A stretch of DNA of 41,848 nt, taken from contig JAQBYC010000032.1 in assembly GCA_027623205.1 (NCBI GenBank), positions 1-41,848 on the forward strand, read 5' to 3'. How positions within the stretch are numbered: position 1 is the stretch's first letter; each line of letters opens with the position of its first letter. Below the pieces are notes generated by a model. It was not told the DNA's origin and ran no database searches. It worked only from the letters and a program-made list of their open reading frames with translations. Made by a program: the position numbers and the translations under genes. Below, piece by piece: positions 1 through 41,848 of the stretch. The DNA comes from Pseudomonadota bacterium (GTDB lineage: Bacteria > Pseudomonadota > Alphaproteobacteria > GCA-2731375).

Positions 1-147
1 TGGCACCTGGGGTGCGCCTTTCCAACCGTCGTATTTTTTAGCGCAAAAAGCCCCTGCCCATCCCCATTTTCCCTTATTTTTGGCGTCGGACAAATAAGTA
101 GGGCGCCAGCCATTTCTAGATAAGTGTTTGAAATATAACAATAAAAT

Positions 148-224
148 TGGTGCGCCCGGCAGGACTCGAACCTGCGACCCCTTGATTAGGAATCAAGTGC
201 TCTATCCTGCTGAGCTACGGGCGC
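148..224 (-). tRNA. tRNA-Arg (anticodon CCT)
   Basis: On the minus strand this reads as a complete 77-nt tRNA with encoded CCA (complement of 148-150). The acceptor stem GCGCCCG/CGGGCGC is perfect. The anticodon stem CTTGA/TCAAG encloses the loop TTCCTAA, giving anticodon CCT, which reads AGG (Arg). The T-arm shows GGTTCGAGTCC. No convincing terminator is visible in the 147 bases downstream (1-147), which hold no recognisable gene. Confidence 0.97.
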
Positions 225-534
225 ATCTATCTGATTTTCATAAAATCCCGCCCCGCAACGGCGAAGCGGAAAACCTAATCCCCGTTGTACGTTACACCTT
301 GGCCACATCAGTCTCCGGTTGGGGCCGCCATGAAGGCGCCCCGGAACGCTTCTAACACGTTCGCGGTCCCGAAAAAAGTCATGCCGGCGGCCTGTTCCCT
401 ACCGACCAGTCACCATGCCGGTCAACCGCCAATTTTACCCGGTAGACCTGTCAACGGGGAGGCGTTAGAATTGGCCCATGCACAAACGATCAAACCAGCC
501 AATCGGGCTGGTTTTGCATTTAGGGAGAAGTTAA
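225..534. other. intergenic region with one hairpin
   Basis: No credible gene is seen; the short open frames here lack recognisable protein character. The one clear structure is a hairpin at 493-513 just before the next gene's ribosome binding site. It probably includes the promoters of the tRNA (minus) and of the gene at 535 (plus), but no confident -35/-10 pair was identified. Confidence 0.5.
493..515 (+). terminator. hairpin with short T-run, possible terminator or 5'-UTR structure
   Basis: AACCAGCC (493-500) pairs perfectly with GGCTGGTT (506-513) around a 5-nt loop, and a TTTT tract overlaps the 3' arm (512-515). It lies about 10 nt upstream of the AGGGAG ribosome site of the gene at 535. 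It could end a short upstream transcript or act in the leader of that gene; no upstream gene on this strand is evident. Confidence 0.4.
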
Positions 535-930
535 GTGCGGCTCGGGACCATAGCGGGCTTGGCCATGGCCGGCGATTTTGACGGTTCTGGCCCACTCCTC
601 CGCGCGACACGCTGCGCCATGCAGTGTACGGAGGAGGCCGGTTGCGAACCCGTTTCGCTGGAAGGCGGCAATGTGCCCACTTTCCTGGACGTGGATTTTA
701 AGGCAGGGGTGATCCGCGGGCCCGGCAGGCCCCGGCGAACCTCGAAGATTGTGGATATGACGCAACTTGACGGCAAGCTGTTCCTGCAAGGCGCGGAAGA
801 CGGCATGGACGGCGTCGGGGACGGTCGGGCCCGGAGCATCGCCATCCGGGCTGACACCGGCGGCATGGTGTTGACGGCGTCGGGAGACAATGTCGGGTTT
901 GTCGTCTCCGGCGCCTGTGTGCGCCCCTGA
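535..930 (+). CDS. hypothetical small Cys-containing protein, probably exported
   Basis: This 131-residue protein is not assigned to a named family. The GTG start was chosen because AGGGAG (523-528) sits at good spacing upstream. A short, weakly hydrophobic N-terminus (LGTIAGLAMAG) may be a poor or truncated signal peptide. A cluster of cysteines follows (CAMQC then C near residue 36), with another Cys close to the C-terminus (GACVRP), suggesting disulfides in the periplasm. The C-terminal half (SIAIRADTGGMVLTASGD) looks like a beta-rich domain of small secreted proteins I associate with Rhodospirillales, but this is from memory and uncertain. It is a single gene ahead of the lipid A acyltransferase, 144 bp apart. 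Confidence 0.6.
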   Translation: MRLGTIAGLAMAGDFDGSGPLLRATRCAMQCTEEAGCEPVSLEGGNVPTFLDVDFKAGVIRGPGRPRRTSKIVDMTQLDGKLFLQGAEDGMDGVGDGRARSIAIRADTGGMVLTASGDNVGFVVSGACVRP

Positions 931-1074
931 ACTGGTGGCAATGTGGCACGCCGGTGCTCATAATGTCCAGCGGAATGCCGTGGCCGAGGGGTTGCTGCCT
1001 GGGCCCGCGCGCTTCGCCGGGCTATTCACCGCAACGGCCCTGCACCCGGATGCGTTCGCTGTAGTGGTGACGGC

Positions 1075-2013
1075 ATGTCAACGACCATCAAAGGGACATT
1101 AGTCGGGCCCGGCGTTGTCAAGCGCTGGCTTCGATACCCATTGGAAGCCGTTCTGCTGGGAATTTGTTTTGCCATTTTTGCCGCATTGCCCGTTGAAATG
1201 GCCTCGGCAATTGGCGGTCTGCTTGGCCGCGCCCTGGGACCGCGCCTACCGCCTACGGCCCGCGCTATTCGAAACCTGCGACTTGTCTTCCCGGACATGA
1301 GCGATGCGGGACGCGCCGAAATTGTGCGCGGCATGTGGGACAATCTGGGCCGTACCGCCGCCGAGTTCGTGCATGTAAATGCAATCGTCGCGCCCGGCTC
1401 GGGCCGTGTCGAGATCATCAACGGCGACATCCTCCGCACCCAGCGGCGCGATGGGCGGGCGGTGATCCTGGCCGGGGCGCATCTTGCGAATTGGGAAATT
1501 TCGGCCGCCCTGGCGAACTTGAGCGGCGGCGAAATCGTCTCGGTCGTGCGTGAGCAAAACAATCCCCTGACCCAGAAGATGATCGAATACTTGCGCCGCC
1601 GGGCCGGCGGCAGGCAGATACAGAAAGGCCGCCGGGGCGCAAAAGAGGCGATGCGGGCCTTGCGCGGCGGCGCCGTGCTCGGCCTGTTGTTCGATCAAAA
1701 AATGAACGACGGCGCCGTGACGACCCTGTTCGGGCACCAGGCCATGAGCCCCGTGGCGCCGGCGCAATTGGCGCTGCGCCTGGCTTGTCCGCTGATCCCT
1801 GTACGCGTCGAACGGACCGCCGGGGCCAGGTTCCGCATTACCATATATCCACCCATCGCGTTTGCGGCGTCCGGCGACCGGCAAGCCGACGCCGGTGCGG
1901 TCATGGACAGGTTGAACGAACAGCTCGAGGCATGGATCCGGGAACGGCCGGAAGATTGGATGTGGCTGCACCGCCGCTGGGCCGAGGAAACATACCTCCA
2001 GGCGGGTCTTTAG
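1075..2013 (+). CDS. lysophospholipid/lipid A acyltransferase (LpxL/HtrB family)
   Basis: This 312-residue protein matches the length of lipid A biosynthesis late acyltransferases, which transfer a fatty acyl chain from acyl-ACP to the lipid A precursor at the inner membrane. It has an N-terminal hydrophobic segment (LLGICFAIFAALP, near residues 24-40). The catalytic H-x4-E motif is seen as AHLANWE near residue 135, followed by REQNNPL and the conserved LLFDQKMNDG segment. The C-terminal EDWMWLHRRW is the usual ending of the family. The ATG follows a GGTGA stretch. It lies alone on the plus strand; the next gene starts 332 bp downstream after a palindromic repeat. Whether it adds laurate, myristate or another chain cannot be read from sequence. 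Confidence 0.9.
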   Translation: MSTTIKGTLVGPGVVKRWLRYPLEAVLLGICFAIFAALPVEMASAIGGLLGRALGPRLPPTARAIRNLRLVFPDMSDAGRAEIVRGMWDNLGRTAAEFVHVNAIVAPGSGRVEIINGDILRTQRRDGRAVILAGAHLANWEISAALANLSGGEIVSVVREQNNPLTQKMIEYLRRRAGGRQIQKGRRGAKEAMRALRGGAVLGLLFDQKMNDGAVTTLFGHQAMSPVAPAQLALRLACPLIPVRVERTAGARFRITIYPPIAFAASGDRQADAGAVMDRLNEQLEAWIRERPEDWMWLHRRWAEETYLQAGL

Positions 2014-2345
2014 CGCGGTTTCGAGATTGGCGTGCCGCTAGAGCATGTTTTTTCGAAACTGCCTGGACTCTTAAGAATAGAGCAATTGAACCAATCACTT
2101 GGATCGCTAAAGCGAATCCAATTGATTGAAAATTGCTCTAACCAAACGGCGCCGCCGGCGCAACCGCCGCGGCTGACGTCCGGGCGGCGGCTGGGCAACA
2201 GCAATGGTCCTTGGTATAACCGCACATCCGTCGTGGGCCGCGGCCATGTGGCGGTCGCCCATCGTCTCGTACTTGTCCCTTGCGGCGGCAAACGATAAAT
2301 TGCCCCACGCCTTTGCCTCCACAGAAGCCAGCCGAGGAACCGGAC
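2014..2345. other. intergenic region carrying a palindromic repeat
   Basis: The stretch between the acyltransferase and the acyl-CoA synthetase holds an AT-rich imperfect palindrome (2078-2140) followed by a GC-rich segment with CCGCCG/CGGCGG complementarity (about 2160-2200). No gene is supported here; the synthetase starts at the ATG at 2346. Confidence 0.55.
2078..2140. repeat. REP-like imperfect palindrome
   Basis: The left arm begins TAGAGCAATT and the right arm ends AATTGCTCTA. Inner segments TTGGATCGCT and AGCGAATCCAA also pair, giving a long hairpin centred near 2109. Such TAGAGC-flanked palindromes recur in intergenic spaces of alphaproteobacterial genomes. A second, shorter TAGAGC palindrome lies at 37748-37772 in this window. 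Confidence 0.6.
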
Positions 2346-3977
2346 ATGAGCGCCAATCCATTCGAGACCGATTTGCCCATAACGGCAGCCAATTATCAGG
2401 CGCTGTCGCCCCTGAGCTTTCTGGCCAAGACCGCCTTTACCTATCCCGACTACCCCGCGGTCATTGATGGCGCGGCGCGCCATACCTGGGCCGAGACGCA
2501 CCGCCGCTGTTTGCGCCTGGCCTCGGCCCTGTCCAAGAAGGGCATTGGCAAGGGCGATACGGTGGCGGTGATGGCGCCCAATGTCACGGCGGCCTTCGAG
2601 GCGACCTTTGGCGTACCCATGCAGGGCGCCGTGCTGAACGCCCTGAACTATCGCCTGAACGCGGCGGAAATCGCCTTTATTCTGGACCATGGCGAAGCGA
2701 AGTTGCTGATCACCGATACGGAATTCAGCCCCGTCATCGAGGCGGCGCTGACCCTGGTCAGGAACCGTCCCCTGGTCATCGACATCGAAGACCCCGCCGG
2801 ACCAGGGGGTAAAAGCCTGGGCGAGATGAATTACGAGGCGTTTCTGGAGACCGGCGACGAGGATCATCGTTGGCAGCCGCCGGGTGACGAATGGGAGGCC
2901 ATATCGTTGAACTATACCTCCGGCACCACGGGCAATCCCAAGGGGGTGGTCTATAGCCATCGCGGCACCTATCTGAATGCCATGGGCAACATTCTGGCCT
3001 GGAACCTGCCGGCCCATCCGGTCTATTTGTGGACCCTGCCCATGTTCCATTGCAACGGCTGGTGCTTCGCCTGGTCCATCACCGCCGTGGCCGGCACCCA
3101 TGTCTGCCTGCGCGCGGTCGCCCCGGCCCCGATCTATGACGCCATCGCCGATCATGGCGTCACCCATATGTGCGGGGCACCCATCGTCATGCAGGTGATT
3201 GCCGGCGCCACCGCCGCGGAGAAGCGCGAACTGCCCCATACCGTCAAGATGTTCACCGCCGCCGCCCCGCCCCCCGCGGCGGTATTGGAAGACATGGCGC
3301 GTCAGGGTTTCGATGTTACCCATGTCTATGGTCTGACCGAAGTCTATGGCCCCTGCGTCGTCAGCGCCTGGAAGACGGAATGGAATGACCTGCCGATCGC
3401 TGAACAATCCCGGCTGAAGGCGCGCCAGGGCGTGGCTTATCAGGTGCAGGAAGGCTTGATGGTGGCGGACCCCGATACCCTGGAACCGGTGCCAATGGAC
3501 GGCGTGACCATGGGCGAAGTGCTCATGCGGGGCAACGTCACCATGAAAGGGTATTTGAAGAACCCAAAGGCCACCAAGGAGGCCTTCGCGGGCGGCTGGT
3601 TTCATTCCGGTGATCTGGGCGTCTGGCACCCGGACGGCTATGTGGAATTGAAGGACCGTTCCAAGGATATCATCATATCGGGGGGCGAGAATATCTCCTC
3701 CATCGAGGTCGAGGATATCCTGTACAAACACCCAATGGTGGCGGCGGTGGCGGTGGTCGCCAAACCGGACGAAAAATGGGGCGAGACCCCAATCGCCTTT
3801 ATCGAGCTGAAACCGGGCCAGCAGACCAGCGCCCGGGAAATCATCGATTTCTGCCGCGAGAACATGGCCCATTACAAGTGCCCGCGCGAGGTGATCTTTG
3901 CCGAACTGCCGAAAACCTCGACCGGCAAAATTCAGAAATTCGTGCTGCGCGACCAAGCCAAGGCGGCGGCGTCATAG
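2346..3977 (+). CDS. AMP-forming acyl-CoA synthetase (fatty-acyl / methylmercaptopropionyl-CoA ligase-like)
   Basis: This 543-residue ANL-superfamily enzyme activates a carboxylic acid with ATP and CoA. The phosphate loop YTSGTTGNPKG is near residue 190, the adenylate motif YGLTEVYG near 325, the hinge GWFHSGDLG near 417, and the catalytic lysine in KTSTGKIQKF near 530. The N-terminus (FETDLPITAANYQALSPLSF) resembles medium/long-chain acyl-CoA synthetases and DmdB, the methylmercaptopropionate-CoA ligase of DMSP degradation; substrate cannot be decided from sequence. The start at 2346 is preferred over an upstream ATG because GAGGAAC precedes it and the protein begins MSANPF as expected. The next gene begins about 26 bp after its stop, so the two are probably co-transcribed. 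Confidence 0.88.
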   Translation: MSANPFETDLPITAANYQALSPLSFLAKTAFTYPDYPAVIDGAARHTWAETHRRCLRLASALSKKGIGKGDTVAVMAPNVTAAFEATFGVPMQGAVLNALNYRLNAAEIAFILDHGEAKLLITDTEFSPVIEAALTLVRNRPLVIDIEDPAGPGGKSLGEMNYEAFLETGDEDHRWQPPGDEWEAISLNYTSGTTGNPKGVVYSHRGTYLNAMGNILAWNLPAHPVYLWTLPMFHCNGWCFAWSITAVAGTHVCLRAVAPAPIYDAIADHGVTHMCGAPIVMQVIAGATAAEKRELPHTVKMFTAAAPPPAAVLEDMARQGFDVTHVYGLTEVYGPCVVSAWKTEWNDLPIAEQSRLKARQGVAYQVQEGLMVADPDTLEPVPMDGVTMGEVLMRGNVTMKGYLKNPKATKEAFAGGWFHSGDLGVWHPDGYVELKDRSKDIIISGGENISSIEVEDILYKHPMVAAVAVVAKPDEKWGETPIAFIELKPGQQTSAREIIDFCRENMAHYKCPREVIFAELPKTSTGKIQKFVLRDQAKAAAS

Positions 3978-4003
3978 GCGCCCCCTACACGGGAGGCGGC
4001 CGC

Positions 4004-6910
4004 ATCGGCGACAGCGCGCTGGCGGCCCGGTTGCGCCGGGAGTTGCGGGGCGAGGTGCTGTTCGACGGCGCTTCCCGGGGCCGCTATTCAACCGATGCCT
4101 CGATCTATCAGATCGAACCCATTGGCGTGGTGGTGCCCCATGACGAAGCGGACGTGGTGCGCGCCATCCAGATCGCGGGGGACGAGGGCGTTCCCATTCT
4201 GGCCAGAGGCGGCGGCACCTCGCAATGCGGCCAGACCGTGGGCGAAGCCCTGGTGTTGGATGTCAGCAAGACTCTCACAGGTGTTATTGCCCTGGACATC
4301 GAAAGCCGGCGGGTGACGGTACAACCTGGCTTGGTGCTGGATCAATTGAACGCCTATCTGCAGCCTCATGGCATGTACTTCCCCGTCGACGTCTCGACCT
4401 CATCCCGGGCTACGATCGGGGGTATGACCGGCAACAATTCGTGCGGCGCGCGTTCCATCCGCTACGGCCGTATGGTGGAGAACGTCCACGCGATCGATGC
4501 CCTGCTGGCGGACGGCAGCAAGCTGCATTTCGGCCCGCTGCCCCGTGACTTCCAGGCCGCCGATATACCCGCACGGTTTCGCGATATCGCCACGCCGCTG
4601 CTGGCTTTGGGCCGGCGGGAAGCAGCCGAGATCGCCGCCCGCTTTCCAACGGTGCAACGGCGGGTCGGCGGTTATAACATTGATGCCCTGGTGCCCGGCG
4701 TTGGATCGGAAAACCTGGCCCATCTGCTGGTCGGCTCGGAAGGCACCCTGGCCTTTTCCACGGCGATTGAATTGAACCTGGCCCCCATCCCGTCCAACAA
4801 GGTTCTGGGCATTTGCCATTTCCCGGACTTTTACGCGGCCATGGACGCAACCCAGCATATCGTCAAGCTGGGACCTGCGGCGGTGGAACTGGTGGACCGC
4901 ACCATGATCGATCTGGCCCGCGCGATCGAGATCTTCCGCCCCACCATCGAGCGCTTCGTGGAAGGCCAGCCGGCGGCCTTGCTGCTGGTCGAATTCGCCG
5001 GCGAGGATAGGGACGAACAGCTGCGCAAACTGCGGCAATTGGTCGAATTGATGGGCGACCTGGGCTTCCCCGGCGCCGTCGTGGAGGCCACCGATCCCGG
5101 CTTCCAGCGGGAGGTCTGGGAAGTACGCAAATCCGGTCTGAACATCATGATGTCCATGAAAGGCGACGGCAAACCAATTTCCTTTATCGAGGATTGCGCC
5201 GTGCGCCTGGAAGATCTGGCCGAATATACCGACCGCCTGACAAAGGTTTTTACCAAGCACGGCACCACAGGCACATGGTACGCCCATGCCTCGGTCGGCT
5301 GCCTGCACGTACGCCCCGTGGTCAATCTGAAGGAAGCGGACGGTGCCGTGAAGATGCGCGCCATGGCCGAGGAAGCCTTCGCCATGGTGCGGGAATACAA
5401 AGGCTCGCATTCCGGTGAACATGGCGATGGCCTGGTCCGTTCGGAATTTCATCTGCCCATGTTCGGCCAGCGCATGGTCAACAATTTCGCCGAGGTAAAA
5501 CAGCTTCTCGACCCCAAGGGACTGTTCAATCCCGGCAAGATCGTGGCGCCGCCAAAAATGGACGACCGCCGTCTGTTCCGCTTCAAACCGGATTATCAGA
5601 CCGAGACCCTGGAGACCGGGCTGGATTGGTCGGCCTGGGGCGGCTTCGCCGGCGCGGTGGAGATGTGCAACAACAATGGCGCCTGCCGCAAATTGGGTCT
5701 GGCCGGCGTCATGTGCCCCTCGTTTCAAATCACCAGGGACGAGGCGCACGTCACCCGCGGCCGGGCAAATCTGTTGCGCCTTGGTATCTCGGGGCAGTTG
5801 GGCCCGGACGCCCTGCATTCAGACGCCATGGCCGAGGCCATGGCGCTGTGCGTCGGCTGCAAGGGCTGCAAACGGGAATGCCCGGTGGGCGTCGACATGG
5901 CTGCCATGAAGATCGAAGTACAGTACCAGCGCGCCAAGCGCTCGGGTATTTCCTGGCACGACCGTCTGGTCGCCTATCTGCCGCGCTATGCGCCCTGGGC
6001 CCGGCATCTCGCCCCCCTGCTCAACCTGCGTGATGCCGTGCCCGGCCTGGCCCGGCTGAGCGAACGGCTGTTGGGCTTTACAGCCCGACGGCCCTTGCCG
6101 AAATGGCGCCGGGACATCTTCCGCCCGGACCAGGACGCCTACGGACCGGAAGACAGACCGGAGGTCGTGCTGTTCGCCGATACCTTCAACACGGCGTTCG
6201 AGGCGGAAAACCTGCAGGCCGCCCTTGCCGTCCTGGTGGCGGCGGGCCGGCATGTGCACATCGCCCGGCCGGCGCGGTCTGACGGCGGCCGGCGCCTTTG
6301 TTGTGGCCGCACCTTTCTTTCGGCCGGTCTGGTGGATCAGGCAAGGGATGAGATGGCGCGCACGGTTGCCGCCCTGGGGCCCTTCGTTGCCCGCGGCCTG
6401 CCCATCCTGGGGCTGGAGCCATCATGTCTGTTGACCCTGCGCGACGAACTGCTTGCGGTGCTGCCCGGCAAAATGTCGCAAGCCCTGGCGAAAAACGCCA
6501 TGTTGCTGGAAGAGTATCTGGCGGCGGAACATCGGGCCGGCCGCCTGGATCTGAATCTGGATGGGGATGGCGGTCGGGATATTGCCAAGGTGCTGGTGCA
6601 CGGCCATTGCCACCAAAAAGCCCATCAGACCATGGCGGCCATGACAACGACCTTGGGTTTGTTGGGGGATGTGGAAGTGAAAACCGTGCCATCCAGTTGC
6701 TGTGGCATGGCCGGCGCCTTCGGCTACGGCGCCGATACCTATGATACCTCCATTGCCATGGGCGAGGCCGCGCTGCTGCCGGCCGTCCGGGAGACCGCCC
6801 CGGCAACAGTGATCGTCGCCAACGGCACCTCCTGCCGGCAGCAGATCAAACATGGCAGTGGACGGGAGGCCGTCCATATGGTGCAGCTCTTGCGCCGCGC
6901 TCTGGGATGA
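4004..6910 (+). CDS. FAD-linked oxidase / Fe-S oxidoreductase fusion (YdiJ-like, D-2-hydroxyacid dehydrogenase type)
   Basis: This protein of about 968 residues has a PCMH FAD-binding domain first (ARGGGTSQCGQT near residue 67), then the FAD-linked oxidase C-terminal domain. Next comes an Fe-S region with two Cys clusters (MCNNNGACRK near 553; CVGCKGCKRECP near 615), and last a CCG-type domain (SSCCGMAGAFGY near 897). E. coli YdiJ, of the same layout, has been described as a D-2-hydroxyglutarate dehydrogenase, so oxidation of a 2-hydroxyacid at the membrane is the likely role. No ATG, GTG or TTG lies at the expected N-terminus. A GGGAGG (3991-3996) stands 7 nt before an in-frame ATC at 4004, which gives the family's usual length. 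A TTG at 4031 is the alternative. The start is therefore uncertain; the rest is firm. Confidence 0.87.
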   Translation: MGDSALAARLRRELRGEVLFDGASRGRYSTDASIYQIEPIGVVVPHDEADVVRAIQIAGDEGVPILARGGGTSQCGQTVGEALVLDVSKTLTGVIALDIESRRVTVQPGLVLDQLNAYLQPHGMYFPVDVSTSSRATIGGMTGNNSCGARSIRYGRMVENVHAIDALLADGSKLHFGPLPRDFQAADIPARFRDIATPLLALGRREAAEIAARFPTVQRRVGGYNIDALVPGVGSENLAHLLVGSEGTLAFSTAIELNLAPIPSNKVLGICHFPDFYAAMDATQHIVKLGPAAVELVDRTMIDLARAIEIFRPTIERFVEGQPAALLLVEFAGEDRDEQLRKLRQLVELMGDLGFPGAVVEATDPGFQREVWEVRKSGLNIMMSMKGDGKPISFIEDCAVRLEDLAEYTDRLTKVFTKHGTTGTWYAHASVGCLHVRPVVNLKEADGAVKMRAMAEEAFAMVREYKGSHSGEHGDGLVRSEFHLPMFGQRMVNNFAEVKQLLDPKGLFNPGKIVAPPKMDDRRLFRFKPDYQTETLETGLDWSAWGGFAGAVEMCNNNGACRKLGLAGVMCPSFQITRDEAHVTRGRANLLRLGISGQLGPDALHSDAMAEAMALCVGCKGCKRECPVGVDMAAMKIEVQYQRAKRSGISWHDRLVAYLPRYAPWARHLAPLLNLRDAVPGLARLSERLLGFTARRPLPKWRRDIFRPDQDAYGPEDRPEVVLFADTFNTAFEAENLQAALAVLVAAGRHVHIARPARSDGGRRLCCGRTFLSAGLVDQARDEMARTVAALGPFVARGLPILGLEPSCLLTLRDELLAVLPGKMSQALAKNAMLLEEYLAAEHRAGRLDLNLDGDGGRDIAKVLVHGHCHQKAHQTMAAMTTTLGLLGDVEVKTVPSSCCGMAGAFGYGADTYDTSIAMGEAALLPAVRETAPATVIVANGTSCRQQIKHGSGREAVHMVQLLRRALG

Positions 6911-7028
6911 ACCGGAAAATTGGTGATCGCGCGCGTCGTTGCGTCACATTTTTTTGATTTTTCAGATGCCGTGCAGTTCGAAAATCGGGACAGGGCGGCC
7001 AGACGGCTCCAGAGGTGAGAATATATTA

Positions 7029-7109
7029 ATGTCGGTAAGATTAAGGTATCTTCGCCCCGGCCCGGAACAAAGCCGTTGGAATGCCAGAAATGCGATCCTT
7101 CAATACTAG
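7029..7109 (+). CDS. possible 26-codon leader ORF
   Basis: An ATG at 7029 follows AGGTGAG (7013-7019) at good spacing and opens 26 codons (MSVRLRYLRPG...) ending at TAG 7107-7109. That stop is one base before the ATG at 7111, the second of two candidate starts of the histidine kinase, in another frame. The kinase has no ribosome site of its own nearby, so translational coupling is plausible. No homology is recognised, and it could be chance. Confidence 0.3.
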   Translation: MSVRLRYLRPGPEQSRWNARNAILQY

Positions 7110-7140
7110 AATGCCAGAAATGCGATCATTCAATGCTAGA
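7081..7140 (+). repeat. 30-bp tandem duplication containing the kinase start codon
   Basis: Bases 7081-7110 and 7111-7140 are two copies of one 30-bp unit differing at two positions (C/A and A/G). Because 30 is a multiple of three, the kinase reading frame is kept and its N-terminus reads MPEMRSFNTR then MPEMRSFNAR, giving two in-frame start codons. Confidence 0.95.
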
Positions 7141-9690
7141 TTGAATTTTTTCTTGCTGGCCGTCACGCTGGCGAGCGCGACAAGTATCGGCGCGCTGGCT
7201 GTTGTCGTGCAAGGCTTGGCCTTCGGTTTCGTAAACGTTTCAATGTTGACTATTCTGCCGGCGTGTTTTTTCGGCGGTTTTGCGGCCTTGGTTATCTCGT
7301 ACTTGATCGTCAGGAACCGCGAAAACCTGCTGAAGCGCCTGCACGTCGAAACGACCATTTCCACAAAATTACGCGAAGAAATCGAGGAACGCGCGCGCGT
7401 TGATCTGGCCTTGAAGGCGAGCGAGCAGAGCTACCGACGCATTTTGGACAACATGCTGGATACCTACTACCGATCCGATTTGGACGGCCAGATCGTGATG
7501 GTCTCCGCCGCCGTATCCGGTCTTCTAGGCTATGATGTAAGCGAGCTTATCGGCACACAGGTTTCTGAGCTTTATGCCGATCCAAGCAGTCGTGGCGAGT
7601 TCCGCCGGCGGCTTGAGGAAAATGGCGAGAAGGTCGAGCAATTCGAATTCGCCGTGCGGCGCAAGGATGGCAACGAGATCCTGGTTTCAAGCAACGGTCA
7701 GTATTATCGGGACGAGGACGGTAGGATCGCCGGCATCGAAGGAACCGTCCGCGACATCACCGCGCGCAGGCAGGCCGAGGATATCCTGCGGGACCGGGAG
7801 GAGCGGCTGGTCGAGGCCCAGCGTATCGCACGGATCGGGTCGTGGGAGTTGAACCTGACGAACGATGTCCTAACCTGGTCCGACGAAGTCTACCGGTTAT
7901 TGGAAGTCGATCCGAAATCTTTCACCGCCTCCAACAATGCCTTCCTGGAAGCCGTCCACCCCGACGACCGGGAAATGGTCGATAAAGCCCACACGGCCTC
8001 GCTCGCCAACCGGTCCCCTTATGAGATTACCCACCGCTTCCGAATGAAGGACGGCCGCATCAAATGGGTGCAGGCGCGCTACGAGATGGATTTTGACGGG
8101 GACGGCAAGCCGTTAAGATCACGCGGTACGGTGCAGGACATCACCGAGAGCATACTGGCCGAGCGGGCGGTACGGACCCGGGACGCCTGGCTGCGGGCGA
8201 TCCTGGACAATGCGCCGATCGAAATCATCCTCAAGGACCTTGATGGCCGGATCCTTGCCGTTGGCCGCAATGTGTCGGAAATCCTGGGCCTTGAAAGTGA
8301 CAACCTGATTGGCCGCACCACCGCCGAATTTCTGCCCCGCCATATCGCAGACATGGATCTGGACGCCGATCGCAAAGTCGTGGCAACCGGCGAACCATTG
8401 CAGCAGGAGATCAGCGAAGAAATCAATGGTGTCATGCATCACTCGCTGAACGCGAAATTCCCTTTGCGGGACGACGACGGGAACATCACCGGCATCTGCA
8501 GCATGACCAGCGACATCACGGAAATGAAACAAGCGGAGGAACAACTGCGCCAGGCCCAGAAAATGGAGATGATCGGTCAACTCACGGGCGGTGTGGCCCA
8601 TGATTTCAACAACTTGCTGGCCGCCATCATCGGCAATCTTGATCTGATAGAAGAGGACAGCATTCCCGCTGAGTTTGACCGGGAAAGCATCTCCACCGCC
8701 CTTCGCGCGGCGCTTAGAGGCGCGGAACTGACCCACCGCCTATTTGCCTTCTCGCGGCAACAGGAACTGGATGCCAAGACAACCCAGATCAACCAGATGC
8801 TGCCGCACTTCAGCCAACTGGCCCAGCGCACCATCGGCGGGAATATCACCATCGAGATGAAACTGGCGGCCGATCTGTGGCCCACCATGGTCGATTCCGG
8901 ACAGCTGGAGAATGCCCTTCTGAACCTCGCTATCAACGCCCGCGATGCCATGCCCGATGGCGGGCTGTTGGTCATTGAAACCGCCAACAAGGTTCTGGAT
9001 CAGGACGACACCGCGAGATACGAGGATCTGGCGCCCGGCGACTATGTGATGATCGCCGTCAGCGACAACGGTACCGGGATGCGGGCGGAAGTGCGGGAGC
9101 GGGTATTCGAGCCATTTTTTACGACCAAGCCAGTCGGTCAGGGCAGCGGCCTGGGTCTGAGCATGGTCTTTGGCTTCGCCAAGCAATCGGGCGGCCACGT
9201 CTCCATTTACAGTGAGGTGGGAGACGGCACGACGGTCAGGATTTATTTACCCAGGGAACAACGGGCGGCTACTGCCGAAAGCATCGACGATCCATCGCAC
9301 AAGGACCGTCCGACGGGCGATGAAACGATCATGGTGGTCGAGGACGACAAGGCTGTCCGGGATTATCTCGTAATCGTGCTCCGCCGGCTTGGCTATACCG
9401 TGCTGGAAGCCGAAGACGGGCCGGCGGCATTGGAGGTCATGGCGGCTGCAAGCGGCATCGATCTGCTGTTGACCGATGTGATCCTGCCCAGGGGCATGAG
9501 CGGCCGCGATGTTGCGATCGCCTTCCGCAAACGTTATCCAGCGGCGGGCGTGTTGAATTCATCGGGCTACACCCGGGAAATTCTCAATCGCCGCGGCCAA
9601 CTGGAACAAGGCGTGGTGCTTATGAACAAACCGTATCAGACCCCAGCCCTGGCCCAGCGGGTGCGGGAGGTCCTGGATGACCACGTATGA
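7081..9690 (+). CDS. membrane PAS-domain hybrid histidine kinase
   Basis: This 869-residue sensor kinase has two N-terminal hydrophobic segments (about 22-46 and 53-77) with a short periplasmic link, then a coiled stretch. Three PAS domains follow (about 115-230, 240-360 and 365-485). The dimerisation/phosphoacceptor domain has His507 in GGVAHDFNN, the ATPase domain shows SDNGTGM and GSGLGLSM, and a C-terminal receiver has phosphoacceptor Asp799 (LLTDVILP) and the conserved Lys in MNKPYQ. It should autophosphorylate and pass phosphate to its own receiver. A response regulator follows within about 50 bp and is a likely partner. The start may be 7081 or 7111, since the first 30 bp are duplicated. 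The signal it senses is unknown. Confidence 0.92.
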   Translation: MPEMRSFNTRMPEMRSFNARLNFFLLAVTLASATSIGALAVVVQGLAFGFVNVSMLTILPACFFGGFAALVISYLIVRNRENLLKRLHVETTISTKLREEIEERARVDLALKASEQSYRRILDNMLDTYYRSDLDGQIVMVSAAVSGLLGYDVSELIGTQVSELYADPSSRGEFRRRLEENGEKVEQFEFAVRRKDGNEILVSSNGQYYRDEDGRIAGIEGTVRDITARRQAEDILRDREERLVEAQRIARIGSWELNLTNDVLTWSDEVYRLLEVDPKSFTASNNAFLEAVHPDDREMVDKAHTASLANRSPYEITHRFRMKDGRIKWVQARYEMDFDGDGKPLRSRGTVQDITESILAERAVRTRDAWLRAILDNAPIEIILKDLDGRILAVGRNVSEILGLESDNLIGRTTAEFLPRHIADMDLDADRKVVATGEPLQQEISEEINGVMHHSLNAKFPLRDDDGNITGICSMTSDITEMKQAEEQLRQAQKMEMIGQLTGGVAHDFNNLLAAIIGNLDLIEEDSIPAEFDRESISTALRAALRGAELTHRLFAFSRQQELDAKTTQINQMLPHFSQLAQRTIGGNITIEMKLAADLWPTMVDSGQLENALLNLAINARDAMPDGGLLVIETANKVLDQDDTARYEDLAPGDYVMIAVSDNGTGMRAEVRERVFEPFFTTKPVGQGSGLGLSMVFGFAKQSGGHVSIYSEVGDGTTVRIYLPREQRAATAESIDDPSHKDRPTGDETIMVVEDDKAVRDYLVIVLRRLGYTVLEAEDGPAALEVMAAASGIDLLLTDVILPRGMSGRDVAIAFRKRYPAAGVLNSSGYTREILNRRGQLEQGVVLMNKPYQTPALAQRVREVLDDHV

Positions 9691-9744
9691 TGGTTGTAGT
9701 ATATTCTTGCCGGGCATGCCGCTATGGGCGACGGACAAATAGAA

Positions 9745-10110
9745 ATGCGGGTTCTGATTATTGATGACGACAATCTGGTGCGTGCCACGCTTGCCCGCAC
9801 GCTGTTGCAGGCGGGCCATGAAGTGATTGAGGCCGCTAACGGTAACGAGGGCCTGCTGAAATTCGACGGTAGGACCATCGATCTGGTGATCACCGATATC
9901 CTGATGCCGGAAAAGGAGGGGCTGGAAACAATCCGTGAATTGCGCCGGTCCAATGCCGAGGTGAAGATCATCGCGATTTCCGGCGGCGACCGTGTCAACA
10001 ACCTGAGTTATCTTAGCATGGCCGCGGCGTTCGGTGCTGATGATACCCTGGCCAAACCCTATCGGCTGGCGGATTTGTTGGCCAAGATCGATGCCGTCAT
10101 GAAGGTCTGA
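9745..10110 (+). CDS. single-domain response regulator
   Basis: This protein of about 121 residues consists of one CheY-like receiver domain. It has the acidic pair in IIDDDN, the phosphoacceptor Asp in LVITDILMP, and the conserved Lys in LAKPYRL. There is no output domain, so it probably acts as a phosphorelay shuttle or by protein binding. It follows the hybrid kinase closely on the same strand. The ATG at 9745 gives the usual family N-terminus (MRVLIIDDD) directly at the first beta strand; an upstream in-frame ATG at 9724 would add seven residues. Confidence 0.88.
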   Translation: MRVLIIDDDNLVRATLARTLLQAGHEVIEAANGNEGLLKFDGRTIDLVITDILMPEKEGLETIRELRRSNAEVKIIAISGGDRVNNLSYLSMAAAFGADDTLAKPYRLADLLAKIDAVMKV

Positions 10111-10302
10111 ACGCGCCCTGACAGGCAAACCAGAATTCTGGACGAGAGGGTTCCCATCACTGCAGCCTGGCATTGACAGCGGCCGCGGCAATGAACTGAT
10201 ATTCAGTCACTACACGATGTGATCGCGATAATGTCATTACCGCGCGGCCTTTAATTCGTTCAAATTGAGGCTTCGAAATTTGCCATATCGGGATCGAAAA
10301 CA

Positions 10303-10749
10303 ATGACGCGGACCTTGATGAGAGTCATGATGGCAGGATTATTCTGTCTTGCGGCTACCTCGCATGTATCGACCGCCGCGGCGGCGATGGCGGCGAAACG
10401 TATCAACGTGACCGGAGAGGTCGTCGATACCTGATGCTATGTGACCGAGATCATGTACGCCCTGGGCACCGCCCATCATCAATGCGCCGTATGGTGTGCG
10501 GCGGGCGGGATACCGGTCAGTATTCTTGGCGACGACGGCAAGGTCTATGTCGTCCTCAAACTTGAAGACGACGGCACCAACGTCGCCAATCCCACCATCC
10601 TTAAAATCCAGACCCACAAAGTCACGGTCAATGGCGACCTTTTCGAGCGTGACGGCGTCAATTATCTATTTGTCACCCAGGTGGCCGATGACCAAGGCAT
10701 CATCAACCTGACCCATGCCGAAAACGGCATTCAGCCGTTTGGAGAATAA
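10303..10749 (+). CDS. exported three-Cys protein with in-frame UGA (candidate selenoprotein or UGA-interrupted gene)
   Basis: The frame starting at ATG 10303 encodes a signal peptide (MRVMMAGLFCLAATS... ending in an Ala-rich cleavage region near 28). After GEVVDT it meets TGA (10432-10434) followed by TGC, then continues 104 codons to TAA. With UGA read as a residue the protein is 148 aa: U44, C45, C61 and C65 (CAVWC). The part after the TGA is clearly protein-like and parallels the next gene (VVDxxC, then CxxxC, then LxDDGxxxxVxK). It lies 2 bp before that gene and upstream of SCO1. Possible readings are selenocysteine, a TGG-to-TGA nonsense mutation of an aromatic position, or readthrough. 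From memory, relatives carry a variable, often aromatic residue before the Cys, so Sec is not certain. Downstream hairpins are not ideal SECIS matches. Confidence 0.6.
10438..10475 (+). promoter_or_regulatory. hairpins downstream of the UGA at 10432 (weak SECIS candidates)
   Basis: Two small hairpins follow the UGA. TATGTGA/TCATGTA (10438-10457, two G-U pairs, loop CCGAGA) puts its loop only 10 nt after the UGA. TGGGC/GCCCA (10463-10475, loop ACC) puts its loop 28 nt after the UGA, within the usual 16-37 range, but the loop lacks an early G. Neither is a textbook bacterial SECIS. Confidence 0.2.
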
Positions 10750-10751
10750 CC

Positions 10752-11270
10752 ATGAAAGCCATTGCAATAATCGTCGCGGTTGCCGTTTGGGCGTTCACCC
10801 CGGCCGCCTTCGCGGCCGAGGAATGGGGAATTGATGGCGAGGAAAAGGCCCGCTTCGAGGCCAAGGTCGTTGATATTGCGTGCGAACTGTCAGGCAATTG
10901 CCCCGCCAATTGCGGCAACGGCAAGCGTCAGCTTGGCCTGCTTCGGGATGACGGGAGCCTTTTGCTGGTGGCCAAGAATTTCGATAATTTCGCCGGCGCC
11001 GCGGCCGATCTCATTGGCTTCTTCGGCAAGCGAATCGTCGCCGACGGGCTTTTGATCAAGACCCCGAAAATGGCTCTTTTCGCGTTGCAGTTCAAACGCC
11101 TGGCGCCGGATGGGAAATGGAGTCGTGCCAATCAGTTCACCAAGGACTGGTCAAAGGCCAACGGCGGCAAAAACGCGGCACAATGGTTCCGCCAAGACGC
11201 CCGCGTCAAGACCGAGATCGCGGCCAGCGGCGTATTCGGCATCCCGGGCCTTAAACCCGATAAAGAGTGA
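10752..11270 (+). CDS. secreted three-Cys protein, paralogue of the preceding gene
   Basis: This 172-residue protein has a clear signal peptide (AIIVAVAVWAFTPAAFA, cleaved near 21). The mature part shows VVDIAC (C44) then CPANC (C50, C54), followed by LLRDDGSLLLVAK and a KRIVADGLL strand. This matches the order VVDxxC, CxxxC, LxDDG, K-V-x-x-G-x-L of the UGA-containing gene just upstream, so the two look like tandem diverged paralogues; here the position before the first Cys is Ala. The family is not one I can name. The three conserved cysteines and the SCO1 gene 13 bp downstream suggest periplasmic copper or thiol chemistry, by inference only. Spacing to the upstream stop is 2 bp, so it is in one operon. 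Confidence 0.75.
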   Translation: MKAIAIIVAVAVWAFTPAAFAAEEWGIDGEEKARFEAKVVDIACELSGNCPANCGNGKRQLGLLRDDGSLLLVAKNFDNFAGAAADLIGFFGKRIVADGLLIKTPKMALFALQFKRLAPDGKWSRANQFTKDWSKANGGKNAAQWFRQDARVKTEIAASGVFGIPGLKPDKE

Positions 11271-11283
11271 CCCGCTTGCCGTG

Positions 11284-11949
11284 ATGGCTGTTGAAACCAA
11301 CCTGTTTCTTGGACCATTGTCAATATACCGCAACGCCGTCGGGCGTACCGTTATTGCCCTGGCCTTTTTGGCGGCCGTGGCAATGTCGGCGCCGTCGGAA
11401 GCCCATGGACCAGCGCCCGACGTCCCACCGCCGCCGCCGAATATGGCCGCCCTTTTCGGCGGTCCGTTCTCGCTGATCGACCATGATGGTTCGCCACGGA
11501 CGGATCGGGATTATTCCGGCAGGTTCCTACTGATCAGTTTCGGCTACACTCACTGCCCTGATATCTGCCCCCTGGATCTATCGACCATGGCCGCGGCGCT
11601 GGAACTGCTGGGACCGACCGGTGAACCGGTACAGCCCATTTTCATCACCATCGATCCGGCACGCGACAAACCGGCGGTGCTGAAGGAATATGTCCTCAAT
11701 TTCCACCCGCGCCTGATCGGTTTGAGCGGATCCGAGAGGCAAATCAGCCGCGTGGCGAAAGCCTACCGCGTGCACCGCAGCAAGATCATCGTTGAAGACG
11801 CCCCACCGGGGAATTACCTGGCCAACCACTCATCATTGACCTATTTGATGGGCCGGAATGGAGACTTCGTGACCATGTTTCCCCACGGCACGGCACCGCG
11901 ATTTATGGCCGACGCCATCCGCCGTCATATACTCAGGCTAACGCCTTGA
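11284..11949 (+). CDS. SCO1/SenC family copper chaperone / thiol-disulfide protein
   Basis: This 221-residue protein has an N-terminal hydrophobic anchor (VIALAFLAAVAM, residues 23-34) and a periplasmic thioredoxin fold. The copper-binding CxxxC is C91/C95 in THCPDICPLDL, and the third ligand His182 is in NHSSLTYLMG. SCO proteins deliver copper to, or reduce thiols of, the CuA site of cytochrome oxidase. The neighbours here are the two three-Cys secreted proteins rather than oxidase genes, suggesting a variant role. The ATG at 11284 was chosen because it leaves a normal anchor; a GTG lies just before it. Its 3' end overlaps the convergent peroxiredoxin-like gene by 17 bp. Confidence 0.92.
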   Translation: MAVETNLFLGPLSIYRNAVGRTVIALAFLAAVAMSAPSEAHGPAPDVPPPPPNMAALFGGPFSLIDHDGSPRTDRDYSGRFLLISFGYTHCPDICPLDLSTMAAALELLGPTGEPVQPIFITIDPARDKPAVLKEYVLNFHPRLIGLSGSERQISRVAKAYRVHRSKIIVEDAPPGNYLANHSSLTYLMGRNGDFVTMFPHGTAPRFMADAIRRHILRLTP

Positions 11950-12580
11950 GATCAGCAATGGTTTTGCCGGGTTCGGGCCGCTGCGTGTAATCCACTTCGA
12001 TATCGGCGGCTTTGATCAAACCGCCCTGATCAACCACCAACCGCGCCGGGATCGCTAAAGTCCAGCTGTCGTCGCCGTTATATTTGGGCAGATCTATGCC
12101 GAAGCCGTCATAGACCAGTTGCAGCGCCGGCGGCACCTGGAACCGCAGCCCCAGTTGCGCGGCATAGGCATTGCCGGCATCCATCACCAGATGGTAGTTC
12201 AGCGCGTGTTTCTTGATCATGGTTCGGCTGTGTTCGGCCAACTGCGGCGTTATGGCCACTAAAGTCGCGCCCATATCTTCCAGTTCGCCAAGAGCCTTCT
12301 GCAAAGCATACAGCTCTGCGTTACAATAGGGTCACCAGGTACCCCGGAAGAAGGTCAAAACCAGCGGTCCGCGCGCCAAAAGATCGCCTGACCGCACCGC
12401 GGTTCCCTCGACATTCGGCAACGCAAAATCTGGCAATTGGTCGCCCACCTTGACGACGCTGTCCAATATGCCCGATGCGCGCAAAGCGGTTGTCGCGGCC
12501 CCCATGATTGCCCGCTTCTCCTCCGGTATCCGGGTTGCGGCACCGGCGCGAATAGCGTCGAGTTGTTCAGCCAATGACAT
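11933..12580 (-). CDS. peroxiredoxin-like AhpC/TSA selenoprotein (WUPYC motif, in-frame UGA)
   Basis: Read through one TGA (complement of 12332-12334), this is a 215-residue thioredoxin-fold protein of the AhpC/TSA-like family. VGDQLPDFALPNVEG is at about 45-59, then FFRGTW-U83-PYC86-NAEL. The UGA falls exactly on the first Cys of the family's usual WCPYC motif, and the frame on both sides is the same and typical of the family, so selenocysteine is the best reading. A hairpin just downstream fits a bacterial SECIS. The start ATG at 12580 has AGGAGAG about 5 nt upstream and gives MSLAEQLDAI. It likely reduces peroxides or disulfides. It is the last gene after the thiolase and hydroxyacid dehydrogenase genes and overlaps SCO1 tail to tail. 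Treating the UGA as a stop would give an 82-residue fragment lacking both redox residues. Confidence 0.87.
12301..12319 (-). promoter_or_regulatory. candidate bacterial SECIS element
   Basis: On the mRNA, UGA is followed by 12 nt, then GCAGAGC, loop UGUAU, and GCUUUGC. The stem has 7 bp with one G-U pair. The apical loop starts 19 nt after the UGA and has G at its second position. This meets the published bacterial SECIS pattern (loop 16-37 nt from UGA, small loop with G in its first two bases). Confidence 0.7.
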
Positions 12581-12714
12581 ATATCTCTCCTGCGCAAACG
12601 TCGGCGGTCGCATGCGACCAGACCTTCCGACAATGTCCTTATCCATAGCAAGTTTCGCATTATGGGCGCGGCCAAGCACCTGGTCCAGGGATGTTGTACC
12701 GATGGTCCTTGATA

Positions 12715-13872
12715 TTATGCCAGGGTGCGAAGATACTGCGGCCCCAGATCGCCCGCCTTGGCGCAACCCAACAGCATCATGTCACGGCGGATCTCGCCCT
12801 GCAAAATTTCCATGGCCCGTTCCACCCCGGCCCGGCCGCCGGCGCCAAGGCCGTAGAGATAGGGCCGGCCCGCCATGCAGGCAGTGGCGCCAAGCGAGAG
12901 CGCCTTCAAGACATCCGTGCCCCGGCGCACGCCGCCGTCCAGGATCACCTGGGCCCGGCCGTCGACCGCAGCGACGATTTCAGGCAATACATCGATCGGG
13001 GCCGGCGCATGATCCAACTGCCGGCCACCGTGGTTGGAGACGATAATGGCGTCAAAGCCCATCTCGGCAGCGCGGCTGGCGTCCTCGGCCCGCAACACCC
13101 CTTTGATGGCTAACGGCCCGCCCCATTGTTCCTTCATCTGCGCCGCGTCCTCCCAGCTAACCGTCTTGTCCAATTGCTCTTCCGTATAGCGGGCGAGATC
13201 AGCGGTAGAGGTGTTCCCCTCGACCCGGTCGGCCAAATTCGCTAGGGTCGGAGTGGGGTTGCGGATGGCGTGATACAGCCAGGCCGGTTTGCGCAGCATG
13301 TCCAGGACCATCGGCAGGGTCGGTTTGAGCGGCATGGCCAGGCCGTTGCGCACATCGCGCTCCCGGTTACCGGTGATCGGCACATCGACGGTCAGGCACA
13401 GGGCGCTGAAACCGCTGTTCCTGCACCGCGCGATAAAATCCCGAACGATGGCCCGGTCCTTCCAGACATAGATTTGAAACCATTTTGGCCCGCCGGACAA
13501 ATTGCCCACGCCTTCTATGGAAGTGGAGGAAGCGGACGACAGCGTATAGGGGATATCATGCGCGCCAGCGGCGGCGGCCAGACTTTCTTCCCCCGTATGG
13601 TGGAATAATTCTGGCAACCCAGTAGGCGAAACGATCAGAGGCGCGGCGATCTTGCAGCCCATTACCTCCGTGCTGATATCGATCTCGGAGACATCCACGA
13701 AATTGTGCGGCACCAGTTGATAGCGTTCAAAACCGCTGCTGCTGCGCCGTAGCGTCACTTCGTCCTCGGCCCCGCCATCGATGAAATCGAATAACAGTTT
13801 CGGCACCTTGCGCGCGGCAAGGCTGCGCAGGTCGTCGATGTTATGGCATTGGGCGACCGTCCTGGCTGTCAT
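12715..13872 (-). CDS. FMN-dependent alpha-hydroxy-acid dehydrogenase (LldD-like)
   Basis: This 385-residue TIM-barrel flavoprotein oxidises an L-2-hydroxyacid such as lactate, passing electrons to oxygen or the quinone pool. FMN-binding and catalytic signatures are visible: FDFIDGGAEDE near residue 30, SPTGLPELFH near 82, the KGVLRAEDA lysine region, the catalytic His/Arg segment SNHGGRQLDHAPA, and the phosphate-binding DGGVRRGTD followed by GRPYLYGL. Its ATG lies 3 bp after the thiolase stop, so the two are co-transcribed, with the Sec-peroxiredoxin 134 bp further down. The exact substrate (lactate, mandelate, glycolate) is not decidable. Confidence 0.92.
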   Translation of the reverse strand: MTARTVAQCHNIDDLRSLAARKVPKLLFDFIDGGAEDEVTLRRSSSGFERYQLVPHNFVDVSEIDISTEVMGCKIAAPLIVSPTGLPELFHHTGEESLAAAAGAHDIPYTLSSASSTSIEGVGNLSGGPKWFQIYVWKDRAIVRDFIARCRNSGFSALCLTVDVPITGNRERDVRNGLAMPLKPTLPMVLDMLRKPAWLYHAIRNPTPTLANLADRVEGNTSTADLARYTEEQLDKTVSWEDAAQMKEQWGGPLAIKGVLRAEDASRAAEMGFDAIIVSNHGGRQLDHAPAPIDVLPEIVAAVDGRAQVILDGGVRRGTDVLKALSLGATACMAGRPYLYGLGAGGRAGVERAMEILQGEIRRDMMLLGCAKAGDLGPQYLRTLA

Positions 13873-13875
13873 GTC

Positions 13876-15129
13876 CTAGGTATCCTTCTCTAAAATGGTG
13901 ATGCAGGCGGCGGCTTCTTCCATGCCCATGACGCCACCGCCATTCTCGGCCAGGGCCAACCGCGCGCCCGCGACCTGACGGGCGCCGGCCTCGCCCCGCA
14001 ACTGGACGGTCAATTCATGGATCATGGATAGCCCGGTGGCGCCCACGGGATGCCCCTTGGAGACCAGCCCCCCAGACGTGTTTACCGGAATTTTGCCATC
14101 CAGCATGGTATGGCCGTCACCGATAAATTTGCCGCCTTCCCCGATCCCGCAAAAACCCATCATCTCGACCTGGTAAATTTCGCAGAACGAGGTGGCGTCA
14201 TGGACTTCCGCGACATCAATGTCAGCCGGAGTCACGCCGGCCATGGCATAGGCCTTGTCGGCTGCAATCTTGGTCAGGCCCGGCTCCTCCAGGCTGCGGT
14301 ATTTGCCGCCCGACAGGGCCGAGGCCTTGACCTTTACCGCCCGACCTTGCACCTTGCCGGGCAAATTGCGCAGATAGTCCTCGGAACACAGGATGGCAGC
14401 GGCGGCACCGTCACCGACGGGTGCACACATGGCGCGTGTTAAAGGATGGCTGACTTCCCGGTCCGCCAGCACCTCGTCCACGGACATTTCAAACTGATAC
14501 TGGGCCAGCGGGTTGAGGGCGCCATTGTTATGATTCTTGGCCGCGCCGGTCGCGATCTGTTCCCGGGTCGTACCCCATTTCCGCATATGGTGGCTGGCCT
14601 GCATGGCATAGGTATCCATGAAGATGGTCCGGCCCGGCCCGGTCTCGAACGGCTTGCCGGCCGCCTCGCCTTGTTGGCGATAATGCGCCTGCCATTCCTG
14701 GGGGTCCAACTGGTCAACGCCACCGGCGAACAGTTCCATGGTCCGGGCCGGATCGCCGGGCACGTAAGTTTTTTCAACACCCATGGCCAGGGCCAGATGA
14801 GACTGGCCCGAAAGGATATCCTTCCAGGCCCCGTTCATGGCAACAGCAGATGTGGCGCAGGCATCTTCAACGTTGACCGTGGGTACGCGTTCCGGAAACA
14901 GGCCTTCACGCACCAAGGGCGTGAAACAGACCTGGCCGCGAATGCAGGATTGGCCCCAGGTGCCCAGGCCGCAATTGCCGAAGTAGGTGATTTCGATATC
15001 CGCGCCATTTTCCAGTCCACTGTCGCCCAGAACGCCCAGATAGGCTTCGCGGGTCAGGTCCTTGAAGCTTTTGTCGGGCCATTTCTGAAAACGGGTGGAA
15101 TAACTGCCTATGATATAGACGTCCGCCAT
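13876..15129 (-). CDS. thiolase family protein (acetyl-CoA acetyltransferase / SCP-x type)
   Basis: This 417-residue thiolase-fold enzyme carries the nucleophilic cysteine in VEDACATSAVA (near residue 90), the HDATSFCE segment near 305, and the glycine-rich C-terminal NTSGGLVSKGHPVGATG with its catalytic His. This set is typical of the lipid-transfer/SCP-x-like thiolase branch, which cleaves or condenses acyl-CoA thioesters. The ATG at 15129 has GGAGG about 8 nt upstream. It heads the minus-strand operon with the FMN hydroxyacid dehydrogenase. A divergent EamA-exonuclease gene starts 143 bp away, so the space between must hold both promoters. Confidence 0.9.
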   Translation of the reverse strand: MADVYIIGSYSTRFQKWPDKSFKDLTREAYLGVLGDSGLENGADIEITYFGNCGLGTWGQSCIRGQVCFTPLVREGLFPERVPTVNVEDACATSAVAMNGAWKDILSGQSHLALAMGVEKTYVPGDPARTMELFAGGVDQLDPQEWQAHYRQQGEAAGKPFETGPGRTIFMDTYAMQASHHMRKWGTTREQIATGAAKNHNNGALNPLAQYQFEMSVDEVLADREVSHPLTRAMCAPVGDGAAAAILCSEDYLRNLPGKVQGRAVKVKASALSGGKYRSLEEPGLTKIAADKAYAMAGVTPADIDVAEVHDATSFCEIYQVEMMGFCGIGEGGKFIGDGHTMLDGKIPVNTSGGLVSKGHPVGATGLSMIHELTVQLRGEAGARQVAGARLALAENGGGVMGMEEAAACITILEKDT

Positions 15130-15272
15130 TGCATCATCCTCCAGCTGGGTTTGGCGTCAATGATAGGCGCTGGTCTGGTTTCTGTCGCCTGGGGGATGAG
15201 AGAAAATGCCTCTGCCTTTTCCCTGGCTTGTGTTTCAATCGCCGGGCTTGTTACTGCAAATGGAATAGGTAA

Positions 15273-16781
15273 ATGCCGGTTCTGGCCATGTTTTTGGCCG
15301 CCATGCTGTGGTCGTCCTCGATTATCGGCAGTAAATTGGCGGTCCTGGAACTGGCGATCACGGAAGTGGTCGCCGGACGATTCCTGTTCGCCGCCGCCAT
15401 GATGTGGGGGGTGGTTTTGTTGACCCGTCAGCCGATCCATCTGGGCCAGGCGCGGCGGCCGCTGCTCATGGGTATGCTGGATCCAGGCCTGGTGTCCTTA
15501 TTCCTGGTCTGGGGCCTGCACCATACCTCGGCCGTGAATGCGGCGGTGTTCTGGGCCCTGATGCCCGTGATCATGCCCTTGGCGGCGCGCCTGGTCTTGC
15601 GCGAAGCGGTCAATCCGGCCGTGGTCGCCGGCGCCGTGCTGGCATTTGCCGGCGCCATTGTTCTGATGCTGGCCAATCAGGCTTCGGGCGAGGGTAATCT
15701 GTTCGGCGATATGTTGACGATCTGCGGCGTCATGTGCGGCGTGGCCAGCGCCCTGTTGGCCCGCCGGGTGGCCCAACAACAAGGCCGCCCCATGGTCACC
15801 ACGGCATGGCAAATGACCATGGCCCTGGTCGTCGGGTCCCTGGCGCTGGTGTTGCTGGAGCAACCCGCGACATCCCTGGAGCATGTGAGCCGTGGCCCCT
15901 TGGGCTTGTTGGCGTATCTGGGGCTGATCGCCACGGCGGGGCCGTTTTTCTTGCTGAACTATGCCCTGCGGCGCATGCCGGTTGGCCAAGCCAGCCTTTA
16001 CTCCAGTCTGGTTGGACCGCTGTCCGTGCCCCTGGCCGTCCTGGTCCTGGGTGAAACCATGCAGGCGATGGAGCTCGCCGCCATCGCCATTGTCATGCTC
16101 GGCGTCTTCCTGCCAAGCCTGATCGAACGGGTGGATTTTTCCCGGTTCCAGCGCCGGCCCCAGATGGCGGAAGACCCGCCCCTGGCGAGCCTGAGCTTTG
16201 TGGTTTTCGACACCGAGACCACAGGTCTGCATCCATCCGACGGCGATCGCATCGTGCAGATCGCCGGCGTACGGATCGTCGATGGGATCATTCGGCGGGA
16301 TCAAATTTTCAATGAACTGGTACATCCGGGCCGGTCAATTCCCGCCGCGTCAACCAAATTTCACGGCATCATTGATCAACACGTCGCGGATAAACGGTCC
16401 ATCGGACCGGTCTTGCGGGATTTCCACGGGTTTTGCGGTGACAGTGTTCTGGTGGCCCATAATGCGGCCTTTGATATGAGGTTTCTGGAACTGGCCCAGT
16501 CCGACGGCGCCCCCGCCTTTATACAGCCGGTGCTCGACACCCTGTTGCTTTCGGCGGTGCTGGAGCCTGACGCCAAGGGCCATGACCTGGATGCCCTTGT
16601 TGATCGTCATGACGCGAGGCTACCGGAAGCGGACCGTCACACCGCCCTGGGCGACAGCCTTGCCACGGCGGAGGTATTTCTGACCCTGCTGACCCTGGCC
16701 AAGGACGCCAAAACCCTGGGCCAGCTTATCAATCTGTCCTACAAGGCCCGCCGTTTTCGCCGCCTGCAGAAACGCTATTAG
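15273..16781 (+). CDS. EamA (DMT) transporter fused to DEDDh 3'-5' exonuclease domain
   Basis: A single uninterrupted 502-residue frame joins two unrelated parts. Residues about 1-285 form ten hydrophobic segments in two EamA repeats (for example GMLDPGLVSLFLVWG and GPFFLLNYALRRMPVGQ), as in drug/metabolite transporters. Residues about 305-480 form a DnaQ-like exonuclease with the acidic set D313/E315 (FDTETTG), D401 (HNAAFDMRF) and H456/D461 (HTALGDSLATAEVF). An internal ATG near residue 298 could allow separate translation of the nuclease. DnaQ-like nucleases often neighbour CBS/DUF294 genes, and one lies convergently just downstream, so the nuclease half is in its usual company and the transporter half is the unusual addition. 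Its membrane tethering is inferred, not known. Confidence 0.88.
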   Translation: MPVLAMFLAAMLWSSSIIGSKLAVLELAITEVVAGRFLFAAAMMWGVVLLTRQPIHLGQARRPLLMGMLDPGLVSLFLVWGLHHTSAVNAAVFWALMPVIMPLAARLVLREAVNPAVVAGAVLAFAGAIVLMLANQASGEGNLFGDMLTICGVMCGVASALLARRVAQQQGRPMVTTAWQMTMALVVGSLALVLLEQPATSLEHVSRGPLGLLAYLGLIATAGPFFLLNYALRRMPVGQASLYSSLVGPLSVPLAVLVLGETMQAMELAAIAIVMLGVFLPSLIERVDFSRFQRRPQMAEDPPLASLSFVVFDTETTGLHPSDGDRIVQIAGVRIVDGIIRRDQIFNELVHPGRSIPAASTKFHGIIDQHVADKRSIGPVLRDFHGFCGDSVLVAHNAAFDMRFLELAQSDGAPAFIQPVLDTLLLSAVLEPDAKGHDLDALVDRHDARLPEADRHTALGDSLATAEVFLTLLTLAKDAKTLGQLINLSYKARRFRRLQKRY

Positions 16782-16848
16782 ATCAATTTCGATATTCATT
16801 GAATCAGGTTTGGTGCGGCGAACTGCAACGCCGCCATACGCGGAAATA

Positions 16849-18312
16849 TCAGAACAACTCACCGCTCAAATCGCTGCGCAGCCTGTCGCGCAGATTGCGG
16901 ATGGCTTTCAGGGCATCGACCAGCATGTCGTCCTCGCGGTCCGTCAGGCTGGCCGGATGGACATAATTGCTGACGGCCTTGCCCTGACGTTGATCCGTCA
17001 ATTGCTGGCGCAACAACAGCTGGCAGATGTGGTGAAAGGCGCCGCTCAAATAGTCCGCTTCGTCCTTGTCCAGGACGCCCTGGTCCTGCAATTTGGCAAT
17101 GCGGGCAAGGGTTCCGGTGTCCGGCACGCCATGCAGCAGGGCCAGGGCGCGGATGCCGTCCACCAAAGGCAGGGTGCCGGTTATCTTCAGGTTCAATTCA
17201 CCGCGATGACCCTTGTCATCCTTTTCCACAATGAAGCGGTTGAACAAACCCAAGGCGACGCCGAAATGTTCATCCTGCAGGAACATTTCCCGGATGAAGC
17301 TGCGATTATTCCGCAGCCGGACGGTTATATAGTCGCGTAATTCTGCAGCCAGACGGCGTTCTCCGGCAACGCCGCAAAAATCAAAAAAGATGTCCGAGAG
17401 GCGCAAAGCCGCGGGGTTCCGCCTGCTCAGCCAATAATCCATCTGCGCCTGCCATTGGCTGGCCGTCTTGCGCCATAGCGGGTTTACCGCCATGACATTG
17501 CCGTTACACAGTGGCATGCCCACACCAGCCATGGCCTGGGTCAGCCGGTCGGCCAGTTCCAAAAAATAGCCATCTATCTTGTCGTGCTCCGCATCCGGAT
17601 AGTCTGCTATGATCAGACCATTGTCCTGATCGGGGTTCAGATAACTTTCCCGTCGCCCCCCGGAACCCATAACAAGCAGGCAGAATTCCCTTGGTGGCAG
17701 GCCCCGGCCCTCCTCCGTCAGGACGCGGACGCAATGACGCAGCATGCGGCGATAGATATCATTGTTGATATGACTGACCAGAGCCTGGACTTCCGGCGCT
17801 GGCGCCCCATCAGCCAACAATTGCTCGGCCACCTGTAGCTGCGCAGCCCGCACCTCGGCCATGCCGCCGGGGGTGTCCGGTCGGCTCAGGCTTTCGATCT
17901 GGTCCACCAACTGGCCGTTGATGCGCGCCAGGGCCCCTTCCAGGGTCAACATCCCCACCAGACAGTCGCGGTCATCCACCACCGGCATATGCCGTAGACC
18001 GGCGCGGCGCATGCGGGCGATAGCATGAAATATCAGATCATGGGCTCGGATCACCCGCACCGGCTGGCTCATTACGCCATCAAGGGGGCTGTCGCTATCC
18101 AGACGAAAGACCACCCGGCGCGCCACATCCTGTTCCGTCAGCACGCCGCACGGTATGCCTTCAGCGTCGACAATGACCACAATATCGCTGGCCGCCTGGG
18201 TAAGGCTATCCACCGCCTGCCCGACCGTACTGCCAAGCCGCAGGACGGGCGGTGGCGCCAGCATGTGCTCGCCGGCCAAGTGGCGAAATGCCATAGCGCG
18301 GGAATAAGGCAT
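16849..18312 (-). CDS. CBS-domain DUF294 nucleotidyltransferase-like protein
   Basis: This protein of about 487 residues begins with a pair of CBS domains (about 10-130; VVIVDAEGIPCGVLTEQD and RHMPVVDDRDCLVGMLT). A DUF294 nucleotidyltransferase-like domain follows with the GSGGRRE...DQDN motif (about 215-232), then the DUF294 C-terminal helical domain. The layout resembles GlnD-type uridylyltransferases; CBS domains usually sense adenine nucleotides. Unlike many relatives it lacks an N-terminal cyclic-nucleotide-binding domain. The ATG at 18312 was preferred because GGGGAG lies upstream; an earlier ATG at 18327 is possible. It converges on the exonuclease fusion with 67 bp between. Substrate is unknown. 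Confidence 0.85.
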   Translation of the reverse strand: MPYSRAMAFRHLAGEHMLAPPPVLRLGSTVGQAVDSLTQAASDIVVIVDAEGIPCGVLTEQDVARRVVFRLDSDSPLDGVMSQPVRVIRAHDLIFHAIARMRRAGLRHMPVVDDRDCLVGMLTLEGALARINGQLVDQIESLSRPDTPGGMAEVRAAQLQVAEQLLADGAPAPEVQALVSHINNDIYRRMLRHCVRVLTEEGRGLPPREFCLLVMGSGGRRESYLNPDQDNGLIIADYPDAEHDKIDGYFLELADRLTQAMAGVGMPLCNGNVMAVNPLWRKTASQWQAQMDYWLSRRNPAALRLSDIFFDFCGVAGERRLAAELRDYITVRLRNNRSFIREMFLQDEHFGVALGLFNRFIVEKDDKGHRGELNLKITGTLPLVDGIRALALLHGVPDTGTLARIAKLQDQGVLDKDEADYLSGAFHHICQLLLRQQLTDQRQGKAVSNYVHPASLTDREDDMLVDALKAIRNLRDRLRSDLSGELF

Positions 18313-18354
18313 TGTCTCACTCCCCATGGCGCAGCTGAACCTGCGCCTTCGGTA

Positions 18355-21300
18355 TTACTCCGCCGCTGTCGGTTGCTGCGCCGGCGCGCGGTAAAGTTCC
18401 AGCATTTCCGCTTCGGCCCGTTTGGCCAAGGTAAGAGCCTTTTCCTTGACATGGCCAAAGCCGCGAATACGGTCCGGCACTTCGGCAATGCGCACCGCCA
18501 TGGCAAAGTTATCATGGCTCAACCCCGCCATAATCTCCGTCATGGTAGCTTCGTAGTCCACAATCAATTGGCGTTCCATACGCCGTTCCGCCGTGCGGCC
18601 AAAGATATCCCAGGCGGTGCCGCGCAGGCCCCGCATGCGAGCCAAAAGCGGCATAACCCGCAGCATCCACGAGCCGAATTCACGCTTTTGCAATTCGCCA
18701 CTCTCCGGTTTACGCCGCGCGATCAGGGGTGGCGCCATATGCAGGCGCAGCGTGAAGTCCCCCTCGAACTGCCGGCGCACCTGATCCATAAATCGACCAT
18801 CGCTATACAGCCGCGCCACTTCGTACTCATCCTTATAGGCCATCAGGCGGAAGAAACTGAGCGCCACCGCTTCCCCCAGACCATCCATGCCGGCGGCCCG
18901 GTCCCGTTCCGCTACCAGCACCCTGTCAACCAAACGACTATAGCGCGCGGCATAAGCAGCATCCTGATAGTCGGTCAGAAAATCCACCCGCCGGGCAATT
19001 TTCTGCTCCAGGCTCACGTCTTCACTCTGAACCTCTTTTTGCGGCATCAGCGGCGCGGCAATGGCCTCTACCGCATCCGGGTCATGGGCCGTCAAGCGAC
19101 CCCAGGCAAAGGCCTGTTTGTTCGCAGCTACCGCGACGCCATTGATATCGATGGCGCCTTCGATCGCTTCCAGGGAAAGCGGCAAATAGCCCTTTTGATA
19201 GGCGACACCCAGCATAAACAGATTAGTGGCGATGGAATCGCCGAGCAATGCCGTGGCCAATTTTGTCGCATTGACGAAGTGGCTGAAATCCGCCCCCAAT
19301 GCGCCGCGCAACCTACTGATAAGGGTATCGCCGGCCATGTCCATATCCTGGTTGGCAAGAAATTCAGCCGTGGGTACCACGTGGCTGTTGACCACCGCCG
19401 CCGTAACCCCTTCATTGACGGTGGACAAAACGTCCGGACCAGAGGCCACCACGATATCGCAGCCCAGAATCAACTTGGAACCACCGGTGGCGATACGCAC
19501 GGCATGTAAATCCTCCGGCGCATCGGCAATGCGGATATGTGAAGTGACAGCGCCGTTCTTTTGCGCCAGACCAGCCATGTCCAGGGCCGAAACGCCTTTG
19601 CCGGCCAAATGCGCGGCCATGCCCAATAGGGCGGATACCGTGACCACGCCGGTACCACCGATGCCGGTAATCAGAATGCCGTAAGGTTCCGCCGCCGATG
19701 GCAGGGTTGGCGTCGGCAGAGCCGCGAAGAGCTCCTCCCACTGTCCGCCACCGGAACCGCTGCTGGCGCTTTGCGGCTTTTCCGCCTTGCGCAGAGCACC
19801 CCCATGCACGGTGACAAAGCTGGGACAGAAGCCATTGACGCAGGAATAATCCTTGTTGCAATTGGACTGATCGATCTGCCGCTTGCGGCCCCATTCGGTA
19901 TCTTTCGGCTGCACCGAGACACAGTTTGATTTAGCCGAACAGTCACCGCAGCCCTCGCAAACCAGATCATTGATAAAGGCCCGCTTGGGCGGGTCCGGGA
20001 AAAGCCCGCGCTTGCGCCGGCGGCGCTTCTCCGCAGCGCAGGTCTGGTCATAGATCAAAATGCTGCAGCCCGGCGTCACCCGCAAATCGCGTTGCACCTG
20101 ATCTAAGTCATCCCGGTGATGAATGGTGGTGCCAGGCGCCCAGTTGGTGCCAATGGGATATTTGTCCGGCTCGTCGGTAACCAGGGCGATCTTGGTCACC
20201 CCTTCGGCATGGACCTGCCGGCTGATCTCGTCCGGGGTCAGTTTGCCGTCCACGGCATTGACCACTGGCTGGCCGCCGGTCATGGCGACGGCATCATTGA
20301 ACAGGATCTTGTAGGTGATGTTGACGCTGGCATCGACGGCGGCGCGGATCGCCAAAAGGCCAGAGTGGTAATAGGTGCCATCGCCCAGGTTCTGGAACAC
20401 GTGCTCGGTTTTGGTGAAGGGCGCCTGACCGACCCAATTGACCCCCTCGGCTCCCATATGGGTGATGGTCTGGGTATTGCGGTCGGGCATCCACAGGGCC
20501 ATGCCATGACAGCCGATGCCCGCCATGGTGCGGCTGCCATCGGGTACGCGGGTCGAGGTATTGTGCGGGCAGCCGGAACAGAAATACGGCGTACGCAACA
20601 TACTCGGCGGCGAACCCTTGGCCCCGGTTTCGATTTGTTCGATGCGCGCCAGACGTTGTTCGAAGTCCGGCATATCGCTGTATTTTTTCAGTCGGCCAAC
20701 GATGGTGCTGGCGACCAAGCCCGGCGTCAGTTCGCCGGTTTCCGGCAACAACACATGATCATGCTCGTCCTTTTTGCCGACAATACGGCGCGGCGCATTT
20801 TCCTTTCCGTAAAGCAGGCTCCGCAATTGATCTTCCAGAATCGGCCGCTTTTCCTCGACTACGATGATTTCTTCCAGCCCCTTGGCGAATTCCATGGCGC
20901 CCCGGGGCTCCAACGGCCAGGTCATGGCGACTTTGTACAGGCGGATGCCCATGTCCGCTGCCATCGCCGCCGTCAGACCCAATTCGTCAAAGGCCTGGCG
21001 CACGTCCAGATAGGCCTTGCCCGTGGTGACGATGCCCAGACGCGGCCGCGGCGTATCAAAGATCAGCTTGTCCAGGCCATTGGCCCGTACATAAGCCTGG
21101 GCTGCCGGCAGCTTGAAATCCAATAGCCGGCTTTCCTTCTCCATGATCGGGTCCGGGTAGCGTAGGTTTAGGCCGCCGGGGGGCATGTCGAAGTCGATCT
21201 GCGGCACGACGCCGACCGCCGCGGGTTCGATGGAAACCGAGGCCGAGCTTTCAACGGTCTCGCCAACCGCCTTGAAGCCCACGGCGCAGCCTGAAAATCG

Positions 21301-21870
21301 CGACATGGCGAAACCGTGCAGGCCCAGATCAAGATACTCCTGCACGCCGGCGGGATGAAAAACCGGTACGGCCGCCGCCATGAACGCAGGCTCGCTTTGA
21401 TGGGGCAGGGTCGATGATTTGGCCCCGTGGTCATCACCCGCGACCAACAGCACGCCACCATACTTGGCCGTACCGTCATAATTCAGATGCTTGATTGCAT
21501 CGCCACTGCGGTCAACACCCGGCCCCTTGCCATACCAGATGCCAAAGACGCCGTCATACTTGCCGCCTGGCCAAAGATTGACTTGTTGCGTCCCCCAAAC
21601 CGCGGTGAGGGCCAAATCCTCGTTCAGACCAGGTTGAAAGCGCACATGGCTGCGGGACAAAAGGCGCGATGCAGACCACAGCGCGGCGTCATAGCCGCCC
21701 AAGGGCGAGCCGCGGTAGCCCGAGATAAAGCCGCCGGTATTCAGGCCAGCAGCAACGTCGCGCTGACGTTGCAACATAGGCAATCGCACCAAGGCCTGCA
21801 GGCCGGTCATGAAGACCCGACCGGATTCCTGCTCGTATTTATCGTCCAGCGTAACAGCTGCAATTGACAT
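18355..21870 (-). CDS. indolepyruvate ferredoxin oxidoreductase family protein (fused alpha-beta)
   Basis: This 1171-residue protein fuses the IorA- and IorB-type parts of 2-oxoacid:ferredoxin oxidoreductases, which decarboxylate aryl-pyruvates to acyl-CoA using thiamine diphosphate and Fe-S clusters. The N-terminal pyrimidine-binding part starts GGFISGYRGSPLGGYD near residue 50. The TPP-binding part includes CSGCPHNTST and GIGCHGM near 430-460. A cysteine-rich Fe-S region follows (CEGCGDC through CVNGFCPSF, about 633-683). Then comes the gamma-type KOR domain (GITGIGGTGVVTVSALLG near 725). The ATG at 21870 follows GGGGAA; a TTG four codons upstream is less likely. Probable role is aromatic amino-acid or branched 2-oxoacid catabolism. 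Confidence 0.92.
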   Translation of the reverse strand: MSIAAVTLDDKYEQESGRVFMTGLQALVRLPMLQRQRDVAAGLNTGGFISGYRGSPLGGYDAALWSASRLLSRSHVRFQPGLNEDLALTAVWGTQQVNLWPGGKYDGVFGIWYGKGPGVDRSGDAIKHLNYDGTAKYGGVLLVAGDDHGAKSSTLPHQSEPAFMAAAVPVFHPAGVQEYLDLGLHGFAMSRFSGCAVGFKAVGETVESSASVSIEPAAVGVVPQIDFDMPPGGLNLRYPDPIMEKESRLLDFKLPAAQAYVRANGLDKLIFDTPRPRLGIVTTGKAYLDVRQAFDELGLTAAMAADMGIRLYKVAMTWPLEPRGAMEFAKGLEEIIVVEEKRPILEDQLRSLLYGKENAPRRIVGKKDEHDHVLLPETGELTPGLVASTIVGRLKKYSDMPDFEQRLARIEQIETGAKGSPPSMLRTPYFCSGCPHNTSTRVPDGSRTMAGIGCHGMALWMPDRNTQTITHMGAEGVNWVGQAPFTKTEHVFQNLGDGTYYHSGLLAIRAAVDASVNITYKILFNDAVAMTGGQPVVNAVDGKLTPDEISRQVHAEGVTKIALVTDEPDKYPIGTNWAPGTTIHHRDDLDQVQRDLRVTPGCSILIYDQTCAAEKRRRRKRGLFPDPPKRAFINDLVCEGCGDCSAKSNCVSVQPKDTEWGRKRQIDQSNCNKDYSCVNGFCPSFVTVHGGALRKAEKPQSASSGSGGGQWEELFAALPTPTLPSAAEPYGILITGIGGTGVVTVSALLGMAAHLAGKGVSALDMAGLAQKNGAVTSHIRIADAPEDLHAVRIATGGSKLILGCDIVVASGPDVLSTVNEGVTAAVVNSHVVPTAEFLANQDMDMAGDTLISRLRGALGADFSHFVNATKLATALLGDSIATNLFMLGVAYQKGYLPLSLEAIEGAIDINGVAVAANKQAFAWGRLTAHDPDAVEAIAAPLMPQKEVQSEDVSLEQKIARRVDFLTDYQDAAYAARYSRLVDRVLVAERDRAAGMDGLGEAVALSFFRLMAYKDEYEVARLYSDGRFMDQVRRQFEGDFTLRLHMAPPLIARRKPESGELQKREFGSWMLRVMPLLARMRGLRGTAWDIFGRTAERRMERQLIVDYEATMTEIMAGLSHDNFAMAVRIAEVPDRIRGFGHVKEKALTLAKRAEAEMLELYRAPAQQPTAAE

Positions 21871-21983
21871 CGCGTTCCCCAAATCTCTTTCAATGGCAAG
21901 GCCATTATAGCAGGTGCTGTCTGCGAGTCAGGCGAATTCCATCAGGCATGGTCGCCTGCCGTCGCAAGTGCTTGTCATACCAG

Positions 21984-22955
21984 TCAACTCGCCTCGAAGC
22001 GGTTCTGTGCATTGGCCGGATCGGCCAGAATTTGGCGGGTCTGTTCGCAGTCCACGGCGATTTGCGCCATAAGAGCATCGATTCCCTCGAATTTTTGCTC
22101 CGGACGCAAATGTTCCACGAAGGCAACCCGGCCATGGCGGCCATAGATATCACCGTTGAAATCGAACAAATGAGCTTCCAGAACAATGCCCTTACCATCA
22201 AAGGTCGGTCGATGACCCAGATTGGCGACGCCAGGATACCAGCGCGTCCCGCCTGCCTCTTCCAAGCCGAAGCGGATCGCATAGACGCCCAAAGCCGGCC
22301 GCAGGGCGGCATCGCGTAAATGCAGATTGGCCGTCGGGAAGCCCAGTTGACGTCCGCGCCGGTCACCGCCGCGCACCCGGCCCTCGATCTCCCACCAATG
22401 GCCCAACAAATCGGCGGCCCGGCGACAACGGCCGGTTTCAAGGTCGACCCGGATAATCGTTGAAGAACAGACATCGTCATCGTGGGTCACTGGTTCCAGC
22501 ACCGATACGGCGAAGTCGAGGCGCGCGCCTTGTTCCCGCAACAGCTCAACATCCCCAGCCCGGCGGTGGCCAAAGACGAAGTCATAGCCCACCACCACAT
22601 GGCGTGCACCCAAACCCCGTACCAGGATTTCCTCGATAAAATTCTCCGGCGACAAATGGCTGATTTTCGTGTCGAACCGCAGGCTAACCAGGCAATCGAT
22701 CCCGAGGTCCGCCAAAAGACGGGCCTTGCTGCGAAAGGGCGTCAAACGAAAGGGCGGGGCATCGATTTGGAAGATACTTCTGGGGTGCGGCTCGAAAGTA
22801 AGCGCGAGAGCCGGACCTTTGACCGTGTCGGCCAAGGCGCGGCAGTAGCCAATAAGGGCCTGGTGACCGCGATGGATGCCGTCGAAATTTCCTACCGCCA
22901 CCGCACCGCCGCGCAAATCATCTGGCGTGTTACAAATATGGCGGATGATACGCAT
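21984..22955 (-). CDS. ribF: bifunctional riboflavin kinase / FAD synthetase
   Basis: This protein of about 323 residues has the N-terminal FAD synthetase (nucleotidyltransferase) domain with AVGNFDGIHRGHQ near residue 20 and the later SSTIIR signature. The C-terminal riboflavin kinase domain has GRQLGFPTANL and the GVYAIR strand, and LGHRPTF. The enzyme phosphorylates riboflavin to FMN and adenylates FMN to FAD in the cytosol. The ATG at 22955 gives the typical start MRIIRH; an in-frame TTG 12 codons earlier is less likely. It is followed 113 bp downstream by the oxidoreductase gene and lies 40 bp from the MaoC gene on the same strand. Confidence 0.95.
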   Translation of the reverse strand: MRIIRHICNTPDDLRGGAVAVGNFDGIHRGHQALIGYCRALADTVKGPALALTFEPHPRSIFQIDAPPFRLTPFRSKARLLADLGIDCLVSLRFDTKISHLSPENFIEEILVRGLGARHVVVGYDFVFGHRRAGDVELLREQGARLDFAVSVLEPVTHDDDVCSSTIIRVDLETGRCRRAADLLGHWWEIEGRVRGGDRRGRQLGFPTANLHLRDAALRPALGVYAIRFGLEEAGGTRWYPGVANLGHRPTFDGKGIVLEAHLFDFNGDIYGRHGRVAFVEHLRPEQKFEGIDALMAQIAVDCEQTRQILADPANAQNRFEAS

Positions 22956-22995
22956 GGGCTTGATTATTGGGGTTAGGTCGCGTTGAGGCAACCGG

Positions 22996-23517
22996 CTAAT
23001 TATCCGGACTCATAAATGCTCTGCTGGTCGGCACCAGCAACAAGGCATCGCCCGTCACCACGACCTCGCCGCCGCGTATGCAAATAGTGTCCAGGGCGCA
23101 GCGGCGCTTTTCCACATTCAGATCCACTACCGTGGCCACCGCCGTGATTGTGTCGCCGGCCTTTACGGGCGCCGTGAAACGAATATTCTGCGCCATATAG
23201 ATAGAGCCCGGTCCCGGGAGTTTAGTGCCGACAACGGTAGAAATCAGGCTGGCTGTCAACATGCCATGGGCGATGGTACCGCCAAAATGGGTCTGCTCGG
23301 CAAACTCGCGGTTCAGATGCAGCGGGTTGAAATCACCGGAAATGCCCGCGAACAAAACGATGTCGGCCTCTGTTACCGTGCGTGAATAGAAGGCCGACAT
23401 ACCGACCTCCAGGTCTTCTATGAAATAGCCATGCAGTTCCTTGAACAAATTGGTCGATTGAATGGCTTTCTGGCTGTGCGTCACATCATCGTACATCACT
23501 GATATCCTATGCGTCAT
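22996..23517 (-). CDS. MaoC-family (R)-specific enoyl-CoA hydratase-like protein
   Basis: This protein of about 173 residues has a hot-dog fold of the MaoC/PhaJ type. The catalytic pair appears as the D(x4)H signature in GDFNPLHLN, followed by FGGTIAHGML, as in hydratases that add water to trans-2-enoyl-CoA. The length suggests a single hot-dog domain with an N-terminal extension. The start at 23517 (MTHRIS) is tentative; an internal ATG seven codons later (MYDDV) is also possible. It lies directly upstream of ribF on the minus strand, 40 bp apart, and divergently from cheY. The substrate chain length is unknown. Confidence 0.87.
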   Translation of the reverse strand: MTHRISVMYDDVTHSQKAIQSTNLFKELHGYFIEDLEVGMSAFYSRTVTEADIVLFAGISGDFNPLHLNREFAEQTHFGGTIAHGMLTASLISTVVGTKLPGPGSIYMAQNIRFTAPVKAGDTITAVATVVDLNVEKRRCALDTICIRGGEVVVTGDALLLVPTSRAFMSPDN

Positions 23518-23752
23518 GGGCCCCTTGATTGTGCGGCGCAATATAGTGACGGCGCACAGCGGCGACAACCGATCCCGTCAGCGCACGCCCAGGCGCAAAA
23601 TATCTTCTTCGTGCTGTTAACCAAATATTCAGCGCCCGTGCGCAAACTGTCCTCCGTTGCCAGATTGGATGAGGGGTGCCGTTGTGCCGGTTAGCCGCTT
23701 GCCAACGATTGCATTGATTACCGGAACTAACAGATCTAGTGAGGCAGGAACG

Positions 23753-24139
23753 ATGGCCGTCGATATGAACATGACGATCCTGATCGTCGACGATTACAAG
23801 ACAATGTTGCGTATTATACGAAATCTGTTGAAGCAGCTCGGCTTTAACAATGTCGACGAAGCGGCCGATGGGGCGGCGGCTCTGCAAAAGCTTCGCGGCA
23901 AGGATTATGATCTGGTGATTTCCGATTGGAACATGGAACCAATGACCGGTTACCAGTTGCTGAAGGAAATACGCTCGGACGACAAAATGCAGGAGATGCC
24001 GTTCATCATGATAACGGCGGAATCCAAGACCGAGAATGTCATTGCGGCAAAGAAAGCCGGCGTGAACAATTACATCGTGAAACCCTTCAATGCGGCGACG
24101 TTGAAAACCAAAATGTCTTCCGTAATTGGTGATTTCTAG
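23753..24139 (+). CDS. cheY: chemotaxis response regulator CheY
   Basis: This 128-residue receiver-only protein resembles CheY. It has the acidic pocket DD in LIVDDYKT, the phosphoacceptor Asp in VISDWNMEPMTG, the conserved hydroxyl residue in MITAES, and the Lys in IVKPFN. Phospho-CheY binds FliM and biases flagellar rotation. The ATG at 23753 is preceded by AGGAA at good spacing and gives the right domain length. cheZ follows 48 bp downstream, which supports the assignment. An upstream divergent space of 235 bp contains the promoter; no motif was identified in it. Confidence 0.93.
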   Translation: MAVDMNMTILIVDDYKTMLRIIRNLLKQLGFNNVDEAADGAAALQKLRGKDYDLVISDWNMEPMTGYQLLKEIRSDDKMQEMPFIMITAESKTENVIAAKKAGVNNYIVKPFNAATLKTKMSSVIGDF

Positions 24140-24187
24140 TTCACAAGCATTAGTGGGCGCGACGAGTTGCACCATGGGGTTTAATTG

Positions 24188-25147
24188 ATGGATACGGAAG
24201 AGATCAGCATAGGTATCGAGCAGCTTGTCGATCATCTGCGCGCCAATCAGTCAACTTCCGTAAACCTTGGCGATATCGCCGGTGTCACAGAAGTCTTGTT
24301 GGCGACCATGCGGCGCTATTTCAACTCGGTTGATACGACGCTGTATACCGAGTTCCGCGACCTATCTGAATATATTCAACGTGCCCGGAGCGAGATCTCG
24401 GAGCTGCGGCCAAATGATCTGAAGCAGGAAAAGATCCCCCGCGCCGGGTTGGAGTTGGAAGCGATTGTGGCTGCGACGGAAAATGCCACCGGCGCCATTA
24501 TGGATGCGGCGGAAGAGATCATGTCCGCCGATCCCGCCGCAGAAGAATTCGGCGATACCCTCAACGACGCCTGCATGCGGATCTTCGAGGCCTGCTCGTT
24601 CCAGGATATTACGGGACAGCGCATAACCAAGGTCGTCGCAACCCTGACCTATATCGAAGAACGTCTACACGGACTGCAGGATGCCTGGGGCCCTGATATC
24701 GCCGATGCCGAAGGCGACGTTGCCGACCAAGATGCGGCGCCCGACAGCGACCTGTTAAACGGCCCGGCTCTTGCCGGCGAAGGCATCCAACAGAATCAGG
24801 TTGACGACCTTCTTGCCGGCAACCCGGTGGCTGAGGAAGCTGTAGCCATCGAACCGGAGATGGTGCCGGAAGTTGAATCGCAACTGGCCATGGCGGAACC
24901 GCTTGATCGAGCGGAAAACCGCGCCGAACCGGAGGCGGAGGCCAACAGGAATGGCATTGATATCCTATCCAGCGGCAGCGAAATCATGGACCCGGCCCCA
25001 CCAGCGCCGAAAACGATGGCAAAAAAGGCCACGGCGAAGGTTCGGGACGCCAAACCTGACGAGCCGCAATTGGATGACATCGTCCCTTTGAAGGCCGATC
25101 CAAGCGACACCGCTAGCCAGGACGAGATCGACGCCTTATTCGACTAA
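24188..25147 (+). CDS. cheZ: CheY phosphatase CheZ
   Basis: This 319-residue protein has the long helical CheZ core and the catalytic segment SFQDITGQRITKV (about 137-149), whose first Gln (Q139) corresponds to the Gln that completes the CheY active site. A long acidic, Pro/Ala-rich linker follows. The C-terminus ends SQDEIDALFD, a short amphipathic helix of the kind that docks CheY; the linker carries a second similar segment, QNQVDDLLAG (about 202-211). The first ATG (24188) follows a GGGG stretch, and a TTG sits one codon earlier. It lies just after cheY, so the pair resets the chemotaxis signal. Confidence 0.9.
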   Translation: MDTEEISIGIEQLVDHLRANQSTSVNLGDIAGVTEVLLATMRRYFNSVDTTLYTEFRDLSEYIQRARSEISELRPNDLKQEKIPRAGLELEAIVAATENATGAIMDAAEEIMSADPAAEEFGDTLNDACMRIFEACSFQDITGQRITKVVATLTYIEERLHGLQDAWGPDIADAEGDVADQDAAPDSDLLNGPALAGEGIQQNQVDDLLAGNPVAEEAVAIEPEMVPEVESQLAMAEPLDRAENRAEPEAEANRNGIDILSSGSEIMDPAPPAPKTMAKKATAKVRDAKPDEPQLDDIVPLKADPSDTASQDEIDALFD

Positions 25148-25152
25148 ATTTC

Positions 25153-26025
25153 CTACCATTGCAGCCATGGCATTATTGCCGCCGGCTGTTCGCAGGCCTG
25201 TTCGGCAACGCTATTGACCTTGTCCTGATCCAATCCCCCATCCGGAGCAAGGGACAAGGCGTCGGCATGGATGCCGCCGGCAATCCAGATGGCAGCAATG
25301 CCGGCCTGCCGGGCGCCGCGAATATCGGTGGCCAAGGCATCGCCGATCATCACGGCACGAGCCCGTGGGATATCGGGGGCTTCCACGAACAGGCGGTCGA
25401 AAATGGCAGGAAACGGCTTGCCGAAACGCTGCACGGTCCCCCCTAGGTCTTCATACAATGCCGCCACGGCGCCGGCGCACTGGACCATCTGGTCGCCGCG
25501 CATGACCACGATGTCCGGGTTGGCACAAATCATCGGCAGGTCCCGCGCGACCGCCGCCGTCAAAAAACCACGGTAATCTTCGGCCTTATCCGCGTCATCA
25601 TCAAACAAACCGGTACAAATAATCATCTCGGCCGCTTCGATGGCGACTTCACGACCGCGACAGGCGTCCAGGGTCGGCCGGTTGCGTTCCGGACCAAGAT
25701 GAAAATAGGCCGGGCGGGCGTCCGCGCCCGAACCAACCGCGGTGGCCGCGACCGCGGTGGCCGCCGCCTCGCCCGAGGTCAACAGCCAGTCATACAAGGG
25801 CTCCGCCACGCCAAGCTCGGTCAAATGCTGGGTCACCGACGCACTGGGTCTGGGTACATTGGACAGCAACACCACCCTGGCGCGCCGTTGGCGCAGACGA
25901 CGAAGACAATCCAGGGCGCTGGGATAGGCCGATACCCCATCATGCACGACACCCCACAAATCGAAGATAAACAGGTCGTAGTCGTCGGCCATTTCGGCCA
26001 AGCCATCGATAATGGGAATGCTCAT
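25153..26025 (-). CDS. HAD-superfamily class IIA hydrolase (TIGR01459 type)
   Basis: This 290-residue protein has the HAD fold with class IIA cap. The nucleophile motif reads FDLWGVVHDG near residue 20; the second position after the Asp, often Asp in DxD phosphatases, is Trp, which is usual for this subfamily. Motif II is in VVLLSNVPRP, the Lys in FGKPFPAI, and motif III in MIGDALATDIRGARQAG. It probably dephosphorylates a small sugar- or nucleotide-phosphate. Its 3' end lies 5 bp from the convergent cheZ stop. The ATG at 26025 (MSIPII) was chosen for the family's usual length. Confidence 0.87.
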   Translation of the reverse strand: MSIPIIDGLAEMADDYDLFIFDLWGVVHDGVSAYPSALDCLRRLRQRRARVVLLSNVPRPSASVTQHLTELGVAEPLYDWLLTSGEAAATAVAATAVGSGADARPAYFHLGPERNRPTLDACRGREVAIEAAEMIICTGLFDDDADKAEDYRGFLTAAVARDLPMICANPDIVVMRGDQMVQCAGAVAALYEDLGGTVQRFGKPFPAIFDRLFVEAPDIPRARAVMIGDALATDIRGARQAGIAAIWIAGGIHADALSLAPDGGLDQDKVNSVAEQACEQPAAIMPWLQW

Positions 26026-26351
26026 ATATCGTCCGAATGCTGACGCCCTCTGACATGAGGGACGGTGACGGCATAACCGAGACATGCCGCCTTGTCCATA
26101 TCTGCGTCCGCGCCGGGGCCGTTCGCAGTGATACTGACAACCTGGACGGACAGCGGCGGCGACGGGCCGCCTGAACGGCGTCGGGTAACCCGCGCTGGAG
26201 GCGGCGATGGCAGACTTTGCCGAATGACCCCTTCAAAGCGGGGGACTTCACCGCTATATATGTTCAGCACGCGGTCTCGTTGGTGCGCTTTATGAGACGG
26301 GGACGGGTGGCGAATTTGTCTTAATCGGGTAACCAGCGGTGAAGTTGAGGC
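26026..26351. other. divergent intergenic region, no gene recognised
   Basis: The stretch separates the HAD hydrolase (minus) from the antiporter (plus) and must contain both promoters. It is GC-rich with a CGGCGG-type run near 26150-26200. A few short open frames occur, but none shows recognisable protein character or a good ribosome site. Confidence 0.5.
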
Positions 26352-27410
26352 ATGACGTATCTAATGGTTGCCGGTGGCTTGGTGCTGCTTCTGATCGGTG
26401 GTGACGCTCTGGTCCGTGGCGCCGTTACCCTGGCGCAGCGGTTGGCGGTGCCGCCGTTGGTTGTCGGACTGACCGTGGTGGCCTTTGGCACCTCATCGCC
26501 GGAGTTGGTGGTCAGCCTGGACGCGGTGCTGAGCGGAGTGCCGGAAATTGCCATAGGCAATGTGGTCGGTTCCAACATCGCCAACATTCTACTGGTTCTG
26601 GGCGTGCCGGCCATGATCTTTCCCATCGCCTGTGATGTCGAGGCTATTCGCCGGGACGGCGCCATCATGTTCGCGGTCACCGTTGGTTTCGTTGCCTTAT
26701 GCTGGAGCGGCCAAGTGTTGAATTGGCAGGGCGCCGTCATGACATCGTTGTTGTGTGGTTACTTGACCTGGTCCTATTTTTCAGGCCGCGCAAACCATGA
26801 CAGCACAGCCGAGACCATCGTCGACGAGATCGAGGGCATTGCCACCCGGCCGCATTCGACTTGGCTATCACTGACCTTCATCTTGGCCGGAATTGCCGGA
26901 TTGATCTACGGCTCTGATCTGCTGATACAGGGCGCCACGGCGCTGGCCATGGCCGCCGGTGTATCGGAGACCACAATTGGGTTGTCCTTGGTCGCGCTGG
27001 GAACGTCCCTGCCGGAATTGGCGACTTCGCTGGTCGCGGCCATCCGCCGTCACGGCGATGTGGCGATTGGCAATGTCGTAGGTTCCAACCTATTCAATAT
27101 TCTCGGCATCATGGGTATAACATCAATGGTGGCAGAGATACCCATACCTGACCAAATCATCTCCTACGATCTATGGATTATGCTGTCGGCCAGTATCCTG
27201 GTGACCCCGTTGGTGTTGTGCGGTCGTCCGATCAGCCGACGCTATGGCGCCTTTCTCACTCTCGCTTACGTAATTTATGTGCTGTCGCTGTATCACGGCC
27301 TATCGGAAACGCCTAAAAGTCAGGTCAAGCAGTCCAGTCAACCAGCATCGGAAATACAGAGCGCACAAATACTATCGATACCTGGCAAATCGATTGCGTT
27401 ACTTCGATGA
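26352..27410 (+). CDS. calcium/sodium antiporter (CaCA family, YrbG-like)
   Basis: This 352-residue membrane protein has about ten hydrophobic segments arranged as two inverted repeats. Each repeat has the alpha-repeat signature: FGTSSPELVVS with GNVVGSNIANILL in the first (about 45-85), and LGTSLPELATS with GNVVGSNLFNILG in the second (about 218-255). These motifs form the ion-binding sites of Na+/Ca2+ exchangers. It likely moves Ca2+ outward in exchange for Na+ or H+ across the inner membrane. The C-terminal tail after about 320 is hydrophilic and unremarkable. It is a single gene with no clear operon partner. Confidence 0.93.
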   Translation: MTYLMVAGGLVLLLIGGDALVRGAVTLAQRLAVPPLVVGLTVVAFGTSSPELVVSLDAVLSGVPEIAIGNVVGSNIANILLVLGVPAMIFPIACDVEAIRRDGAIMFAVTVGFVALCWSGQVLNWQGAVMTSLLCGYLTWSYFSGRANHDSTAETIVDEIEGIATRPHSTWLSLTFILAGIAGLIYGSDLLIQGATALAMAAGVSETTIGLSLVALGTSLPELATSLVAAIRRHGDVAIGNVVGSNLFNILGIMGITSMVAEIPIPDQIISYDLWIMLSASILVTPLVLCGRPISRRYGAFLTLAYVIYVLSLYHGLSETPKSQVKQSSQPASEIQSAQILSIPGKSIALLR

Positions 27411-27782
27411 TAGCTGAACCACGTCATTACTTGACATGGGATCGAATGGGCCTTGGAGTCTGCGGAGACTTGCCCGCAACTGAGGGTTTTTGTACACAGC
27501 CCGCTGATATCGCCAGTGTTAACGCAGTGGCTGCGTCAGTTTTCAGATATGGACTACGACCAATCTAGGCGCCTTTGAAATCTGCTTTTGAAATCAATAT
27601 ATTACGAATTGTGCCTATTTTTTAAGCAAAGAGGGCGAAGAGGCCGGATTCCGCCAATTAGTTGCTGCCGAGGAAGGCTTCCCCACATACTTATTCACAA
27701 GTTAGGTGGATATCGGGCGCCATTCATACTTGTTATGGTGAAGGACCATTGACGAATCGAGAAAGGCGCGGAAAATAGCCTT
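27411..27782. other. intergenic region between antiporter and uvrC
   Basis: This 372-bp stretch is more AT-rich than its surroundings and holds no supported gene. It contains a 5-bp hairpin AGTCT-GCGG-AGACT (27457-27470), a T-run after GAGGG near 27485, and a 6-bp hairpin at 27522-27536. A near-repeat TGAAATC occurs twice around 27577-27592. The uvrC promoter must lie here, but no confident -35/-10 pair was found. Confidence 0.5.
27522..27543 (+). terminator. possible terminator after the antiporter gene
   Basis: ACGCAG (27522-27527) pairs perfectly with CTGCGT (27531-27536) around the loop TGG, followed by CAGTTTT. The stem is short and the T-run weak, so it is only a candidate. Confidence 0.3.
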
Positions 27783-29750
27783 ATGGGAAAGGCCGACAAA
27801 CCAAATGCGCAGCCACTGGACCTGCCCTCGGACAGTCGGCCCGCCTCGGGTATTGACAATGGCCGCGAGGCTATCGTTAAGGCGCTGGTGACCATGCCGG
27901 CGGCACCCGGGGTCTACCGCATGGTGGCCCAGGATGGCGAAGTGCTATACGTGGGCAAGGCCAAGAATCTTAAGAACCGGGTACGCAACTACGCCCAGCC
28001 CGCCGGTCTGAATACGCGAACCCTGCGGATGATCGCGGAAACCCGTGCCATGGAGATTGTGACCACCCATACGGAAGTCGAAGCGCTATTACTGGAATCC
28101 AATCTGATCAAGCGTCTGCGTCCACGTTATAATATTCTGTTGCGGGACGACAAATCCTTCCCCTTCATCGTCATTACCGGCGATCATGAATGGCCGCAGT
28201 TGGCCAAGCATCGCGGCGCCCGCAATCGAAAAGGGGAATATTTCGGCCCCTTCGCCTCCGCCTCGTCCGTTAACCGCACTTTGAATACCCTGCAGAAGGC
28301 GTTTCCCCTGCGCTCCTGTTCCGACAGCATTTTTGCCTCGCGCACCCGACCCTGTCTGCAATATCAGATCCGCCGCTGCGCCGGCCCTTGTGTCGGCCGC
28401 ATCGACAAGGACAGCTATGCCGAACTGGTGACGGAGGCGCGGGATTTTCTATCCGGGCGCAGCCGCGAGATACAACATGGCCTATCTCAAAGAATGGAAG
28501 CCGCCAGCGCAGAATTGGCATTCGAGACCGCCGCCGTTTACCGCGACCGACTGCGCGCCCTGGCTCATGTTCAGGGCCACCAGGGCATCAACGTGGCCAG
28601 CGTGAGCGAGGCGGACGTCATCGCCATCCATATGGAGGGAGGGCAGAGCTGTATTCAGGTTTTCTTCTTTCGTGCTGGGCAAAATTGGGGCAACCGGGCC
28701 TATTTCCCTAGCCACGGACGCGAGCGAACATCGGCCGAGGTGATGGGCGCCTTCATCGGACAGTTCTATGATGACAAACCGCCGCCAAAGGAAGTTTTGC
28801 TCAACGAATGGCCGGAAAATCAAGAGCTGATCGCCGAGGCCCTGGGTGTCAAGGCCGCCCGCAAAATCCGCCTGCATCGCCCCGAACGGGGTCAACGGCG
28901 GGAACTGGTCAGCCATGCCCAAACCAATGCGCGGGAGGCCCTGGCCCGCCGCCTGGCCGAAAGCGCCTCGCAGCGCCGCCTGTTGGAGGCCGTTGCCGAG
29001 CTGTTCGCTTTGGACGGCCCGCCACGGCGCATCGAAGTTTATGACAACAGCCATATTATGGGCACCGACGCCATCGGCGCCATGATCGTGGCCGGGCCGG
29101 AGGGCTTTCAAAAAAACGCCTATCGAAAATTCAATATCAAGAACAGAGATCTTACCCCAGGTGATGACTACGGCATGATGCGGGAAGTACTGCACCGCCG
29201 TTTTGCCCGGCTGTTGAAAGCCCAGGCTGCGGCCGAGAGTTCCGGGAGTCCGGAAAGTTCCAGTGATGGCAGCGGAGAGGATGCCCGGATCGCCGGGGAA
29301 TGGCCCGATCTGGTCTTGATTGACGGCGGCTTGGGCCAGTTGACGGCGGTGCGGGATGTATTTGCCGATCTGGGTGTAACCGGCGTCGCCCTGGCCGCTA
29401 TCGCGAAGGGGCCGGACCGCAATGCCGGCTTAGAGCGGATCCACCTGCCCGACAAGCCAGAGATTTCGTTGCCGCCGCGCAGCCCGGTACTGTATTTTCT
29501 GCAGCGCCTGCGGGATGAATCCCACCGCTTCGCCATCGGTACACACCGGGCGCGGCGGGCCAAGCGGATGGACCGCTCTGCGCTGGACAGCATTGCGGGA
29601 ATCGGCCCCGGCCGCAAGCGGGCTCTGTTGAACCATTTCGGCTCTGCCAGGGCGGTGGAAACCGCCGGACTGACAGATCTGGAAAGCGTCCACGGCATCT
29701 CCAAAGCCGTTGCGCAAAAAATTTATGACTTCTTTCACCCCGAAGCGTAA
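27783..29750 (+). CDS. uvrC: excinuclease ABC subunit C
   Basis: This 655-residue protein matches UvrC, the dual-incision nuclease of nucleotide excision repair. It has the N-terminal GIY-YIG domain (PGVYRM then [16 protein letters not shown], about 40-75). A Cys-rich linker follows ([17 protein letters not shown] near 190), then a UVR region, and the RNase H-like endonuclease domain ([12 protein letters not shown] near 418 and [10 protein letters not shown] near 515). The C-terminal helix-hairpin-helix motifs are in [16 protein letters not shown] and [12 protein letters not shown]. An insertion of Ser/Gly-rich residues (about 485-500) lies before the last part. pgsA follows 67 bp downstream, a common neighbour in alphaproteobacteria. 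Confidence 0.97.
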
Positions 29751-29817
29751 GCGGATGCTTTCACCATGGCGCTAAATCCCTATACTCAACTGCCCGCGGG
29801 AACTGCGGTTTGAGGAA

Positions 29818-30408
29818 ATGATCACCACCATACCAAATCTCTTGACCCTGTCGCGGATCCTGGCCATTCCCGCCTTGATCGGCGCGTTTTATTTGACCGC
29901 GCCGCTGTCAAATTGGCTGGCCTTTGCCATTTTTACCGCCGCCGGCATCACCGATATTCTGGATGGCTATCTGGCGCGTAGCCGGGGCGAGGAAAGCGGC
30001 CTGGGGCGGTTTCTCGACCCGGTTGCCGATAAGCTTCTGGTGGCCGCCACCCTGTTGATGTTGGTCCACGTGGGGCGGATTGGCGAATGGACGATCCTAC
30101 CGGCGGTGGTGATCCTGTGCCGGGAGATTTTGGTCTCCGGCCTGCGGGAGTTTCTGGCCGAACTGCGGGTCAGCGTCCCGGTCAGCCGGGTTGCGAAATG
30201 GAAGACCGCAATGCAGATGGTGGCGATCGGTTTCCTGATCGTCGGCGATGCCGGCTGGGATCTCATTCCGGTGATGGAAGTCGGCCGTTTGGGCATGTGG
30301 CTGGCTGCCTTGTTCACCATCTATACCGGCTATGACTACCTGCAGGCCGGGTTGCAACATGTCACAACCGGCACGGCGCGCGATGGTGATGGAGCGGATA
30401 GATCATGA
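29818..30408 (+). CDS. pgsA: CDP-diacylglycerol--glycerol-3-phosphate 3-phosphatidyltransferase
   Basis: This 196-residue inner-membrane enzyme makes phosphatidylglycerol phosphate from CDP-diacylglycerol. The CDP-alcohol phosphatidyltransferase signature D-G-x2-A-R-x8-G-x3-D-x3-D is complete (DGYLARSR ... GRFLDPVADK, residues about 49-72), and there are four to five hydrophobic segments. GAGG lies just before the ATG. Downstream, mobB begins within about 14 bp of its stop, so it heads or belongs to the molybdenum cofactor operon. The ending (TGTARDGDGADRS) is hydrophilic. Confidence 0.96.
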   Translation: MITTIPNLLTLSRILAIPALIGAFYLTAPLSNWLAFAIFTAAGITDILDGYLARSRGEESGLGRFLDPVADKLLVAATLLMLVHVGRIGEWTILPAVVILCREILVSGLREFLAELRVSVPVSRVAKWKTAMQMVAIGFLIVGDAGWDLIPVMEVGRLGMWLAALFTIYTGYDYLQAGLQHVTTGTARDGDGADRS

Positions 30409-30421
30409 AAGTGGGTGGATC

Positions 30422-30931
30422 TTGAAGGTCTTGGGCCTAACGGGATGGAGCGGCGCCGGCAAGACAACGCTGCTCAGTTTGCTCATACCGGAACTGGCCG
30501 CAAGGGGGCTGAGCGTATCCACCATCAAGCATGCCCATCACACCTTCGATGTCGATACGCCAGGCAAGGATTCCTATCGCCATCGCGAAGCGGGCGCCAC
30601 GGAGGTATTGATCGCCTCTGCCGCGCGCTGGGTTCTGATGCATGAAAACCGTGGCGCGGCCGAACTCAAACTCGAGGCCTTGCTGGCCAACCTGACGCCG
30701 GTTGACCTCGTTCTAGTGGAAGGCTTCAAGGGGGAAGGCCATCAGAAGATCGAGGTGCATCGCAAGGGATTGAACAAACCATTGTTATGCCGCAACGATA
30801 AGAGTTTTATTGCCCTGGCCGCCAATTACCGGCCGGCGGATTTGGATTTGCCGCTGCTCGATCTGGATGATGTGCGGGCGCTGGCCGATTTCGTTGTCGA
30901 ATATTGCCGAAACGAGCGCGCGCCATCATGA
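30422..30931 (+). CDS. mobB: molybdopterin-guanine dinucleotide biosynthesis protein MobB
   Basis: This protein of about 169 residues is a small P-loop GTPase (GWSGAGKTTLL near residue 6). It shows the family's TIKHAHHTFDVDTPGKDSYRH segment and VLVEGFKGEGHQKIEVHR. It assists MobA in attaching GMP to molybdopterin. The start is set at TTG 30422, which gives the expected N-terminus MKVLGLTGWSG; an upstream in-frame ATG at 30389 would add 11 residues. Its stop overlaps the moeA start as ATGA, indicating translational coupling. Confidence 0.9.
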   Translation: MKVLGLTGWSGAGKTTLLSLLIPELAARGLSVSTIKHAHHTFDVDTPGKDSYRHREAGATEVLIASAARWVLMHENRGAAELKLEALLANLTPVDLVLVEGFKGEGHQKIEVHRKGLNKPLLCRNDKSFIALAANYRPADLDLPLLDLDDVRALADFVVEYCRNERAPS

Positions 30932-32190
30932 ACCAGCTCGCCGACGACTGTTTCAATCAGGCCGATGATCTGATGTCCATGGCAACGGCCTTGGCGATCC
31001 TGCGACAGCGAATCGTAACGGTAACCCAGGACAAACTGGAACAAATACCCCTGGCCCGGGCCCTGGGGCGCATACTGGCCCAGGATGTCACCTCGGGCCT
31101 TGATGTCCCGCCGCATGATAATTCAGCCGTCGATGGGTACGCCGTACGCCATGACGATCTGGTCGCGAATGGACCGTCCCGCCTGCCGGTTCTGGGCCGG
31201 TCTGCCGCCGGCCATCCCCATGGCGCGCGCCTTGCAGCGGGCCAGGCGGTGCGGATATTTACCGGCGCCGTCATGCCCGAAGGGGCCGACACCGTGGTGA
31301 TGCAGGAGGATGCGGTACGGGCGGAAGACTACATCACGATCCCGCCGGGCCTGGCCCTGGGCGCCAACCGGCGCCACAAAGGCGAGGATACCAAACGGGG
31401 CGATGTGGTGCTGGCGCGCGGCCGGCGCCTGCGTCCCCAGGACCTGGGTCTGGCGGCCTCGGTCGGACAGGCGGATCTAAGTCTTTACCGGCCGCTGCGG
31501 GTGGCGGTATTTTCCACGGGCGATGAATTGGCCGAGCCTGGGGCGAGACTGCCCACTGGCGCAATTTATGACGCCAACCGCTACATCCTGACGGCACTCA
31601 TTGCCGGTCTGGGGGCGAATGTGTCTGATCTGGGCATTCTGTCCGACGATGCCGCCGCGGTACGCGAGGGCCTGAGCGCGGCAGCCACCAGCCACGATTT
31701 GTTGTTGACCTCCGGCGGCGTGTCGGTGGGTGACGAGGATCATGTGCGCGGCGCGGTGGAGGCGCTGGGCCACCTGCATTTCTGGCGCCTGGCGATCAAG
31801 CCGGGACGGCCGCTGGCCTTGGGGCAGGTCGGGAAGGCGGCGTTTGTCGGCCTGCCGGGAAACCCGGTGGCAGCCATGGTGTGCTTTCTGCGCTTTGCCC
31901 GGCCCTTGATCCTGGGTCTGGCCGGCGCTGTGGATCTAGATCCGGTGCTCTATCGTGTGACGTCTGATTTTGACTATCAGAAAAAGGCCGGACGCCGGGA
32001 ATGGCTGCGGGCCCGGCTCGAGAGACAGGAAGATGGCGGGCCTAGGGCCGTATTGTTCCGGCCCCAGGGCTCGGGCATCATCAGTTCCCTGGTGCAGACC
32101 CATGGCCTGGTCGAAATCGCCGAGGATGTAACACAGGTGAAGATCGGGGAGCTGGTTGATTTCTTACCCTTTGACGAGGTGACCTCATGA
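30928..32190 (+). CDS. moeA: molybdopterin molybdenumtransferase MoeA
   Basis: This 420-residue protein is MoeA, which inserts molybdate into adenylylated molybdopterin. The N-terminal part carries PPHDNSAVDGYAV and the mid region TGAVMPEGADTVVMQED. The MoCF-binding domain shows FSTGDELAEPG, DANRY and LTSGGVSVGDEDHV, followed by GLPGNPVAAMV and the C-terminal beta domain (REWLRARL). The ATG overlaps the mobB stop by four bases, and its own stop overlaps the moaD start by four bases (32187-32190), so three genes are coupled. Confidence 0.96.
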   Translation: MNQLADDCFNQADDLMSMATALAILRQRIVTVTQDKLEQIPLARALGRILAQDVTSGLDVPPHDNSAVDGYAVRHDDLVANGPSRLPVLGRSAAGHPHGARLAAGQAVRIFTGAVMPEGADTVVMQEDAVRAEDYITIPPGLALGANRRHKGEDTKRGDVVLARGRRLRPQDLGLAASVGQADLSLYRPLRVAVFSTGDELAEPGARLPTGAIYDANRYILTALIAGLGANVSDLGILSDDAAAVREGLSAAATSHDLLLTSGGVSVGDEDHVRGAVEALGHLHFWRLAIKPGRPLALGQVGKAAFVGLPGNPVAAMVCFLRFARPLILGLAGAVDLDPVLYRVTSDFDYQKKAGRREWLRARLERQEDGGPRAVLFRPQGSGIISSLVQTHGLVEIAEDVTQVKIGELVDFLPFDEVTS

Positions 32191-32438
32191 AGTTGCTGTA
32201 TTTTTCATGGATACGCGATCGGATTGGGATGGGGGAGGAAACCGTGCAGCCCCCCGATGATGTCGCCACCGTCGGTCAGTTGGTCGCCTGGCTGGCGCGG
32301 CAATCCGGTGGCCATGCTGAAGCCTTCGCCGATCCCGCGATTGTGTGCTGCGCCGTCAATCAGGAATTTGCCAAGATGGAGGAGGCTGTGGGCGCGAACG
32401 ACGAGGTGGCCTTCTTTCCCCCGGTCACCGGTGGTTGA
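32187..32438 (+). CDS. moaD: molybdopterin synthase sulfur-carrier subunit MoaD
   Basis: This 83-residue protein has the ubiquitin-like fold and ends in the Gly-Gly tail (PPVTGG) that is thiocarboxylated by MoeB and feeds sulfur to MoaE. The N-terminus KLLYFSWIRDRIG and the ending NDEVAFFPPVTGG are typical. It starts within the moeA stop (ATGA overlap) and moaE follows 34 bp later, so it is translated as part of the same cofactor operon. Confidence 0.96.
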   Translation: MKLLYFSWIRDRIGMGEETVQPPDDVATVGQLVAWLARQSGGHAEAFADPAIVCCAVNQEFAKMEEAVGANDEVAFFPPVTGG

Positions 32439-32472
32439 AGCCGGCTATGTATCCGACAGCCAAGGCGATCCG

Positions 32473-32952
32473 ATGATCAAGGTGCAAGAGCAAGATTTCG
32501 ACGTTGGCGCCGAATTGGCGGCCTTGACCCGGGGCCGCACGGACGTTGGCGCCGTGGCTTCCTTCATCGGCCTGGTGCGTGATGTGGCCGGTCCCGGCGC
32601 ATTGTCTGCGATGACCCTCGAACATTATCCCGGCATGACCGAGCGGCAACTGGCACAGCTGGAGGCGCAGGCGCTGGACCGCTGGCCCCTGGACCGGGTG
32701 CTGATCATTCATCGTTTCGGCCGCTTGCAACCAGGGCAACAGATCGTGCTGTGCGCCGCGACGTCCGCGCACCGCGAGGCGGCGTTCGAGGCCTGCGCCT
32801 TCCTGATGGATTGGCTGAAGACCAAGGCGCCTTTCTGGAAGCTGGAGGAAGTCGGTGATGAGGCCCATTGGGTCGCGGCGCGTCAAGATGACGAGGATGC
32901 GGCGGCGCGCTGGCAAACCGATCGATCCGAAACTCGTGAAAACGAATCATAA
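32473..32952 (+). CDS. moaE: molybdopterin synthase catalytic subunit MoaE
   Basis: This 159-residue protein forms the catalytic subunit that converts precursor Z to molybdopterin with MoaD. Signatures are GAVASFIGLVRD near residue 32, EHYPGM, RFGRLQPG and the active-site KTKAPFWKLE near 117. The ATG at 32473 has AAGG nearby; a GTG about 14 codons upstream overlaps moaD and is less likely. It is the last gene of the cofactor group; the SDR gene follows 25 bp downstream and may be co-transcribed. Confidence 0.95.
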   Translation: MIKVQEQDFDVGAELAALTRGRTDVGAVASFIGLVRDVAGPGALSAMTLEHYPGMTERQLAQLEAQALDRWPLDRVLIIHRFGRLQPGQQIVLCAATSAHREAAFEACAFLMDWLKTKAPFWKLEEVGDEAHWVAARQDDEDAAARWQTDRSETRENES

Positions 32953-32977
32953 AAAAACAGGTAGAAGGAAAATAGCC

Positions 32978-33754
32978 ATGGCGTATCAAGCATTCGATCT
33001 TAGCGGCAAGGTCGCCCTGGTAACGGGCGGCAACAGCGGCATTGGCCTTGGCTTTGCCGATGCCATGGCCCAAGCCGGCGCCGGCGTCTGTATTTGGGGT
33101 ACGAACGCGGACAAGAACGCCGTCGCTCTGGAACAATTGCTGCGTCATGGCGGCAAGGCCATGGCGCAGATATGCAATGTTGCGGACCAAGCGGCAGTCG
33201 CTGCGTCCTTCGCCGAGACTCTGGCGCATTTCGGAAGGGTGGATAGTTGTTTTGCCAACGCGGGTGTCTCGGGGCGGGCCGCGAATGCAACCTTCATGGA
33301 AATGCCGGCAGAAGAATGGCGCCGCGTCATGGACGTCAACCTGGATGGCGCGTTTTTCACCTTGCAGGCGGCGGCCCGCCATATGACCGAACGGGAAGGC
33401 GGCGGCCGTCTGATCGGCACGGCGTCTCTAGCCGCCATCGAAGCGTCGCCCCGAAGCGTCCATTACGCCGCCACCAAGGGCGCCTTGATCTCCATGATGA
33501 TCTCGTTATCGGTGGGTCTGGCGCGCTATGGCATCACCGCCAACTCGGTGCTGCCCGGCTGGATTGAAACACCGATGACCAATGCGGCTTTTGGCTGGGA
33601 CAAATTCGCCGATGCGGTGAAGCCGCGTATTCCGGCCCGCCGGTGGGGTACGAAGGAGGATTTTGGCGGCGTCGCCGTGTACCTAGCCTCGGACGCCTCG
33701 GCCTATCATTCCGGTGACACCTTCATCATCGACGGCGCCTACAACAAGTTTTAG
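32978..33754 (+). CDS. SDR family oxidoreductase
   Basis: This 258-residue classical short-chain dehydrogenase has the Rossmann motif TGGNSGIG (about 16-23), NAGVSG near 90, the catalytic Ser in GTASLAA, and the YxxxK pair in HYAATKG. The C-terminal PGWIETPM and YHSGDTFIIDGAYN segments are normal for the family. It probably oxidises or reduces an alcohol/ketone with NAD(P)(H), though the substrate cannot be told. An AGAAGGAA site precedes the ATG. It sits after moaE and may be a passenger of that operon. Confidence 0.9.
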   Translation: MAYQAFDLSGKVALVTGGNSGIGLGFADAMAQAGAGVCIWGTNADKNAVALEQLLRHGGKAMAQICNVADQAAVAASFAETLAHFGRVDSCFANAGVSGRAANATFMEMPAEEWRRVMDVNLDGAFFTLQAAARHMTEREGGGRLIGTASLAAIEASPRSVHYAATKGALISMMISLSVGLARYGITANSVLPGWIETPMTNAAFGWDKFADAVKPRIPARRWGTKEDFGGVAVYLASDASAYHSGDTFIIDGAYNKF

Positions 33755-33804
33755 GCGCCGGACGTCCGGATCTTCGCCAGACCTTTGAGTGCGGCGCCAG
33801 CCCT

Positions 33805-34062
33805 TTAAGCGCGGCGCCAGTCGGCGAATGACATCGCAATGATCGGGATAACCAGCAGTCCGACGACCAGACTAAATTGCAGGCATTCCAGCAATGTCAC
33901 GCCCATGGCGGCATGCGCCATCAGGAACAATACAGCGACGGTCATCACCCCGCCAACCAACAAGATCGCCTGCAACCCACGCGTGACGCTGGCGACCCAG
34001 ATGATCAAGGCCGCCGTCGACATGATGACAAGCGCGGCGCCAAGAACGAATTTGATAACCAT
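33805..34062 (-). CDS. small hypothetical membrane protein
   Basis: This 85-residue protein consists almost wholly of hydrophobic segments (about residues 4-25, 30-52 and 58-78), ending in a charged tail SFADWRRA. No family is recognised. The ATG is preceded by a strong AGGAGG, which supports real translation. It lies on the minus strand between the convergent SDR gene and the UGA-containing frame near the creatininase gene. Confidence 0.65.
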   Translation of the reverse strand: MVIKFVLGAALVIMSTAALIIWVASVTRGLQAILLVGGVMTVAVLFLMAHAAMGVTLLECLQFSLVVGLLVIPIIAMSFADWRRA

Positions 34063-34153
34063 GGCCCGACCTCCTGTCCATTCTTGTCATAACCATCGCC
34101 CTGCATCTTAGCATGGTCCATGGCGCCGTGATAAGAAAATATTTCAACAAATT

Positions 34154-34348
34154 TCAGTCGGCGGACGTCAGGCGCAGGCCCCGATAACCGGTCAAGGCGC
34201 CGGTGATCGTGACCTGTTCCCCGTCGGCAAACTGCGACAAAACGGCTACGGAGAGGAAGATCGCCGCAAGATCCTTGACCGTGGTCGTCTCGGACCGCGA
34301 CGGATCGCATCAGGACCAAGAATGGCCGCCAACATTCCAGCAAATCAC
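34154..34348 (-). CDS. candidate short selenoprotein frame with UGA-UGC (unverified)
   Basis: From GTG 34348 the frame reads M-I-C-W-N-V-G-G-H-S-W-S then TGA (complement of 34310-34312) and TGC, and continues KDLAAIFLSVAVLSQ and GEQVTITGALTGYRGLRL to TGA at 34154-34156. With UGA read as Sec, the product is 64 residues with U13-C14. The part after UGA has normal codon third-position GC and a helix-then-strand character. A hairpin with the loop 17 nt after the UGA accompanies it (34279-34303). It starts 10 bp past the creatininase stop in the same frame. No family is recognised and open frames in this GC range arise by chance, so it is only a candidate. If it is not a gene, this 295-bp gap is non-coding. 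Confidence 0.3.
34279..34303 (-). promoter_or_regulatory. candidate SECIS-like hairpin
   Basis: On the minus-strand RNA: UGA, 6 nt, CCGU, a 3-nt bulge CGC, GGUC, loop CGAGAC, GACC, ACGG. The stem has 8 bp interrupted by the bulge, the loop begins 17 nt after the UGA, and its second base is G. This fits the bacterial SECIS rules on distance and loop, but such fits occur by chance in GC-rich DNA. Confidence 0.35.
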
Positions 34349-34357
34349 GCGGTTCCA

Positions 34358-35110
34358 TCAGCCCTGGGCGTAGGCAGCGACTTCCTCGGCGATTTCGGCG
34401 ACGGCCAGATCGAATACTTGTTTACCGGCCTCGGGCGTGGCCAGGCCGGGGTGGGAGGCGATACGGCCGTCGGGAAATTTTGCGCGGTAATCGGCCGCAT
34501 CGCTCCAACGGCTGCGAAACGGCTCGGGCGGGCCCATGTCGGGCGCGGATTTGATATGCTCGGGGAACAGATACTGCGTCACCGAGACCTCGGAAATGGT
34601 GGCATGCATGCCGTCCTTGTCGCCGAACAACTGCTTGATCAGCGCGCCCATTTTGGGACCCTGCCACCAGTTGCGCAGCTGGCATCGAACCGAAGGCGCA
34701 TTTTCGCCACCATGGCTGCCCAGGCTATGGGCGGTATAGATTTCCTGGAAGGCCGCCTCGATGGTGGCGCCGTTGCCGCCATGGCCGTTGATGAAATAGA
34801 AACGGTCAAAACCATGATGGGCCAGACTGCCCACATAGTCACCGATCACCTGGATCAGTGTGGCGGGTCGCAGGGTCATGCTGCCCTTGAACGCCATATG
34901 ATGTTGCGCCATGCCCACGGCGATGGTCGGCGCGACCATTGTGTCCGTCGCCGCGCCCACGGCCAGGGCGATAGCCTCGGCAGTAACCGCATCGGTGCCA
35001 ATCAAGCCATTGGGTCCGTGTTGTTCCGTGGAGCCAATCGGCATGATGGCCATGGTCGAGGTTTCGAGATAACCTTCGACTTCGGCCCAAGTCTGCATCT
35101 GCAACTGCAT
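34358..35110 (-). CDS. creatininase family amidohydrolase
   Basis: This 250-residue protein belongs to the creatininase family, metal enzymes that hydrolyse or rearrange cyclic amides (creatininase, MftE and FAPy deformylase types). Metal-binding residues appear in GSTEQHGPNG (near 26), GTDAVTAE, GMAQHHMAF and NGHGGN near 108, and a conserved Glu in ISEVSVTQ. The start at 35110 (MQLQMQTWAE) has AAGGATC somewhat upstream; an earlier start is possible. It is divergent from the VOC gene 53 bp away. Substrate is unknown. Its UGA stop is in frame with a further open stretch downstream. Confidence 0.85.
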   Translation of the reverse strand: MQLQMQTWAEVEGYLETSTMAIMPIGSTEQHGPNGLIGTDAVTAEAIALAVGAATDTMVAPTIAVGMAQHHMAFKGSMTLRPATLIQVIGDYVGSLAHHGFDRFYFINGHGGNGATIEAAFQEIYTAHSLGSHGGENAPSVRCQLRNWWQGPKMGALIKQLFGDKDGMHATISEVSVTQYLFPEHIKSAPDMGPPEPFRSRWSDAADYRAKFPDGRIASHPGLATPEAGKQVFDLAVAEIAEEVAAYAQG

Positions 35111-35163
35111 CGCGGAATAGATCCTTCCAAATTTCGCGATCACCCCAAACCCCGGAGGCAAAG

Positions 35164-35526
35164 ATGACCCAAGGTATCGACCATATTGAATTGATTGTAC
35201 GCCAACTGGACGAGTATGTGGCGTTCCTAAAAACCCTGGGCTTCGAAACCGTGCGCGAGACCCCTCATCATGGCGGTTCAGTCGAGATGAAGCCGCCCGG
35301 AGAAGGTCAGCCGGTATTCGAAATTCATCAAGTGACGGGCGAAGAGGTCATCGGCGTCAACCATATCGCATTCAAGGTTGACGATGCCGCCCACGCCGCC
35401 CTGAAGAATTATCCCGGCATGGTCTCCGGCGCGCCGGGACGCGTGCCGGAGACCGGCCGGACCAATCTGAACTTGCGCGATCCCGACGGCTGGCGTCTGC
35501 AACTGGTGCAAAACCCGAAGGAATAA
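35164..35526 (+). CDS. VOC family (glyoxalase-like) protein
   Basis: This 120-residue protein has one vicinal-oxygen-chelate module pair. It opens GIDHIELIV with the first metal His, has FEIHQ and VNHIAFKVDD with further His residues, and the final NLRDPDGWRLQL where a metal ligand is often found. The family covers glyoxalase I, dioxygenases and resistance proteins, so the reaction cannot be given. GGAGG precedes the ATG. It is divergent from the creatininase-family gene and 72 bp ahead of acs. Confidence 0.85.
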   Translation: MTQGIDHIELIVRQLDEYVAFLKTLGFETVRETPHHGGSVEMKPPGEGQPVFEIHQVTGEEVIGVNHIAFKVDDAAHAALKNYPGMVSGAPGRVPETGRTNLNLRDPDGWRLQLVQNPKE

Positions 35527-35598
35527 TGCGCCATCACTTGTCCAGAAGCCCCATTATCGGGATAATCAATTAGAGTTTTGATGCCTTGGGAGGCGATG

Positions 35599-37539
35599 AT
35601 GAGCCACAACGAAATTTTCCCCGTTTCTGATGCCTGGGCCCGGCGGGCTTTTGCCGACAACGACAAATATCTCGCCATGTATCAGCAGTCCCTGGATGAT
35701 CCGGACGGCTTCTGGGGCGAGCAGGGCAAGCGTATCGATTGGTTCAAACCCTACACCAAGGTGAAGAACGCCACCTTTGGGCCAGGTGACGTCTCGATCA
35801 AATGGTACGAGGACGGCACCTTGAATGCTTCGTACAATTGCCTGGACCGTCACCTCGACGCCCGCCGCGATCAGGTAGCGATCATCTGGGAAGGCGATAA
35901 TCCGGCCGATAGCAAGACATTTACCTATGGAGAACTGCATACCGCCGTGTGCAAATTCGCCAACGGCCTGAAATCCTTGGGCGTCAAGCGCGGCGACCGG
36001 GTTACCATCTATCTGCCCATGATCCCGGAAATTGCCTTTGCCGTACTGGCCTGTGCCCGTATCGGCGCGGTACATTCAGTCGTTTTTGGCGGCTTTTCTC
36101 CGGATTCCCTGGCCGGCCGTATCCATGACTGCGAATCCAATATCGTCATCACCTCGGATGAAGGGGTGCGCGCCGGCCGGTCCATCCCGCTTAAGGCCAA
36201 TACGGATGCGGCCTTGGAAAAATGCCCCACGGTCAATCATTGCGTGGTGGTCAACCGCACCGGGGCAGATATCGCCATGGCCGAGGGCCGGGACGTCTGG
36301 TACCACGATCTGATCGCCGATCAGTCCGATGATTGCGCGGCGGAGGAAATGGGCGCGGAAGATGCCCTATTCATCCTCTATACTTCCGGCTCCACCGGCA
36401 AACCAAAAGGCGTGCTGCACACCACGGGGGGCTACATGGTCTATGCCTCCATGACCCATCAGTATGTCTTCGATTATCATGATGGCGACATATACTGGTG
36501 CACGGCGGATGTGGGCTGGGTCACCGGGCACAGCTATATCCTCTATGGCCCGCTATCCAACGGCGCCACGACTGTAATGTTTGAGGGCGTGCCGAACTAT
36601 CCGGACGCATCCCGCCACTGGCAGGTCTGCGATAAACATCAGGTCAATATTTACTACACCGCGCCCACGGCGATCCGCGCCCTGATGCGCGAAGGCGACG
36701 GCCCGGTGACAAAGACCTCTCGCAAATCGCTCCGGTTGCTGGGCAGCGTGGGCGAGCCCATCAATCCCGAGGCCTGGCTGTGGTACTACAACGTGGTGGG
36801 CGAGGGGCGCTGCCCCATTGTCGACACCTGGTGGCAGACCGAAACAGGGGGCATCATGATCACGCCCCTGCCCGGCGCTACCGCCCTCAAGCCAGGCTCC
36901 GCCACCCGGCCATTCTTTGGCATCAAACCGGCCCTGGTGGATGGTGACGGCAATCTGTTGGAGGGTACCGCCTCGGGCAATCTATGTATTCTGGACAGCT
37001 GGCCGGGGCAGATGCGTAGCCTGTATGGCGATCATGACCGTTTCATCGAAGCCTATTTCACCACCTATCCCGGCAAATATTTCGCCGGCGACGGTTGCCG
37101 CCGAGACGAAGACGGCTATTACTGGATTACTGGCCGGGTCGACGATGTGATCAACGTTTCGGGCCACCGTATGGGCACAGCCGAGGTGGAAAGCTCGCTG
37201 GTGGAACATCATGACGTGGCCGAGGCCGCGGTGGTTGGCTATCCTCACGACATCAAGGGTCAGGGTATTTACGCCTATGTCACCCTGAACGCCGGCTTGG
37301 ATGGGGACGACGCGCTGCGCAAGGAATTGGTGCAATGGGTGCGCAAGGATATCGGCCCCATCGCATCGCCCGACTTGATCCAGTTCGCGCCGGGTCTGCC
37401 GAAAACCCGATCCGGCAAGATCATGCGCCGCATCTTACGCAAGATCGCCGAAGACGATTTTTCCAATCTCGGCGACACTTCAACCCTGGCTGATCCAGCC
37501 GTGGTCGAGGATCTGATCGAGAACCGGCAAAACAAGTAG
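35599..37539 (+). CDS. acs: acetyl-CoA synthetase
   Basis: This 646-residue AMP-forming enzyme makes acetyl-CoA from acetate, ATP and CoA. Motifs are the phosphate loop [11 protein letters not shown] near residue 260, the acetate-pocket region [16 protein letters not shown] near 306, the WWQTETGG core near 413, the hinge [14 protein letters not shown] near 511, and the acetylatable catalytic Lys in RSGKIMRR near 606. GGGAGG sits 5 nt before the ATG at 35599 (MSHNEIFPV); starts at 35581 or 35596 are less suited. It lets the cell grow on or salvage acetate. Confidence 0.95.
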
Positions 37540-37835
37540 CCGGCAGCGACGGAGGGCCGTGGTCTTTCAGGCCTCCCTCTGCGCTGCCCATGGGCGTTGA
37601 CGGATTTGGCCGAAGGCCGGCGCGCCGTACCGATCTGCGCTATGCGGCGGCGATCAGTGCCGCCGCATCCGCCAAAAACGTTGATGTGAGTGAACCGTCC
37701 GACAAGGCCATGGCATACGATTACCCTTGAACGGCTCCAGACTCCTAGAGCGCATTTAATTCAAATGTGCTCGGAATCTTCTGAATAGACCAAGGGAAAC
37801 GCCAGAGCGGACACTTCATTAATCTCGAAAAGAGG
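37540..37835. other. intergenic region between convergent acs and trcR
   Basis: The gap between convergent genes holds an imperfect hairpin just after acs (GGAGGGCC with GGCCTCCC, around 37552-37582, one mismatch and no T-run) that may help end transcription. Near the trcR side is a TAGAGC palindrome. No gene is supported. Confidence 0.5.
37748..37772. repeat. short TAGAGC palindrome
   Basis: GAGCGCATTT (37748-37757) pairs with AAATGTGCTC (37763-37772) around AATTC, with one G-T pair. It begins TAGAGC like the larger palindrome at 2078-2140, suggesting members of a dispersed repeat family. Confidence 0.5.
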
Positions 37836-38630
37836 TTATTTGCGGAAGACATCCTCGACGCTGGGGGCATCTTCCTTTGGCTGCTCGCTGCTGTTCGGCA
37901 CGTCACCGAAGATGTTATCCGCGGAAGGTTCCGGCGCGGATTCCGTGGCTGCCTCAGGCATCGCATCAGGCTCAGCGCCAAGGCCGGCCGCCGTGTTTTC
38001 TTGGTCATCGTCCGGTTGCGCCGACGGCTGGCCGGCGTCTTCGGCGGCACTGAGATTGGCGGCGCGCTTCTTGGCCAGTTCCCTGTCCGCCTTGGCCTGT
38101 TGCTTCTGCAATTTATCCTGGGCTTTTTGCACCGCGCCATCCAGATCCACCTGGGTGCTCAAACCCAAGGTCACCGGATCCTGGGGCGTGATGTTGGAGA
38201 TATTCCAATGACTGCGATCGCGAACCGCATCGATGGTCTGTTTCGTGGTGCCCACCAGTTTGGAAATCTGCGCATCCGTCAATTCGGCATGATAGCGGAC
38301 CAGCCAGGCAATGGCATTGGGACGGTCCTGCCGGCGCGACAGGGGTGTATAGCGAGGCCCCTTGCTGCGTCGTTGCGTTTCCCGCAAACGGGCATCGGAA
38401 CGGCGCAGGCGCTGTGCGGCATCGCCAGCGCAACGGTCAATCTCGTCCTGGGTGAGCTGCCCCGTGGCGATCGGGTCCACGCCCTTGATCCCAGCGGCCA
38501 CTTCGCCATCCGCGATGCCCTGGATCTCCAATGGATGCAAGTTGCAGAAAGCGGCGATCTGATCAAAAGTCAAAGTCGTGCTATCGACCAGCCAGACGGC
38601 CGTCGCTTTCGGCATCAATACTTCCGTCAT
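37836..38630 (-). CDS. trcR: cell cycle transcriptional regulator TrcR (DUF1013)
   Basis: This 264-residue protein belongs to DUF1013, an alphaproteobacterial family now called TrcR, implicated in cell-cycle transcription. Residues about 5-150 form the conserved part: MPKATAVWLVDSTTLTFDQ, FCNLHPLEIQGIADGE, and the helix-turn-helix-like DAQISKLVGTTKQTIDAVRD. The rest is a charged, coiled stretch (KLQKQQAKADRELAKK) and a Pro/Glu/Ala-rich acidic tail ending SVEDVFRK. The ATG at 38630 has AGGAG 8 nt upstream. Confidence 0.92.
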   Translation of the reverse strand: MTEVLMPKATAVWLVDSTTLTFDQIAAFCNLHPLEIQGIADGEVAAGIKGVDPIATGQLTQDEIDRCAGDAAQRLRRSDARLRETQRRSKGPRYTPLSRRQDRPNAIAWLVRYHAELTDAQISKLVGTTKQTIDAVRDRSHWNISNITPQDPVTLGLSTQVDLDGAVQKAQDKLQKQQAKADRELAKKRAANLSAAEDAGQPSAQPDDDQENTAAGLGAEPDAMPEAATESAPEPSADNIFGDVPNSSEQPKEDAPSVEDVFRK

Positions 38631-38811
38631 TTGTATGACTCCTGAATGCGGTAATCCCCAACGAATGTCCGGCGCAAAATCTGGCCGCCGCTTGTGGTCC
38701 CGCGCATCGAAATTACCAATTAACACCTATATAACGCGCTTGTGCCACAGCGCAAACAGCGAGGGCAGTCAGAGCGCATGATTAGAGGTCTGGGAATTAC
38801 GGCAAGGCGGC

Positions 38812-39813
38812 CTAGACCGTCAAGACAATCTTACCAATATGTTCACCACCCTCCATCCGGCTGTGGGCCGCCGCCGCATCCGCCAAGGCGAAACTATGGT
38901 CCATCACCGGCCGCACCACACCCTGTTCCAGCAGCGGCCAAACCCGGGCCCGCAATTCATCGGCAATGACTGCCTTTTGCGCCACGGTGCGTGGCCGCAG
39001 CGTTGATCCGGTCACGGTCAGACGCTTGATCATGATCGGCAGGATGGAAAACTCCGGCACCTTGGGGCCATGTAACGTGGCAATTTGCACCAATCGCCCT
39101 TCCACGGCCAGGCAGGCGAGATTGGGGTTGAAATAATCGCCCCCCACCATGTCCAGGACAAGATCGACCCCTTCGCCCCCCGTCACCTCCGCTATCACCG
39201 CGGCAAAATCCTCCTCGCGGTAGTTGATCGCCCGTTCCGCGCCCAGTTCCTCGCAGACCCGGCACTTGTCCCGATTACCAGCGGTCGCGAAAACCCGGGC
39301 GCCGAACGCGCGGGCCAACTGAATAGCCGTGGTGCCGATCCCGGAAGAACCGCCATGGATCAATATGCTTTCCCCGCCCTGCAATTTGCCCCGTTGAAAG
39401 ACATTCGTCCAAACCGTAAAGAACGTTTCGGGCAATGCCGCGGCCTCTGCCATGCTTAAAGGCGCCGGCACGGGGAGGCAGAGAACCGCCGGGGCCACAC
39501 AATACTCAGCATAGCCGCCGCCCGCCACCAGGGCGCAAACCCTGTCACCCGTGACCATGCTGTCCACCCCGGGGCCAACCAGTACGACTTCGCCCGCGAC
39601 CTCCAGGCCGGGAATATCTGGCGCACCAGGCGGCGGTGGATAGTTTCCCATGCGCTGCATCACGTCCGGACGATTGATGCCGGCGGCGGCAACTTTGATC
39701 AGCACATCACCATGGCCGGGCCGGGGCATGGGACGCGCGGCCGGTTGCAAACCTTCCGGCGGTCCAAAGCTGGCAATTTCAATCGCGGTCATGCTGTTCG
39801 GCAAAACGGTCAT
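38812..39813 (-). CDS. NAD(P)H-quinone oxidoreductase (zinc-free MDR, PIG3-like)
   Basis: This 333-residue medium-chain dehydrogenase lacks the zinc ligands of alcohol dehydrogenases, as in quinone oxidoreductases. It has the N-terminal GINRPDVMQRMGNYPPPPG, PGLEVAGEV, the nucleotide-binding HGGSSGIGTTAIQLA near residue 150, and LVLDMVGGDYF near 225. It probably reduces quinones or enones with NADPH. It is divergent from the DUF1192 gene across 81 bp, a conserved neighbour in alphaproteobacteria. Confidence 0.9.
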   Translation of the reverse strand: MTVLPNSMTAIEIASFGPPEGLQPAARPMPRPGHGDVLIKVAAAGINRPDVMQRMGNYPPPPGAPDIPGLEVAGEVVLVGPGVDSMVTGDRVCALVAGGGYAEYCVAPAVLCLPVPAPLSMAEAAALPETFFTVWTNVFQRGKLQGGESILIHGGSSGIGTTAIQLARAFGARVFATAGNRDKCRVCEELGAERAINYREEDFAAVIAEVTGGEGVDLVLDMVGGDYFNPNLACLAVEGRLVQIATLHGPKVPEFSILPIMIKRLTVTGSTLRPRTVAQKAVIADELRARVWPLLEQGVVRPVMDHSFALADAAAAHSRMEGGEHIGKIVLTV

Positions 39814-39894
39814 TGGATACTCTCATTCGTTTGCAGATGGCTGGAACTATTGGTCTAATGTGCTCTTGACACTTGGCAATGTCGAGAGGGAACA

Positions 39895-40089
39895 ATGGAT
39901 ACCGACGATTTGGAACCGCCCCAGAATCCGCCTAGAAAACCGGCTGGCAAGCCCGACCTGCAAATCATGTCCGTGGCGCAGTTGCACGACTATATTGCCG
40001 AAATGGAGGCGGAAATCGCCCGTGTGCGTGCCGCCATTGATGGCAAACAGTCCGCCCGCGGGGCCGCGGATGCTGTCTTCAAGGTTTAA
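39895..40089 (+). CDS. DUF1192 family protein
   Basis: This 64-residue protein matches DUF1192, a short alphaproteobacterial family of unknown function. The conserved part is MSVAQLHDYIAEMEAEIARVR, likely a short coiled-coil helix, after a Pro-rich N-terminus (LEPPQNPPRKP). GAGAGGGAA lies just before the ATG. Its 3' end overlaps the convergent ChaN gene by 11 bp. Confidence 0.85.
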   Translation: MDTDDLEPPQNPPRKPAGKPDLQIMSVAQLHDYIAEMEAEIARVRAAIDGKQSARGAADAVFKV

Positions 40090-41401
40090 TCGACGACTTG
40101 GCGGGCGCCGGCGCCGATAAGTTTGGAGCCGGTGGGTCGTTTTCCGGCGCCGCCGGCGCAGTCGACGGCGCTGGTGGCGTCGTTGGTTGTGGCACAGGCT
40201 TGGTTTTTGCAGGCACCTCGGTTGGAACTTCCGACGGTGCCTCGGCTGGAGCCTCGGAAGGCGGCTCGGCCGGCGCATCTGAAGGCCCCCTGGAAGTATC
40301 AGTAGAGGAACCGGCGGCCGGGTCCATCTTCACGTCTTTTGGCTTTCGCCATTTTTCCTTCAGTGCGGCGCAATGGTCTTTATCGTCAGCGCGGGGCGTA
40401 AACCAGACATAATCGAAGGGTAGCACCGGGGCCGAGAAACTCGCCGCATAGTCCATGGGATCCAAAATTCCATCCCTGACCTCCACGAATGCCACCGTGG
40501 TGATCCGCACATCCGGCTGATGTCGAGCGAGGAACACCGGCACCGCCAGGTCCTTGCGCACATGGCCAGTTCCCGCGATTAACAGGGTACCGTCATCGGC
40601 ACCGCCGGACAGCATATGTTCAGCAAAAACCGCATCCTTGGCCCGTTGAACGTTCAGCAGAGGAACCAGAGCGTCCCGTGGCATCAATTCGCAATGACCC
40701 TGATACAATTGCTCAAGGCTGCGCTGTCGCATTTCCTCGGGCATGGGGATATTCAAGCCCAGGCTGCGTTGGCGTTTGGCGAACGCAAACGACGGCTTAC
40801 CACGGGCCAGGGTCCGCACAGCCGCCTTCGACAGGCCGGCGGCGTACATTGGCAGATGGGCAGCCATGGCGGCCTCGGCGATGGGTTGGTACATACTCCA
40901 GGCCGGCCAGCCGCTGGCGTCCCAACCCAGGGTTCCGCCCAGAGCGGCGGCATCATGGGAGTATTTCGCCCAATAAGAGTCCAGAACCGGTTGTCGGGAT
41001 TCAAGGATCATTTCCCACACCACCGCCGGGCGCCGGCCCAGCGCCGTCAAAGTATGGATCAGACGGGCCTGCAGCAAATGATGATCGGGGTTATCGTGCT
41101 TCTCGCCCAACAAAATATAGGCCGACCTAACCAAATCCTCGGTCAGGGCCTGCTGATCAACAAAACGGCCATCCGACGGACGCCAAATTCGTCCGACCAG
41201 ATGATGTTGTTGCAATACGGGCGATTTCCAGGCTGGCTTCCCTGCCGTCAGGGCAGCCAGATTTTCGACGGTAGGCTGCGCCACGTTCTGTTCCACCCAG
41301 GCACAGCTACCCAGAACGAAAAGCAGCAGGCTAAACAGAATTCCCGGCGCCAATGTCACGGTCGGGCCCGGGCCGCGGCGCGCGACATGGAACCCGCACA
41401 T
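40079..41401 (-). CDS. ChaN family lipoprotein with Pro/Ala/Glu-rich tail
   Basis: This 440-residue protein has a hydrophobic N-terminus ending in the lipobox LGSC (C33), so it is predicted to be a lipoprotein. The ChaN domain (Pfam Cofac_haem_bdg, about 60-350) shows ILLGEKHDNPDHHLLQ, a motif with His residues that bind haem in ChaN, and LIAGTGHVRKDLAVP. The last 80 residues are a low-complexity tail of repeated PAEAPSE-type units and Pro/Ala stretches, probably an extended spacer. Members take part in haem or iron handling. An alternative GTG start at about 41359 gives a shorter signal. Confidence 0.86.
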   Translation of the reverse strand: MCGFHVARRGPGPTVTLAPGILFSLLLFVLGSCAWVEQNVAQPTVENLAALTAGKPAWKSPVLQQHHLVGRIWRPSDGRFVDQQALTEDLVRSAYILLGEKHDNPDHHLLQARLIHTLTALGRRPAVVWEMILESRQPVLDSYWAKYSHDAAALGGTLGWDASGWPAWSMYQPIAEAAMAAHLPMYAAGLSKAAVRTLARGKPSFAFAKRQRSLGLNIPMPEEMRQRSLEQLYQGHCELMPRDALVPLLNVQRAKDAVFAEHMLSGGADDGTLLIAGTGHVRKDLAVPVFLARHQPDVRITTVAFVEVRDGILDPMDYAASFSAPVLPFDYVWFTPRADDKDHCAALKEKWRKPKDVKMDPAAGSSTDTSRGPSDAPAEPPSEAPAEAPSEVPTEVPAKTKPVPQPTTPPAPSTAPAAPENDPPAPNLSAPAPAKSSIKP

Positions 41402-41580
41402 TCCGCCAGGGCATAACTCGGATTGGAATCAGACAGGGCAGCATACGTAAGCAATAATGTTGGCATCCCCGCATTATCCTTTTTTTGTGTTCGTCCGCCA
41501 ATCATTTGCTCTGTCGGAAAATACATTTGTCTCTCCGGTCTTTAGCAATTTGTTAACAATTCGTCGATAGAGTGCATGGT

Positions 41581-41683
41581 GATGACACGCACACCCTGTC
41601 ATCGTCGCGGATTGGATTATTCCAGTCTGTTGACGCCTCCCTGTTGACTCGGAGCCGCCCCAAAACCGGGCGGCTCTTTTTTT
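41581..41683 (+). ncRNA. candidate small RNA or leader with 3' terminator
   Basis: GATGACA (41581-41587) pairs perfectly with TGTCATC (41597-41603) around a 9-nt loop, and the stretch ends in a strong intrinsic terminator. A 21-codon frame (ATG 41582 to TGA 41647) lies inside, ending 4 bp before the terminator stem. With no gene upstream on this strand, the terminator needs a transcript of its own, so a small RNA or a leader peptide mRNA is plausible. No promoter is clear, so this is tentative. Confidence 0.3.
41652..41683 (+). terminator. rho-independent terminator
   Basis: GAGCCGCCC (41652-41660) and GGGCGGCTC (41668-41676) form a perfect 9-bp stem around CAAAACC, followed by seven T (41677-41683). 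Confidence 0.9.
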
Positions 41684-41801
41684 CGCCCTAAGCTCTTAAA
41701 CTGCCGGTTTCAGCCATATTGCCGCATTATCACGACCGCAATTCGCCAGTCCGTCTGAATCTATCGCCGATCAAATTTCCCACTGTCAATGACACATACA
41801 G

Positions 41802-41838
41802 ATGTCCGGTTTTTGTAGCACATTAAATGTCCGCTTTT
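41802..41838. repeat. direct repeat ATGTCCG(G/C)TTTT, possible transposon end
   Basis: ATGTCCGGTTTTT (41802-41814) recurs as ATGTCCGCTTTT (41827-41838), 25 bp apart. Paired motifs like this occur at the ends of some IS elements of the IS481/IS3 kind, as I recall, but no transposase gene lies in the window. Confidence 0.3.
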
Positions 41839-41848
41839 ATTTGCTAGG

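Follow-up and report, generated by a model that had tools for sequence, protein, structure and literature searches.

A predicted WUPYC selenoprotein of the peroxiredoxin-like UxxC type in an alphaproteobacterium, with a SECIS-like hairpin conserved among its UGA-containing homologues

Introduction

Peroxiredoxin-like (Prx-like) UXXC selenoproteins were reported in 2005 and 2008, the one from the Sargasso Sea as a COG0450 protein and the GOS 'Prx-like 1' as a pfam00578 protein with a UxxC motif (PMC1088965, PMC2398784), and a 'Prx-like thiol:disulfide oxidoreductase' has an entry in the table of a 2026 review (PMC13188914). The gene studied here lies in a window of 41,848 nucleotides, the whole stretch of DNA that was analysed, from an alphaproteobacterial genome. 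It resembles these proteins in its PF00578 domain, in having UxxC in place of the TxxU of Prx, and in the bacterial SECIS that follows the UGA (PMC1088965, PMC2398784, PMC13188914); the comparison is one of tabulated domain and motif under broad labels, so that membership of the WUPYC group may or may not apply to them. A selenoprotein of the cd02970 Peroxiredoxin-like family (UxxS, PMC13188914) also has selenocysteine (Sec, U) first in a four-residue motif, but by its description the second active residue is Ser, whereas it is an invariant Cys here. The Sec peroxiredoxin PrxU and Bcp (TxxU) share the fold and the Pfam family; in contrast to them, the window protein has no TxxU, and the host encodes a separate protein of their kind (the DTPGU protein of Table 1). 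Thiol-disulfide oxidoreductases of the ResA/TlpA type share the W-C-x-x-C motif at a helix start and a fold match (1su9, 4nmu), but they differ from the window protein, which has Sec for the first Cys, no visible signal peptide or membrane anchor, and a helical N-terminal extension of about 40 residues in its AlphaFold model. Finally, the model of SelL-related redox proteins (NF040769) matches all nine close homologues weakly, scoring 32 bits where 120 are required, and the window protein is not a member. It is well supported that, UxxC Prx-like selenoproteins being already known, this gene is one more of them; its subfamily scores below the cut-off of every NCBIfam model.

Results and discussion

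A single frame across an internal UGA

An earlier note on this DNA had claimed a frame of 216 codons with a single TGA between FFRGTW and PYCNAEL, and the translation agrees with it: the minus-strand frame reads FFRGTW-U-PYCNAEL, has no other interruption, and ends in a TGA of its own (Table 1). The note's expectation that a plain gene caller would split the gene was also borne out, the mechanical ORF caller giving two ORFs, one either side of the internal TGA. The PF00578 (AhpC/TSA) match spans residues 45-191 (83.4 bits against a cut-off of 26, E 1.6e-23), which means that the domain continues across the TGA. We regard it as very probable (about 0.96) that this UGA is decoded as Sec and that the residue belongs to the active centre of a redox enzyme. 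The best explanation of the product, held with equal confidence, is a cytoplasmic Prx-like selenoprotein of AhpC/TSA fold. Standard annotation cuts such a gene in two, and the active site is lost.

The same caller proposed a longer frame starting at a TTG (12766), which is not supported, since the homologues start at the same Met as the ATG at 12580. At its 3' end the gene shares 17 bases (11933-11949) with the 3' end of a convergent SCO1/SenC gene, and the upstream gene on the same strand encodes an FMN-dependent alpha-hydroxy acid dehydrogenase (PF01070).

Table 1. Features of the window gene and further TGA-interrupted genes of the host genome (window positions, or contig and positions)
Feature	Location	Strand	Basis or remark
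Predicted selenoprotein coding sequence	11933..12580	(-)	215 residues and TGA stop, internal TGA read as Sec; frame reading, PF00578 match, homologues
In-frame TGA, codon 83, predicted Sec of the W-U-P-Y-C motif	12332..12334	(-)	frame reading; same codon TGA in 49 distinct homologues
Predicted resolving Cys of the UxxC motif, Cys86	12323..12325	(-)	present without exception in the Sec and Cys homologues compared
SECIS-like hairpin, stem GCAGAGC / GCUUUGC, loop UGUAU	12301..12319	(-)	folding, conservation, published SECIS constraints
Shine-Dalgarno-like AGGAG, 6 nt 5' of the ATG	12587..12591	(-)	direct reading
Second WUPYC paralogue	C45:12439-12747		TGA-interrupted
WUGC protein	C63:7885-8214		TGA-interrupted
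Bcp-like DTPGU protein	C221:14730-15098		TGA-interrupted
Deiodinase-like SYTUPPF protein	C5:5187-5633		TGA-interrupted; PF00837, 66.9 bits
SelW-like Rdx protein	C223:15515-15709		TGA-interrupted
SelD	C63:21997-22926		TGA-interrupted

Homologues carry TGA or a Cys codon at the same position

A number of comparisons bear on how the internal codon is read. First, of the 15 genomes of the same family, counting that of the window, nine have a close homologue of the window gene, and all nine homologues have TGA at codon 83; a search at the level of the order gave the same 15 genomes. Within the class, the close homologues have TGA and most of the more distant ones Cys. Second, named genomes were scanned, which yielded further TGA forms in Alphaproteobacteria, Thermodesulfobacteriota, Myxococcota, Acidobacteriota, and Rokuibacteriota. 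Once duplicates were removed, the distinct set comprised 49 TGA and 56 Cys sequences, from genomes that include MAG assemblies. Third, the alignment of homologues that the earlier note had proposed as a check gives Cys or TGA, and never Trp, at exactly this column, and Cys86 is invariant in the whole set (105/105). Fourth, differences from an 83%-identical congener fall at third codon positions in 35 of 49 cases before the TGA and in 45 of 71 after it, and the persistence of this bias indicates in-frame translation of the part beyond the TGA.

One TGA in an otherwise normal frame could also arise from a sequencing or assembly error, or from a nonsense mutation that has made a pseudogene of a common WCPYC protein. 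Among the Cys-type homologues, one (L063) is interrupted by a plain TAG five codons 5' of its motif Cys, and is itself probably a pseudogene or an error. For the window gene such an origin is the least probable of all the explanations we weighed, because 49 distinct sequences, assembled independently and drawn from several phyla, share the same TGA, the frame is conserved 3' of it, and the constraint on the hairpin described below is confined to TGA genes.

With the Sec/Cys column masked, the tree shows two changes of label, and the TGA forms enclose a single clade of Cys forms made up of Bacteroidota and Planctomycetota; grouping all Sec forms in one clade is not rejected (AU p 0.489). These data are compatible with one origin of Sec followed by one loss as well as with two origins. 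Transfer of the gene between phyla is likely.

A hairpin conserved with the UGA

The earlier note had also described a 7-bp hairpin with a UGUAU loop placed as in bacterial SECIS elements, and this reading held. The bacterial SECIS model asks for a loop of 3-9 nt, a stem of 4-16 bp, a G in the first two loop places, a distance of 16-37 nt from the UGA, and an MFE of -7.5 kcal/mol or lower (PMC13188914). The window hairpin, GCAGAGC-UGUAU-GCUUUGC, lies within every one of these bounds: the 7-bp stem begins 12 nt past the UGA, the 5-nt loop begins after 19 nt and has G as its second base, and the predicted energy is -10.8 kcal/mol. None of 200 dinucleotide shuffles folds as well (z -3.1). However, a longer piece of 56 nt favours another, competing fold (z -0.27), and 134 of 2000 synonymous-codon shuffles of the gene fold equally well, so that taken alone the hairpin is mildly unusual at most and the case for it rests on the cross-genome set. 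A search of Rfam with positions 11500-13000 gave no match. To our knowledge, Rfam holds no model of the bacterial SECIS, and this result was to be expected.

Across the set, with positions numbered from the U of the UGA, all four pairs of the inner stem (19-31 to 22-28) are formed in 46 of the 49 TGA genes against 3 of the 56 Cys genes (Fisher p 3e-22, a value that treats sequences as independent and is inflated by their kinship). A synonymous null for the TGA genes, with codons drawn from the same gene, gives on average 3.0 and at most 9 such genes in 1000 draws, whereas the Cys genes match their own null (3 observed, 2.8 expected). Three codons are nearly fixed in the TGA genes compared with their use elsewhere in the same genes: GAG for Glu89 in 49/49 (44% elsewhere), CUG for Leu90 in 48/49 (40%), and GCU for Ala92 in 48/49 (9%). 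The second loop base is G in 48 of the 49. Pair 19-31 is G-C in 25 sequences and G-U in 22, and pair 18-32 is A-U in 24 and G-U in 20, so that pairing is retained in both; the outer two pairs are frequently lost. The comparison demonstrates what we read as selection at the RNA level, beyond coding need and specific to TGA-bearing genes. In one genome (G309:C11:4727-6281, L054) the Sec gene is duplicated in tandem, and both copies retain TGA and hairpin.

The host encodes the selenocysteine machinery

The prediction that the host has Sec machinery proved right, selA, selB, selC, and selD all being found in its genome (5.0 Mb, 97% complete). The tRNA-Sec, with anticodon TCA, is detected by Infernal (68.2 bits, over the cut-off) and by ARAGORN; selB scores 399.5 bits and adjoins selA; and selD scores 390.8 bits, with an in-frame TGA at its own active site. 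In other Alphaproteobacteria the tRNA-Sec is known to be nested in selB (PMC8124441), whereas the host selB locus (contig C213) contains no tRNA and selC lies on contig C209. A further match to the tRNA-Sec model (L002) was rejected as a tRNA-Ser (cga). Among the genomes tested, selB is present in 20 of 20 that bear the TGA form and in 2 of 15 that bear the Cys form (p 7e-8, again inflated by kinship). In one genome of the class that is more distant (G104, C73:133878-136659), about 280 bases separate selB from the Sec Prx-like gene, which is on the opposite strand.

The UGA might instead be decoded as another residue, such as Trp under a changed code or a suppressor, or might be a true stop that yields two short proteins, as the two ORFs of the mechanical caller would have it. 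We consider this very improbable, if a shade less so than error or pseudogene: homologues without TGA have Cys and never Trp, the window gene itself terminates in TGA, the genome holds complete Sec machinery, and the second ORF would be left without the first strands of the fold and the active site. For practical purposes, sequencing error, pseudogene, and a pair of split genes are all excluded. For Sec decoding, comparison across genomes demonstrates, at the level of sequence, that the frame is read through, that the TGA form goes with selB, and that the RNA hairpin is conserved.

A probable UxxC redox centre acting on peroxide or disulphide

By established selenoprotein biology, SelB with Sec-tRNA(Sec) would bind the loop of the hairpin, and UGA-83 would be decoded as Sec. 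From the motif, the selenolate of Sec83 would then attack a peroxide or a disulphide, Cys86 would form a selenenylsulphide (Se-S) with Sec83, and thioredoxin or glutathione would reduce this bond. The earlier note had placed the UGA at the nucleophilic Cys of AhpC/TSA proteins, which stands insofar as it aligns with the Cys of the homologues; the Prx signature PxxxTxxC, however, is absent, Gly80 occupying the Thr position three residues before Sec83 in every aligned member. The note's choice of peroxidase or disulphide oxidoreductase is supported as to a probable UxxC redox centre, the window protein having both PF00578 and UxxC as the Prx-like UxxC type does, and the substrate class stays between the two.

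A true Sec peroxiredoxin would differ from a UxxC disulphide oxidoreductase in substrate and not in its use of Sec. With the AlphaFold model (mean pLDDT 79.5, but below 50 right at residues 83-85), the fold search ranks Bcp/PrxQ-type peroxiredoxins (5epf, 3hjp, E 4.5e-11) above ResA, and a profile search of solved structures also places Bcp first. Pointing away from a peroxidase are Gly80, the CxxC spacing with a helix starting at the site as in ResA and thioredoxin, and the NCBIfam profile search, in which no model reached its cut-off and the sub-threshold relatives were ResA at the top, Bcp, and SelL-related proteins. A peroxidase is a serious possibility that falls a little short of being probable. 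Given the missing Thr of PxxxTxxC, a UxxC oxidoreductase like thioredoxin or TlpA has no less likelihood, and the physiological substrate may be either a peroxide or a disulphide.

Candidate selenoproteins of the host

The host has at least six further candidate Sec genes (Table 1), a tally that comes from family searches only and is incomplete. No TGA occurs within its matches to the molybdopterin oxidoreductase family (PF00384), and hence no Sec formate dehydrogenase was found; the Alphaproteobacteria of PMC8124441 differ in having one. The Sec trait of this host rests on predicted thiol redox proteins. We tentatively propose, as a combined account that is somewhat less likely than not, that 1) the WUPYC clade is old, largely unannotated, and spread over at least five phyla; 2) Sec arose in it once and was kept, the Cys form of Bacteroidota and Planctomycetota being a later loss; and 3) at least seven redox or selenium proteins, none of them a Sec formate dehydrogenase, depend on the Sec system of the alphaproteobacterial host, and it is antioxidant thiol chemistry, rather than formate, that maintains the trait. 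The large matched set of Sec and Cys homologues is useful to test the benefit of Sec in a UxxC centre and to train selenoprotein gene finders.

A second, separate Prx-like WUPYC subfamily (once WUAYC) has TGA in each of its members L031-L034, L038, L039, L043, L044, and L050. It occurs also in members of the genus that lack the window's gene, and in the host copy a possible GCCGGC-AGUUG-GUCGGC hairpin comes next.
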